Shown: piece by piece, positions 1-64,000 of the stretch | How positions within the stretch are numbered: position 1 is the stretch's first letter | Layout: every line of letters starts with the position of its first letter | From: Thamnidium elegans | Lineage: Eukaryota > Mucoromycota > Mucoromycetes > Mucorales > Mucoraceae | Length of the DNA: 64,000 bases | Reading direction: 5' to 3' | NCBI GenBank assembly: GCA_025201345.1 | Contig: JAIXMG010000007.1 | Span: forward strand, 744,001 to 808,000 | Translations under genes and position numbers: made by a program | Notes under the pieces: generated by a model | Databases searched by the model: none | Seen by the model: only the letters and a program-made list of their open reading frames with translations | Told to the model about the DNA's origin: nothing

Positions 1-6
1 TTTTAC

Positions 7-1596
7 CTGTTATTGACAATATCGATATGTTTGTCTTTTGTTGGACATACTACAATGAAGAAAGGGAACGAGATTCTACTATTACTATTAGTATCTTCTT
101 TTTGTTTACGTTGATTTCTCCAAATAAGATTATGAATTTGCGACCGCTGCAAAAAAAATTGTAAGTTCATATTAAAATATATATATATATATATTTTGTT
201 TTGTTTATATACTTACTTACTTTTGATAATTTATTATTCACACCTTCTCTTAACGTAGTTAAAGAACAGACCAATTCTTTTTGACGTAACTAGAGTAGAT
301 ATAACTTTGTTAATATTTACACGTCAAAAAATAAAAAGTATTTACTTCTTCTTGTTCGATTTGTTTCAATAAAAATTCTCTTGATACATCGTTCTTGGTA
401 ATAATCACATCTTTCACATCTTGATCTAAATTATTATTATTATTATTATTATTCGTTTGTTGTTTATAACACTCGGGTATGCCAAGCCATGTTATGACTT
501 TCTTGTCTTTAGCAATAATGTTCATTGCCATCAATACATTTAAGGCATCATATACACGTCTTCTAATGTTCTTTTGATCATAAGTATGCTTCTAAAAAAA
601 AAGTTTATCTATTAATAATTTACTATTTGAATTTTTATATGGACTTACTTCATTTCCTATGGTATTCTGAATATCAAGAGACAATTCGTCTGCCACCTAA
701 TAATACGTATATAAGGTTAAAGTTCTCTATTTTGCCTCGGAAACTTTCTTTTTTTTTTCAATATGTACCTCATTATAGGAAGTTACACCTTTTTCGGCAA
801 CCTTTTCACAGACTTGCTTACTGAAATGGCGTAAACCTTTTGTAGCACGTGGGGAATCAATAGTGATGGCGGGAGCAATAAGTTGAGATTGACAGGCCTG
901 TACACAATCTAAACTATTGGTCAAGTCAAGACTTTTACGATGCTTTTTGATGACAGGGTGATAACTGATTTCAATATGATCTTGTCTAGGTCTTCCTCTT
1001 TTTAATGAATGAATAGTAGGGTGATAATTATCAATAAAATGAGATTGATAATTACATTTACTTTCTTCTTCATCCAATTGTTTTAATTCAGGATCAGAAT
1101 TAAGTAAAGATGCGATAGAACCTTTTCGACGTATATTATTAATCATTTTTTGCTGATCCAAGTCGTCTTCATCGTCATCTTCATCTACAGGAGTAGGAGA
1201 AGAAGCGATAGAGGAGATAGGAGAAGCTGATGAAAGACTGTAATAGCTGTCAAATGGTGGAGAAGGACTGGCAGTTGGAGTTGTCATGATGACATTTTGA
1301 ATAGGTGGTAAATGATATTTACTGTTATTGTTATTATCGGAGACAGGATTAAATAAGAAAGGTCTCAACTCTACAACATCACGACGTTGATTACTTGTGT
1401 AACGCGCGTCGGAAAGCAAACCGCTGCGGTCACCACCAATACATGTTATGTATGGTGAAGGGGCTCGGTCCACGGTAAAAGTCAATATCTTTTTATCGTT
1501 GTTATGATAATGATGAGATATAGGTGGCGATGGTAGCGATGATGTTGAATGACTATTGTTATTACTAACTGAGAAAAATGCTGATGATGAGGTCAT
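7..1596 (-). CDS. E2F dimerisation partner (DP-type) transcription factor, 3' part outside window
   Basis: DP proteins pair with E2F to bind cell-cycle promoters in the nucleus. Exons read on the minus strand: 1596-769, 696-649, 591-346, 289-221, 146-7, after which a GT donor leads out of the window, so the C-terminus is missing. The first 250 residues are low-complexity and Ser/Pro-rich. The winged-helix DNA-binding domain starts near residue 253 with [14 protein letters not shown] and SYNEVADEL, and continues with [18 protein letters not shown], the RRVYD DNA-contact motif of the E2F/DP fold. It reads closer to DP than to E2F. A dimerisation region follows ([10 protein letters not shown]). 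A run of eight Asn lies in exon 3. The start is the ATG at 1596. The open frame extends upstream only through Lys/Phe-rich sequence without an ATG, and a GTAAGT near 1670 suggests a 5'-UTR intron. Confidence 0.93.
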
Positions 1597-2467
1597 ATAT
1601 AGAACTTTATAAGAAAGAAAAAAAAAATGTGTTATTTTTTCAGCTTCAAATATTTTTTTTTTTTTTTTACTTACACTTGATTTTTTCAAAGGGATATAAA
1701 AAAAAAGAGAGAAATGATTGTGTATGTGTGTGTGTTAATAAGAAGGATAGTTTAAAAGGAAAGTAAATGAGGGACTCGTTAAAGAGCAAAAGAAAAAATG
1801 AGCGTTTATTGGAACTGGTTTGCAGACAAAAAAAAAATAAAGAGAAAGAAAAAGAGTTAAAAGAATACAAAAAGAAAAATTTAAAGGAAAATATATAAAA
1901 TATTAAGGTTGTATGCAATCAATAAATAATAAACAATAAATAAGAGACTTATTATAATAAGTAAAGGCGGCCTCACTTTTCTAAAATAGAAATAGTTTAC
2001 TTGTTGGGGCTCAATCGAGTTATGGTATACTAACTAACTAACTATTTTACTTTTAATGTTCCTACTTACTACCAGCTACAAAACAACAGAGAGAAAAAGA
2101 TATAGACATGGTTTAGTTGTATCGATATGTGTTAAAACAGATAATATGTAAACCATACATACACATATATATATATATAACTAAAAGTCTAGTCCATTTT
2201 ATATTAGGTAATACAGTTAAAGATAATTCACCAGGTAAAATTAACAGTGTTTACTTGTGACAGATTTAGGATGGATAAGTGTCCTATTACTTCCGAATAT
2301 GAAGAAGGTGTAAACAAAATAAAAACAATTTGACACGGGGTTTTTAAGGTAGTGTAAATTGTTATTGTTACTATTTTTATTATGTATTAAACTTAATGGT
2401 GAGTTAAAACAAGCGTACGCAAAATAATAATAATACCTACAGATAAAAATAAGCTTTGATATGAAGG

Positions 2468-2504
<37 letters not shown>

Positions 2505-2870
2505 TGTTGGTCGGAGTTAAGTCAGTGCACTTTTATCACAAGTTACATGCAGTTTGTTTGATATTTCACACTAAGAAGTATCATTTAATAAAAGAGAGAA
2601 GCAAAAAAAGGGGGGAGGAGAAAGGAGTAAAATAAGTACACAGACCTTTTTAATTTATTAATGAGCGATTTAAACTTGTACTTTTTGTTAAAAGAGAAGA
2701 AGTTATGTACATTAAATGTAAATAAACATCATGTGTACGTTCATATTCTTGTCGCTTTTTCCTTTTACAGTAAAAATGTATTGGTGAATACACAATAGTA
2801 CCCCCCATTTTCTTGACATTAGTTTTTATAAGAGAGAGAGAAAGAGAGAGATATTTATTTATAAATTGTA

Positions 2871-2906
<36 letters not shown>
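1597..2906. other. Intergenic: DP promoter side and PFKFB 3' side
   Basis: No gene seen. The stretch holds A/T homopolymers, an A33 run at 2468-2500 and a GT dinucleotide tract at about 2873-2901, just after the PFKFB stop codon. The part next to 1596 should contain the DP promoter and leader. Confidence 0.6.
2468..2500. repeat. A33 homopolymer
   Basis: An uninterrupted run of about 33 A in the gap between the DP and PFKFB genes. Its length is prone to sequencing error. Confidence 0.9.
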
Positions 2907-5037
2907 TTATAAAGCAAAAGCAGAAATATCTTGCTTCAAATGCGATGAAGCTCCTTTATGTTTAGTTGCACCGTTTGAAGGCCAAAGCTGAGGACTAATT
3001 GGTAAAATAGGACTTCCGATATCATTTACAATTTCGCCGCTCGCTCCTAATAATGCACCATTTCCATTGGTAGTACCATTTTTTAATTCTTGCTTTGATA
3101 CCTTCTTTTTAAGTGTTTGTGATTTGTTTGGCTTTGGACGATGCGTATCTACAGCTTCAATATCAACCTTGTATCTCTTTTCATCACAACCATATGCCTT
3201 TGGTGTTAATTCAATAACAGTATGTAAAGGAATCTTTATGTAAGGTAAATCTTCTTGATTGTAATTCATAAAGTAAGCATAAATACATCTCAAGATAGCC
3301 TGATGACCAATAATAAGAATATTTCCTTGACGTTCAAGATCCATTATAACTGGTTCAAGTCTTAACACAACATCTCTATAAGACTATAACAACAAAAAAC
3401 GTATTGATACCTTTTTAAATTACTTATGCATATTATGTATATTTACCTCTCCGCCCTTGTAACGGTAATTGAACTTGTCATCGTCACGGTTAGCGTAATC
3501 TTCAGGGTATTTTTCCTGCACACACATATAAAAAAAAAAATGAGTATCTAAACAGTATACATACAAGATAATAATGTATTTACCTCTATTTCTTCATATG
3601 TCATACCATCACACATTCCAGCATCCAATTCATCTAATGCTTTTCTACTCATTTTCGGATACTGTAATAAGCCACTAGTTTGTATAGTTCTTTTCATTGT
3701 TGAAGTCCAGACAATTAATTCTTTGTCACCCAAATTCTGTTTAATTAAATCAGGTAATTTGTTGGCATATAACACACCTCTGGGGGATAAAGCTGAGTCA
3801 CCACCAATCTTGCCTTGAAGATTAAACATAGACTCACCATGTCTACTCATATAAATCTTTCTTGGAGCAGTATGTAAATTCATAAGATAATAAACAATAC
3901 GAGATTCCAAGTAACCACGAATCATATTAATAATAACTTGACTTCCAACGTTGATAAGTTTAATATAAGTATAGTTTTGTTCGGTTACAGTTTCATATTG
4001 GTCTTTATAATGATCAATTCTTGCTTTAAAGTCAGAAACAGCTTCCTCTGGGTCAATATTCACATAATCTGGAGAGGATAACTTGACCTCTCTAATGTTG
4101 TCCAAAATAATAGATTCATCTTGACAAATAGATTCAATAAAAAATACTTGAATATGTTCTTTGGTTAACTTTTCGTGTAACCACTGTCTTCTTTGTTTTG
4201 TACTGTTTGTTGCATCATAAAGAGCAACAATACCTTGATCATCATTAAACCAGCGAATCATATCTTCTAACGCTGCATTAGCGGATTCCTTTCTTTGTTT
4301 AATACCGATTGGGTTACTTGGATCAAAAAATGAATGTTCTTGTTGTGCTCCATATAATTTACGACGATAATTACCAACATTGAATACTTTAGTATTGATG
4401 CCTAACCAAGTAAGATATCTACAGACTGAACAAGGTGCATTAGTATAGATAATAAGTCATCTTTTTATATATGTACCTTTTTGAGAGATATAAGTTTTGC
4501 CTCTAGCAGGCAAGCCAACCATCTATTAGTTTACATAAGAGTTAGTATTGAGAACAAAAAAGAAAAAAAGGGAAAACTTACAACACAGGCAATGCGAAGA
4601 TCTATATACAAGAATAAGAGATTAGAAAAAGTATATGTATATAACATTAGCTTGACTTACTTGAAGTAGGCATAAAGTAAAAAATATATATGTATAATTT
4701 GTTAAAGAGAGAAAGAAAGAGAGAGAGAGAGAGCGTATTATATATATATTTAGAAACCAAGGAAGCTTATTATGAGCTGACTATTAATAACCAAATACCT
4801 TCAAATCCATCAACAGTCTTAAAATACCCAATCAAATCAAACATATCAAGTTACACGTATGCCTTTTTATACGTATTTTTAATAGTGACATATTCTTTAT
4901 TTTTTGTTTATTTTTGATCAAACCAAGACAACTGTTTCTTTCTAGAATATTATAAACTAGTTATATTACTGGTACACTTTATAATTATTATATACAACTT
5001 TTACCTGCTTAAACATGTTTTTAATTTCATGATCCAT
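2907..5037 (-). CDS. 6-phosphofructo-2-kinase/fructose-2,6-bisphosphatase
   Basis: Makes and removes fructose-2,6-bisphosphate, the cytosolic switch between glycolysis and gluconeogenesis. Deduced exons: 5037-5005, 4817-4799 (19 nt), 4601-4582 (20 nt), 4522-4477, 4425-3584, 3515-3447, 3383-2907, giving about 501 aa. The kinase domain has a P-loop at residues 27-34 (GLPARGKT), followed by the family segments [11 protein letters not shown] and FIESICQD. The phosphatase domain has the phospho-acceptor RHG (His235), ELDAG with Glu305, and GHQA (His370). All three are present, so both activities look intact, unlike yeast Pfk26, which lost the phosphatase histidine. The C-terminal 100 residues are Lys- and Asn-rich. 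The 19-nt exon is inferred from frame and GT/AG ends. If it is wrong, only the first 17 residues change. Confidence 0.93.
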
Positions 5038-5150
5038 TTTTTTTTTTTTTTTTGGTGCGGGGTAATGTTACACGCAGAATTTATCGGAAATACTCGTGAA
5101 AGTAATAAATTCATCATACCACTCAAATAGATCCATGTGATATACGGTAC

Positions 5151-5193
<43 letters not shown>

Positions 5194-5734
5194 GTCCAGG
5201 CCTCTTCTTTTTTACCATATCGTTGTCGTGGGAACTTGACTGGTTTGGGTTTAAACTACCGATAAGAGCCATAAGCAGAATATATAAGATAGATATTGTA
5301 AGAGATCATTAAGGATGGGCCACACTTTAGAAAAAAACAAGCCGGATACCCGGTATAATTGTCCCATGCTCAATTGATAGATAACCTTACTAGAATGATA
5401 ACATCTTTACCTGGGACACTGTATGATGATTATTTGTTGCCAGGTAATCTTGCTTAAATGATTTGGCGAGTGTAAAAAATGGTTTGACAGAATTTGAAAA
5501 AGTTCAGTGAGGGTGCATTAAGGTTACACATTTTTATTGCCTTCAAAAAAATAAAGTTTTTTCTTTTTCCGTGGTTTACATACTAACTGTAAATATAAAA
5601 ATGAAAGCATTTTTTTGTTTATTTTATTTATTTTTTTTTTTTTTTACAGCAAGAAAATATACAAGAAAAGTAAGTTATAGTAATAATAGCGAAAAAAAAA
5701 ATGGGTTATATAAATACGAAAAGAAAAAAAAAAT
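5038..5734. other. Intergenic: PFKFB promoter and PPR 3' side
   Basis: No gene seen. An A38 run lies at 5154-5191, with AT-rich sequence on both sides. The distal part is the probable 3'-UTR of the PPR gene, which ends at 5735. Confidence 0.6.
5154..5191. repeat. A38 homopolymer
   Basis: About 38 consecutive A, roughly 115 bp upstream of the PFKFB start. It may act as a nucleosome-depleting promoter tract; that role is inference. Confidence 0.9.
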
Positions 5735-8700
5735 CTAATTGGGACTATTAATCAATTGGTTAACACCATTGACAACTTTTGGTGGGAAGTCACGAGCACG
5801 CATTTGTTCAACAACCATGTTTGCTTTATCCTTTTGACCATTTTCAATATAAGCCTTTGCCATTGCTTCATAGGTACTTGGTTCTCTAACCAATGCAGTA
5901 TCTTCCATCTTGTTAAATACCTTTTCCGCTTTTTCTAATTGTCCTTCTGTACCATAACCAGTAATGAACAAGTTTTCAATATAAGGTGATGACTTTGTAC
6001 CTTGTGCAATCATTTCTTGATAGAGTTTTTCGGCATTTTGCATATCATTATTATCAATATAAGTATTCAACATGGCTTGATAAACAGTTTCATCCGCTTT
6101 AATACCAGATTTTTTCATTTCCTTGTAAACTGCTAAAGCAGATTGAACATCACGATGAAGACAACCATAAGAACGAATTAATGTAGCATAGTGTATAGCA
6201 TTAGGGCGAAGCCCATGACGTTTACTCATTTCAGATAATAACTTGTGTGCTGTCAACATATCATAAGCTGGAATATTAGCATAAGCTTCCATAAGTAGTC
6301 TATAAGTATGTTGAGAAGGCTTCAAATTAAATTGCTTGGAGAGATTATAATATTCAAGTGCTTTTTCACGATTGGGTCTTTGTTGAACATAGAATTGAAT
6401 CATACTGTTGTAAGCTCCAATACGAGGTTGATATTTAGGCAAGTTGATCATTTCTTGGAAATAACGGGCTGCACGACTTTCGGAACTACAACGGATACAG
6501 GCAGAGATAACAGATGCATAGGTAATAGAGTTGGGTGTAACACCAACTTGTTTCATTTCATCAAAGAGATGCAAAACAGGTTCAATCTTACGACACTTTG
6601 CCAATTTGGAAATAATAACGTTATACAAATAAACAGTAGGGCGGACATTATGTTTCTTTACTTCTTCATAAATAGCAAGCGCATCAGTAGACTCATCAGT
6701 AGTAGAATTGGATGTACAGGATAAAAGAGATCCATAAGCATCACCATCAGGGTATAAATCAAGTTTACGAAGTTTATCATAGTACATCTTTGCTGAATTA
6801 AGATTACCGTTACGAGCATGAGCAACTAACATAGAGTTAAAGATAATATGATGACCACGTTGTTTACGACCTCCCTTTAAAAGTTCCATAGATTCACTAA
6901 TCGTCTTGTAAATATCTTCCGCTGCTTCCAAACGACCAGCCTTGGTACATGCTCGAATCATATCACGAACAGCCTCGGGAGTAGGCACCTTACCTTGCTT
7001 AACAATCTTGTTATCAAGGATTTCAATAGCGTTCTCAAATTTACCATTAAGACAAGCTTCCACGGCAGCACCAGAAAGTAAATCAGACTCAACATCAATT
7101 ACAGGTTCCTTCTCAAACTTGTCATCAACATTAGTTTCAGTACTAGTAATACTATCAGCAGTAGCAACAGCTTGTTCATTCTTCACAGCCTTGTTGTTAG
7201 TTACATTGATTTGATCTTGAATAACAGCCATATAAGGAGCTAATGCTTTTTTCCAGCGAGCTTCATATTCAGTAGCATTATACTTCTTCATACGGGCTAA
7301 AACACGGACATAGAGACTAGCAGAAGGAGAGAGATTTAAACTGTTCATATCATGGAGAAGTTCAAACGCAACCTTACAGAAATTATCCGGTAAACTTTCT
7401 CTGCGGAAAGCGGCTTCATATAAACTGACAAAAGTACGATCCGTCATCGAACTAGATACCTTTTGCCATTGATCAGGATTTGTCTTTGCTTCCTCGTACA
7501 TTTTCAAGACAACATCAGAGACCGCAGGAGTAGGACGAATCGCATACGTGTTCATCATTTGAAGAATAGATAAAGCAGAAGTAAGATCATTACATTTGAG
7601 AGTTAAATCCAAAGCCAAGCTAGAGATTGGAGAATTTTGATCTAGAAAATTGTCTTTAGCATGAAGTTCAACTACGGACTTGAGTGCGGTAACTGCATCA
7701 TCGATTCTGTTATCATCAACATAAGCCATGACAACCTTTTGACACAAGTTAGCGTTCAATTCTAAACCATGAGCAGCCATATCCTGAACCACCTTGAAAG
7801 CCTCATCAGGACGGTGGTTTCCAGTACAAGCGTATGCGTAATCTGCTAAATGACCATATTGCTTGGTTAAATCATGATTCAACAAGTTTCTATATACCTC
7901 AGAAGCCTTATCAAGGTTTAAGTTATGACTGTAAGCAGATAAGATAATACCATAGGTGTTAGCATCAGGCTTTGGTAAAGAAGCATCAGATTCAAGCTTG
8001 CTAAGAACAGATTCAGCAGTTTCCAATTGACCATCATGACAAGCTCTACGAACAATCTTATTATAAGGTAAAATAGAAATATCGACTTGATCCTTAACCA
8101 TCACATTTTCTACAATATCCAAGGCACCTGTAATATCACCAGCATTGACATGAGCATAAACAAGTGCATTGTACACATAGGCAGGATCATGCTGAGGAAG
8201 AATATTCTTCATCAACTTGTACTCTCTGAAACATTCACGAACAGCGCCAAGATCACCAGCAGTACCAAACATGGACATAAGAGTAGCAAAAGTAACACCA
8301 TCAGGATTGGCGTTACGGGCACTTTCAAGATGTTCGTAAATAAATAAACCGTCCTCTGTATTACCCTTGAAAGACAACCCACGAAGTAATTTGTTGTAAA
8401 GTTCAACATCGAAATCTTGCGTACGTTGTTCCTTTACTGCCTTTGAGAACAATGCTAAAGCCTTTTCGATATTATTTTCGTTCTCTAAATCACCTAAATT
8501 CTCTACGGTAGTACCAGTACGAGCAATACGACGTCTAAGCATATTCACAGTCTTTTGCACTTCAGAATCTCTGTTACAAAGGGAACGAATCAAGAGAGCA
8601 TAAGTTTGGGAAGAGGGGCTGACACCCGTAGAAACCATATCTTGGTAAGCATTTAATAAGGGGGTGATAGGTTGATTCATCTTACGAATTCTACCATACG

Positions 8701-9175
8701 CAGCAATGACAGCTTCATAAGTTTGCGTAGATAATGCAGGTGGAGTATCACCAGCAGCAGATTTACCTTGAATAAATGCATCGATCACAGCTCTTGAATT
8801 CTTATTCTTTGCTGCTTCCAAAATACGAATGTCAATTTGTGCAGGTTCAAGTTTGTTGGATTCAATCGATTTAAACTTTTGAGATTTCTTTAAACTATTT
8901 GATCCAACTGTGGTCCAACTGTGTTGAGTAGGGAAATGAGCAAGAGGAGAAGTACTGGTATTATTAAGATCGCTTTGATCTTGTTGCTGGTTAATGGGCT
9001 TTTGGCTGAACTGTGTTGAGCGACTAGTCGTATATGAAAGTTTCCCGGCAGATACTTGACGTGCTGGTAAGTTGGCAAGAAAAGCGGTGGATTTGGGTGC
9101 AGTCAGTTGTTTGGTTAAAACACCTTGTCTTGCGACAGTGTTAAGAATAGTTGATGTTCCTTTAACACCATACAT
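5735..9175 (-). CDS. Large mitochondrial pentatricopeptide-repeat protein
   Basis: Single-exon ORF of 1146 aa starting at the ATG at 9175. The first 60 residues are rich in Arg, Lys, Ser and Thr with almost no acidic residues, which fits a mitochondrial presequence. The rest is a chain of about 35-residue helix pairs with PPR consensus features, for example YNSMIQFYVQQ, NSITYASVISACIR, ETVYQAMLNTYIDN and PTVYLYNVIISKLAK. Proteins of this size in fungi bind single mitochondrial mRNAs and support their stability or translation (the Neurospora CYA-5 type is an example). The target RNA cannot be read from the sequence. A Lys/Asp/Thr-rich linker around residues 650-690 separates two repeat blocks. 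Lack of introns in a 3.4-kb gene is notable beside its intron-rich neighbours. Confidence 0.9.
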   Translation of the reverse strand: MYGVKGTSTILNTVARQGVLTKQLTAPKSTAFLANLPARQVSAGKLSYTTSRSTQFSQKPINQQQDQSDLNNTSTSPLAHFPTQHSWTTVGSNSLKKSQKFKSIESNKLEPAQIDIRILEAAKNKNSRAVIDAFIQGKSAAGDTPPALSTQTYEAVIAAYGRIRKMNQPITPLLNAYQDMVSTGVSPSSQTYALLIRSLCNRDSEVQKTVNMLRRRIARTGTTVENLGDLENENNIEKALALFSKAVKEQRTQDFDVELYNKLLRGLSFKGNTEDGLFIYEHLESARNANPDGVTFATLMSMFGTAGDLGAVRECFREYKLMKNILPQHDPAYVYNALVYAHVNAGDITGALDIVENVMVKDQVDISILPYNKIVRRACHDGQLETAESVLSKLESDASLPKPDANTYGIILSAYSHNLNLDKASEVYRNLLNHDLTKQYGHLADYAYACTGNHRPDEAFKVVQDMAAHGLELNANLCQKVVMAYVDDNRIDDAVTALKSVVELHAKDNFLDQNSPISSLALDLTLKCNDLTSALSILQMMNTYAIRPTPAVSDVVLKMYEEAKTNPDQWQKVSSSMTDRTFVSLYEAAFRRESLPDNFCKVAFELLHDMNSLNLSPSASLYVRVLARMKKYNATEYEARWKKALAPYMAVIQDQINVTNNKAVKNEQAVATADSITSTETNVDDKFEKEPVIDVESDLLSGAAVEACLNGKFENAIEILDNKIVKQGKVPTPEAVRDMIRACTKAGRLEAAEDIYKTISESMELLKGGRKQRGHHIIFNSMLVAHARNGNLNSAKMYYDKLRKLDLYPDGDAYGSLLSCTSNSTTDESTDALAIYEEVKKHNVRPTVYLYNVIISKLAKCRKIEPVLHLFDEMKQVGVTPNSITYASVISACIRCSSESRAARYFQEMINLPKYQPRIGAYNSMIQFYVQQRPNREKALEYYNLSKQFNLKPSQHTYRLLMEAYANIPAYDMLTAHKLLSEMSKRHGLRPNAIHYATLIRSYGCLHRDVQSALAVYKEMKKSGIKADETVYQAMLNTYIDNNDMQNAEKLYQEMIAQGTKSSPYIENLFITGYGTEGQLEKAEKVFNKMEDTALVREPSTYEAMAKAYIENGQKDKANMVVEQMRARDFPPKVVNGVNQLINSPN

Positions 9176-10167
9176 TATATATAAAAGTTGTATGTATGTA
9201 TATATAAAAGAAAAAAAAACAAGTGTATAAAAGAGAGAGAGAGGGGAAATCGCTTTTTAAGAAAAAATTTGTTACTTAGGAACTTTTTTTTTTTTTTTTT
9301 TTTGAGTCAAATATATAAAACTCGGGTGACGTGAGTTGAAAATTTTTTGTTTAATGAATTTTTATTGGCTCACTTTTTTTAACATAAATTATATGGCCTG
9401 AATAAAATTTGCAACGGTTATTCATGTTGCTTTATGCTTGATTTATCCATTTGCGTTCATTAAAACACATGCTATATATTTTAGCCAAAGCTATAAACTC
9501 TCTCCCCAATCTCTTTCTTCCCCAAGTTTTGTTGTCAAAAGTATAATTTTAATTCAAGGGGAGACCCCCCTGCTCTTCCTATTGGATGTAAGAACTGAGT
9601 TTTTTTTTTTTTTTTTCGTATAGTATATTCTGGAAAAATGATGCTTTTTTTGACATTTTATTCCCTACTCTCCCGAGTTCTCATATTCTCTAGTATCTAA
9701 TAGGCTGCTATTTTATTCTAGCCATTTTATGAGTCAATGCATCACTTTTTTTTATGCTTTAAATACTAATCTGGTTAATTCTTCTTATCATAGTAACACC
9801 ATTCATATCCCAAATACGGGAGATCTTATTGTTCAACACGTAACCTTTTTTTACCATTTATAAATAATTGTAAGGGATAAAATCTATTTACATTTGTTAA
9901 TTTTTATAAAAAATATGTATCGGTTTTAGTTCTGTTTCGAGATCGCAAATATCAGAAAAAGTTTATTATTATCTTGTCTAAAATATTCTGTGCACAAAAC
10001 CAACAAGTTGAAATAACTAGAGTTTGTTTATTAAAGTTTACCTTTAAAGTACATTGTTAAATGCTATTTCTTGCAATCAGATAACGGTAAACCTTACGGA
10101 AATGAATGTGAAACATAACACAGTCTACGTACACTACTTTGACAAAAGTAGTCAAAAAATAAGAAGT
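9176..10167. other. Intergenic: PPR promoter to tRNA
   Basis: No coding signal beyond chance ORFs. AT-rich, with T runs near 9284 and 9600. The part adjacent to 9176 is the PPR promoter region. Confidence 0.55.
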
Positions 10168-10239
10168 GAGGCTACCAGGGGTCGAACCTGGAATCTCCTG
10201 ATTCGTAGTCAGACGCCTTATCCATTGGGCCATAGCCCC
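10168..10239 (-). tRNA. tRNA-Arg(ACG)
   Basis: Reading the minus strand gives a 72-nt cloverleaf. The acceptor arms GGGGCTA and TAGCCTC pair with one G-U. The D stem is GCC/GGC, and the anticodon stem TCTGA/TCAGG encloses the loop CTACGAA with anticodon ACG. The T arm is CCAGG-TTCGACC-CCTGG. No intron and no encoded CCA. A34 would be edited to inosine to read CGU, CGC and CGA. The gene stands alone in a 2-kb gap. Confidence 0.96.
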
Positions 10240-11235
10240 TCACTTGTTATTTAAAATCGCTTATATTAATTTAGTGTAAATATTTTAATTTCAATCACGT
10301 GAATATCACGTTTTAGTAGACTTGGTGCACCTGCGATATAACCATGGTAATACTTACCGACTTTAACAGAATCATTTGATTTGAGCCCACTTTAAAATAA
10401 GAAGTGCGGAGTTTGGAAAAGATTGATAACTGTAGATAAAGACGTATTACAAAGGGATACTCGAAAAAAACTCTGCTGCTGGGTAACAGTAGTATTATCA
10501 GCATCTTCTTTCTTAAATTGGAAGCATCTATGATTTGCGTATTACCAGGAGGTTGTGGTTTTTCAAAACAAACATAAACTTGTGTAAGGCAGACCTTGTA
10601 TGGTGCAAATAAATAATGAAGATGTCGGTTTATTCTTTTGAATGTAATTGTATGAAACTAGGATGAGTTACTAGCAATTATTGTCACATTATAAATTTCT
10701 ATAATAGTGTTTACCATGTAATTTATATATTTGCAATTATTTACTCTAAAACCTTAACAAGGATGTAACAAGTTATTTGATTGTGTATAAATCGAAAATA
10801 TTTACATAATAAATGAACCTGTATAATGAGTTAAGACAGTTTACGACTTCGTACCTTTTATCATGATGATGCAAGGAAATTTATAAAGTAAAACTAAAGT
10901 TTATTACTTTCTTTTAACAGTTTTTTTTTTTTTTTTTTTTTTGAAAAATCATATCGTTACACTGACGATCAAATCATAAAGAAAGAGTAAATTTTGGTAC
11001 AAAGAAATAATTGATTTATTTGTTCTAGCTTCCTCTTTTTTACATGCATAATGATATACTTTGATTATTTCCCGTTTTCTGTTGTTGTTGTTGTTGGGGG
11101 GGGGGGTTTCCGCTACCACACGCACACACACATATATATATATATAATGATCGAATAATAAACAGTATTATTTTCTTTCTTTCTACCTTTAACACCACTA
11201 GAAATTATACACAAAAAAAAAAAAAAAAAAAAAAA
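10240..11235. other. Intergenic: tRNA to GT31 gene
   Basis: No gene seen. Contains a T22 run near 10921, a G9 run near 11098, an AT dinucleotide tract near 11135 and an A25 run directly before the GT31 start codon. Confidence 0.55.
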
Positions 11236-12069
11236 ATGGATATTCAACAAAAAATATTAAATTCCTTAAAGTGCGTATTTACATTAATTACAATATACAC
11301 ATTGATATACATCTATAAATGTAACGCACCTAACCTTGGTCAACCACTACAACAAAATTGTTCTTCCAACAGTATCTCAATTCGTCAAATCAACCAGACT
11401 AAAGTATTTATCGGTATATTTTCAACCACTGAGAGATTTATGCGTCGAAAAATGATTCGAGAAACATACCTTCAACACAAACCAAATAATTTAGATTATA
11501 AATTTATTATTGCAGCATCTGCAGCTAAAGAAATATTAATAGATGAAATTGACTTATATAATGATATTTTGGTCTTGGATATGCCGAAAGAAAATATGAA
11601 TAAAGGTAAAACTTTCGAGTTCTTTCGGTCAATATCAGAGTTGCAAGAGTATCATGATTTGGATTTTGTGTTGAAGGCCGATGATGATGCGTATTTACAT
11701 TTAGATAGAATACAATATGATTTGGCACACACTATTAGAAATATGACTTATTGGGGTTATTTGGTTGGTAATACCTTTATGGCAGGTCAGTGTTATGGGT
11801 TATCTATGGATTTGGTTAGATGGGTGGCAAATTCAACTATTTCGAAAAAATATAAATACGGTCATGAAGATTCTCAGGTACAAAAATGGTTTCAATGGTC
11901 TAATATCAACCATCAGATAAAATATGAAGTAAGAAACTGTAGAATACATGATCATGCTTATTCCAAGTCAGTGTACGCAAGAGAAATAGATATCGATAGC
12001 TCTATGGTGGTTCATGATTTGAAAAAAGATCATATTTTCATGACAACTCATTATATTTTAACTAAATAA
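11236..12069 (+). CDS. GT31-family beta-1,3-galactosyltransferase-like protein
   Basis: Single-exon, 277 aa. A membrane anchor at about residues 12-28 follows a short cytosolic tail, giving the type II topology of Golgi glycosyltransferases. The GT31 motifs appear in order: RRKMIRETY in the region of the family's R..WR.T motif, the metal-binding acidic motif KADDDAYLH near residue 151, and GHEDSQV near residue 214, matching the family's EDV/EDS segment. Compared with animal enzymes (about 330-420 aa) the stem region is very short. Likely transfers galactose or a related sugar to secreted or wall glycans; donor and acceptor cannot be told from sequence. The ATG at 11236 is the only in-frame start before the membrane segment. 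Confidence 0.82.
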   Translation: MDIQQKILNSLKCVFTLITIYTLIYIYKCNAPNLGQPLQQNCSSNSISIRQINQTKVFIGIFSTTERFMRRKMIRETYLQHKPNNLDYKFIIAASAAKEILIDEIDLYNDILVLDMPKENMNKGKTFEFFRSISELQEYHDLDFVLKADDDAYLHLDRIQYDLAHTIRNMTYWGYLVGNTFMAGQCYGLSMDLVRWVANSTISKKYKYGHEDSQVQKWFQWSNINHQIKYEVRNCRIHDHAYSKSVYAREIDIDSSMVVHDLKKDHIFMTTHYILTK

Positions 12070-12561
12070 TAAAACGTAAAAGTCCATGTATCTACAGTAT
12101 ATCAACATTTTAATTGTTCAAATGTTGAGAAAAGTTTCATTAGCGTAAAAACTAATTAAGACAGCTTTTAAATTTTTATGCTGACGTCATCTTATCTGGG
12201 AAATAAGTGGACTTGACCAATAATATTATCAGATCGACTTTTGAAGTAACTGTGAAAAATTATCAACTATTGAACCCTTCTCTTTCGCCCACCTTTTTTT
12301 TAAGTACGTTAAGAATTATCGAGTATGTTTTCTATTCATTTTTTTTCTGTTTTCTTCTTTATGTTTCACTAGGAAGAAAAGAAAAAATCTACCTAGTGAA
12401 GCTTAGAAGAAGAAAAGAAAAGAAAAAAAGTGGATGAATTTGCAATTTATATACATGAAAAAAAAAATTTTTTTTTCATGTTTAATTGCTATATATATTC
12501 GTCTCATGAAAAAATACTAACGAAAATTTTTCTCTTTTTTTTTTTTTTTATTATAACAGAA
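12070..12561. other. Intergenic: GT31 3' side and eL21 promoter
   Basis: No gene supported. Polypyrimidine/polypurine blocks precede the eL21 start at 12562, as expected for a highly expressed ribosomal protein promoter. Confidence 0.5.
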
Positions 12562-13268
12562 ATGCCTCACTCATTTGGTCGTAAGTATTTTTTTTATATG
12601 TATTATATGTATATACGAGGAAAAAAAATAGCGTAGAGTTGACAAGTCAAATTATTATTATATAGTTCGTGCTCGTACCCGTCACATGTTCTCTCGTAAG
12701 TTCAGAGAGCATGGTTCTATCCCTCTCAGCACTTACTTGAAGACCTACAAGGTTGGAGATATCGTTGATATCAAGGCTAATGCTGCCGTCCAAAAGGGTA
12801 TGCCCCACAAGTTCTATCACGGGTAAGTTATTTTTTATAATATGGGGGTTTTTTTTTGGATTATACTGATTTTTATTTTATTTTTCTAGTCGTACTGGTG
12901 TTATTTATAACGTTACCAAGTCTGCTGTTGGTGTTCTCGTTCACAAGAACGTTGGTAACCGTTATTTGGAAAAGCGTGTTAATGTTCGTGTTGAACATAT
13001 CAAGCACTCCAAGTGTCGTCAAGAATTTTTGGATCGTGTTGTTACCAACGCTCAAAAGAAGAAGGAAGCTAAGGCTGCCGGTGGTAAAGTTTATCTGTTT
13101 TTTTATTTAGTATGATTCGAATTACTCAATTTTTTTTTTTTTTTTTTTTTTATAGTCTCTTTCAACCTCAAGAGAATCCCTGCTCAACCTCGTGAAGCTC
13201 GTCACATCTCCACCAAGTTCAATGTTCCTCAAACCATTGCTCCTATCGCTTATGAAACTCTTTTGTAA
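12562..13268 (+). CDS. 60S ribosomal protein eL21
   Basis: Component of the cytosolic large ribosomal subunit. Four exons: 12562-12580, 12666-12822, 12890-13083, 13156-13268. Together they encode exactly 160 aa, the usual eL21 length. The protein starts MPHSFG, continues [16 protein letters not shown] and [19 protein letters not shown] (the SH3-like barrel), and ends with [15 protein letters not shown]. Codon use is strongly biased to CGT, GGT, AAG and GTC types, consistent with high expression and unlike the neighbouring genes. An AATAAATAAA polyadenylation-like signal lies at about 13311. Confidence 0.97.
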
Positions 13269-13522
13269 AAAAAAGATATATATAACGCATTGTTTGTAAT
13301 CATATACTTTAAATAAATAAAAAAATATCATTGTAACTCTTCACTTTCTTCTTTTTTTCGCTAAGCCTCCCAGTACCTTTTTTTTTTTTTTTTTTTTTTT
13401 TTTTTCCAAGTGTGACTTTGTGCTTTTTTTTTTCTGGTTTAAAATGATTACTAAATAGGGCAGCTTCTAGGGACCCCCTTTCTTTTACATATCCTTTTTT
13501 TTTTTGTACTTTATAAGCATAA

Positions 13523-14708
13523 ATGGCTTCTATTACTACAGCTCCTGCTTATAACATTGAAGCTCCAAAGTTAAAGGTATCAAAGGATACAAAATCCTAT
13601 GTTCACTTTATTGCTGGAGGGTAAGTTTTTTTTTTCTTCTTTTTTTTGACAAGCAAGATATTCATGCTTGTAAATATATAGTGTTGGTGGACTTGCTGGT
13701 GCTGTATTCACTTCTCCTTTAGATGTTGTAAAGACTAGATTACAGGTAAATAAATAGAAACAGAGATAAAGAAAGGGCATAGGTTTATTCATATTTCTTT
13801 TGTGCAGTCAACATTCTATCAACAAACAATGCGCCAATCCAATATGCATAGAGGTGGACTTATCTTTGGTCATTTTTTAGAAACAGGAAGATTATTAGCG
13901 TAAGTGATACCGTTAAACATAAAAATAAAATATTATATTATATAGTTTTTGACATATAAGATATAGTCGCATTAATCAAGTAGAAGGATTCCGTGGATAT
14001 TTTAAAGGGTTGGGACCTAACCTTGTAGGTGTAATTCCTGCTAGATCAATCAATTTCTTTACATATGGAAACGGTAAAAGAATCTTTACAGAATTAAATC
14101 ATGGAAAAGAAACAGCTGGTGTTCATTTACTTTCTGCCGCAACAGCTGGTGTAATTACTTCTACTGCCACCAACCCAATCTGGGTAATCAAGACAAGATT
14201 ACAGTTACAAGGAAATGGAACTAGTAGATATTCTGGTAGTATGGATTGTTTATTACGTATTTTGAAAGAAGAAGGTGTTAGAGGCCTTTATAAAGGCATG
14301 AGTGCCTCTTATCTTGGTGTGATTGAAGGTACAATTCAATGGGGAGTATACGAAAACTTGAAAAAGAAATGGAGTGTACCAAAGGATCAAATTCATCCAA
14401 ATCAAAAGCTTATTGGTGGAAAGACAGCTCAAGATTGGGCAGGTCACTTGGGAGCAGCGGCTACATCAAAATTTATTGCTGCTTGTATTGCATACCCCCA
14501 TGAAGTTATTCGTACTAGACTTAGACAGCCAGCTGAAAATGGTGTACTTAAATATACTGGCTTGTGGCAATGTTTACGTTTAGTTGCAAAAGAAGAAGGT
14601 GCTGCTGCATTATATGGTGGTATGACTGCTCATTTATTAAGAGTTGTACCTAACGCTGCCATCATGTTCTTTTGTTATGAAGCTATCGTTCAAAAGTACG
14701 GTTCATAA
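13523..14708 (+). CDS. Mitochondrial pyrimidine nucleotide carrier, Rim2/SLC25A33-36 type
   Basis: Inner-membrane carrier; the family exchanges pyrimidine (deoxy)nucleotides across the mitochondrial membrane for mtDNA/RNA synthesis. Exons 13523-13620, 13682-13745, 13808-13899, 13967-14708 give 331 aa. The three carrier signatures are PLDVVKTRLQ, NPIWVIKTRLQLQ (Trp in place of the acidic residue, as in the Rim2/NAD/folate branch) and YPHEVIRTRLRQ. GPNLVGVIPARSINFFTYG is very close to the Rim2 segment I know from yeast. Short N-terminal extension before the first helix, no cleavable presequence expected. Confidence 0.92.
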
Positions 14709-14944
14709 GAAAGAGTCTTTTTGGTTTATTTTTATATATACTCTCTTTTTATATATGTATTATTGTATTATTTTCCTTTCGTTTGCTGTATATCCACCCC
14801 CTTTCATCATTTTCATTTTTTTTTTTTACCTTTTTTGTCTAAAAACTTAGAGCTGACTTAAATAAATAAAAAAAAACATTTTTTCCCTTTTTTTTTTCTT
14901 CTTCTTTTTCTTTAGTCCAAAAAACAAACAAACTAAAAAAAAAA

Positions 14945-15208
14945 ATGTCTCCATCTATTCTTAAAACTAATGAAGTATCTGGTGATTCTGACTTTGACTT
15001 GCAAAAATGGTTAAAGGAAATTGAAGGAGCCGAGAACTTGATGAACGAAGTTGAAACAAAAGCAGATAATTTACAGGCAAAAGTAGATGCTCTTTTACTT
15101 GAAGTAGGTCTTCCTATTGTAAATACTCAAGATACTGTAACCGAAGCCACTGAAGGCGTTTCCAACGTCTCCCTTACCGAAACTAAGCAACAAGAAAAAG
15201 ATACTTAG
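14945..15208 (+). CDS. Small acidic coiled-coil protein, unknown
   Basis: Intronless 87-aa ORF, not recognised. A heptad-like amphipathic segment runs over residues 18-57 (WLKEIEGAENLMNEVETKAD, then LQAKVDALLLEVG), followed by a Thr/Glu-rich disordered tail ending KQQEKDT. It lies about 240 bp downstream of the Rim2-like gene and 120 bp upstream of the methylesterase on the same strand, with an A-rich leader and clear coding bias. Size and helix suggest a subunit of a small coiled-coil complex; that is inference only. Confidence 0.7.
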   Translation: MSPSILKTNEVSGDSDFDLQKWLKEIEGAENLMNEVETKADNLQAKVDALLLEVGLPIVNTQDTVTEATEGVSNVSLTETKQQEKDT

Positions 15209-15327
15209 AAAAAAAAACTCCCCCCTTCATATTTATACCCTAAAAACACATACAATAAAATCGGTTAATCAAAAAAGTTTAAATTTTCTTCTTTTTCCGT
15301 TTTTTTTTCCGTCTTTTTAAATAAGCA

Positions 15328-16639
15328 ATGTCTTCATTAGAGAAGGAATTGTTTAAAAAGCACATGTTACCACCACTTGGTACTTTATCAGAAGACGAAC
15401 AACAAAACTCAACAAGGTATATTTACATTTGCAGCTCATCTGAATCTTTTTTTGTTTTTGTTTTACTAAAGATGAAAATAGTTTATCTGAAAAGAAAACT
15501 GGAGCAGCAACTGAAAGAAAGTCAGATAAGCTTAAGCCATATTCTTGGAATGATTATTTTGATGAATGCCAAGATATTTCTATACCTGATACACCTGACA
15601 TATCCTTTAATATATTTACTAAAACCAAAAAAAAATTAATGCATATATCATATATCTTTAACTCAATATAATACACCTTTCGTATTTACAAGATAAATCC
15701 TAGAAAAGAAAATGGCCCTTTGTTTGTTATGCATCATGGTGCTGGTTCTTCTGCTTTAACTTTTGGTTTAACTGCAAGCCATATTAAAGAATTATCAAAC
15801 GGCGAATGTGGTGTAATTGCAGTCGATTGTAGAGGCCATGGAGCCACGAAAACTAAAGTGTTTGATAATGATTTTTCATTGGAATGTTTGTCTCAAGATT
15901 TTATAAATATTATTCAATTATGTGTCAAGCCAAATCAAGATATTATTCTAGTTGGACACAGGTAAATTTTTTATTGTATCGTAAATAAGATATATACATA
16001 CATATTAAAACAATTTATTTTAGTATGGGTGGCTCTGTTGTAGTCAATGTGGCCCATAAAAGACTATTAAAAAATGTGATTGGTGTCACTGTACTTGATG
16101 TAGTAGAAGGATCTGCTATAGATGCATTATCATCCATGACTAAAATATTAAGCTCTAGACCTGTTCGATTTAATTCATACGAACAAGCAATTTTGTGGAG
16201 TTATCAATCAGACACTGTTAATAATATAGAGTCAGCTAAACTTTCAATTCCTGCTTTACTTGAGTTGGAAGACGATAAAGCTGAAAAGCTAAAGTGGATT
16301 ACTGATTTAACAAAGACTCAACCTTTTTGGACAGAATGGTTTCAAGGATTAAGTGATAAGTTTTTGAATTCTGGTACTGCCAAATTACTCATCTTGGCTG
16401 GAACCGATAGATTAGATAAACCATTAATTATTGGTCAAATGCAAGGTATTAAAGCAAGTCGTTATATATGTTTTTTTGTTTCTAACTTTGTCGTTGTTGT
16501 AGGAAAATTTCAATTGAATATATTTCCTGATGCTGGTCACTTTCTTCAGGAAGATAAACCTTTGAAAACTGCAAACTGTTTAATAGAGTTTTGGAAACGA
16601 AACCAACGTCTTGTGTTGCCACCCAAAGTTAAAATATAA
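15328..16639 (+). CDS. PPE1: Protein phosphatase methylesterase 1 (PP2A demethylase)
   Basis: Alpha/beta hydrolase that removes the C-terminal methyl ester from the PP2A catalytic subunit. Exons 15328-15416, 15482-15599, 15675-15961, 16024-16445, 16503-16639 give 350 aa. Features: KPYSWNDYFDE and DISIPDT at the N-terminal cap, MHHGAGSSALTF oxyanion loop, RGHGAT, the nucleophile elbow GHSMGG (Ser165, split by intron 3), LAGTDRLD with a candidate acid, and FPDAGHFLQED with the histidine. Introns 1, 3 and 4 are GT-AG. Intron 2 (15600-15674) begins ATATCCTTT and ends AC, and its removal joins Asp69 to TFRIYK, matching the DTFRVYKSG segment of the human enzyme. It is described separately as a candidate U12-type intron. 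Confidence 0.93.
15600..15674 (+). other. Candidate U12-type AT-AC intron in the PP2A methylesterase gene
   Basis: 75-nt phase-0 intron. The donor ATATCCTTT is a full match to the U12 AT-class 5' consensus. TCTTTAAC at 15655-15662 resembles the U12 branch consensus TTCCTTAAC (7 of 9 over 15654-15662), with the branch A about 13 nt before the end. The terminus is AC. The only GT in the stretch lies after the AC end, so a normal donor is not available. The split joins conserved residues without loss. Confidence 0.85.
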
Positions 16640-16972
16640 CGCGCACAAAACGTGCTGCATAGTTTTTTGTACTTTTTTTCGGAATAATAAATAAATTGGT
16701 TTACTAATCCCCAAAAGAAAAATGTAAGAACTTCAATTACTTGGAAGAACCAAAGTGCTATCAAGCGCTTATTTTTATTGCTCATTACAGCTTCTTGTTT
16801 GAAGTTGCTATGGCGAATAATGCAGGTCTGATGGTCATTACATTATTCTCCGGAACTATAATTATCCTCAAAAAAGCTCAAACGTGCTCCAAGTCACGTC
16901 TAAAATGAAAACGCGATTTTTTTTTGTAAAGATAAATTTTTTCTTCTTCTACTTTATTACTTATACAGCAAA

Positions 16973-18379
16973 ATGGGAATTCTAGGTTTAACAAAACTTA
17001 TTTCTGAACATGCACCTGGTGCTATAAAGAGTCATGAAATGAAGAGTTTCTTTGGTCGTAAAGTAGCTATTGATGCTTCCATGTGTATTTATCAGTTTAT
17101 GATCGCTGTACGTCAACAGGATGGCCAGTTATTACAAAATGCAGACGGTGAGACCACAAGTCATTTAATGGGCTTGTTCTATCGTACTGTACGTATGGTA
17201 GATAATGGTATTAAACCAGTTTATGTTTTTGACGGAAAACCACCTACTTTAAAATCTGGTGAAGTAAGTTATTTATTTTTTATTTCTCGGTTCTATTGAA
17301 GCTTAACAACCTCGTTTTTTTTTTTTTTTTTTTTAAAAAAAAAGTTGGCTAAAAGAAAAGCTCGTAAAGAGGAAGCACAAGCAAAGATGGAAGAAGCAAA
17401 TGAAGTAGGAACAGTAGAGGATGTAACACGATTTTCAAAGAGAACTGTCAAAGTCACTAAAGAACATAATGATGATTGTAAAAAGTTATTAAAAACAATG
17501 GGTATTCCTTTTGTCGAGGCACCTTGTGAAGCAGAAGCTCAGTGCGCTGAATTAGCTAAATCCGGCAAAGTATTTGCTGCTGCATCTGAGGACATGGATA
17601 CATTGACATTTGCTTCACCCATTCTTTTACGTCATATGACGTTTTCCGAAGCCCGTAAGCTTCCTATTGACGAAGTTAATCTTCAAAAGGCATTGGAAGG
17701 TATGGAGATTGATATGAATCAATTCATCGATCTTTGTATTATGATGGGATGCGATTACACACAAACTATCAAGGGTATTGGACCAACCAATGCTTACAGA
17801 TTAATTAAGGAACATAAATGTATTGAAGAAGCTATTAAACATTTAAGTCCTAAACAAAAAGAGGGTATTCCCGAAGACTGGAATTTCGCTGAAGCTCGTG
17901 CTCTTTTTGTTAATCCTGAAGTAAAGCCTGGATCAGAAATTGAGGTAAATATCTTTTTTTTTTCTAAAAAAAAAGGAAAAAAAGAAAGACTAAATAGTTT
18001 ATAGCTTTCTTGGGATGGGCCTGATATGGATGCTTGTATTCAATTCATGGTGAATGAAAAGGGTTTTGCGTAAGTTTTGAAATAATTATCATGGTTTTTA
18101 TAATAACTTACATGTGGATTTATAGTGAGGATCGTATTAGAAAAGGCTGTGAAAAGATTGCAGCCAAATTTAAGCAAGCTACTCAAACAAGAGTACAGGA
18201 TTTCTTTAGGGCTTTACCCTCAACATCTGCGCCTAAAAAGGTAATTTCGCTTTATCTTTTTCTTTTTTTTTTTTTTAAGTGGTTATTTATTTTATTTTGA
18301 ACGGTAGACTGATCTCAAGAGAAAAACTGGTAAGGACACTCCCAAGAGAGGAGGTTCATCAAAGAGAGGTAGACGATAG
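16973..18379 (+). CDS. Flap endonuclease 1
   Basis: Structure-specific nuclease that removes 5' flaps in Okazaki fragment maturation and base excision repair; the yeast counterpart is Rad27. Exons 16973-17263, 17345-17944, 18005-18069, 18126-18240, 18308-18379 give 380 aa, the standard FEN1 length. N-domain: [15 protein letters not shown] (Asp34), VFDGKPP (Asp86). I-domain: [12 protein letters not shown] (two Glu), SEDMDTL (two Asp), [13 protein letters not shown] with the helix-hairpin-helix. The PCNA-binding box QTRVQDFF lies at residues 339-346, and the tail is Lys/Arg-rich. All metal-binding acids are intact. It sits head-to-tail after the methylesterase and converges on the M28 gene, leaving 69 bp between stop codons. 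Confidence 0.97.
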
Positions 18380-18448
18380 AAAATGGCATATAGTATTTTG
18401 TACATACAATTAAAATTCATAAACATATTGAAATCTTTTTATTTTTTT

Positions 18449-21255
18449 TTAATCAAATGTAACTTCATAATCTTCCCCTTCCTCTTCCTCTTCCTCTTCT
18501 TCTTCCTCCAATGGAGAGAAAATATGACGATGCTTGACTTTTCCTTTAGAAAGTATACTTTGAGCATTTTGTAATATTTCAACAATAGTTTCTTCCATTT
18601 CAGCAACTCTCTTTAAATCTTTCAATTCTCTGGATTCAACGATACTAGGGAATGCTTGAATTAAACCAGTTTTAGCGGAAGGAGCAAATAGGGCATGTTT
18701 ATACCAAGGTCTATCAATCAACAATCCAACATTATGTACAAAAGTTCGTTCAAGTTTTAAAAGACGGTTATTGGCCTTTTTGATATGTTTAGCCATTCTC
18801 TTTTTTTTTCTCTTGTTTTCGATTGTAAGATGCTCTAGACCTTGAATCTTGATATCAAATTTGATGGCTGATTTGTATAAACTATGGAGAGCATCCGTGA
18901 GCTTAGGTAAATCATGTTCTAATGTATCGTTCGTGTCCTTGCTGTTTCCATTTTTCAATATATTTGTTTCACTTTGCAATGGCTTATTGCTTGTAAGTTG
19001 ATCCAAGTAGTGTTTCATGGTTAAAGTATAGTCAATTGGGTACAAAGGAAGAATTGTATCACATGATAAACGTAATGTTAATAAACCCCAAATCTTGACC
19101 ATCGTTTGATGGTATTCAAATGTTGGATCACCAATTTGTTCCATCCAAGAAATACTATTATGTTATTGTGGGTTAATAAATTTTATATATATGAGTTTCA
19201 CATGTTATTTACCTGTCGTATGTACTATGTGATACATCATAATCGCTACCATCAAATGACATGGATAAACTAGAAATACCGGCATGTTCAAAGAAAGCAA
19301 CAGAGTCTAATCCGGGAGTAGTTCCGATGGGATGAATAAGAGGATCCATAAAACTTTCTTTATCATGGTCTCCGTTATGACCTTTTTTAGATTGGCTGCT
19401 AATATATTGGTCTAACCAAGAATCGTAAACGGATTTACTAGTTTTAGGATCGATAATATTTGAGGTAACATCAGCTAAAAGACGATTCAATAAGGGTGAA
19501 GCTTCAGCAGAGAAATGAGGTCCAGTGACAGCATGGTCTACATTCAAGTAAGCTACAGCATGTTTACGAAGCCAAGGCAAGTTATCTTCAACCCATTCGG
19601 TGGAGCCAACATTACCGTATTCATTGGCATCCCAAGAAGCTAAAATAATTGAACGACGTGGCTGCCAGCCCTTTTCCAGAAGAATACCGAAAACTCTAGC
19701 AAGTTCAAGCTATATGTATATAATATGTATCAGAAACTATATGTGTTTATTTGAAACTTTTATTGTTATACTTTACCAAAACAGCGGAGCCAGAAGATGG
19801 GTCTGCAGCACCGTGATCCCACGCGTCTCTGTGGTTACCTTTTTTTTGTTGAAAATAAAGTTAATCACCTGGTCAAAAAGTCTGTGTTTTTTTTTTTAAT
19901 TTTACCAATTATAATTGCTTTTTTATGTTCTTCGTCACCTTTGATATGGGCGATCACGTTCCAAACGGGCTTAATTTTAAAGTCATTTATATTTACTAAA
20001 TTGCATAAAGCAATGCTAGGACCTGTAAAGTAACGGACTTGTTCAACACCTTGACCAACCCAACTGGGTTCAATGAATCCGTAATCTTGTGTAGCACGGA
20101 GTAAAGGGATAGCATCATTCCAAGAAATAGGAAGAGAAGGAATACTAGGTAAATTGACGGCAGTTTCATTACGAGTGGCATTGAAAGTGGCAGCATAACC
20201 TGGCGTAAAAGGATCTCCTGGATGAATAAATCCATATTGCACAGATTCTCTATGTACAACAGTAGATGTGGTGTCATCAACCACAGGGTCATTGTAAATC
20301 AAGGCGCCAATACATCCAAATGTTTCAGCGTTTTGTACTTTAATACTACTGGGAACAAGTCCGTGGCGAATCAAACAAATGGAGCCGCTCAAGTCAATAT
20401 CGTTCTTGACAAGTAAAGCAAAATCTTCAATGCGACCATAATTGATATAAACAATTGGACCGGTGACATTACCGTCAGCAGAGTAGGCTGTAAATAATAA
20501 TAATAATAAATATTTTGAAAGAAAAAAAAAAAAAAAAAAGTCTATATATATATATATTACCGTGAAAAGTAGGTGAACTATCTCGTTCATTTGTCTCCCT
20601 TAAAGAAGCTTCAAACAATAATTCAGGAGGACCAGTTACAATAGCCAATCTACGTTCCAGAGGGTAATTGATATAAGGAAGGTATGTCTCGATAGAAGCG
20701 TTCTTGATACCAAATTCAATAAACTTGTCGCGAGTCCATTTAGCTAAACTGTGATCATTGGGTGTACCGGCGATATGAGAATTAGAAGCATAATGGTAAA
20801 ACATTTCACGAATAGATTCAGAAGAGGGTACTTCCTTCATTAAGTCAAATACATCATGAATAGAAGTTATATAAGGCAAGTCAGAAGATACAAGTGCGAT
20901 ATTGCCTATATAGAATTTTAAGTATCAATAAAAAAAAATAAAAAAAATAAAACTTACCAGTCTGAAACATTTCGCATGATAACAAAGCTCGCGTACCAAA
21001 TAAAGCCACAAGGAAAAGAACAATAGAACCTAAAAAGATTTGGACAGTTCCCGGTTTTTGACGCGCTTTAAATGCTCTTTGCTTTTCATGAAAGTACACA
21101 AGGTTATCAGAACCGAAAAGTGAGTCGCATTTGTCTCGGGCCCAAGAAGATTGCTTACTTGTAGAGTCAGAGTCAGTATACGAAGAGTCAACTATGGATG
21201 AATAAGATCTTTTATTAGAATGATCTATATCCAACCTATGGGATTTATGATCCAT
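18449..21255 (-). CDS. Transferrin-receptor/PSMA-like M28 family membrane protein, catalytic Glu replaced by Asn
   Basis: Exons 21255-20958, 20905-20561, 20487-19906, 19838-19777, 19709-19213, 19154-18449 give 829 aa. Type II membrane protein: cytosolic N-terminus of 70 residues, a membrane segment at about 71-91, then PA, M28 peptidase and TfR-dimerisation domains, and an unusual Glu-rich tail near the C-terminus. Zinc-ligand positions are kept with PSMA-like spacing: His411 (NHRDAW), Asp421, Glu459, Asp487, His590. Residue 458, where PSMA has its catalytic Glu, is Asn (WDANEYG). So it may bind zinc but is probably not a normal peptidase. Yeast relatives are Vps70 and the Tre1/Tre2 adaptors of the Rsp5 ubiquitin ligase. 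The start is the ATG at 21255; the open frame continues only 9 nt further to a TTG. Confidence 0.92.
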
Positions 21256-21754
21256 ATTTTTCAATCAAAAGGTATATGTGTATATAAAAGAAAAAAAAAA
21301 GAAAAAAAAAGGTGATTAAAGATATACTATTTATAAGCTTTTTAAAAAAAAGTGTTTACTTGTTTACTTTATAAATGAAACAAGTTTATTTTTTTTTTGA
21401 TATACTATAGAATCTTCCCTTTTTTTCTTTTTTTTTTATCTCTTCAAAAACAAATAATAGAAATGCATATTACGGTTCTTTTTTAGAAGGTAGCATGATA
21501 TAAACAGTTTTGGACTGGAACCAACAACAACAACAATAATAACAAAAGGTCTATTACACTTGGTTCCGATTGTTTTTTTTTCTTGTCGCGACTTTCCATG
21601 CAGTTACTAAAGCGAGGAAAAATAAACCTGAGTTTTTTTTTTTTTTTTTTGTCTCGGATGACGTCGAATTGACCTTTATCTTTATTTATTTTTTTTAGAA
21701 AAAGTATTTGTGTTGTTTACTCTTTTCTTCTTCTTTGATTTATTTACATATAAA
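21256..21754. promoter_or_regulatory. Divergent promoter region (M28 gene / 56-aa gene)
   Basis: About 500 bp between two divergent starts. AT-rich, with many A and T runs and a CAACAACAACAA-type tract near 21522. No specific operator recognised. Confidence 0.45.
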
Positions 21755-22067
21755 ATGAATAGAGGAACTATTGTATTGTATGTTATCGTATAATGAGAAT
21801 GGTTATATAAGTACACACACACACACATATATATATATATATTAATCATATTAAAATAGAGATATTGATGAGGCTGAATATCTTTTGGATCAATTGGGAG
21901 CACCGGATAAAGATGAAGATAAATTAGTGACCAAGTTAAGAAATAGATTAAGTTTGTTTTTAAAGGAAATTCGAGATGGTGCTGAAGGTTATAATAATAA
22001 CAATAATAATAATAATAATTATGTAGTGTTAATAAGATAAATTATAGGTTCAGGAAAGAAAGATTAA
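21755..22067 (+). CDS. Small 56-aa protein, three exons, unknown
   Basis: Not recognised. Exons 21755-21777, 21860-21987, 22048-22067 join in frame (MNRGTIVL, DIDEAEYLLDQLGAPDKDED, then KLRNRLSLFLKEIRDGAEG and SGKKD). The middle exon has clear coding character and predicts an amphipathic, highly charged helix after a short acidic loop. Donors are GTATGT and GTTATA, acceptors TAG and TAG. The second intron contains an AAT repeat tract. Too short for ordinary ORF thresholds and hidden by its introns. Probably a small subunit of a complex; function is not claimed. Confidence 0.55.
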
Positions 22068-22244
22068 ACAAGCATGTATTATTATAGAAAGGGCCTAGAA
22101 TGAAGGTCTTTTTTTTTTCTTTTTTTTTTAGCAACAAAAAATAAACTTTGCCCTTTTTTCTTCTTTTTCTCTTTCTTCTTCTTCTTCTTTTCTCTTTCTT
22201 CTTCTTTTTGATATGTTTTAATAATAACACATATTATAATAAAA

Positions 22245-23997
22245 ATGTTGGAATTATCACAATATCTGTTGGAATCTGATATCAATTTTTATCGAGATTA
22301 TGCAATACAACTTATAAAAAACAAACCAGAATCGTTTGACTTGGATGAATTTGAATCAATTTTATTTGAAAATGAGTCTATACCGACGGATCGTACAATT
22401 GAAGAAGCCTTTCATGATTTTGAACTTGATAAAAAAGCTCAATATGAATTAAACCCAAAATTTGGTCGATATGTAATGTAAAGAAATAGTTACTATGACT
22501 ATGTGTGGGGAAGAAGGGTTTATTATGGTTATAAAAATATATACTAACAAATATTATTTAGGTTTGGGATATAAATGACCAATGGTATCAAAAATGGAAT
22601 GTCGTATTCTCAGTTGAACATATGTGGAACTGGTTAAAGCACGGGGTCACACGATCGTCGGCGCAACGATTAATAACGACAGACCATGTATTTGACGCGA
22701 CACATATTCAACCATGGTTAAATAGAATTATTGTTCGATATAATGTTCATCCTGATCATCAAAATTTATTACAAGATATATGCAGATATATTGGAGATTG
22801 GCACCAATCAAATCGTACATTAACATTAAAAGGAACATTTAGGTTAAATACTATACCACTATTTCCACCAAATTGGTTTACAAACAAGTCAAGGCAAAAT
22901 AGTACCAACTTTGAAGGTCTAGCTCCTTCTTATCTTGCAAATTTTGTACCCCCTTATAGACTTGAAAGTCAAACCCCAGATAGATGGGATCAAGTATTCC
23001 TAAAAGGAATAACATTGGATCCTGATCACAAGGTAATAATACCCTTTTTATACATATACACATAAAGCTAAAATACATGTTTTATTAGTTTAACTTGGAT
23101 CCTATCTTAATTGCTTCTGCTATTCCAATTCTTGGTTTAACCGTTCATTATGACCAAGCATCAGGTTATAGTCAATTAATGCTAGTAATGACGAAAGCAA
23201 AGTTTGGTAATTTAGAAAACCATATTGAAAATGATATATCAACAGATTATTACAAACCTTGTTTATTGGCTCTTAGTATTACTAAAGACATCAAAGATCT
23301 ACATTGGAGTTATGTACATGGGAATATTCATCCACGTAATATTTTACTAAATAATGCTGACTATGTTGGTGAACTGGTTGATATCACTTTTATGCATAGA
23401 AATAATGATCAACGGCCTAATAATAATACAAAATGGGCTGGTAGATGGCCTTATGTTGCACCAGAAGTTGTCTCGACAGGCCTTAGTACCTCAGCTGATA
23501 CTTATGCACTCGGAATTATCTTATGGCAATTAATTTCAAGAATAACCTTCCCCAATGATGCATTGGTTGACCCATGTACTTATCGTATAGAGCCTATCCC
23601 TGACGTATTAAAAGAGTGGGAAGATATTTATATTGATTGCCTTCATATTGATCCTACAAAGAGACCTAGTGCATATACAATTCACAGGAGATTAACACAT
23701 CTTTGTAATAAATTGGCTTCTAATCCAGTACCAATTTCAGATACAACCAATGCTTATATAAAATCAAGAAGTGACGAAATCAACCAATTCTTATCAAACT
23801 ATAGAAGGTCACCACCACAGTTACAATCTGATGATGATGATATCGCCTCTGTCTCTTCAACTGCTTCTTCATCAAACAATACACCTACTTTATGTCAAGT
23901 CGGTGATCATGTTTTAACTACTTCCATCACTCGTCCATCTCACCAACGTTTAAAGAGTTATCCAAGTTTACTTCAAAGTTTTCCACAGCCTATGTAA
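22245..23997 (+). CDS. Protein-kinase-like protein, probable pseudokinase
   Basis: Exons 22245-22472, 22562-23032, 23089-23997 give 535 aa. An N-terminal helical segment (RGS-like in feel but not firmly assigned) precedes a kinase fold. The catalytic loop reads VHGNIHPRNILL, so HRD Asp is Asn and the usual Lys is His. DFG reads DIT. APEV, a DTYALGIILWQL F-helix and a RPSA near the end keep the fold recognisable. No glycine loop was found. The C-terminal 100 residues are Ser/Asp-rich and look disordered. Loss of the catalytic Asp argues for a scaffold or allosteric role rather than phosphotransfer. What it regulates is not visible. Confidence 0.75.
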
Positions 23998-25676
23998 CCT
24001 CTCTCTCTGTGTGTGTGTGTTTTATGTAGTATTTTATATCAATAAATAGTATATTTTATTAGGTGCTTTTTTTTTCTTACAAATAAATAAAAAAAATGCA
24101 CACATATTATTTAGGATTTTTATAAATGGCGTAAACAATGATCTTACCACTTCCCTTAAAACATCGGTATTTTACTTTCGCATATTTTCCGATTATCCCA
24201 CATTACTTTTTACGCCGTTATTTGGATTGTCGGCTGTCTGTTTTTATATGGTTTCACATTGAAAATTAGAATTTAAAGTTGGAGTCCGTAAGTGTAACAT
24301 GTCTCCGAAGAAATAAATAATATCCAAAGAAATGAACTTGTTTGACAAGAAACAAATTATTTCAAAGATATAGTTGCTTAATTTAGAATAGTATTTAAAC
24401 TACACGTATTTAGGCAGAGAAAGGACTCTTTTTCTATTTTATACTGATCCCCACCTTACTTTCTAAAATGTAATAATTGTTTATCAATATAGTTCTAGTC
24501 TATATATAGTAACTATATCTATTTGAGAGCTCAAAACTAAACGTCTGTTATGAAGCGCTTTGACTCTTCAAGGGACTAAAAACTACGCGTTTTTCTTTAT
24601 ATTAGAATACATATACTTTTTTTATTAATCGATTAAAATAAGTGATGTCAGTAACTAATTTGTTATCATTTTTTATGTACAGCCAGAAAAAAAAAAGTTT
24701 TTCTTTTCTAAACCGCGTTAAAAAAATACTTTATATTAATAGAAAAATGTGGCAGAATAGTATATGTATCTGCGTGTGCGTGAGCGTATTTTCCACTAGA
24801 GACCAAAATGCTTGGGAATATACAAAAATGGATACTATACCCTTTTTAACAAGTTTATACACTATTGGTATTAAAATAGACTGGTAGTCCGAACTGAATA
24901 TGTTATCTCTACTTGGTGTATAGAAAAGTTTTTTTTTTTAAACAAAAAGAACGTCAAACAAGCAAAATATACACATTTCGTTAAAAGAGCCAACTATCGT
25001 AGTACGAACAAAAGGATATTATATTACTTTTTAAAAAAAGTGGGCCCCAGACCAAAGAATTTATTTTGCCAGGATAGGATATCCTCTCAAGTACTGTCGA
25101 TATTTTAGCTTTTTTTAGCAGTAGCATTTGAATACTTAATAAGTTGTATTAAAAAAACTTTAACGTAAATTAGAATTGAAACTTTCGATTAAACGATGTA
25201 CAAGATGACTAAGAAAATAATGCGTATTTAAGCGACAAGTGTATCTTTTTTTTTTGGAGCCTCAAACAAAGTTTGCAACGTTTCTGCTTCCAATCAAATG
25301 CATTTCAATAGTACACTAGTATTTTAGTTGTAAAAAGTTCTGGCATCGAAGCAACGTCTTTAGAGCTGAAGGTATTAAAAGGTATATAAGGCAGTATACT
25401 ATCGCTTTTAGTATAAGATTGTGTATCCACCCATTTTTTTTTTTGCCATACCTAGAAATTATTAATTAACCAAAAGTGATAGAGACAATACTAGAACCTG
25501 CAAGATTTTTTTTTAGAAAATCCAAAGGTTTTATGAGATTAAACAAATATAGTAAAAGACCTGTTCCTGTCAAAAAGAAAGAAAGAGAGTAAATACAACT
25601 CTATTACTAACTAAATAAATACCATGTTACATAAAAATAAAGTGAGCCCTTTTTTTCCTTTTATTATACTTCATAT
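23998..25676. other. 1.7-kb gene-free stretch
   Basis: No gene, RNA or repeat unit recognised on either strand. A CT/GT tract at about 24001-24020 follows the pseudokinase stop. The remainder is AT-rich without coding bias. The distal end is the promoter of the AIG1-like GTPase. Confidence 0.5.
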
Positions 25677-26900
25677 ATGAACTCTACTAACAAACCTAAA
25701 ATAAATATCCTCCTTATCGGTTTATCAGGAGTTGGAAAAACCAGTTTATGTCAGGCGTTTGGAGCAAACCCTGTTGAGGGATTCTCGTACGGTTTCGGAT
25801 TATCCAAAAAGGCACAGATAGTCGAGTTTACAACCGATAAATGTACTTATCATATTATTGATGCACCTCAACTTTATAATCCACAAGATGAAGCAATGAC
25901 TCGAAAACATGCTGATGAGATGAGCAGAATTTTAAATTTGGCTTCGGTACCTCTGGTCATTTGCTTTGTCATCTGCATTCAACAACATGACATGTTGGTA
26001 AAGTCAAGTGATTTTGTCATGATGAAAACCATTGCTGGTTACTATAATCAAGCACAGGTTAAATTTTCATTGATTATTAATCGACTCACTCAAACTGAAT
26101 TCTCTGTGATTTCTAATAATTCCATGTATAGAGACCAGTTCTTAAAATCTTTTGAAAGGAATAGTGGCGTACCTATTACTGATGATGATATCCTTCTTAT
26201 TCATAATATGTTTTTGACTCACAGTCCGCGAGAGCAAAAAGAATTACTAACTAGTTATTTAAGAAAATTTGAAGCTGGACAAATGTCTGAATTTGATAAC
26301 CTCTCGGATGATCCTTTTATAACAGCATATAACGAATCGATGCAAAAGTATCAAAGTGAGCTAAAGATTATTATGGAACAAAATAATATGGGCCATCATA
26401 ATAGTTTTTTGCAGGAATTGCAACAGAGACAACAAGAACAACAACAAAATTATATGCAAGTATTTCAACAAATGATGGGTGGTAATAGTGTATTCTCCAG
26501 TGCTCCTTCTTATCAACCACAACAAAACCCGTTTAGTCAGTTTGCATCCGCACCTCAGTCACCAACAAGTCCTTATCCGGCCAATAACTATCTTGGTCAA
26601 TATTTACAACAGGCTGCTGTAAACGGTAACGCCATGTCGAATGCTTACCTTAACCAATATTTGAATAGTTCAAACAATAATACTTACCAACAGCAGGCTG
26701 CATTTGGTGCGACCAATATCTATAATCAGCAGGCACCAGCAAACCCCAATAATACAAATAATCAGCTTTTTGGTGCAGCAGGAGCATTTATGGGAGGTGC
26801 TATGGACGTTCCGAGTATGTCTGGATCAAATAATGACATATATGGAGCAGCTGGTTCATTTGTAGGCGGTGCAGTAACCGCTGGTTGTACAATTATGTGA
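25677..26900 (+). CDS. AIG1/GIMAP-like GTPase with Q/N-rich tail and CaaX end
   Basis: Single-exon, 407 aa. The P-loop GLSGVGKT is at residues 15-22. YHIIDAPQLYNPQ occupies the place of the AIG1 segment IDTPGL, with the DxxG glycine changed to Gln. A hydrophobic strand and LIINRL precede the weak guanine-specificity region. From about residue 235 the protein becomes Gln/Asn-rich and disordered, with two copies of a GAAG-F-GGA motif (LFGAAGAFMGGA, IYGAAGSFVGGA). It ends in CTIM, a CaaX box that predicts farnesylation and membrane attachment. AIG1-type GTPases in plants and animals assemble on membranes as coats or scaffolds. Assignment to AIG1 rests on the G1-G3 region; another TRAFAC GTPase is possible. 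Confidence 0.72.
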   Translation: MNSTNKPKINILLIGLSGVGKTSLCQAFGANPVEGFSYGFGLSKKAQIVEFTTDKCTYHIIDAPQLYNPQDEAMTRKHADEMSRILNLASVPLVICFVICIQQHDMLVKSSDFVMMKTIAGYYNQAQVKFSLIINRLTQTEFSVISNNSMYRDQFLKSFERNSGVPITDDDILLIHNMFLTHSPREQKELLTSYLRKFEAGQMSEFDNLSDDPFITAYNESMQKYQSELKIIMEQNNMGHHNSFLQELQQRQQEQQQNYMQVFQQMMGGNSVFSSAPSYQPQQNPFSQFASAPQSPTSPYPANNYLGQYLQQAAVNGNAMSNAYLNQYLNSSNNNTYQQQAAFGATNIYNQQAPANPNNTNNQLFGAAGAFMGGAMDVPSMSGSNNDIYGAAGSFVGGAVTAGCTIM

Positions 26901-26999
26901 TAAAATGACGCAAAAAAAAAACACGCGCTAATTTATATTTTTTAACAAACAACATTAAATGATTTATTTACAAAATAAATAATAAATTACATAATTTTA

Positions 27000-27404
27000 T
27001 TAATGTTTTAATATACTTGGAATTGCAATTATAGATACCACAATGGCCATAATAGCTAATGAACCTAATACGAAAAAGGCAAGAAACACTAGTCTTCCAT
27101 CATATACTGTATTTGCCCAAGATTTTAGATAGTAGCGCATTCGTTGGTGTAACGGTAAATTAGCAATGTCAGACCAGGTGTCGTCTGCGTAATGGTCGTG
27201 CAGCCGTTGCTGATGTTCTTGGTAGTATGCATCTTGCTCAGATTCAGATATAAAGGGTTGGTTTTTATAGTGGAGTCTGGCAGATTGTAAGTAAGTAGGT
27301 GGAGGCGGTGATTGTCTAATACAGTCGTAGCTGGGTGGTGAAGAGATTGTAGCGGAAATCGGTTGCTCTTCAACAAGAGTTTTTTCATTCATAAAAGAGT
27401 ACAT
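27000..27404 (-). CDS. Tail-anchored protein with two PPxY motifs, unknown
   Basis: 134-aa single-exon ORF, ATG at 27404. The N-terminal half carries PPSY and PPTY (in SPPSYDC and PPPPTYL), both matches to the PPxY ligand of WW domains such as those of Nedd4/Rsp5 ligases. A single hydrophobic segment at about residues 106-130 (LVFLAFFVLGSLAIMAIVV) lies four residues from the end of the protein, giving a tail-anchored or type II layout with the PPxY motifs in the cytosol. Architecture resembles small Rsp5 adaptors in yeast. Convergent with the GTPase gene, 99 bp between stop codons. Confidence 0.7.
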   Translation of the reverse strand: MYSFMNEKTLVEEQPISATISSPPSYDCIRQSPPPPTYLQSARLHYKNQPFISESEQDAYYQEHQQRLHDHYADDTWSDIANLPLHQRMRYYLKSWANTVYDGRLVFLAFFVLGSLAIMAIVVSIIAIPSILKH

Positions 27405-27869
27405 TGTATACGTAATATGTATATGTATATATATATATAGAAGAAAAAAGTGTGTATATTAAATAAAGAAAGATATAATGTTTTTTTTTTGAAAAAAAGC
27501 TGGACTAAATGGAAAAAATATTTTGATGTTGTTTGGGATACAAGAAAGAAAGAAAGCGAATTAAAATAAAGGTTTAAAAACATGTAACAAATAAGAAGTG
27601 AAATAAACATTAGTACTTATCTACGACACTTATATATGTAAAACGTAACTTGTATAATCGAATTAAAGCTAAAAAGTCGGTAAAGTAAACGGGTTATGTT
27701 ATTTTCCCATCATTTTCGGAACTTTGGAGAGTCAAAAGGTAGGCCGGCAACGGAGCTTGGAAAGGGGATTTTGACACTTTCGTGACTTTTTTTTAATTAG
27801 GCAAGCCACCTCTTTCTTTGAAAAAAAATCCATAATTTTTTCTTTTCCAAGTTATAAACTACATATACA
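27405..27869. promoter_or_regulatory. Divergent promoter region (PPxY protein / Pol I A49)
   Basis: 465 bp between divergent start codons. TA dinucleotide tract near 27421-27438 next to the minus-strand start, T-rich leader before 27870. No named element recognised. Confidence 0.45.
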
Positions 27870-29307
27870 ATGGGAAAAAGAAAGAGTACTGAAGAACACA
27901 CTTCTTCTCGTCATGTCAAAGTTAATACAGTCGAAAAGGAGACTGATGTTGAAACTCCTTACTTGGGTAATTCCTCTTTATTTTTATTATGTATTTATAG
28001 TACTGAATTCTAATCAAATCAACACGAAATAGCTACCTTCCCTGGTACAAAGCCAAGCTCTGACATGAGTTTCACAGCATATAAAAGTAACGACGTTACT
28101 CCTTCAGCAAAGAAGGCCGAACAAAGATTTATTTCAGGCGAAACTGATAAAGTTATCTTTAGCGGTGCTAATTTTGGTCCCAACTCTGTTCGTAATAACC
28201 AGTGCAAGTAAGTTTTTATTTGCTCTATTTTTTTTTTAGTTGTATAATAATCAATGAATTTTTCGAAATAGATATATTGTTGGTGTTTACTCCAAGAAGG
28301 ATAACACTTTAGAAATCACCAATACACCTATTATCAAGATGAACCGTACAGTAAAGGCTTTGGATTCAGATATTGCTGGTAACAGTAGTATTGCCAGAGG
28401 AAACATTGCTCGTACTGCTCTTGGTTTAGCTTTCGGTACTGCCAAGGCCAAACAACAATTGAAGAGTGATGAACGTAATATGGTTAAAGGCGATGATTTG
28501 ATGGAAGAGATGGATACTTTACACTCTGAAATTAGTAAAGCTACAGTCAACATACCAAAGAAGGAAGAGATGAAGAAATCAATGGAATCTGAATTACCTG
28601 TACCTAAACATAATATTGATGCTGAGTCTCCTGAAGAGGCCTATGATATTGCATCTATTGTCACAGACGAAGAGCTTAACTCATTACAATTTAAGGACAT
28701 TTTAAAGGAAACCTCTTTGGAAGGTATCAAAACCTATTTGGCTTACCACGATTCCAAATTTGTCAATGATCGTATTATGGCTATTATTGCTTCATCTGGA
28801 AAGAAGGATCGTAACAGAGTTCGTAAACTTATGTATATCAACTTACTTATGGGATACTATCTTCGTGTTCGTCCTAACGATTTGAAGAACCGTAGAAAGG
28901 TTGAAGCTGCATTAAAGACACCCTCAAGTATAGTCCTTGATGGACTTGCCGAAAGATATACTGAATCTAACCAGTAAGTTTATACTTATACATATTGTAT
29001 ATATTGATAACTAATGATATATTTCTATTTTTTCAGTCGTACACCTGTTATGGCAGATAAGATTCTTTTATACATGTTTACTCTTATTCTTTCAATTTCT
29101 GGTTATAGCGTTCTTATTGATGAACTCGGTAAAGATCTCTTACTTAAGCCTACAAAGCTTGTGTCATTATTTAAAAGTTTAGGTTGTAAGGTTGATAAAG
29201 CAAGTGCGGAAGAATGTCGTGATGCTGGTAACAAATCAGCAAAGAAGGCCACTTTGGTTGTTCCCTTAAAGTTCCCTGAAGTTAGAAGTGGTATTAGTCG
29301 TCGTTAA
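27870..29307 (+). CDS. RPA49: RNA polymerase I subunit A49
   Basis: Subunit of nucleolar RNA polymerase I that with A34.5 forms a TFIIF-like module and supports rRNA elongation. Exons 27870-27966, 28033-28207, 28272-28973, 29037-29307 give 414 aa, the usual length. N-terminal dimerisation domain: IATFPG, FTAY, YIVGVYSKKDNTLEI. Centre: ARTALGLAFGTAKAKQQL. C-terminal tandem winged helix: NDRIMAIIASS, KLMYINLLMGYYLRV, KILLYMFTLILSISGYSV and DLLLKPTKLVSLFKSLGCKV. Basic first residues (MGKRKSTEE) are typical. Confidence 0.92.
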
Positions 29308-30072
29308 ATAAATTTTTTTAGAAAGCAAAATAAAATAAGTCATAAATATCATCCTTTATCATATATAATTGTAGCTTTATGAGAAATTGTGGTTAGTTTG
29401 ATTGGTTTAGTTTATATATTGGTTTGGTTGTTGCTTGCATTGTATTTTGATACAATGGCGAATAACTCCGCTGTTACACACGACAAAGTATCATGGTAAC
29501 TTGATAACTATAGAAATAAAGCGGATGAAAGAATACACTGATTTCAGATATTGTCTCTGAGTCATATTTCGAAACTTTTATTGATTAAAAAAAAAAAAGA
29601 AGTAGTACTGTGTAGAAGGAGTTTTATTAAATTAAATCTGTAGAATAATTTAACACAAATTAATGTTTGCTCTGCAAACGATAAATATGACGATTTGATT
29701 GCAATCAGTACTGTTTATGCTTTTATTCTTAACCCAAATTTATAAAGCCTATTTCGGTTAATAGTGCTGTGTAGAAACCCAAATTGCTTCTATTGTGCAT
29801 CGATCGGCTAACAATTAAATATTAACCGAGATTATGACCTGTATTGTCGATCAGTTAAGCCATGGTTTTTGTTATATTTTTCATGGGTAATATACCAAAA
29901 AGGCTCGGGCATTTTTTTCTCTTGCAGAAGTAATTGCTTATTTCCAAGATATTTTATGTTTCTAGAACGACATTGAGTGTAGAAGGATCAGTAACCAAAA
30001 CCATTTTGTGACGCTGAAAAAAATTTTGGTTTTTCTTTTTTTCTTTTTTTGAGCACTGGGACTGGTTTATGT

Positions 30073-30126
<54 letters not shown>

Positions 30127-30192
30127 ACATAAAAGTTTTTAAATTTTTTTTCCTTCTTTTTTTTTTTTCAAGATCTTTTTAAACTAGTTTGA
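29308..30192. other. Intergenic: A49 3' side and PRMT1 promoter
   Basis: No gene seen. A T50 run at 30076-30125 lies 68 bp upstream of the PRMT1 start codon. Confidence 0.55.
30076..30125. repeat. T50 homopolymer in PRMT1 promoter
   Basis: About 50 consecutive T close to the PRMT1 start, followed by further T runs. The length is likely to vary between isolates and reads. Confidence 0.9.
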
Positions 30193-31466
<1,274 letters not shown>

Positions 31467-32512
31467 ATAATACGCCATTTTTGAAACTTATTTATACATT
31501 CTTCTATTTTTTTCTCTTTAACTTACACACTTGTAACTAAAAATGCATTCCTTTTATTTTTCCACCCATTTTTTCATTAAAAAATTATTATTTTTTTTCG
31601 TTTATTTTTTCGGATTGCTTTCCCGTATATCTTTCTGCTAAAGTATGACTATACGCTTTTTTTTTTGAGGGGAAGGTAGATCTCATTACTCGCCAGTATT
31701 AGGATTTAGTAGTACTTGTGATCATTGTGTGGGTTAATTTGTTCTCGTATTATACTGATTATCCATTGAATATTTAAGATACTTCATCAACTTCGTAAAA
31801 CCATCTTCCGCGTTTTTAAGCAAAAAAAAAAAAAAAAGGAAATCATGTAATGTTGGACTGGAATCAATTGAGAAAGTAGATAGTAAATAGGGATGTAGAT
31901 CCGACTAAAACTAAATGGAAATTTATAATAAAGTAATAAATAACATAAAAGTTAGGTAATATCAATGTGGTGAGGTAGTGTATCTCGCTCAGAAAGACAA
32001 TTGTTTCAATATACTACGGTAACTCAAGACTAAAAGGGAATAAAAAAACTGATTTATTACGGAAATTGTCTAACCCTTACTATTTAAAGGGTAGACATTG
32101 ACTTATCGACAGAGTCACCTTGTTAGGTAGTGGTTTTAGCCGCCCCTTGAGGCTATAGCCGTATCATTACAACTTTTGTAATAAAAAGGAATTTCGTTCG
32201 GGATATTTTTTAAACCAATCATTTTCAATTAAAATGCAGAGAAAAGAAGAGGAATTTGTGGCACCCCACTTTTAAATTTGCAATGTCATATTTTTTAAAA
32301 ACGTCGCAGCCACTTAGGTGTATCAAGAATTCCACTCAAAAAAAGAACGATGAGTAAACAAGATTCAGTTGTCTCTCTCATGCCATTATATTATTTCGGA
32401 AGGTTTCTAAGATAAGTATCTCGATAGATAGCCACTCCAAACATGAAGTATCTTGATAGGTAACCATTCCAACATTCGTTCTAGACAGCCGTAAAGCATC
32501 CGACGACGTTCG
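31467..32512. other. Intergenic, no gene
   Basis: AT-rich and without coding bias. A diverged 32-bp tandem duplication lies at 32414-32477 (AAGTATCTCGATAGATAG and AAGTATCTTGATAGGTAA start the two units). Confidence 0.5.
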
Positions 32513-33084
32513 ATGACACCTAGAACTCCTTTCCTATTGACCATTTCTATTATGCTTGCATATCACCTGTAAGTTTCAATGAGATACTAGTTTCGCCGTA
32601 ACTAACATAAACTTACGTATTCATTAGTTTATATATATTTGTGAATCACGATATGTTCGGCAGGTATCGCTGGTATTCTTTACATCATCAACAGTACTGC
32701 CTATAAAGCTATTGTCTCTGTCAACACCATTAGCTCACAAATATATTATTTGGTTCCTATTCTCCTTCGTACTACTACATCTCGAACAATGTTTGTATCT
32801 GGTCCCTTCAGTTTGGGTAAATTAAGTATCACCTGTGGTGTCATTTCTAGTTGCTGGCTCATCTTTACTTATGTCCTGTTCATTACTCCTACAGAAGCAC
32901 CCATTACCGCTGATAATACGAATTACGCTACCATTTTGCTGCCATCATGATTTTCCCAATGACCTATTTTTACTTTTGGGGTCGTAAATGGTTTACTCGT
33001 CCTGTTCGTGTTATTGATGGTCAACAAGTCATCCTTGATGATGAATCTATTCGCTCTTCTTCTTCCAAAGCCAACAAGGAATAA
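32513..33084 (+). pseudogene. C-terminal remnant of an APC-family amino acid/choline permease
   Basis: Only the last third of a 12-helix transporter is present. Recognisable segments: TPRTPFLLTISIMLA, INSTAYKAIVSVNTISSQIYY, PILLRTT and GPFSLGKLSITCGVIS, TPTEAPITADNTNYA, and IFPMTYFYFWGRKWFTRPVR. The last of these is in another frame, because a frame change at about 32935-32945 produces a stop after NYATILLPS. A GTAAGT at 32569 and CAG at 32663 mark an old intron, but the flanking exons no longer join in frame. Helices 1-8 are absent upstream. Sequencing error could explain one frameshift, but not the missing N-terminus. Confidence 0.75.
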
Positions 33085-33297
33085 TACACTATTATACAAA
33101 TCACACACATACACACACACACACACACGATCAGTCTAATTTAATAACGCTATGTATATATATACTAATATTTCGAATAAATATATTTTTAAAGTTGAAC
33201 TAGTTTGAATTAACAGATATTATAAGGGGGGGGGTTTCATTGTGATGTAATAGTAGCATCAATTGAGGCGAAAAGGATAATCATGTGTAATTATAAT

Positions 33298-34430
33298 CTA
33301 AAAATTATCATACGTATCATCGATATCATCACTTGGGAGAGGATGGATTATATTGCTTTGGCTGGTTTTGGGGGAAATTGATGGTGGTGTTACAGATCTA
33401 AAAGATTTCAAGGTATTTGAAGCGCTTTGTCTATTATAGGCGGGTTCTACGATTCTCTTTAATTTCAATTGATGGTTTCGAAAGGAAAAGAGTAAATTGA
33501 GGGTTGTCTGGAAATCTTGAAATGAAGACAAGGAGGCAGGGAGGACGAGATCCCCAATGTGATGGGCAACATGGACTTCATTTATCTTTTTCACGGCAAA
33601 GTTATAAGCACAAACACCTAAAGCCCGTTGTATTACAATAATGTTGCTTAGTACATAATTTAAAAGACTTACCAATCCAATCCATAGCGAGCACGTAAAC
33701 ATCAGACTTCCTCTCTTCAGCTATAGGCAATTTATGCAATTGTCTGAGTATAGCACTGTTGGTACGAACGTTTTTGATTTGCTGATGCTCCTTCTTGGGC
33801 AGTCGATATTGTATATTGATTTTTCAACAGATTATATCCAGCCTTGAAAATCATAGCATTTGGGATCAAGTCATCGATATCGTCGCTTACTTTTTGTCTT
33901 TTTGGGTAGTGGAATGAAGATGTCGCTAAGAGATTATCTCTATGTTGGTCATTGGACTGTTTATAAAGAGCAGAAGTAGTAGCCAATTTATCAGAGCAGG
34001 CGATGTTTTGATTTCTCTCATCTTTCCTCTACTTCATTCAAATAGTTCAGTATAAGATATATTGGAGTATCATACCCAGAAAATAGGTTACCTGTACAAC
34101 TTTTGCGCATAATGATGCCCACATGTCTTCGTTGACATCAAAATCAATCTATTAGTTGAGCTGATTAATTACAAATACATATGATTTAATTGTTGCTTAA
34201 CTCACATCTGATGTGTATGCTGATTGGGAATCTTCCTGAAATATTTCATACGACTTCTTGAATTGTCCTTTCCGCATTCTCTTCAAATCATCAAGTCGCG
34301 TAGTTAACACCTTTTGTTTCCTGAAGTATGAACTCCTTCTCAATCACCTCCAATAACTGCACTGTGCGTCTTTTTTCAAAACAATCCGATATGTATGCAA
34401 AAAATTCTGTATAGTTAATAATTTCATCAG
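33298..34430 (-). pseudogene. Degenerate multi-frame gene, unknown family
   Basis: Reading the minus strand, coding-like pieces follow each other in different frames: RRTVQLLEVIEKEFIL, RLDDLKRMRKGQFKKSYEIF, QSAYTSD, FDVNEDMWASLCAKVVQ, FHYPKRQKVSDDIDDL, YRLPKKEHQQIKNVRTN, LPIAEERKSDVYVLAMDW and a final exon 33298-33637 containing ALGVCAYNFAVKKINEVHV and AHHIGDLVLP. Splice-like sites occur between some pieces, but at least two frame changes lie inside exons (near 33800 and near 34310). The protein is not recognised by a named domain. The composition suggests a lineage-specific multicopy gene that has decayed here. Confidence 0.5.
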
Positions 34431-34463
34431 ATACATAAATCCAACCTTAATTTACATATCATC

Positions 34464-34855
34464 CTACACAAACCTTGTTTGAATGGCATATAATAATAGT
34501 CTTTTGATTAACACTTGGTACACCATCATGTACACAACCAGTGCTAATTTAGGGTAATTTCTGGTACACCACCATATCATAGGGAAGGTATTTTTGAAAT
34601 ATTTAGGCATTTGATTGTATAAAAGGTACTTGCTTGTATATGAATTCATTGTTAAAAAAAGGAAAAGAAAAGAAAAGGATGGAATAAATAGGTGATTTTA
34701 ATCATGATAAAAAAGGGTTTAGTTAACTATGGTAAAATGGGGTATATTCAATCATGATAAAAAGGATTTATTTAATCATCGTGATATTTATATTACAATT
34801 TCCTTTCTCACGATATTAAAAAAAGTCGTTTTTACATGTAAAGTACCTGTTATTG
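34464..34855. other. Gap with short diverged repeats
   Basis: TGGTACACCA occurs twice (34511 and 34570), and AATCATGATAAAAA occurs twice (about 34699 and 34752). No convincing gene. Confidence 0.4.
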
Positions 34856-35340
34856 TAAACGGTTTTCTTAGGGACCACCGCAATTTTTTTTTCGGACCAT
34901 CGGTCTGTACATAGGGATACTTAGGATCTTTTTTTTTGTATAAAATTACGTTATTTAGAGTTCGGGAGAAAGTAATAAAAAAGAAAAAAGAAGAAAGGGG
35001 GTTAGGCTAGAGTTCTATGATTAAACATTCCGTTTTTACTCGGTTGTGATATCATTGGTCTCGTCTATCGAAATGAGTGAACGGGATATTGACATTTCAA
35101 AAAGGGTTATCGCCTGTTGATCTATCCAGGAAGACTGGTCGAATATACACCGCCGATGGTATTGCCAAATAATTTCAAGAACAGTACCAAGTGACAGAAG
35201 GATGTCCTCAGGTATCTGTTGACAGGTCTTATCATGCAAGAAGCTTAGAATCGGGTAACCAGTGGTCCGAAAGCAGTATCCCTATGTACAGACCGGTGGT
35301 CCGAAAGAATTTTTGCGGTGGTCCCTAAGAAAACCGTTTA
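34856..35340. mobile_element. 485-bp element with 65-bp terminal inverted repeats (MITE-like)
   Basis: The left arm 34856-34920 and the right arm 35276-35340 are reverse complements with few mismatches, both starting TAAACGGTTTTCTTAGGGAC from the outside. The ends are compatible with TA target duplication, as in Tc1/mariner-type elements. No transposase inside; a short minus-strand ORF at 35036-35239 is not recognised. A GTGGTCCGAAAG unit is repeated within and next to the right arm. Confidence 0.75.
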
Positions 35341-37087
35341 TTTATTACTACACACTAAAAACTTTATACCATGAAAAGATATAACTTTAATCCATCATTC
35401 ATACAAAAAAAAAAATTGATTTATGAAAAAAAAAATCGTTTGGAGTTAAACTAACGTAGATAAAATAATAGCTATTATTACCGTAGAAGCGAATAAAGCT
35501 GGAATTTTTATTTGTTCTTTCTGCTCTTCTCGTCTTCGCGGATTTGCAAGTTTTCAGAACCACTTGTCACGGCAACACCCATAAGAATCAAAGCCTCAAC
35601 GACTGTATTTCCGGTTCAACGAACTAGAAATACAGTAGGAACTGGTGGCCGTAGGAATAGCTACAGTTGGAATACCTCGGCATAGTGATGAATATCTTGA
35701 TTTTATATTGTATTGCGAGTTGATATAATCCATCATTATACGCTTCGAGACAAGCGTATAATAAGGTCTAATAGATATACTTATTATTTAAATCTAATAA
35801 ACCTTCGCGTTAAATATATACTTTACTTGTGTATCATTGTTGTGCTATAATTCGATGCAGTAGCGATATGTAAATCATCAAGCGTAGGTATATTATATAA
35901 CTTTTCTAATTGCTTTTCTAATATTCAGGAGTCTGTAAATTTTACCTTTTGTATTTGGGTCAGCACGAAAAATATCAAACCATACAAATGATTAAGCTAA
36001 AAGAGGCGAAGGCTAGGAAAAACAAAAGTTAAATATATAGATTATAATCTATATTTGATCTACAATGAAAAGAAGTAAAACTTGCCCTGATTCTAGAATT
36101 TAAATTACTTGTATCACTAGCCATCGGCCTATATGAGTGAGTCCATAAAGTTGGTGAGGTTATATCTGGGAAAGTAACAAGATGTGACTAGAAGCTGCCC
36201 AATTAAGAACAAGAAAATTAGTAAAATGCATAGCGTCTCTTTTTAATATCGAAAACTCTTTTGTTGTGGTTCGAAAAAGTTGCTAGATATATATTTTAAT
36301 ACTTTATTTTATACACGTAATTACTCTATATTTTATACAGGTCTTTCAACACCGTAGAAACTTTGCATTTTCTCGAAAAGTTGTACATTTGTAAAGGTAA
36401 TCCACGCTCTTCATCAGACTTTTTATTTTATTCTTTGAAGCTTCTGGATCGTTAAGTACTCTTTTGAACATTTAATATATTTTAAAAAGGGTTGACAACG
36501 GTAAAAAAAAAAAAAAAGATAGGGGGAGAAAAGCGTAGAAATACTCATAATTGTTGTCAATCATACGTAATGGCGAAATCTTTAATATTGATATATAATT
36601 TTCGGATTAAAGAAAAGTAACGTTTCATTTTTCGGTTTTAGTAGGTGTAAGCCACTTTTTGCATATCTTTGCGCGTCTTTATCGCTGTAATTGAAAGTGA
36701 TATAAGTGGATATATAACTACAGTTAGAGCGATAGAGACTCATTAAAACTATTAAGTGATGCTTTCGTATGTCACTTTCTTATTGAATTTAAGCAAAGAT
36801 GATTATAAAAAAAGAAGGTTATTGTTGGTGTATTAAATAACGTTTTAAATCATGATGGAAGCATGAAATTATATCATCTGTAAAACTATAAACTAAATCG
36901 AAGAATTATTCTTTGAATATGTTCCTTATTGCGATATTGAAGAAGAAATAGCCTTTTTTTAATTTTAAATTAAGATCTTTTTACTGAAGAAAATCGCTAC
37001 AATGTATAAACCAGCGAAAGTGGTGTACTCATTTCCATTCATGCCACCGCTTCATTTACCGCAGAACTGTTTCTCATACAGAGATTT
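35341..37087. other. Gap with one coding remnant and a hairpin
   Basis: On the minus strand 35508-35620 reads VVEALILMGVAVTSGSEN and then IREDEKSRKNK before a stop, which looks like the last exon of a lost gene. A near-perfect hairpin, ACTGTATTTC at 35602-35611 and GAAATACAGT at 35627-35636, overlaps it. The rest is AT-rich with nothing recognised. Confidence 0.4.
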
Positions 37088-37800
37088 ATGTCTGCTTTGG
37101 ACATAGTTCAACCAACTATCAACACTGATTTCAATATGGTGGACAGCCAGCTTGTCAAATTAAATCAAGCTGAAGATAGTAGCAGCAACAACAACAACGA
37201 TAACTGTAACACTATCGACGAAAATCACATTTATACTAATAATATTCATAATTCTAATTTATTAACCAAAACTTCAAAATATTTTCTCTGTAAGCATCTC
37301 TTACGAAAATGACGATGATTACGCAGCTGCAGATACCTTTAATAAAGCAATTATCGACTTCAAAAAATTTATAGATTTAATTATAAAAAAAAAAAAATGT
37401 TGGGCCGCTCTCGAATAACGTCAACATGCAAACTCAAAGAAGTAAAGTGAAATAAAAACTAAAAAAAAATTGGTTTTAAGACCTGATGATAGTTGGCAAA
37501 AGTGTAAGGGTTTTATATGCTGATGTTCTCTTTTTTTTTTAAAGAAATAAAGAAATAATTTGAATATGTCTTGAAAGGTATATATGGTTTATTTAATTAT
37601 TTCAACTACACTACATATAATGCATACAAGTATGAAGCTTCTATTCATTTATATACACTTCAAAATTTACAATATTATTTTAATGGCTGTTATGTCTCTA
37701 CTAGATGCACATCTAATGCGAAGGCTATGTGGAGTGAGATAGCAAAAAAAAGACTAATATCAAAACAAAGTATCTTATACGTCTTTGTAACATTTCTTTG
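37088..37800 (+). pseudogene. Coding-like remnants, unknown
   Basis: An ATG at 37088 opens 57 plausible residues (MSALDIVQPTINTDFNMVDS, Asn-rich), followed in another frame by ENDDDYAAADTFNKAIIDF and, further on, by YEASIHLYTLQNLQYYF with CYVSTRCTSNAKAMWSEIA. The pieces do not join by clear splice sites. They may be one broken gene or unrelated fragments. Confidence 0.3.
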
Positions 37801-37946
37801 ATTGAATACACCTTAGAATTATTAGCTATAGTAGATATTTTTGAAATGTTAATTGTTCGTACTACTCATATAGATACCATCAAGATCTACTTGGAATAAA
37901 TTTTTAATATGAGAAAGAAAAAAACATTATTATTAATTCAGACTGG

Positions 37947-38426
37947 ATGAAACCCAACTCTAGACTTCCATTTAAAATTGCATCTACACCTGGTTGCATG
38001 TCTGTTGGTGATGTCATTCGTGAACTAGATGCTCTTCAATTAGTCTCGAGTGAGCTTAATTCTAATATGAAGTTGGAAAATCTACTTGAAGAACACCGTG
38101 CTCGTAAGAAGTCATATAGGAATCCTATTATGACTATGGTATTAAAGGAAGAGATTGTAAGCTGGCTCGTATATATAGAGAGAGATCCAAGGATGACAAC
38201 AATATATTCGTATTGGGCCCTGTCACCAACCAATGGGTTTAGACTCACTCTCACGCAAACACAGTATGAAATATTCGAGAACATACTAAAAATTGAATTC
38301 CATAACGATTTAGTTGACCCATACCTTGACATCGGTTCAGTTGAAGTACCAGCAATATTCATCGAGAATTTTGATTGGCAAAGATTACGTACAAATTTTG
38401 TCCACGGTGCAAATCGTTTTCGGTAA
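37947..38426 (+). CDS. Hypothetical 159-aa protein
   Basis: Uninterrupted ORF from the ATG at 37947, not recognised. Residues 15-60 (SVGDVIRELDALQL, NMKLENLLEEHRARKKSYRN) and 70-135 (EEIVSWLVYIERDPRMTTIY, LTQTQYEIFENILKIEF) look like a folded, mostly helical domain rather than chance translation. No signal peptide or membrane segment. Isolated in a decayed stretch, so it may be the surviving end of a larger broken gene whose pieces lie at 37088-37800. Confidence 0.45.
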   Translation: MKPNSRLPFKIASTPGCMSVGDVIRELDALQLVSSELNSNMKLENLLEEHRARKKSYRNPIMTMVLKEEIVSWLVYIERDPRMTTIYSYWALSPTNGFRLTLTQTQYEIFENILKIEFHNDLVDPYLDIGSVEVPAIFIENFDWQRLRTNFVHGANRFR

Positions 38427-39773
38427 CTACATTTAGAATGAAAGCACCTATTCCTTCTGTTTTACAGGTGTACAATTGGAAGCATACTATTTTTTAATTA
38501 TATTAAATAAAATTAACGTGCTGCATATTACTTTAAGATAAAGAAAACCACTACTTTTATTTGGGCGTCGTACCTGATTTTCGTTTCGCCAAATATAACT
38601 GGTTCAATTAAACTTTGTCGTTTTTATTCAGCTTGAATAATCTAAAAAAGGAGCTACCTTATAGTTTAGACCGAAAAGCACACGCGAAAAACTTTCGTAA
38701 ATATATGTATATTTACGCAGTAACGTAAGAAAAAATATCTGTCTAGTTATTTATACATTTTGAAGTTTGACATAAATAGAAAGCAGGGGTTTTGTAACTT
38801 TAACACGCATCAAAGAACAATTGATATGTGTGGCTTGATTGATTTAGTCTAGGAGTAGCTTATTTAATGAACCGTACAAAAGAAAAAGCTAATTTATATC
38901 GTAACTGCTGATAAACCTATCAGACTTTGTTTTAAACTTGCGTATCATTCAATGACACGCGATATATTTAGGTTTTTTTTTATTAAGTAGATTTATAAAG
39001 AACCTATGAAACTTAAAAAAAAATCGATCAAAAACTTTAACTACAAGCTTAATCTCACAGACGTGATGTTTTTCAAATATAAGACGAAATATGCTGCCAT
39101 GTGGGATTTCCTTACTTTAGTCATGCGACAGTTGTAGGGTGTATAGTAAATAATACTTCTTGTTTCAAAGGAAAAAAAAAACATCCTTATTGTAAAAAAA
39201 AAACAGATCGATCATTTTATAAACTAAAAAGGCCTAGTACAAGAATATTTGATCCACTTACTTTTATTATTATTATTATTATGAATTAACTATTTGTTTC
39301 GTGAGACAAGAGAAATATATAGTCTCCTCCTTATATCCGCAAGAAAAAAAAAAAGCAGTACCCGTTCTTGGTGAAATAATAAGAGAAAACACATGTATTG
39401 ATTTAATAAGAAAAAAAAAAAAGATCAGTGGTTATATTCAAAATTTATGCAGCAAGTGACTAAAATAGATGGTCTGCGTCGCTTATGCGTCACACATAAT
39501 ATATATATAAAAAAGTGGTTACAACTTTTCTTTTTTTTTTTGCTTTTGTAAACGCAGTGCTACAAGATTTAAAAAAGGGGAAGTATGTAGTTTAGTTTCA
39601 TCTCATTTGCGATGTTTTAAAGTGATGTCACTTAGCCTGTAAGAAGTATTGATATATAAAGCAAGCGAGGAGAAGAAGAGGGGGATATATTTTATTTATT
39701 TATTTTGTTCTTCTTTCCTTTAAACTTTTTCTTTTTCTTGTACCATTGTTTATTATACCTTTGAAAAAAAAAT
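38427..39773. other. Intergenic, Spo71-like gene promoter at distal end
   Basis: No gene recognised. A TTA repeat tract lies near 39264-39281, and purine-rich leader sequence occurs from 39670. Confidence 0.5.
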
Positions 39774-42171
39774 ATGAGCCGCTCAAAAGAACCAACTATA
39801 CCCTTTTCTTCAGATCGTGTTATGCTAGATTATTTTACTGATCTATCACCAAAAGACTGTAAGCTTTTCGATAATAGCTCCCCACAAATAATACTTAATA
39901 ATTCAGAGTATGTGAAAAAAAGAGATTTTTCTCCCTCCTTTTTTATATATTACTAATTTTCATTTATATAGTGAGATTCATCACCCTTTATCCGAAAAAC
40001 CTATCGTAACCTCATCACCTTTTATCTCAAAGTATTTAAATCCAGTTTCAATCTTGAGAAAAACATCCAGTACCGGATCCAGCAATCAGCATATTACTCA
40101 TGAAACATCAAATGGAGAACGAAGACCCAGCGCCATTACGTTCTCCAATACAGATAGTCAAAGTGTGTTTTTTGACGCCCTCTCTTATCAAGGGGATCAT
40201 CGACCTATATCACCTACGATACCAAGAACTAATAGTAATACAAATATTTTGAGTAGTATACGTAAAAAGTCAGAGACAAAATCTCGTCGTCCTTCCATGT
40301 TATCCCGTATATCCTCTGCGTATACAAACAAAACTGCAACTATACCCATAGATCATGTTGATTTCAAAAAAGGCTATTATTTACATGAAGGCGTGGTTTT
40401 ATGTGCTATTGTTTCGAAAAATCAAATTAAACTTGAACAGCAACCACTTTATCATGCGGATAAAAAGTTGTTAAAGTGGAAAGAGTATAAAGCCGTCATT
40501 ACGTCAACTGGATACTTGGAACTTTATAAAATTTGTGATTGTAAAAATAGTGTAAGTTGTAAATGTTAAGTTTCGATGCATAATACAATATATCAATTTT
40601 TTCTCTCTAGTCATTACCCATGCGTTTTCATTTTAAGCATAAGAACGCAAGATATAGCATTGATCTTAATCCAGCCGACAACAATATTTTATTCCAAAAA
40701 GCAGTACTAGCCACAAAATCCAAAATTAAACAGGAACCACCATACTTTTTATCTCTGTTGTCAGCTATTGATTTTTCTTGGTCTCTAACGAGTACTAATT
40801 CAAATTTTTATTTCCAGTCTCGATCTGTTTACGTTTCACAGCAATGGTATAGATCCTTGTACACTTGTCTACCTTCAATCTCGAAAAAGCCGTTTCCTAA
40901 AAAGGTCAATTTAACTATCCCAGAACTATCTACTACTATTCAATTACCTCTTTCAGAACTGATTAATGAAGAAGATGAAAATGTAGAACTCAGTAAAGTA
41001 CTCGATAGTGCTCTTGTGTTGTTAAATAGAAACGGTACTCGACCTGTCAATTGGAATAAGAATACACTTGGATTATGCTGGAGAGCGTATTTTGATGGCA
41101 ATATTGATTGGGCTATAAAACCAAAAGATACTCGTATAGAATACTTGATTGAACCTAGATTAATCGAAAAAGTAAAAGTAAATTATGTCATTTGTTATTT
41201 CACGTGTTTAATGCTATACTTTTATAGACACATGAGTTACAGCTAAGATTTTATACTAATGATATACCACCAATTCCAGAAACACCGACTCGAGTGGAAG
41301 GATATATTCTAGACGCGTCTAGTTCACGTACACTACGTAAATCAAATAGACTTTTATATGCAGTTACCATGGACCATTATCTGTTTTTGTACGAAAATAA
41401 AGTATATGCAAAAAAAACACCTATCGAATCCATTTTTTGTTTCTACCATTTAAAGAAGGCCAACCAAACGTTTCCTACTTTACCTCCGCCAGAGTCTAGT
41501 ACGCCAAGATCAGCAGTAGGTGTAATTGATTTGCTGAAAATTAAGGATATTGCAGAAGAATCATGTGAAGCATATGATGAGGAAGAAGAACCAGAGCATG
41601 TGCTGCATTTAGATGATAGATATTTATTTCAGATATTGAATCAGCCGACTAATAATTGGACTGAAAGATTGGAATATATACAAGAGTATTATAAGCGTGG
41701 TCAAGTGCTTAATCAAATTTTGGTAACAATTTTTTTTTTAAAATTATATATGCGTCATTCTGATCTTTTTATATATAGCAGTCAAGCGTTTTATATGTAA
41801 AGAATGCCAAAAGTAAATATGCAACTTTTGAAAAAAGATTATGTATTTTGACAAGCAATGGTGACATTTGCGTTTTCAAAACATCCAAGCACAATAGTTA
41901 TGAACCACCAGAATTCAGTTTATCCTTGAAAGACAACGTGTATATCTACAGCGGTGAAACATGTTGTAGTTATATCAGTGGATTACTGACTTGTCAACCG
42001 GCACGTCTGTTTGAAAATGGGGAAGTAATCGAAAACCATGGCGAAAATAAGCCTAGTCAATGCTGTTTTGTCATTCATAATAGAGACAAGCAGTATGTAT
42101 TATTAGCTAGATCTCAAGCCCAAAAAGATGTTTGGGTTCAAACCATTTGCTCATTTTTAAAAAGCAGTTAA
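39774..42171 (+). CDS. PH-domain protein, Spo71-like
   Basis: Exons 39774-39907, 39972-40551, 40611-41177 (donor could also be at 41172), 41228-41722, 41779-42171 give about 722 aa. Residues 1-180 are Ser/Thr-rich and disordered. A first PH-like unit contains KKLLKWKEYKAVITSTGYLE, FHFKHKNARYSIDL and VSQQWYRSLYTCLP. A second unit starts VEGYILD and SNRLLYAVTMDHYLFLYENK, and a third C-terminal strand-rich block ends KDVWVQTICSFLKSS. The KWKEY..LTSTGYLELY stretch recalls the N-terminal PH region of yeast Spo71 and fission yeast Mug56, which bind phosphoinositides during forespore membrane growth. The orthology is tentative. Confidence 0.7.
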
Positions 42172-42292
42172 AAATAAATTGTTATGTTAGTTATGGCGAT
42201 AAATAAAACTTGACCATATAAAAAAGAGTTTGTTGTGGTTGTTTTTATTTTATTCTTCCCTTCCTCCGCCCCTTCTTTTTCGACTTGATGCC

Positions 42293-43117
42293 ATGTTTCA
42301 ACAACAGCCTTCTTACCAGTTTAATCAAACTTCCTATTTTAAGTGGTATGAACCGCCTTTTCCGTATCACCGAAGAAGTGGACGTGTCAAGTTTTTTAAT
42401 ATGAAAAAAGGATATGGTTTTATTATACCTTTTAGGTCGTATAATAGTAACGGATTAAAACCAGAAGAAGGTATATACATGGATCTATGCTCATTCATCT
42501 ATATCTATTCATCTATATCTATTCATCTACTTACTCAATATTATCGAACCATAGTATTTGTTCATCGTACTTCAATATTAAGCCCCAATAATTTATTTGA
42601 AGCAGCTCTAAATAAGGTTTGTCGTGGAACCATCTTGATAAAAGAAAAGTTTATTTATATGTTTTATACTTTATTTGTACGTGTTTAGGGAGAAGAGGTA
42701 AAAAAGTGTACTTATATATCATTACTTTTATTTATACTAACTTGCATGTATAGGTGGAATATGAATTACATGATGGACCAAGAGGTATTTTCGCACTTTA
42801 CGTGACAGGACCTAAAGGAAGGCCAGTTCAATTAAGTGCTTACGGAAATAACTAGTAAGTGAGAAGATAACACAAGTACGACAGAGACTGATTTTTTTTT
42901 AAAAAAATTTATATATAGTTTATTACAACATCAAGAGCGGCAGCAACAACAAAATTATCAAACTAAATCAGGTTGGTTTAATTGTTTAATATAAATAATA
43001 CGTTTTTATTTATTTATTTAATCGTGTGTAGCAATAGGCTATCAACCATTATACGCTCATCCTCAACAACAATACATGACATATGTTATGCCTTCACACA
43101 ACCTATCATACTATTAA
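42293..43117 (+). CDS. Cold-shock-domain nucleic-acid-binding protein with a 9-nt exon
   Basis: Six exons: 42293-42470, 42555-42616, 42689-42697 (9 nt), 42754-42854, 42919-42971, 43032-43117, giving 162 aa. The cold-shock fold is clear: RSGRVKFFNMKKGYGFI (RNP1-like), VFVHRTSI (RNP2-like), LNKGEEVEYELHDGPRG and LYVTGPKG. The microexon GGAGAAGAG supplies GEE in the conserved EGEEVEFEV-type strand. The C-terminus is Gln-rich and ends YMTYVMPSHNLSYY. Likely binds single-stranded RNA or DNA in translation or stress control. The start is the ATG in GCCATGTTTC; the frame upstream is open but has no better start. Confidence 0.85.
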
Positions 43118-43125
43118 GTTTTTCC

Positions 43126-43809
43126 TTATAAGTCGAGCAAAGTACAAAGTTCTTTACTGTTATATATTTCTACTGGACGAGGTGGAGGGAAATAAGGTTG
43201 TACAGGAATGTCTGACCTTTTACCCTTTTTTAAAAATAAAATAAAAAATGCGTGTTATTTGATACACAAAAAAAAAAATCGAACCATTTATTCGTTACCT
43301 GTCTTGTACTGGCAGAGACGGCCTTTTCAATATAATCCACGTTTTCCGCAACAGCATTATAAGTATCTTTAACTTTATTGACAAGTATCTATCACGTGAG
43401 TCATGTGAGTTAATATAAACGTAAGGTCAAAAAGCTAAAAAAGAAACCTCCAACTGATCTATATTCTTGAATGTAGATTCTAATTCTTGATGCTTTTCTT
43501 TTAAAGATGACAACATTTGGTTAATGAGTTCAGTTTCTGTTTGAATCTATAATATATTTAATACATGTGTCTTTATCATTTTAAAATAAAACTTTTTTTT
43601 TATATATACTTTTGTGGTTAATTCAGAGGTCTCATTCACTCTATTTATGCATGCTTGTGTCTCTGTATTAAAAGTTGAAATCTATTTCGGATGAGTAATA
43701 GATTAGGAAAGAACAAAAAAAAGTGGGTCCTTACAGTGTCTGAAGCGACTGTATCAATAGAAAGTCTCGACTCTAATTCCTTAGAAGCTTCCTTAACAAG
43801 TGACTCCAT
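43126..43809 (-). CDS. Small coiled-coil protein, BLOC-1 subunit 4 (cappuccino)-like
   Basis: Five short exons, 43809-43735, 43681-43610, 43546-43448, 43388-43299 and 43224-43126, each a multiple of three, give 144 aa. The protein is helical: MESLVKEASKELESRLS, INRVNETSELTTKIQTETEL, MLSSLKEKHQELEST, FKNIDQLEILVNKVKDTYN, ENVDYIEKAV, then a Pro-rich end YFPPPRPVEIY. The hydrophobic heptads with IDQLE..V..VK match the cappuccino/Cnl1 region of BLOC-1, which works in endosome maturation. Short coiled coils give weak evidence, so other small complexes are possible. Its stop codon is 8 bp from that of the cold-shock gene on the opposite strand, so their 3'-UTRs must overlap. Confidence 0.65.
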
Positions 43810-44045
43810 TATTATTTTAGGAAAGAAAAGTTAAAAAAAAAAGATTTTTTTTTTATTTCAATATGATAACAAAGCAAAAAAAAAAGTGAGAGTGAGAGAA
43901 AAAATTACATAAGAAGGAGAAGTAAATGCAGGCATAGTGTGAAAAGAAGAAGGATGAAGTTTATAAGAAATGTGTTTGAGTGTATTGTACATAGTAAAAA
44001 AAAAAAAAATAGGGGGGGGGGGAGTGGGAGAGCATATAAATAGCT

Positions 44046-45492
44046 TTAAGCAATATAAAAATTGTTAAAGGTTTGTTGTTGTTGTTGAGGAATGATTGGA
44101 TGTTCGAGTTTAACAGTGGTAATAGCAGCTGATAACTTTTTTTGTTGTTGTTGTTGTTGACGCTTTTTCATCATAGATTGTTGTGTGACTGACGGAGTAT
44201 TCCGAGCCGATGTAGTAGCGTTCTTCATATGAGAGGATTTAATATGTTTTCTTAAGGATCTAGAGTGGAAATATGCTTTATCGCAGCCAGGCACAGAGCA
44301 TAAATAAGGACGGATGTCTGAATGTGTTTTAATATGTGTACTGAGTGAGTCGGGTCTAGAGAATGTCTTGTTGCAACCTATCACGGTACATACAAAAGGT
44401 CGTTCACCTGTATGAGTTCTCATGTGATTGTGCATTTTATGTCTCTTCATAAAAGGTTTTTTGTTACGGGCACAGTCTTCCCATTCGCAGAAATAAGTAG
44501 CCTAATGAAAAGTTAATATTAGTAAGATGTAAATAAATAAATATTATTGTTATTATTATTACCTTGCCGCTACCGATATGACTATCACAGATGTGAGTCA
44601 TCAATTGGTCTAAAGTAGGAGCTTGAGCAGTACAGTGAACCCATAAGCAAGAATGCATTTTGGTTTCTTCTTGTTCTTGTTGATGATTAGATAAAGTGAT
44701 TTCGTAATGGCGGTCTGTATCGTCTTTGTAAAATTCTTGTGAGAGGCTAGAACTACTAATTGATCTTCTACTGGTTTTTTCCATTTCGAGTTGTACAACG
44801 CGTTCGATTAATTGTTCTCTCGACAAATTGTTTAAATTATTATCTTCTTGTTCATAATAAAATTGTTGCATATGTGTAATAATACTATTGTCTTGTTGGC
44901 TTAAAAATAAATTATGTTGCTCGGAATAACCTTTTTGTAACAACATCATATGATCTTGATTCTATATAAATAATATATAATGTCAGTGCACTATTATAAT
45001 TTTTTTTGGTTCGAGCGTGTAACTTACGGTAAGAGATGGAATCAATTGAATATCATCGGTTGTCATGGTACAATGATTATTCAAAATAGGTGAAGGTTGG
45101 AGAAATGATGTATAACCACCATGGAATAGTTGCGAATTTGTTGTCGTCATCATTAAATCGGATATATCAACATCTGGTGTTCTAATACCCAAAGAAGACG
45201 TATCAGATAACTGTTGATGTTGCATAGGATGATTTTGATGAACAAACATCCATTCTTCTAAAGAAGAAGTTTCTTTTGGTTGTTCATGCACAGTAGCATG
45301 AGAGAGAACTAAAATATTCTGTGTTAATATATTATAATAAAATCGCCATAATTTTATAAAGCTATTCTAACCTGGATCGTTCGTAGAGGGTGAGTGAGGA
45401 GAAGGATAATAACTAAAGTTATTTTGTTGAAGGAAAGAAGTGTGAATCTTCAATTCAGACTTGTTATCGTTGTTGCTGTTGAAATAAGACAT
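44046..45492 (-). CDS. C2H2 zinc-finger transcription factor, GLI/Zic-like
   Basis: Exons 45492-45372, 45308-45028, 44961-44563, 44501-44046 give 418 aa. Residues 1-250 are Gln/Ser/Asn-rich with a possible leucine-rich helix (LSREQLIERVVQLEMEK). The zinc fingers occur in tandem: C-LWVHC with HICDSH, YFCEWEDCARNKKPFMKR with HNHMRTH, FVCTVIGCNKTFSRPDSL with HIKTH, YLCSVPGCDKAYFHSRSL with HIKSSH. The TGERP linker and the first two fingers with wide spacing follow the GLI/Zic plan, where finger 1 rarely touches DNA. The tail is polyQ-rich (Q7 and Q5 runs). Presumably nuclear; target genes unknown. Confidence 0.85.
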
Positions 45493-46342
45493 TGGAAGGG
45501 AGTAAAAAAAGTCAAATAAGCTTTGATAACAAAAGAGATAGGATGAGGGAGGAAGAGTGAAATTTGTGAAAAGTAAAAAAATTGAATTATATATATACCC
45601 TTTTTTTTAATTTTTTTCCGTAGTGTGGGCTGAGGAAATTGAAGAAAGGGGATAATAGCGTGTACAAAAAATTTAAAATTTAAAAAGCACTGATCACTCC
45701 ATTAAATCTCGTTGTGTTTTCTTTTTTTAGACCTCAAAAAAAGGATCACCCTTCTTTATCGTTTTGGCTGTAGAAAATTGTTAATATTCAACTGTTACAT
45801 ATCAATTAAAGAAATTAAACCACATGTAATGTTAAAAAAATCATTTTTTTTCTTTTAGGGTATGACAACAATAATCGGACAACATCGGCTTTATTTTCCC
45901 TCCTCATACGATTCCGAAACACCTGTTTATTGTTTTTTCAAATATAGTTTTGTCGTTACTAAGTAGAAGATTAATTATTCACATGTCGATTGTCAAGTCA
46001 ACAGATACGGTTGCTACGTTACTGGCAATATATTGCTAGCGTGGGGGTGATGATGTATTTTACGCCGCTAGTAACTCGTATATTACAACCCTCATTAAAC
46101 AATAAAACACGTTAAAAAAAGCTTATAAAAAATGCGTCACGAAAATTCATCACATGTAAAATATTAATCCACGTGGCACAACAGCTTATTATTTTATATA
46201 TTTTTTTTGCTATTGTTTTTATTATTTTTTTTTTATAAAAAAAAGGGGGGTTATCGAAAGAGTAAAAAAGCAAGTTTTATTATAAAAGGTAAAGAGCCGA
46301 GTATTGATTTCGTAACACCAATGATGTTGTTGTTTATTTTAT
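45493..46342. other. Intergenic: zinc-finger gene promoter and Vip1-like 3' side
   Basis: 850 bp without a recognised gene. T-rich blocks near 45601 and 46201. The 45493 side is the promoter of the minus-strand zinc-finger gene. Confidence 0.5.
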
Positions 46343-47241
46343 TCATACAGTAGACTTGTGATCTTCTTCCTTGGTAATCATCTTTTTCTCGGCCTATTAT
46401 AATATTTTATATCAATCATCTGATTTAAATAGTAGTAATTTTTTCTTAATTAACTTACTGCAATTCTTTTTGCTTCTTCATGAACATTTGTCACTTTTCC
46501 TGCAACTCTGGATGCAATACCTTGTACTTTTAAACCAGCTCTAGATTTCATTAAATTGTGCATACGCGAAGTGGCGGCTGATGTTACAGGAGCACTATTG
46601 GATCTGGTTGCCACAGCAGCATCTTTTTCGGATGTCTCTTTCTGGCCTGGACTGAATCGCGTTAAATTAATGCCTACTTTATTCAAATAGCCACTCATAC
46701 GGGTTGATACACCATGCTTTTCATCAAATTCAGCACCTTTTGCTAAAACCGAGTCTGTCAAAACATAACCTGATGCTAATAATTCAGTCATCACATGTGA
46801 CACAGACTTATTTTCTTGCTTTTGCTGAGCATCACTGGTTATTTCTTTATCTGTTTCTGCCGTATTCGTTATTGGTTCCTTTACTGTCGTTGTCGTTGCA
46901 GCTGTCTTAAAATATGGCTCAACGATGATTGGATTTTCATCCACAACAGCTGAAATTATTTAATTAATATACTTTTTTTTTTCATTCTCCCTAATAAATA
47001 TTATGCTCTGTTTACCTTGACTAAGCAAAGTTGCTGTTTTCGCAGCAGCTTCTTGTTCAAAATAAACTATTGCAATTTGTAACTCTTCTTCTTTCTTCAT
47101 TTCGAAAGCTTTAATAATACCACAAAAAGAAAAAAAATCTTTTATAGTAGCTTCTTTAGTTTTCGAGGAGATATTTTTAATTAAAACAATATTTGGTGTA
47201 GGTTCCGTAGGAAGCTCAATGGCCCATTCGTTACTTGTCAT
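46343..47241 (-). CDS. RRM protein, Vip1-like
   Basis: Exons 47241-47016, 46949-46459, 46393-46343 give 255 aa. An N-terminal RNA recognition motif has RNP2 NIVLIKNIS and a weak RNP1 in the strand IAIVYFEQEAAAKTA, then VVDENPIIVEPY. The C-terminal part has two helical segments (VSHVMTELLASGYVLTDSVL, GVSTRMSGYLNKVG) and an Ala/Ser-rich basic region ending AKRIAAEKKMITKEEDHKST. This layout matches fission yeast Vip1 and its fungal relatives, whose role is poorly known; RNA binding is expected. Confidence 0.8.
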
Positions 47242-48535
47242 CTCTGTATGAAAATATTCAAAAAGTCTGCAAATGAAAGGAAAACGCTGAGCAAACGAAA
47301 CTTGTTTCTCGAACCTTTAGATTTTTAAATTCAGACACAAAAATTTATTTTTCAAACTAACATCGTCTAAAATATCGAATAGATGGGACAAGCATTTTAG
47401 TTAATATTTCTTAAAATCTACTGATGGAGATACTCTTATATGGTTAAAAAGAAAAGGCACTATAATAACGAATTTTTTATTGTTCAGTTACTTAGAATAT
47501 GCACTGTTAAAACTTCTGCTGCACTAAGCATGTACGTTTGAAGTCTAGGTACAATATAATTTTCTTTCAAGCCATCCTAGTTCTAATAGTTATATCATTA
47601 TCTGCGATTAATCAAGGATCTTTAAAATATATCAATAAAAAATAAATTTCGTTGCATAATAGTATTACATTAATAATTCTTTTAAGCGATTGTGTGCTAT
47701 TTTTTTAATAATAACAATAAATAACGTGATTATACCTATGTCTTTGAGGCAATGAGAGTTTTAAAAACTAAGCGAAATCATTACATATGCAGTGTTTAGA
47801 TCCAACGGCAATTGATGGTTTCAGTACCTATTTTTAATATTAGAAATGTGAGAAATGAGACTTGTCAGTTATTCTTACAGCCGGATATAATTGTCTTTTT
47901 CGATAATATGTTTTAAAATTTCGGAAGTTATTAAGTGTTCGTTAACCACAACATATAAAAAAAAAATCCTTACAGTAAGAGCAAAATCCGAAAATAGACC
48001 TAATCTCCGCAAAAAAAATTAAACATACTCGCCGGGAGAGTAGGGTGATGTTGGCTAAAAACGTACTTCCTTTCCATAAATAATTAGTAAATTACGCACA
48101 GACCCTTAAAAAATTAATGAGTTTTGTAAACTCTATTACAAAAGAAGAAACCTTCTCTCAGGCTACAAATAGTCGTGCTATAATCAGGCAATAAAATATC
48201 TAAAGTTTCAAAATTATGACGCCACAGGTACAAAAACGTTTTTTTCCTTTTTTGTCCAACCTCGTTTTTTTTTTATCGTACCTTATTTTTTTTTTGTGCG
48301 TGTGTTTAGACCATGTTAAAGGCCTTCTATCGGCGGAACATAATAGAACAATATGCGCATATAGAATAAAACTGATCAATAATAAAAAAAAAAATTACCA
48401 AATAAAAAATAAAAAGTTTTCGTAATTAAATAATTATCGATGTAATGTGATTTTTAAAGATTGGCTGTCCGGAATTCCGCATGTCTTCTTTGATCCCTTG
48501 TTTCTAAACCGCTGACCTTTTTTTCTCTATTGACA
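47242..48535. other. Intergenic, no gene
   Basis: AT-rich, no coding bias or repeat units recognised. The first 200 bp should hold the Vip1-like promoter. Confidence 0.5.
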
Positions 48536-48796
48536 CTACTGATTCAGTGATACTTTGTACCCATCTTGATCATTTTCCGAATATTTTGGCACTTGTGGCC
48601 CGAAAATAAATTGGAGCACATTTATTCTAAACGTGTTTGAAAAAGCTATTAAGTTGTCCGGTTTTTTTTTTAATAAAAAAGACGAAAAGCATTGGTTCTC
48701 ATAAATGGGTTCAGATTTAACTTTATCTTGAATTAAACAAGCCCTTAATACTTTACCACGCTTCATATACGTTTCGACCCTAAATACGGCAGTCAT
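48536..48796 (-). pseudogene. Coding fragment next to a MITE, unknown family
   Basis: Minus-strand frame from the ATG at 48796: MTAVFRVETYMKRGKVLRAC, SEPIYENQCFSSFLLKKK and NVLQFIFGPQVPKYSEN give a coding impression but no known domain. A TIR element begins only 10 bp upstream, and further fragments occur on the far side in the same orientation, so this may be the downstream part of a gene split by insertion. Confidence 0.4.
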
Positions 48797-48805
48797 GCTC
48801 TTTTA

Positions 48806-49163
48806 TACTGGGTTTCCCACCTCATTTTCCAAAAATGAGCACTGATTTTTCCAAAACTTTTTTTAATTTTTCCAAAGCCTGTTACTATTTCTACAAAAAA
48901 TAAACTTAATTAACAATGAACATTGACACGTTTTGAACAAAATATCTATACTAGAGGAAAATGAAATAGTTACTGAAGAGGTATATGCTAACTTATATCA
49001 AAAGCACAGTGAGCCTGCCGAAGTAGACATTTGTACGGCAAAAGAAAATATGCTTTAATTTCTTGTAAAAAATAAATTTTTTTTGGAAAAATTCATCACC
49101 TATTTTTGGAAAAATAGTGAAAAATTACGCTCATTTTTGGAAAATGAGGCGGGAAATCCAGTA
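48806..49163. mobile_element. 358-bp MITE with 35-bp terminal inverted repeats and TA ends
   Basis: The left end TACTGGGTTTCCCACCTC (48806) and the reverse complement of the right end TACTGGATTTCCCGCCTC (49163) match over 35 bp with two differences, both running into CATTTTCCAAAAATGAGC. The flanking TA fits Tc1/mariner-type insertion. Inner sequence has further TTTTTCCAAAA copies on both arms. No ORF of its own. Confidence 0.8.
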
Positions 49164-49511
49164 CACTATAATAGTCACACTAACTACAGCATGGAGTTTA
49201 CGCTTTGATCCAGCAGTTGCAATATAATTTTTTTTACAGTTGCTACATGTTTCACAAGTCAAATATTTATCAACAAAAATAATTTCGGTTTTTCCTTCGG
49301 AACCTTCAGACATTTTAGTTACGGGGTATAGGTTGAAAGTCGTCATCAGAATCTTCAAACTCAAAATCTTCATAAGTTATACGTCTTTCATTATTTTTTT
49401 CGTTCTCTGTGGAATATAAGTAAACAACAATGCTTTTAATTTATACCAACCCTCTTTCTTACACTTCGATCTTTTTGCGCGAGAACTTGGGCTATAAAAC
49501 TCAGGCATTTT
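49131..49511 (-). pseudogene. Upstream coding fragments on the other side of the MITE
   Basis: Minus strand. A first piece at about 49511-49454 reads MPEFYSPSSRAKRSKCKK and splices through GTTGGT...ACAG to YEDFEFEDSDDDFQPIP before a stop at about 49322. The overlapping frame MSEGSEGKTEIIFVDKYLTC, ETCSNCKK and AGSKRKLHAVVSV continues to the MITE. Two CxxC pairs (CETC, CSNC overlap) suggest a zinc-binding remnant. A frame change plus the insertion mean no intact product. Confidence 0.4.
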
Positions 49512-49519
49512 TCTTATTT

Positions 49520-51379
49520 GAGGGGAAGTAGATGATTGAATGTGATAGGGAGAACGAAAGGTGGATAAGGGGAGCGCGAAGGCTCCGGCTGTTTCTTTTC
49601 CAGAGGCATTTAGACCTACATAGTTATTTTATGAGTGTATGTTTACCAAATATACATTATACTATGTAACTTACCGTATATATATAATAACTATGAAATA
49701 ACGTATATACGAAGAAAAAAAAAGAAAGAAAGAAGAGAATGGAAACTATCAATTAAATTCTCAATCAATTTTACCCTTTAAAAGTCATCTTATCGTATAT
49801 CATTAATTCCCCTCTTTCTTCGCTTTTCCAAGAAATGCTAGCGTACTGGAAAGGAATAATAACCAATAAACCAAAGTTATTATTGTCGACAATGGCTCTT
49901 TTAAAGTAAGATTTAAGATTATCGACAAGAAATACACCATTTTTTAATCGGCGTCATACTAAAAGTAGAAAAAGGAAGTACTCACCAAGTAAAAGGAGAG
50001 CTAGACTTCGATCCCTTTCAAGAAAAGAATAGGGTCACAAAAGTATATATTTCATGTGCTCCTTATGGAGAGAAGACTAATAGTGACGACCCTCCCCAAA
50101 AAAAGTCAAGACTGTAAAATGTATTTTTTTTCGCTTTATTTACTTCCTTTTTAGTTTTCTAATGGCTAGCTTTCTTCTACTTTTATGCGTCTGATACTGA
50201 AGCTGGGTTGTATTATTTATAATATACTTAAACTAAAGACTGGTCCTTGATAAGTTTTTTCTTTCTGGTAAATGTCTTTTCTTGTTTTTTTGGTGCCGTC
50301 ACTTGATGGTAATATACTTACTTGCTAGTAATCTCCTCTCTTGTTGGTAAAAGCCCTCCCTCGTCAGTAGCGTCTTTGTTATATGATTAGTATGGCAGTG
50401 GTATTTTTGAGCAGATAACTTACTGCTGTATATCTAATCTTTTTCTCTTTCTGCATATGTTTCTCCCTCTATAAAGGGTTTTTTAAAAGGATTGTTACTG
50501 ATGCCGGCGTTTAATATATGTAAACACGGTGGTTTACTTGCCCAAAAATGCCTTCTGCTCATAGTATATGTACCTTAAAGATAAGTAATTGTATGTATAC
50601 ATTCATATATTATTCTGAACGACTTGGCTAATTATTTTAAACATTTTTTTTTTGCACGGTCGAATAATATTACAGTTGCCGGATCAAAGCGTACATATCA
50701 CATTATATTCAAGTGCAGAACTTGTATTATGGCATAGATTCGCTGTGATTCACGCCTCAAAAGGCATTATAATGGTTATATGCGGTCTATATGTGGTCCA
50801 TATAATTCTTTAATATACATAGCTAAAAAGAGCCGTGATGACTATATATGTATATTGTGAGGTGTACAAATATCCGATTCTCCATGGGCATAAGTTGGAA
50901 AGTTTATCATCATCTGAGATCACGTTAAATAACAAAAAATGTGATTAATAAAGGTGTGTAATGATTATTTTTTAAAAAAAAAAGTTACTTGACTTACTGC
51001 GTGACAATAAAGATGTAGAACAAAGAAACACATCTAAAATAAATATATGACCTTTGTCTGAATACCAAAAAAATAAAAAAAAATAATAGGGATACACACA
51101 GTTTCACCATTTATGCGAGAAGTAGTACGTATAAGCGTACGAAGATGGGTGTGTGTATATGTAAATTCCTTATTGATACAACTGTTTTGACCAAAACATG
51201 CCTTTCTCGCTCACACGGACCCTTTTTTCTTATATAAACTCTTTTCATTGGCTATACACTTTACTTACTAAAAAAAAAAGCGCACTTTCTGTTACGCACT
51301 TTTAAATTTTTTTCTTCTCTTTTATCCTCTCTTCCTATTTTCCTATAAGCTAAAAAATACTAGAAAAAAATAAGAAATA
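49520..51379. other. Gap with a possible decayed small gene
   Basis: From the ATG at 49835 a frame reads MLAYWKGIITNKPKLLLSTM and ALLK up to a GTAAGA. 60 bp further, another frame reads GSTHQVKGELDFDPFQ, RVTKVYISCAPYGEK and DPPQKKSRL before a stop at about 50117. The two do not join in frame at any GT/AG pair I could find, so a frameshift or misread is likely. The remaining 1.2 kb has nothing recognised except the tricalbin promoter at its end. Confidence 0.35.
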
Positions 51380-54300
51380 ATGAGTACTAATGACCAAGTC
51401 CCGACTTCACAGTCGAGTTCACTATCGCCACCACGCCCACGTAATAGAGCAAGCTCTTTTATTGAAGAAGAACCAACTAGGTTACCACCTTCTTTACCTC
51501 CACGTAGAGTAGACCCATTGTCAGAACGTAAAGCCGAACGTGCCATGGTAGCTGACCTAGTGCCTGATTTACACGGTTTGCTTCCTTCACATAGTTTAAC
51601 AACCGAGTTAAATACCTTTGACGCTAAGGAAACACAAGCTACAATAAACGCTGCAGAACAAAAATCTATACCACCTACTGTAGATATTCCTGGTGCCTTC
51701 CAAAGTAACCCAAAACATTTGATACCCGATTGGTATCGTACTGGCTGGACTTCAATGAGCTTTGGACAAAACCCAGGTGGTCCATTGAATATAGCAGCTA
51801 CTCAGTCTCGTCAGTATAATGATGTATTGGATGAATTGTTACCTGAATTTTTGTATGGTGCTTGGTATCATAATGCCGCTGCTTTATTTCTTACTGCTCT
51901 CTCTTCTTGGACTTTAGCTAAAATGAATGCTGGACTGGGTTCTATTTTATTAGTTTGTTTAGTTTTAGGTAAATAACGAAAAAAAAAACTATATTTTTTA
52001 TAAAAACTCACACAAGTTTTACTTTGTAGCAAGTTACTATAGTACAAGTGCACGTCGATTCCGTCGTAACACACGTGACGATATTCAGAGAGAAATCACA
52101 AAGTTAAAATTAGCATCAGATGAAGAATCAGTCGAATGGATGAATAGTTTTGTCGCCAAATTCTGGTTAATTTTTGAACCTGTTTTATCAGCACTTGTAG
52201 TCGAAAATCTCGATAATTATATTTCAGATTATTTACCACCTTATATGGATTCAATTCGACTAACTACTTTTACATTGGGTACGAAACCATTTCGCATTGA
52301 AAGTGTCAAAACGTTTTTAAATACCGATCCTGATACAGTCTGTATGGATTGGCGAGTTTCTTTTATTCCAAATGATTTAGACGATTTGACACCCAAAGAA
52401 TTAGAATACAAGGTCAATCCTAAAGTAATAATGAACGCTAGGTTTGGTAAAGGAAGAGTAGGTGCCGGTATTCCGGTCTTGGTTGAGGATATGGCATTTT
52501 CAGGTTATTTACGTATAAAGATAAAGTTTATGAGTCGATTCCCGTTTATAAAGTTACTTGATGCTAGTTTCTTGGAGAAACCACAATTTGATTATGTATT
52601 AAAGCCTTTAGGATCTGATTCGTTTGGTTTTGATGTAAACGTGATTCCTGGTTTAGCTAGTTTTATTCGTGAACAAGTTCATTCTATGTTGGGTCCTCTC
52701 ATGTATTTCCCAAATGTTTTATCTGTTGATGTTGATAGATTTTGTTCGGGTGATTTTGATTTCTCGGCTGCTAATGGTGTTTTAGCAGTTACGGTTTATT
52801 CAACAGATTATATTAAAAATGTCAGCGATTTGGTTGAAGGTGCTCCTAACCCTTATATTCGATTTTATTTGGATCATGGTCAAGAACTTGATCGTACTAG
52901 CGTTTGTGAATCTTCATTTGAACCCAAATGGAATGAAACTAGGTACTTGAAATTAAACAATTTAAACTCTTTGTTATCGATGGAGCTCAAGACTTCAAGA
53001 CCTGGATTTAAGGATAGACGTCTTGGTACAGCAAATTTTGACCTCTCAAGATTGGACGGTGAAACACAAGCTGAACGAGAAGGTTTGAATTTAATGGTTT
53101 TGCGTAACGGTAAACACGTCAGTAATTTACGTGTCGATATTCGTTATTTACCCATATCTAAACCACATCAACGTGAGGATGGTATAATTGAGCCTGCTGT
53201 TGATTCTAATTCGGGTGTGCTTCGTCTTGTTATTCATGAATGTCGTGACCTCATTTCTAAATCAAGTAGTATCAGCCCTTACGTTCGTATTATTGTAAAT
53301 GGTGTCGAACGTTACAAGACGTCCGTCGCAAAGAACAAGTTTGATCCCAAATTTGAGCAACCTTATGAAATTGTTGTTCTTGATAAAACTACATTTTATA
53401 TTCGAGCTGAAGTACGTGATAGTAGAGATGAAGATAAACTTATTGGTGTATTTACTTCCTATTTACCTGATATGGTACGAAAGCAAGAAGCCAATGATAG
53501 TTGGTGGGATTTGGTTGATGGTGATGAATGTTTAGGTCAGTTACGTTTAAGTGCTGAATGGAAACCAATGATCATGTCTGGTCTTTCCACTGCTATGAAC
53601 GGACGTGGGTTTGATAAACCTCCAATCGGTGTTATCCGATTTACGTTTTGGGAAGCTCGTGATTTACGTAATGTGGAGATGGTCACCGGAGGCAAGAGTG
53701 ATCCTTATATTCGTGTATTGTCTGGGTACCAAGTACGTGGCCGTACTGAAGTAATTGATAACGATTTAAACCCTGAGTGGGGAGAAACATTATATATCCC
53801 AGTTCATTCTTTAAAAGAAGAGTTTGTATTGGAGGCTATGGATTGGAATGCTCGTACTAAGGATAAATCGTTAGGTATGGCCGTATTTAAACCATCTGAA
53901 ATTATTAGACAAAAGATTGGTGATCAAAGTGTTTCTCCTGACGTTTGGTATGAATCAAATGGGGTCAAGGTTGATAGATGGGATCGATTACATTTAATTG
54001 ATAGATCTTCTTCTAAAGGTGATTTACACTTTTCGGCTGAATTCTTCCCTGTCTTAGGCGTTCCTGGTACTTCTGCTGAAGTCAACTCAAACCAAACTAG
54101 TACCATTTCTTCTGTATCTGCTATTTCTTCTAACCCAGATGAAGAAGATCCTTCTCATTTACCTTTGCGTGGCTTACATGGATCTTATATTAGGTATACG
54201 CCAGATAATTTGATCGACCTTAGCTCTTACAATTCTGGTGTCTTGAAAATTAAAATTCATGAAGTTCAACTCTCCAATATTGAGTACTGTTACTGCCATG

Positions 54301-55757
54301 TTATTGTAGATGCTTTGATGCCTCAATACAAGACAGCTAAACTTCGCGGTGAAAATTTACAATTTAATGAATGTGCTGATATGTTTATTAAAGAAGTTGA
54401 TTTCTCTCGAGTAGCCATTGAATTAAAGCCAGCCAAATCAGATGAAAAGGATATGAACAAGTTGGGTCATTGGATTGATTCTGGAGCAGCTATTATACGC
54501 CGTATTATGAGACAAAAGCGTTTGGGTATTGATTCGATGGATGGTACTTGGTTTAATTTGATGGGTACCGATGGTCCTGCCCGTATTCGACTTGGGTTTG
54601 AATTTGACCCAATGGAAAACTTTGAGTTGAATCCAGATGAAAGTTTGGATAATCAAGGTGTTTTAACGGTAGATTTGGTTAGTGCTCGTAATTTGATGGC
54701 AGCTGATAAAAGTGGTACCAGTGATCCCTATGTCGTATTCAACGTTAATGGTGAAAAAGTACACAAGAGTGAAATTATTAAAAGGAATTTAAATCCAAAA
54801 TGGACACATGAACACTTTGAAGTAGCTATTGTAAGTTTTTGATTTTTGAATTTTTTTCTATTACTATTATTCTAAACCTTTTTTTTTTTTTTAAATATAT
54901 AGCAATCAAGAGTTACAGCAAGTATTCGTATTGAGGTATTTGATTGGAACCATGTTAAAGGTCATGAACCTATTGGTTCAGGTGGTATCACTCTTCGTGG
55001 TGATGCAGTAGAAAGTTTCAAAACTCGCCTAGTTGATATTCCATTAGATGGTGTGGCAGGTGTCTCTGGTAGCGTTCAAGTTAAATTCAAATGGCATCCT
55101 CAACTTTTAAAGACCAAAAAGACACAAACGTCTGTATTGGGAACTACTCGTACCTACGCTCGTGATGATGTGAATTTGGAAGCTTCGGGTCCTTTAGTTC
55201 GTGATTCACATGATATGCAACGTTTGTCTAGCGAAAGTTATCATAGAAGTCAAATATCTGATACCATAGGTAGTCGCTTGTCGATGGGATCACATATAAG
55301 TTTCGAAGATAATATCTCCCTTGCTCCTTCTTCTATTTTACAAGATACTAGTGTTATGAGTGACGCTACTGGTAAAGCAGGCTTTGTTACCATCACCTTG
55401 TTGGAGGCAAGAGGATTACGAGGCGTAGATAAGAGTGGAACCAGTGATCCGTTTGTACGTGTCAGGGTCGGTAAACAACAAATTTATAAAACGGCCGTTA
55501 TCCCAAAGACTTTGGATCCTGAGTGGAACGAATCTTTCGTTTACGATGTAGGCGGCGAACCTTTTATTTTTGATTTTAAGGTCAAGGATCATAACAAAAT
55601 TAAATCAGCTGTTGATTTAGGACAAACTCGTTGTAATATTTGGGATTTGATCAAGGTCGATGTACCTGGCGGTGATACCTTTAACCAATGGTTACCTTTG
55701 TTCCCTGCTGGAAGTGGTGAACTTCGTGTTGCTATTAAGTTTCAACCTACCATGTAA
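51380..55757 (+). CDS. Tricalbin (SMP and multiple C2 domains), ER-plasma membrane tether
   Basis: Exons 51380-51968, 52030-54830, 54903-55757 give 1414 aa. The cytosolic N-terminus is Pro/Ser-rich. A hydrophobic hairpin at about 166-200 (LFLTALSSWTLA, GSILLVCLVLG) anchors it in the ER. An SMP lipid-transfer domain follows (WMNSFVAKFWLIFEPVLSAL, TLGTKPFRIESVKTF, RFPFIKLLDASFLEKP). C2 domains follow in series: APNPYIRFYLD, SSSISPYVRIIVNG, TGGKSDPYIRVLSG, a degenerate one (YCYCHVIVD), KSGTSDPYVVFNVNG, and the last KSGTSDPFVRVRVG. The last two and the third keep the DPY/DPF calcium loop pattern. Domain order agrees with yeast Tcb1-3, which tether cortical ER and move lipids at contact sites. Confidence 0.95.
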
Positions 55758-56461
55758 AAGTTTATTTTTTTTTAAAAAAAAAATTATAGTATATACTTAG
55801 AACCTTAAATAAATAAATGTTATCAGTAATTAACTAGTTTCTTATTATTATTGTGGTATAATGCATTTATAATAGTTACTTTGTATTAACAATACAATAA
55901 TTATATAATTCAAAAACCTTTTTATGGAACCAATTATCCTCAGTATATAAATTATGGCTCGTTAGGATCTATTATAAATGGCAAATGTACATACATATAT
56001 ACAAAGTTATATTATATATGTGACCTAACTTTTCTACATAACATTCCATTGATAATAACTCGATACAAATTAACTCTATTGGACAATATGAAGAATGGCT
56101 GACAAAACCTTCAAGAGAAGCTTTTATTAAAAAGGTGCAGTGCATGGCTGACCAATATAGTAATTATTCGCTACTTGGCGAAAATAATCAACGACTCTTT
56201 ATTAATGGAAATGTAAGTGCGTTTTTTGAATATTTATTCATTTTTTTTTTACTGATCAGCTTACACTTGGTGAAAATATGGCAGACAGTGGCGGTATAAC
56301 ACTGGTCCTTAACACTTATCAAAAGTACGTACAAGAAAATGGACCTGAGAAGATATTACCTGGTTTTGAATAATTGACTGCAAATCAATTATTCTTTATC
56401 GCCAACGATTTTTTAAGTGTAAGACTGGACAAAAGAATGAAAATGAACTATTAATGGTATA

Positions 56462-57088
56462 CAGTGCGCCCACTCTCAAATGGAACAGTTTTTGGAACAC
56501 ATTGTGAATTCAATTCAAACACTTTTTGAAGTTAATATGGAACATTTTATTTAAATAGGGGTTTTGTTTTAGAAGTTTTCGAAATGGTTCTTAGAGTGTT
56601 GCGTAATGTTGACAAGGTGAATTAAAGGGACGTCGTTACATGCTTCAGTTACAGTATTTTTACTTGGTTTTTGGACTTTTTACCTCTGACTTTTTACCTC
56701 TGACTTTTTTACATCCAAACATGAAGAATCACAAAAAAACTTTGCAATGAAAAGTTCTTTTGTGATTCTTCATGTTTGGATGTAAAAAAGTCAGAGGTAA
56801 AAAGTCAGAGGTAAAAAGTCAGAGGTAAAAAGTCAGAGGTAAAAAGTCAGAGGTAAAAAGTCAGAGGTAAAAAGTCCAAAAACCAAGTAAAAATACTGTA
56901 ACTGAAGCATGTAACGACGTCCCTTTAATTCACCTTGTCAACATTACGCAACACTCTAAGAACCATTTCGAAAACTTCTAAAACAAAACCCCTATTTAAA
57001 TAAAATGTTCCATATTAACTTCAAAAAGCGTTTGAATTGAATTCACAATGTGTTCCAAATTAAGTTCCATTTGAGAGTGGACGCACTG
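56462..57088. mobile_element. 627-bp fold-back element with TA target duplication
   Basis: Nearly the whole element is one inverted repeat: left arm 56462-56735, right arm about 56757-57088, spacer about 20 bp. It begins CAGTGCGCCCACTCTCAAAT and ends with the complement (one difference in the first 20), flanked by TA on both sides, as for Tc1/mariner elements. It has no coding capacity. The arms differ in the number of a 14-bp unit (GTCAGAGGTAAAAA): six on the right, two on the left. Confidence 0.88.
56790..56873 (+). repeat. Six tandem copies of a 14-bp unit in the right arm
   Basis: GTCAGAGGTAAAAA repeated six times without change. The inverted arm near 56675-56707 has only two copies, so the array changed length after the arms formed or within one arm. 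Confidence 0.9.
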
Positions 57089-57499
57089 TATGATACATTT
57101 ATACCTTTTTTTTTAAAAAAAAAATATTAACTATATTTATTTTCAAGGGAGCGAATGTGCATTCCTCATCATACCATAGAGCTATTATTCCTTTTCAAAA
57201 TAGTCGCGAGTTTTCAGAGGCTTTTAATTGTCCTCTGAGATCTCCTATGGATCCTGAAGACAAATGTTCGGTTTGGTTGTTTAGATACCCCTTATGTTAT
57301 TTTTAAAAAAATAAATTGCACTTTGTACCTGCGTAAATTCACTATGATTCCTTAAAGATGTTTGTCTGGTGCTACCGATAGTGTATTCCACACCAGTAAA
57401 AAGTAGGTCCAAGATGAAACTCCGAGAAAAGTTGCAATTAATTAAAAAGCAAAAGTACAATTGTTTTCTTTGTATCCTTTTTCAAAAACGTATAAACAA

Positions 57500-60235
57500 A
57501 TGGCAGATACACTTAAAGATATTCCAGAGTTTTTTGAGACTGAAATTGGAGAATCTATTTCTGCTCGTACAGATGCATTAGGTACTTTTAAAGCACATGG
57601 TCCAAGTTGACCACTTTTTTTTTTATTGTTTTGTTCACGCGTCTTTCTTCATCTCGTAGGTACATTTCGTGAGTTAGGTCCTCCTGACTTATGTCACATT
57701 ATTAAAGCTAATTCTAAGCCTGGTTTGAAGGAGGTACATCTTTAATTCGTTTTATTATTATTATAATGAGACATTTAATAAAATTTCCATCTGTATAGCT
57801 CGGTAGTTACCATTATGTGTCTGGCGTTGACGCTTCATCATCTGCTACTTTAGCTGCCTATTTAAACTCATTAACTTATTCACTGGTAAAAAAGTTTCCG
57901 TTGACATACTTTATTTGTTTCTCATATATATTATAGGATGATACTCAATCTTGGTTTTCTAAATCAAATGCTTGGCGAATTCGCTCCGGTATTTATTGGT
58001 AAGAACAAATATGTATATATATGTATAGCAAAGACAGCAACAATTAAACATGTCTTTTTTTTTATGTTTAGTTGTTTCAATGCTTTTTCTCGTGTAGACG
58101 TTCGAGTAGAAGTAAAGATTCCAGGTGGAGTAGAAAGTTATTATGTTGATGTCAGAGGAGAAAGGTAGAAAAAAACAGAGAGAGGGGAAGAAAAAGTGAA
58201 ATTTACAAAAAAAAAAAAAAATACTAAAAAACCAGTACGTTTTTGTTAGACACGAAGCTACAGCAGCTATATGGCAAGAAACATACTTATCCGCTGTATT
58301 GCGTGCGATTCTTTACTCTGACGACAGTTACTACCGATTAGCTGGATACCGTAAGATGGACCCAATTACCAGTTTATCATTCGAGGCCCGATTTTTGGAA
58401 GCAGTTGAAGCCTTGTTCTGGCGAGGATGGCAATTAGGCAGTAACCCAGAGATTCAAACTGCTACAACAGTACATAACCATTTAACTTCTGGTGTAATGA
58501 AATATTTCGGTGATAGTTTTCGTTATGGTCCTGCTATTGAGCTCTATGAAAAGTTACAAAAGAAGGATCCTGAGGTTGGTGCATTGTTAGCTCAATCTTA
58601 TTTAGGTCAAAATGAGGAAATTAAAGCTGTAAAGATATTAAACGAAAATTTGAAACTTGCTCCTATGAGCTATCCGTTATTACATGTTCAAGTTGATTTC
58701 CTTCGTAACAAGGTAAATAGATATATATATATATATATATAGTCATGCAAAAGAAGGATAAAACTTATATACATGTATATTTTAAAAAAAAGGGAGAGTT
58801 TGAAATGGCTTTAAAACTTGCTAAATTCGCAGTCAACACAACACCTTCCGAATTCCTTACATGGGCTAAATTGACTGAGGTTTATATCGACCTTGAAGAT
58901 TACAAAAACGCACTTTTGACATTGAATTCATGTCCAATGTTTACCTATAGTGAACGTGACATGCACCGTATGCCTGCACCCATGAGAACACATTTACCTA
59001 TCAAAGTAGATATTATGAATTCTGGAATTATGGAAGAAGATGCAGCAGGAAGAGAGAACGAAGCTGATCCTAACTTGGCTCGTCTTCCTGCTCCTGCATT
59101 ACACGGTACATTTGCCAAGGCATATGCCCTTTTAACACGCTTAGCAAGTAAAATTGGATGGGATGATTTGTTAAAATGTAGATCATATGTGTTTGTAATG
59201 GAAGAGGAATATCGTATGCAAAAGGCAAAAGAGGATACTCAAAAATCGAGTACATCTGTCAATGATCAAGAGCCTGAATCCAGTACTGAAGATAAAACTA
59301 GCGTTCATCAAGATGAAACTGTTGAAAAAGACGATGATGCTTCTGCTAAAAAGGAGGAACAAGAGGATTCAAAAGAAAAAGAATCAGATGAATTAAATGA
59401 TCAGATGAATAGTGTTGATTTAAATGATGATGGCGAAGATGATGAAGGTACTGCTCCTGTTGAAGTTCATCATACTCCTCTTGTTCGTCCAGAACAGGTT
59501 GCAGAAGATAAATCGAAGGTAATTTTAATAGAGTGCACTCAATAAAAAAAAAAGTGATGGGGTATTAACATTTTTGTTTTAGTCAGAAAATGCCGGTACA
59601 AAAGCCGAAGAAGAGAGTACACCTAACCCAAGTGACGGCGTTAACTTTTCTTTCAATAACAAACGTCTTTGTGAGCGTTGGTTAGATAACCTGTTTATGG
59701 TCTTGTACGAAGATTTACGTATCTATACATTCTGGAGAACTGAATCAGCACATTACCGTGCTCAACAAATGCCTTACCGTAAGACAGGTACTGAGTGGGA
59801 ATTATTAGGTGACTTGGCTCTTCGATTATGGCATGAGAATGAAGCTAGAGAAGCATATGAACAATGTTTGGATCATAAATTTTCTGCCAAGGCCTGGATG
59901 AAGTTATTGGAAATCTATGTTACGGAAAGTAATGTTCAAAGAGCTCTTTTAGCTGCTGTCAAATTAACTGTTTATCATGAACGTTGGTATCATGAAATTG
60001 TGGTAAGTAATGGTGGTGGTGGTTTGCGAATATAAGATTATAATAATTTAAATATCATTCCTTATAGTATCCCAGTGAAATTGCTCGTAACCTTAATATT
60101 TTGATTCGCAGAGAAGGTCTTTCGAAGATGCAAAATATGTTGACTTCAATGAATTTACCTCGTCCTGTTCAAATTTTGATGACTCAGTATTTCGATTTTG
60201 CTGAACTTTTCAAAGTTGAAGGATATGAATTTTAA
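57500..60235 (+). CDS. ChAPs family exomer subunit (Bud7/Bch1/Chs6 type)
   Basis: Nine exons: 57500-57581, 57660-57733, 57799-57885, 57937-57998, 58072-58164, 58250-58712, 58793-59518, 59583-60002, 60068-60235; about 724 aa. Exomer is an Arf1-dependent cargo adaptor at the trans-Golgi for plasma-membrane proteins such as chitin synthase. Family landmarks: FRELGPPDLCHIIKANS, SYHYVSGVDASSSATLAAYL, DDTQSWFSKSNAWRIRSG, CFNAFSRVDVRVEVKIPGG, ETYLSAVLRAILYSDDSYYR, LAGYRKMDPI, FEARFLEAVEALFWRGW, then TPR-like helices. A Glu/Asp/Lys-rich insert of about 80 residues in the second half (exon 7-8) is longer than I recall for yeast. The start at 57500 is the first ATG of the conserved N-terminus (MADTLKDIPEFFET). 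Confidence 0.93.
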
Positions 60236-60368
60236 AGAAACATTTCCTTTTGTTAATGATAGAAAAAAAAAAAGAAAAAAAATACGTAATACATTTCATT
60301 TTTTTTTTTAAAAAAAAGATAATATAATTCTAATATGTAGTTTTAAATAAAAAATTAAAACGATTCTA

Positions 60369-62206
60369 CTATAAAAATTCATCATCGTCAATAACAATTT
60401 CAGAAGCGATTTTTTCTGTTCTTAATCTCTTAATGGGTTGTAAGTTTGGATTGATAAAGGTAGCATCCACTTGAACATCTGAACTGGTATATACAAATTC
60501 ACTAGCAGTATGACTATTATCATCTTGAGTTGGTCCTTGTCTACAGCCTACATTAATCTTATTTTCAATTTCTATTTCGTTACAAAATGTTACTGTTTGA
60601 GGATTAAGGAACGGATATTCTACATATAAAAAAAATACGTGTTAATCTGCGGCAATAAAAACTGTATATAATATTTACGATTTTGCTTAATTGCTTGAAT
60701 ATCAGTTGGTACATCGGGATTAAATGCAGGTGCAGTAGTTTCGAAATTATGAGGTATTTTTAAATCAAGCGATCTATCTTGTTGTTTACTTTCCAGGTAG
60801 GCACGTTCTTTTTCAATAGATAATTTCAATTCTTCGTCAGAAGGTATTGACGTTTGTTGATACGAAGTACTCAAGTAAGGTTGCATAGCTCTAGTAATAG
60901 ATAACCATTCTATATCATAATAGAAATCGTAATTTCCAGTTTCGTCATTGGGAGTAGGAATATCAATAATCTATTGTTACACGGTAATATAAGTGATTTT
61001 GAATACATATCTTAATAACTTTTTTTTTTTACCTGTAAAAATTGTCTTCTAGGTAAACATTTATCTAAACTTAAAAATTTAGTTACTTTAGATGTTTCTG
61101 ATATAGCCTCTAATGCTGGGGCTTTCTCTGCAGGTGTATCATCATCATCATTATCATCATCACTTAAACTAATTTCGATCTCATCAGGATTGGCTTCGAT
61201 ATCAATCTTGATTTCTTCAGGATTATTGACAATAGGTTGGCTTCTACGACCGCCACTCAAAATTGACTGTGTACTAGCAGGATAAATACCCTTTTTCCAC
61301 ATATCATGGTCTACAATAGCTGCATAATGTACATGTAAATGTGCTGCAAACCAATAAGAGGGTTGTAATTTAGAAAGAATCAATTCATTTGGGTAACTCC
61401 CAAGGTTATTTTCCATAATCTAAATATTTTTTTTTACTATGGCATTTTATATATATATATATATACACATATATACGTACCTCTTTAACAAAATATTTCT
61501 TAATGTTCATCAAGTGTCCCAGATCACCATATCGTTCAATACCTCTAGGCCAATCATGAGATAAAAAGATATCCACAGGTTCTTGAACTTGTAATAGTTT
61601 TTTGACATCGTATTCTCTAACATGATACGCACTTCTAATATCAGAAGCATTATAAGGTGATTTTTCATAATGTCCTTTTTTATAATGGTTTTCTTTGGCG
61701 ATACCAGAGACACCACCAATTCTTAATCCACCGAAATTAATTACGCCTGAATGACCAAGGTAATAAATATTATCACTAACCCATCCACCATGATACAACT
61801 CCCACAAGTAATTACTAGCCTCATGGTTTCCTCCAATAAAGATAGTAGGGTATGGTGCTTGCACTCTACCAGAGTAATATTTCCAAAATGTACCGAGTTC
61901 TCTATATTTAGCTGGTACGGCCATACATTCCGTATCTGCTTGATTTCTAAGAGACTAATATGATCTAATTAGATTCATTATAAAAAGAAATATTATTTTA
62001 TATTTACTTGGAAATCACCACAAATCAAAACTAGATCTATTTTGCAATTTTCTCTTTGTTCAATGAGACGGATCGATCCATAAATATCATCTAACTGGCC
62101 GTGACAACAGCCTTCAATAGCAATCTAATTCACAGAAGAAGAAGAAAAAAACTAGTCAATGTGCTTATTCATTTCAATTAAAAAAGTTTACTCAACATAC
62201 TCTCAT
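60369..62206 (-). CDS. DBR1: RNA lariat debranching enzyme
   Basis: Hydrolyses the 2'-5' bond of excised intron lariats in the nucleus. Exons 62206-62201 (6 nt), 62124-62008, 61954-61481, 61419-61033, 60970-60679, 60619-60369 give 508 aa. Metallophosphoesterase motifs in order: [53 protein letters not shown]. The lariat-recognition region follows, and the C-terminal 200 residues are acidic and variable ([11 protein letters not shown]) before the family's FLQIIDIP block. The first coding exon encodes only Met-Arg, followed by GTATGT, and splices to IAIEGCCHG, matching the yeast start LRIAVQGCCHG. Confidence 0.95.
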
Positions 62207-62263
62207 GAAAGTGAAGTTAAAAATAAGGTGATCACTAAAAAAAATGAGCTTTGAAGTTTTATA

Positions 62264-63412
62264 CAGTCACCCCCAAATTAATCGTGGGTCGTGTTTTTTT
62301 TTGCAAGCGTCCTTTTCAATAAAACTAAGCTTTTCTCATTAACATCGTAATTCAATACCACATGTCTTTATCAAATATAACAAACGAAACCTGTGGACCT
62401 AATATTCCTTCCAAAGAAGGTGTTTCTACCTCAGTAAACACGGTGTTTCTCAGAGTGCCATTGCAAAGACTGTCGAGCTACCAAAGTCCGCAGTACAGAA
62501 TATTGTTAGCAGAATAAAGCGAACAGGAAGCCCTTTGTATGGAAAACGTCCAGGAGCACAAAAAAAAAATTGATGAAAGAGCCGAAAGGCGTATGGAACG
62601 TACTGCTAAGAGTAATCCATTTGCTACATACGACGACCTAAGATTAGATTTGAAAGGGGCAGGTATAATTGTCTGTAGGGCAACAGTTATTTCTGCTTTG
62701 AAAGAAATAGGGTTCGGGTCTTATTTCGCAGCTCGTAAGCCTCGTTTAACAGAAAGACACAAAAAATAGAGACTTCGTTGGGCCTTGTCACATATAAACT
62801 GGACCAAGGATCAGTGGAGAAACGTTGTTTGGTCAGACGAGTCAGGTTTCTCAATAACAGGCAGTGATGGAGGCGCCAGAGTGATCAAGAAGATTGGTGA
62901 GAGGTACCTGGAAAAGCATATCGTACCAACAATTAAGCGGGGCGGCGGTGATGTTATAATTTGGGGCTATTTTTGGAGGTGGAGGATTTGGGCCTTTGAC
63001 GATTATCGATGATACTGTGAAACAGGATGAATATATCAATATTTTGGCAGGTAATTTTCACCCTTGGTTCAAGAAATTGACAGAGGACGAAGATAGATGC
63101 TTTATCTTACAAGAAGATGGGGCTTCGTGCCATACTGGCGCGTACGCTAGATGGTGGAAGGAGTCTCATCAAATCGAGGGGTTTGAATACTGACCTACCC
63201 AATCTCCTGATTTAAACCCGATTGAGCATCTCTAGTGGGCTCTGGGAATTCGCAGCGCAAACCCTTCAGCTAGAAATATAACCAGTTTGAAGGCTGTAAT
63301 AGAAGAACAGTGGAAGAAACTGAGTTTGGAGCTGGTAGATCGTTTGATCTCTAGTATGACAGATCGGTGTCAAGCCGTAATTGATGCGCGTAGTAGATCC
63401 ACAAAATATTAA
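62264..63412 (+). pseudogene. Broken Tc1/mariner transposase copy
   Basis: A CAGTCACCCCCAAATTAAT end preceded by TA at 62262 looks like the left terminus. The coding part shows the helix-turn-helix (SAIAKTVELPKSAVQNIVSR, GSPLYGKRPGA) and the DDE core: VVWSDESGFSI, then ILQEDGASCHT, then PDLNPIEHL. It is interrupted by a frame change near the N-terminus (about 62400-62460), another at about 62570, a stop at 62767-62769, a frame change near 62970, and stops near 63191 and 63232. The C-terminal part to 63412 is otherwise open. No matching right terminus was found, so the copy is also truncated or diverged at the 3' side. Confidence 0.88.
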
Positions 63413-63718
63413 TTATTATTTTTTATTATTACTTTTTATTAAAATTAACATATCAAGTATTATTTAAACGAAGTTTGAGCTCTCTCATAAATTATTTTGT
63501 CGAGCAATTGACCTTTTTAATTAACACTTACTTTTATACTCATTGCAAAAAAAAAAAGTGTTTTAATTGTTTGGTATCGGAGAAGACAGTTGTAATTTGC
63601 ATGTGACACTTCTTTCCACCCAAACCTTAAAGGGCTTTCATGTCATGGAATAAAAAGGGAAAAAGAGTTTCACAGCATCTTTTTTTCTTCTTCTTTGTTT
63701 CCCTTTTATTAATAAAAT
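63413..63718. other. Intergenic after the transposase
   Basis: About 300 bp, AT-rich. A poly-A tract at about 63546-63557 with flanking TGC/GTG resembles weakly the inner left end of the transposon, so the right terminus may lie in here in degraded form. The last 100 bp are a pyrimidine-rich promoter for the next gene. Confidence 0.35.
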
Positions 63719-64000
63719 ATGTCAATGATAAAAATACCTATTTTAGATCGCTTGACCTTTAGGGATTACCAAGGGTAAAAAGTATATTTATGTTTATTAT
63801 AAATGGCAATTGACTAAACTATTCATGTTCAGTTTAATTTTTACTATTCTCTTCTTTCTTTGTGAAAGTATCATTAGAGTTATTGTAATGATCATGCCCA
63901 AATTTCTTATTCAGTTAATAAACAACAGTATTGGCTCGTAAGTTTTAATAACCAAAAGATATATAGAGTTATTTAATATTATTATAGTTTATTTCCTTGG
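63719..64000 (+). CDS. 5' end of a membrane-anchored protein, possibly an alpha/beta-hydrolase lipase
   Basis: Cut by the right edge. Exons 63719-63774, 63833-63937 and 63988 onwards join in frame: MSMIKIPILDRLTFRDYQG, LIFTILFFLCESIIRVIVMI, MPKFLIQLINNSIGS, LFPW. One hydrophobic segment at about residues 20-42 would anchor the N-terminus in a membrane. The LTFRDY followed by a membrane segment recalls the start of some fungal alpha/beta-hydrolase lipases, but no catalytic motif lies inside the window, so the assignment is weak. Confidence 0.5.

Follow-up and report, generated by a model that had tools for sequence, protein, structure and literature searches.

Is the 75-nt segment that interrupts the PP2A methylesterase (PPME1) gene of Thamnidium elegans a U12-type AT-AC intron, and does this fungus carry the minor spliceosome that such an intron would need? 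All positions given without a contig are those of the window, the whole 64,000-nt stretch of DNA that was analyzed. Since the motifs, the reading frame, the snRNA matches, the presence of SNRNP25 and the footprint of the donor in the protein models of relatives all point to the U12 class, we conclude, with a probability of about 0.95, that 15600-15674 is a U12-class AT-AC spliceosomal intron and that the PPME1 gene holding it, present as a single copy in this fungus of the Mucorales, is functional.

Three papers (PMC2846911, PMC4133162, PMC10639083) already describe minor splicing in the Mucorales, so that the initial annotation was correct in stating that U12 introns occur in some early-diverging fungi, the Mucorales being among them. 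U12 introns and minor snRNAs are in print for Rhizopus and Phycomyces (sections of PMC2846911 and PMC10639083), and Table 2 of PMC2846911 gives one AT-AC U12 intron for Rhizopus oryzae and eight or nine, depending on the method, for Phycomyces blakesleeanus; these share class, donor rule and fungal order with the PPME1 intron. The pan-eukaryotic survey lists Mucor lusitanicus in the legend of its figure 3 (PMC10639083, in part). Neither PPME1 nor methylesterase occurs in the main text of PMC2846911, the supplementary list of which might include a Phycomyces PPME1 intron, and none of the main texts searched names a minor intron in PPME1. Thus, the intron class, the minor spliceosome in the Mucorales and the short U12 described below are already known.

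The PPME1 gene and its predicted AT-AC intron

The PPME1 gene occupies positions 15328-16639 of the plus strand, and its five exons join into a product of 350 aa. The best solved relative of this product is the PP2A methylesterase PME-1 (3c5w; E 4.3e-68, residues 48-339), and one copy of the gene was reported in the genome (34.1 Mb, 64 contigs); the similarity over the catalytic domain and the single gene identify it as PP2A methylesterase PME-1. Its features are as follows.

15328..15416, plus strand: PPME1 exon 1 (open joined frame; the PPME1 protein matches its own genome at PPME1 only)
15417..15481, plus strand: intron 1, GT-AG, 65 nt, phase 2 (gene model)
15482..15599, plus strand: PPME1 exon 2, ending ...SIPDTPD (gene model, PME-1 match)
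15600..15674, plus strand: intron 2, predicted U12-type AT-AC, 75 nt, phase 0 (motifs, frame, PME-1 match, junction enumeration)
15600..15608, plus strand: predicted 5′ splice site ATATCCTTT (complement in U6atac, GAAAGGAG; complement in U11, AAAAGGGC)
15655..15662, plus strand: predicted branch motif TCTTTAAC, within a 12-bp U12-pairing stretch with one A bulged
15673..15674, plus strand: predicted 3′ splice site AC (sequence and frame)
15675..15961, plus strand: PPME1 exon 3, beginning TFRIYK and containing HHGAG (gene model, PME-1 match)
15962..16023, plus strand: intron 3, GT-AG, 62 nt, phase 2 (gene model)
16024..16445, plus strand: PPME1 exon 4 (gene model)
16446..16502, plus strand: intron 4, GT-AG, 57 nt, phase 1 (gene model)
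16503..16639, plus strand: PPME1 exon 5, including the stop codon (gene model)

The three PPME1 introns other than the AT-AC intron are all GT-AG and measure 57-65 nt. Elsewhere in the window, a tRNA gene on the minus strand (10167-10239) was the sole Rfam match above cut-off, and a FEN1-like gene with an XPG domain follows PPME1 from about position 16973 onward.

Intron 2 lies between GAC (D69) and ACC (T70), starting with ATATCCTTT and ending with TATCTTTAACTCAATATAATAC. Its retention would bring an in-frame TAA into the message, and its removal, in phase 0, yields DTFRIYK in frame. The U12-type branch consensus is approximately TTCCTTRAC. The donor at 15600 satisfies the U12-type rule RTATCCTT(T), and TCTTTAAC resembles the branch consensus with a single C-to-T departure, can pair with U12 and leaves 12 nt to the end of the intron, which falls in the range of roughly 10-20 nt expected for U12-type introns. 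The termini, which in U12-type introns are AT-AC or GT-AG fitting the coding frame, are AT-AC here and give DTFRIYK. The AT-AC intron proposed by the initial annotation stands in its donor, branch, terminal AC and coordinates. Its further claim that splicing restores a counterpart of human DTFRVYK is borne out by the solved PME-1 structure (3c5w), where DTFRVYK is contiguous and aligns with DTFRIYK of the spliced product.

Alternative junctions and chance occurrence of the motif

The best-surviving alternative, which we nevertheless consider very improbable, is that the segment belongs to a major (U2-type) intron that uses a weak GT-AG or GC-AG junction, the AT-AC motifs having arisen by chance. 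Only two GT dinucleotides, at 15521 and 15682, are present in 15482-15700. Of the GT-AG and GC-AG pairs whose donor fell within 15485-15699 and whose acceptor lay no further than 15829, 11 junctions kept an open frame, among them GC-AG 15641-15703 (354 aa) and GT-AG 15521-15703 (314 aa), so that candidates for a major intron do exist. However, the acceptors of all 11 lie at or beyond 15692, and TFRIYK, a stretch matched both by solved PME-1 and in many fungal homologues, is therefore deleted in every case. The donors are also poor (GCATATAT, GTCAGATA), and a strict U12 AT-AC motif is rare, with 0.03 expected per copy of the window. We rejected these junctions, in agreement with the earlier claim that no usable GT donor is available here. 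Open frames were also obtained with 14 AT-AC pairs, some of which retain FRIYK (for example 15602-15676, giving DIFRIYK); the U12 donor at 15600 is used by two of them only, and of these two 15600-15674 alone keeps TFRIYK.

How often the motif arises by chance was estimated by generating Markov copies of the window sequence. In its strict form (AT donor, YTTTAAC, AC) the motif occurs once in the window versus a mean of 0.03 in second-order copies (6 of 200 copies with at least one), and a looser AT/GT-class motif once versus a mean of 0.18 (33 of 200). The loosest form also occurs once, at 15600, versus a mean of 0.5 in first-order copies (18 of 40). Because the Markov copies also yield such motifs, the motif by itself is not decisive. 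The decisive point is its position, exactly where the protein requires a junction.

Minor-spliceosome components in the genome

We searched the genome with covariance models of the minor snRNAs. U11 (67.9 bits) and U6atac (59.5 bits) gave matches above the Rfam cut-off, whereas the matches to U12 (47.6 bits, E 3.8e-7) and U4atac (46.8 bits, E 1.0e-5) fell below the Rfam gathering score of 53 for each; both were the sole match reported for their model and reached both model ends. None of the U11, U12, U4atac, U6atac and U4 models produced a match at cut-off in 14 control genomes. At the U4atac locus, cmscan listed U4 (41.6 bits) and not U4atac; the best U4 match (99.3 bits) is on a different contig. 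Of six weak U6atac matches, the three inspected (L004, L008 and L009) carry an ACAGAGA box and resemble major U6 genes.

The U12 match (locus L001, 1501-1606, minus strand) comprises 106 nt versus 151 positions in the model and is without most of the 3′ stem-loop region of the model. This length fits the reduced U12 that has been described in basal fungi, Lichtheimia corymbifera among them, with an atrophied third stem and a short last stem (PMC4133162). In that study U4atac went undetected in Lichtheimia, whereas a U4atac match is present in T. elegans. Like T. elegans, Rhizophagus irregularis has the full set of four minor snRNAs together with an orthologue of SNRNP25 (PMC10639083).

Among the proteins, SNRNP25 (U11/U12-25K) was found by profile search, at 41.0 and 28.3 bits over the cut-off, with the U11/U12 25 kDa protein 8r7n as best match (E 1.8e-10). 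In keeping with the minor spliceosome that the intron would, according to the initial annotation, place in this organism, the genome holds matches to U11, U12, U4atac and U6atac together with SNRNP25; the contrary outcome that it had named, a genome devoid of all minor-spliceosome components, was examined and is not what these five matches describe. The zf-U11-48K profile gave below-cut-off matches only, and it also matched two prokaryote controls, one of them above cut-off.

CENATAC, whose main interactor is TXNL4B, promotes the splicing of AT-AC (A-type) introns in human cells (PMC8280824). The CCDC84/CENATAC profile found nothing in the T. elegans genome and was equally silent in all controls. 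The DIM1 profile found at least one gene, which is TXNL4A (contig 12, 113500-114300, locus L177), with E 8e-86 against 1qgv (TXNL4A) versus 1.5e-27 against TXNL4B; a TXNL4B paralogue was not detected in this search of the genome, the counts of which are lower bounds. CENATAC and TXNL4B are thus possibly missing from the genome, their absence being unproven. It is conceivable, and in our view rather unlikely, that branch-site specificity has shifted in the minor spliceosome of this line of fungi, which would also splice an AT-AC intron without CENATAC and TXNL4B and might serve no more than a handful of introns.

Pairing of the snRNAs with each other and with the intron

Pairing energies were judged against 1000 shuffles per duplex. 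Stem II of U4atac/U6atac reached −29.7 kcal/mol, an energy attained by none of the 1000 shuffles; the 5′ part of major U4 with U6atac reached −10.9 kcal/mol, as did 388 of 1000 shuffles. With another cut of the 5′ part of the U4atac locus, the energy was −33.2 with U6atac versus −24.0 with major U6, the latter being fairly good as well. The branch region of PPME1 forms 12 bp with U12 with one A bulged (−11.2 kcal/mol; 5 of 1000 shuffles). Four other duplexes were compatible with pairing but not outstanding: the 5′ splice site with U11 (20 of 1000 shuffles reaching the energy) and with U6atac (64), stem I of U4atac/U6atac (176) and helix I of U6atac/U12 (186).

The branch-binding stretch of the U12 match, GAGUAAGGAUAA, differs at one base from the Rfam consensus, GAGUaAGGAAAA, and the U at the altered position lies opposite an A of the PPME1 branch region, TATCTTTAAC. 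The duplex of this U12 with the PPME1 branch region is stronger than that with a consensus oligo (−11.2 versus −8.8). That the base change in U12 is matched by an A of the PPME1 intron is suggestive only, this being one intron and an AT-rich stretch.

U2-type AT-AC introns have a different donor sequence from that of U12-type introns. That the major spliceosome removes 15600-15674, which would then be a U2-type AT-AC intron, a kind that is known in human (PMC8280824), is less probable still than the use of a weak GT-AG or GC-AG junction, because the donor matches the U12 consensus in full, pairing between the branch region and the genome's own U12 extends over 12 bp and minor snRNA matches are present.

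For the U12-class intron, we infer that 15600-15674 is actually spliced, by steps that are established for minor introns generally. U11, and then U6atac, would recognise the donor ATATCCTTT. U12 would pair across TATCTTTAACTCA, a single bulged A serving as the branch point, and cleavage at the AC 12 nt downstream of the branch motif would join GAC to ACC, giving DTFRIYK.

Search for further minor introns

The search of the genome was restricted to exact donors with AA directly after them. One such 11-mer, ATATCCTTTAA, occurs at 114 places versus 25 for the reversed pattern, and GTATCCTTTAA at 59 versus 10. Both are thus in excess over their reversed controls, and some of the copies are repeats. 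The first 100 of the 114 ATATCCTTTAA places together with the window gave 91 distinct sites; the contig of PPME1 is among the 14 remaining places, and its site was taken from the window. With frames ignored, the top branch score was reached at six of the 91, PPME1 included. A loose filter combining branch and open frames passed 13 sites, of which PPME1 alone had the top branch score; the filter chose the AC at 15676 for PPME1, indicating that it is a filter and not a splice prediction. All 59 GTATCCTTTAA places, taken as 301-base stretches, gave 46 distinct sites, two with the top branch score, and three passed the loose frame test.

These three candidates were judged unconvincing: in L137 the frame passes straight through, in L144 it closes 21 codons downstream of a candidate intron of 49 nt, and L118 has only 14 testable downstream codons. 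Controls with scrambled donors yielded 1, 0, 0 and 0 sites and are therefore uninformative about the score distribution. Among the 91 and 46 distinct exact-donor sites of this narrow search, we found no second convincing minor intron, as compared with 205 predicted minor introns in Rhizophagus irregularis (PMC10639083, in part) versus the one found here.

Trace of the donor in the protein models of relatives

Translated in frame, ATATCCTTT reads I-S-F, so that the donor can be recognised in a protein model. Among 120 homologues of PPME1 listed of 3442 found, five carry ISF at the junction codon, and four others carry ISF outside the junction region. The five are models from Mucor circinelloides, Benjaminiella poitrasii, Fennellomyces sp., Circinella minor and Phycomyces blakesleeanus, all of which we take to belong to the Mucorales. 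The model from Circinella umbellata reads TSN-IFRIYK, that is, a proper join. These ISF models suggest that the U12 donor, and the intron with it, probably predates T. elegans.

We hand-picked from the 120 listed homologues 39 named models that presumably represent Mucorales, some species contributing more than one. Five of these 39 contain ISF, 14 are without a normal junction and 20 are joined, one of the latter, from Lichtheimia ornata, being shortened just before the junction. In the joined models the intron may be correctly annotated or may be lacking. The 14 abnormal models include four in which the C-terminal half of PPME1 is fused to the next gene, one that starts at HHGAG and one partial model, and the AT-AC intron therefore need not explain all of them. 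The best-scoring named relative among the matches listed, from Mucor flavus (82% identity), is a model without exon 2, and Helicostylum pulchrum (Mucoraceae) matches the C-terminal half of PPME1 at 95% identity, with 52% of the query covered. By its closest protein relatives the fungus probably belongs to the Mucoraceae. Four of the 120 listed models, those of H. pulchrum, Mucor mucedo, Rhizopus microsporus and R. delemar, combine the C-terminal half of PPME1 with XPG domains; two of the four were inspected.

That PPME1 is instead broken at 15600-15674, by pseudogenization or a sequencing error, with the AT-AC reading a coincidence, is the least probable of the alternatives: the rest of the 350-aa frame is intact, the gene is single-copy and ISF stands at the junction codon in five other Mucorales models.

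Implications

The U12-class intron of PPME1 provides the Mucorales with a clean, testable minor intron, and the gene that carries it is a conserved housekeeping gene. A likely annotation problem is flagged as well: the donor is translated in 5 of the 39 named Mucorales PPME1 models and 14 more are without a normal junction, some perhaps from other causes. If the base change in U12 were matched in other introns as well, it would indicate co-evolution of an snRNA with its few targets. Should the absence of CENATAC and TXNL4B prove real, this Mucor-group fungus would offer a natural experiment on the requirements of AT-AC splicing.
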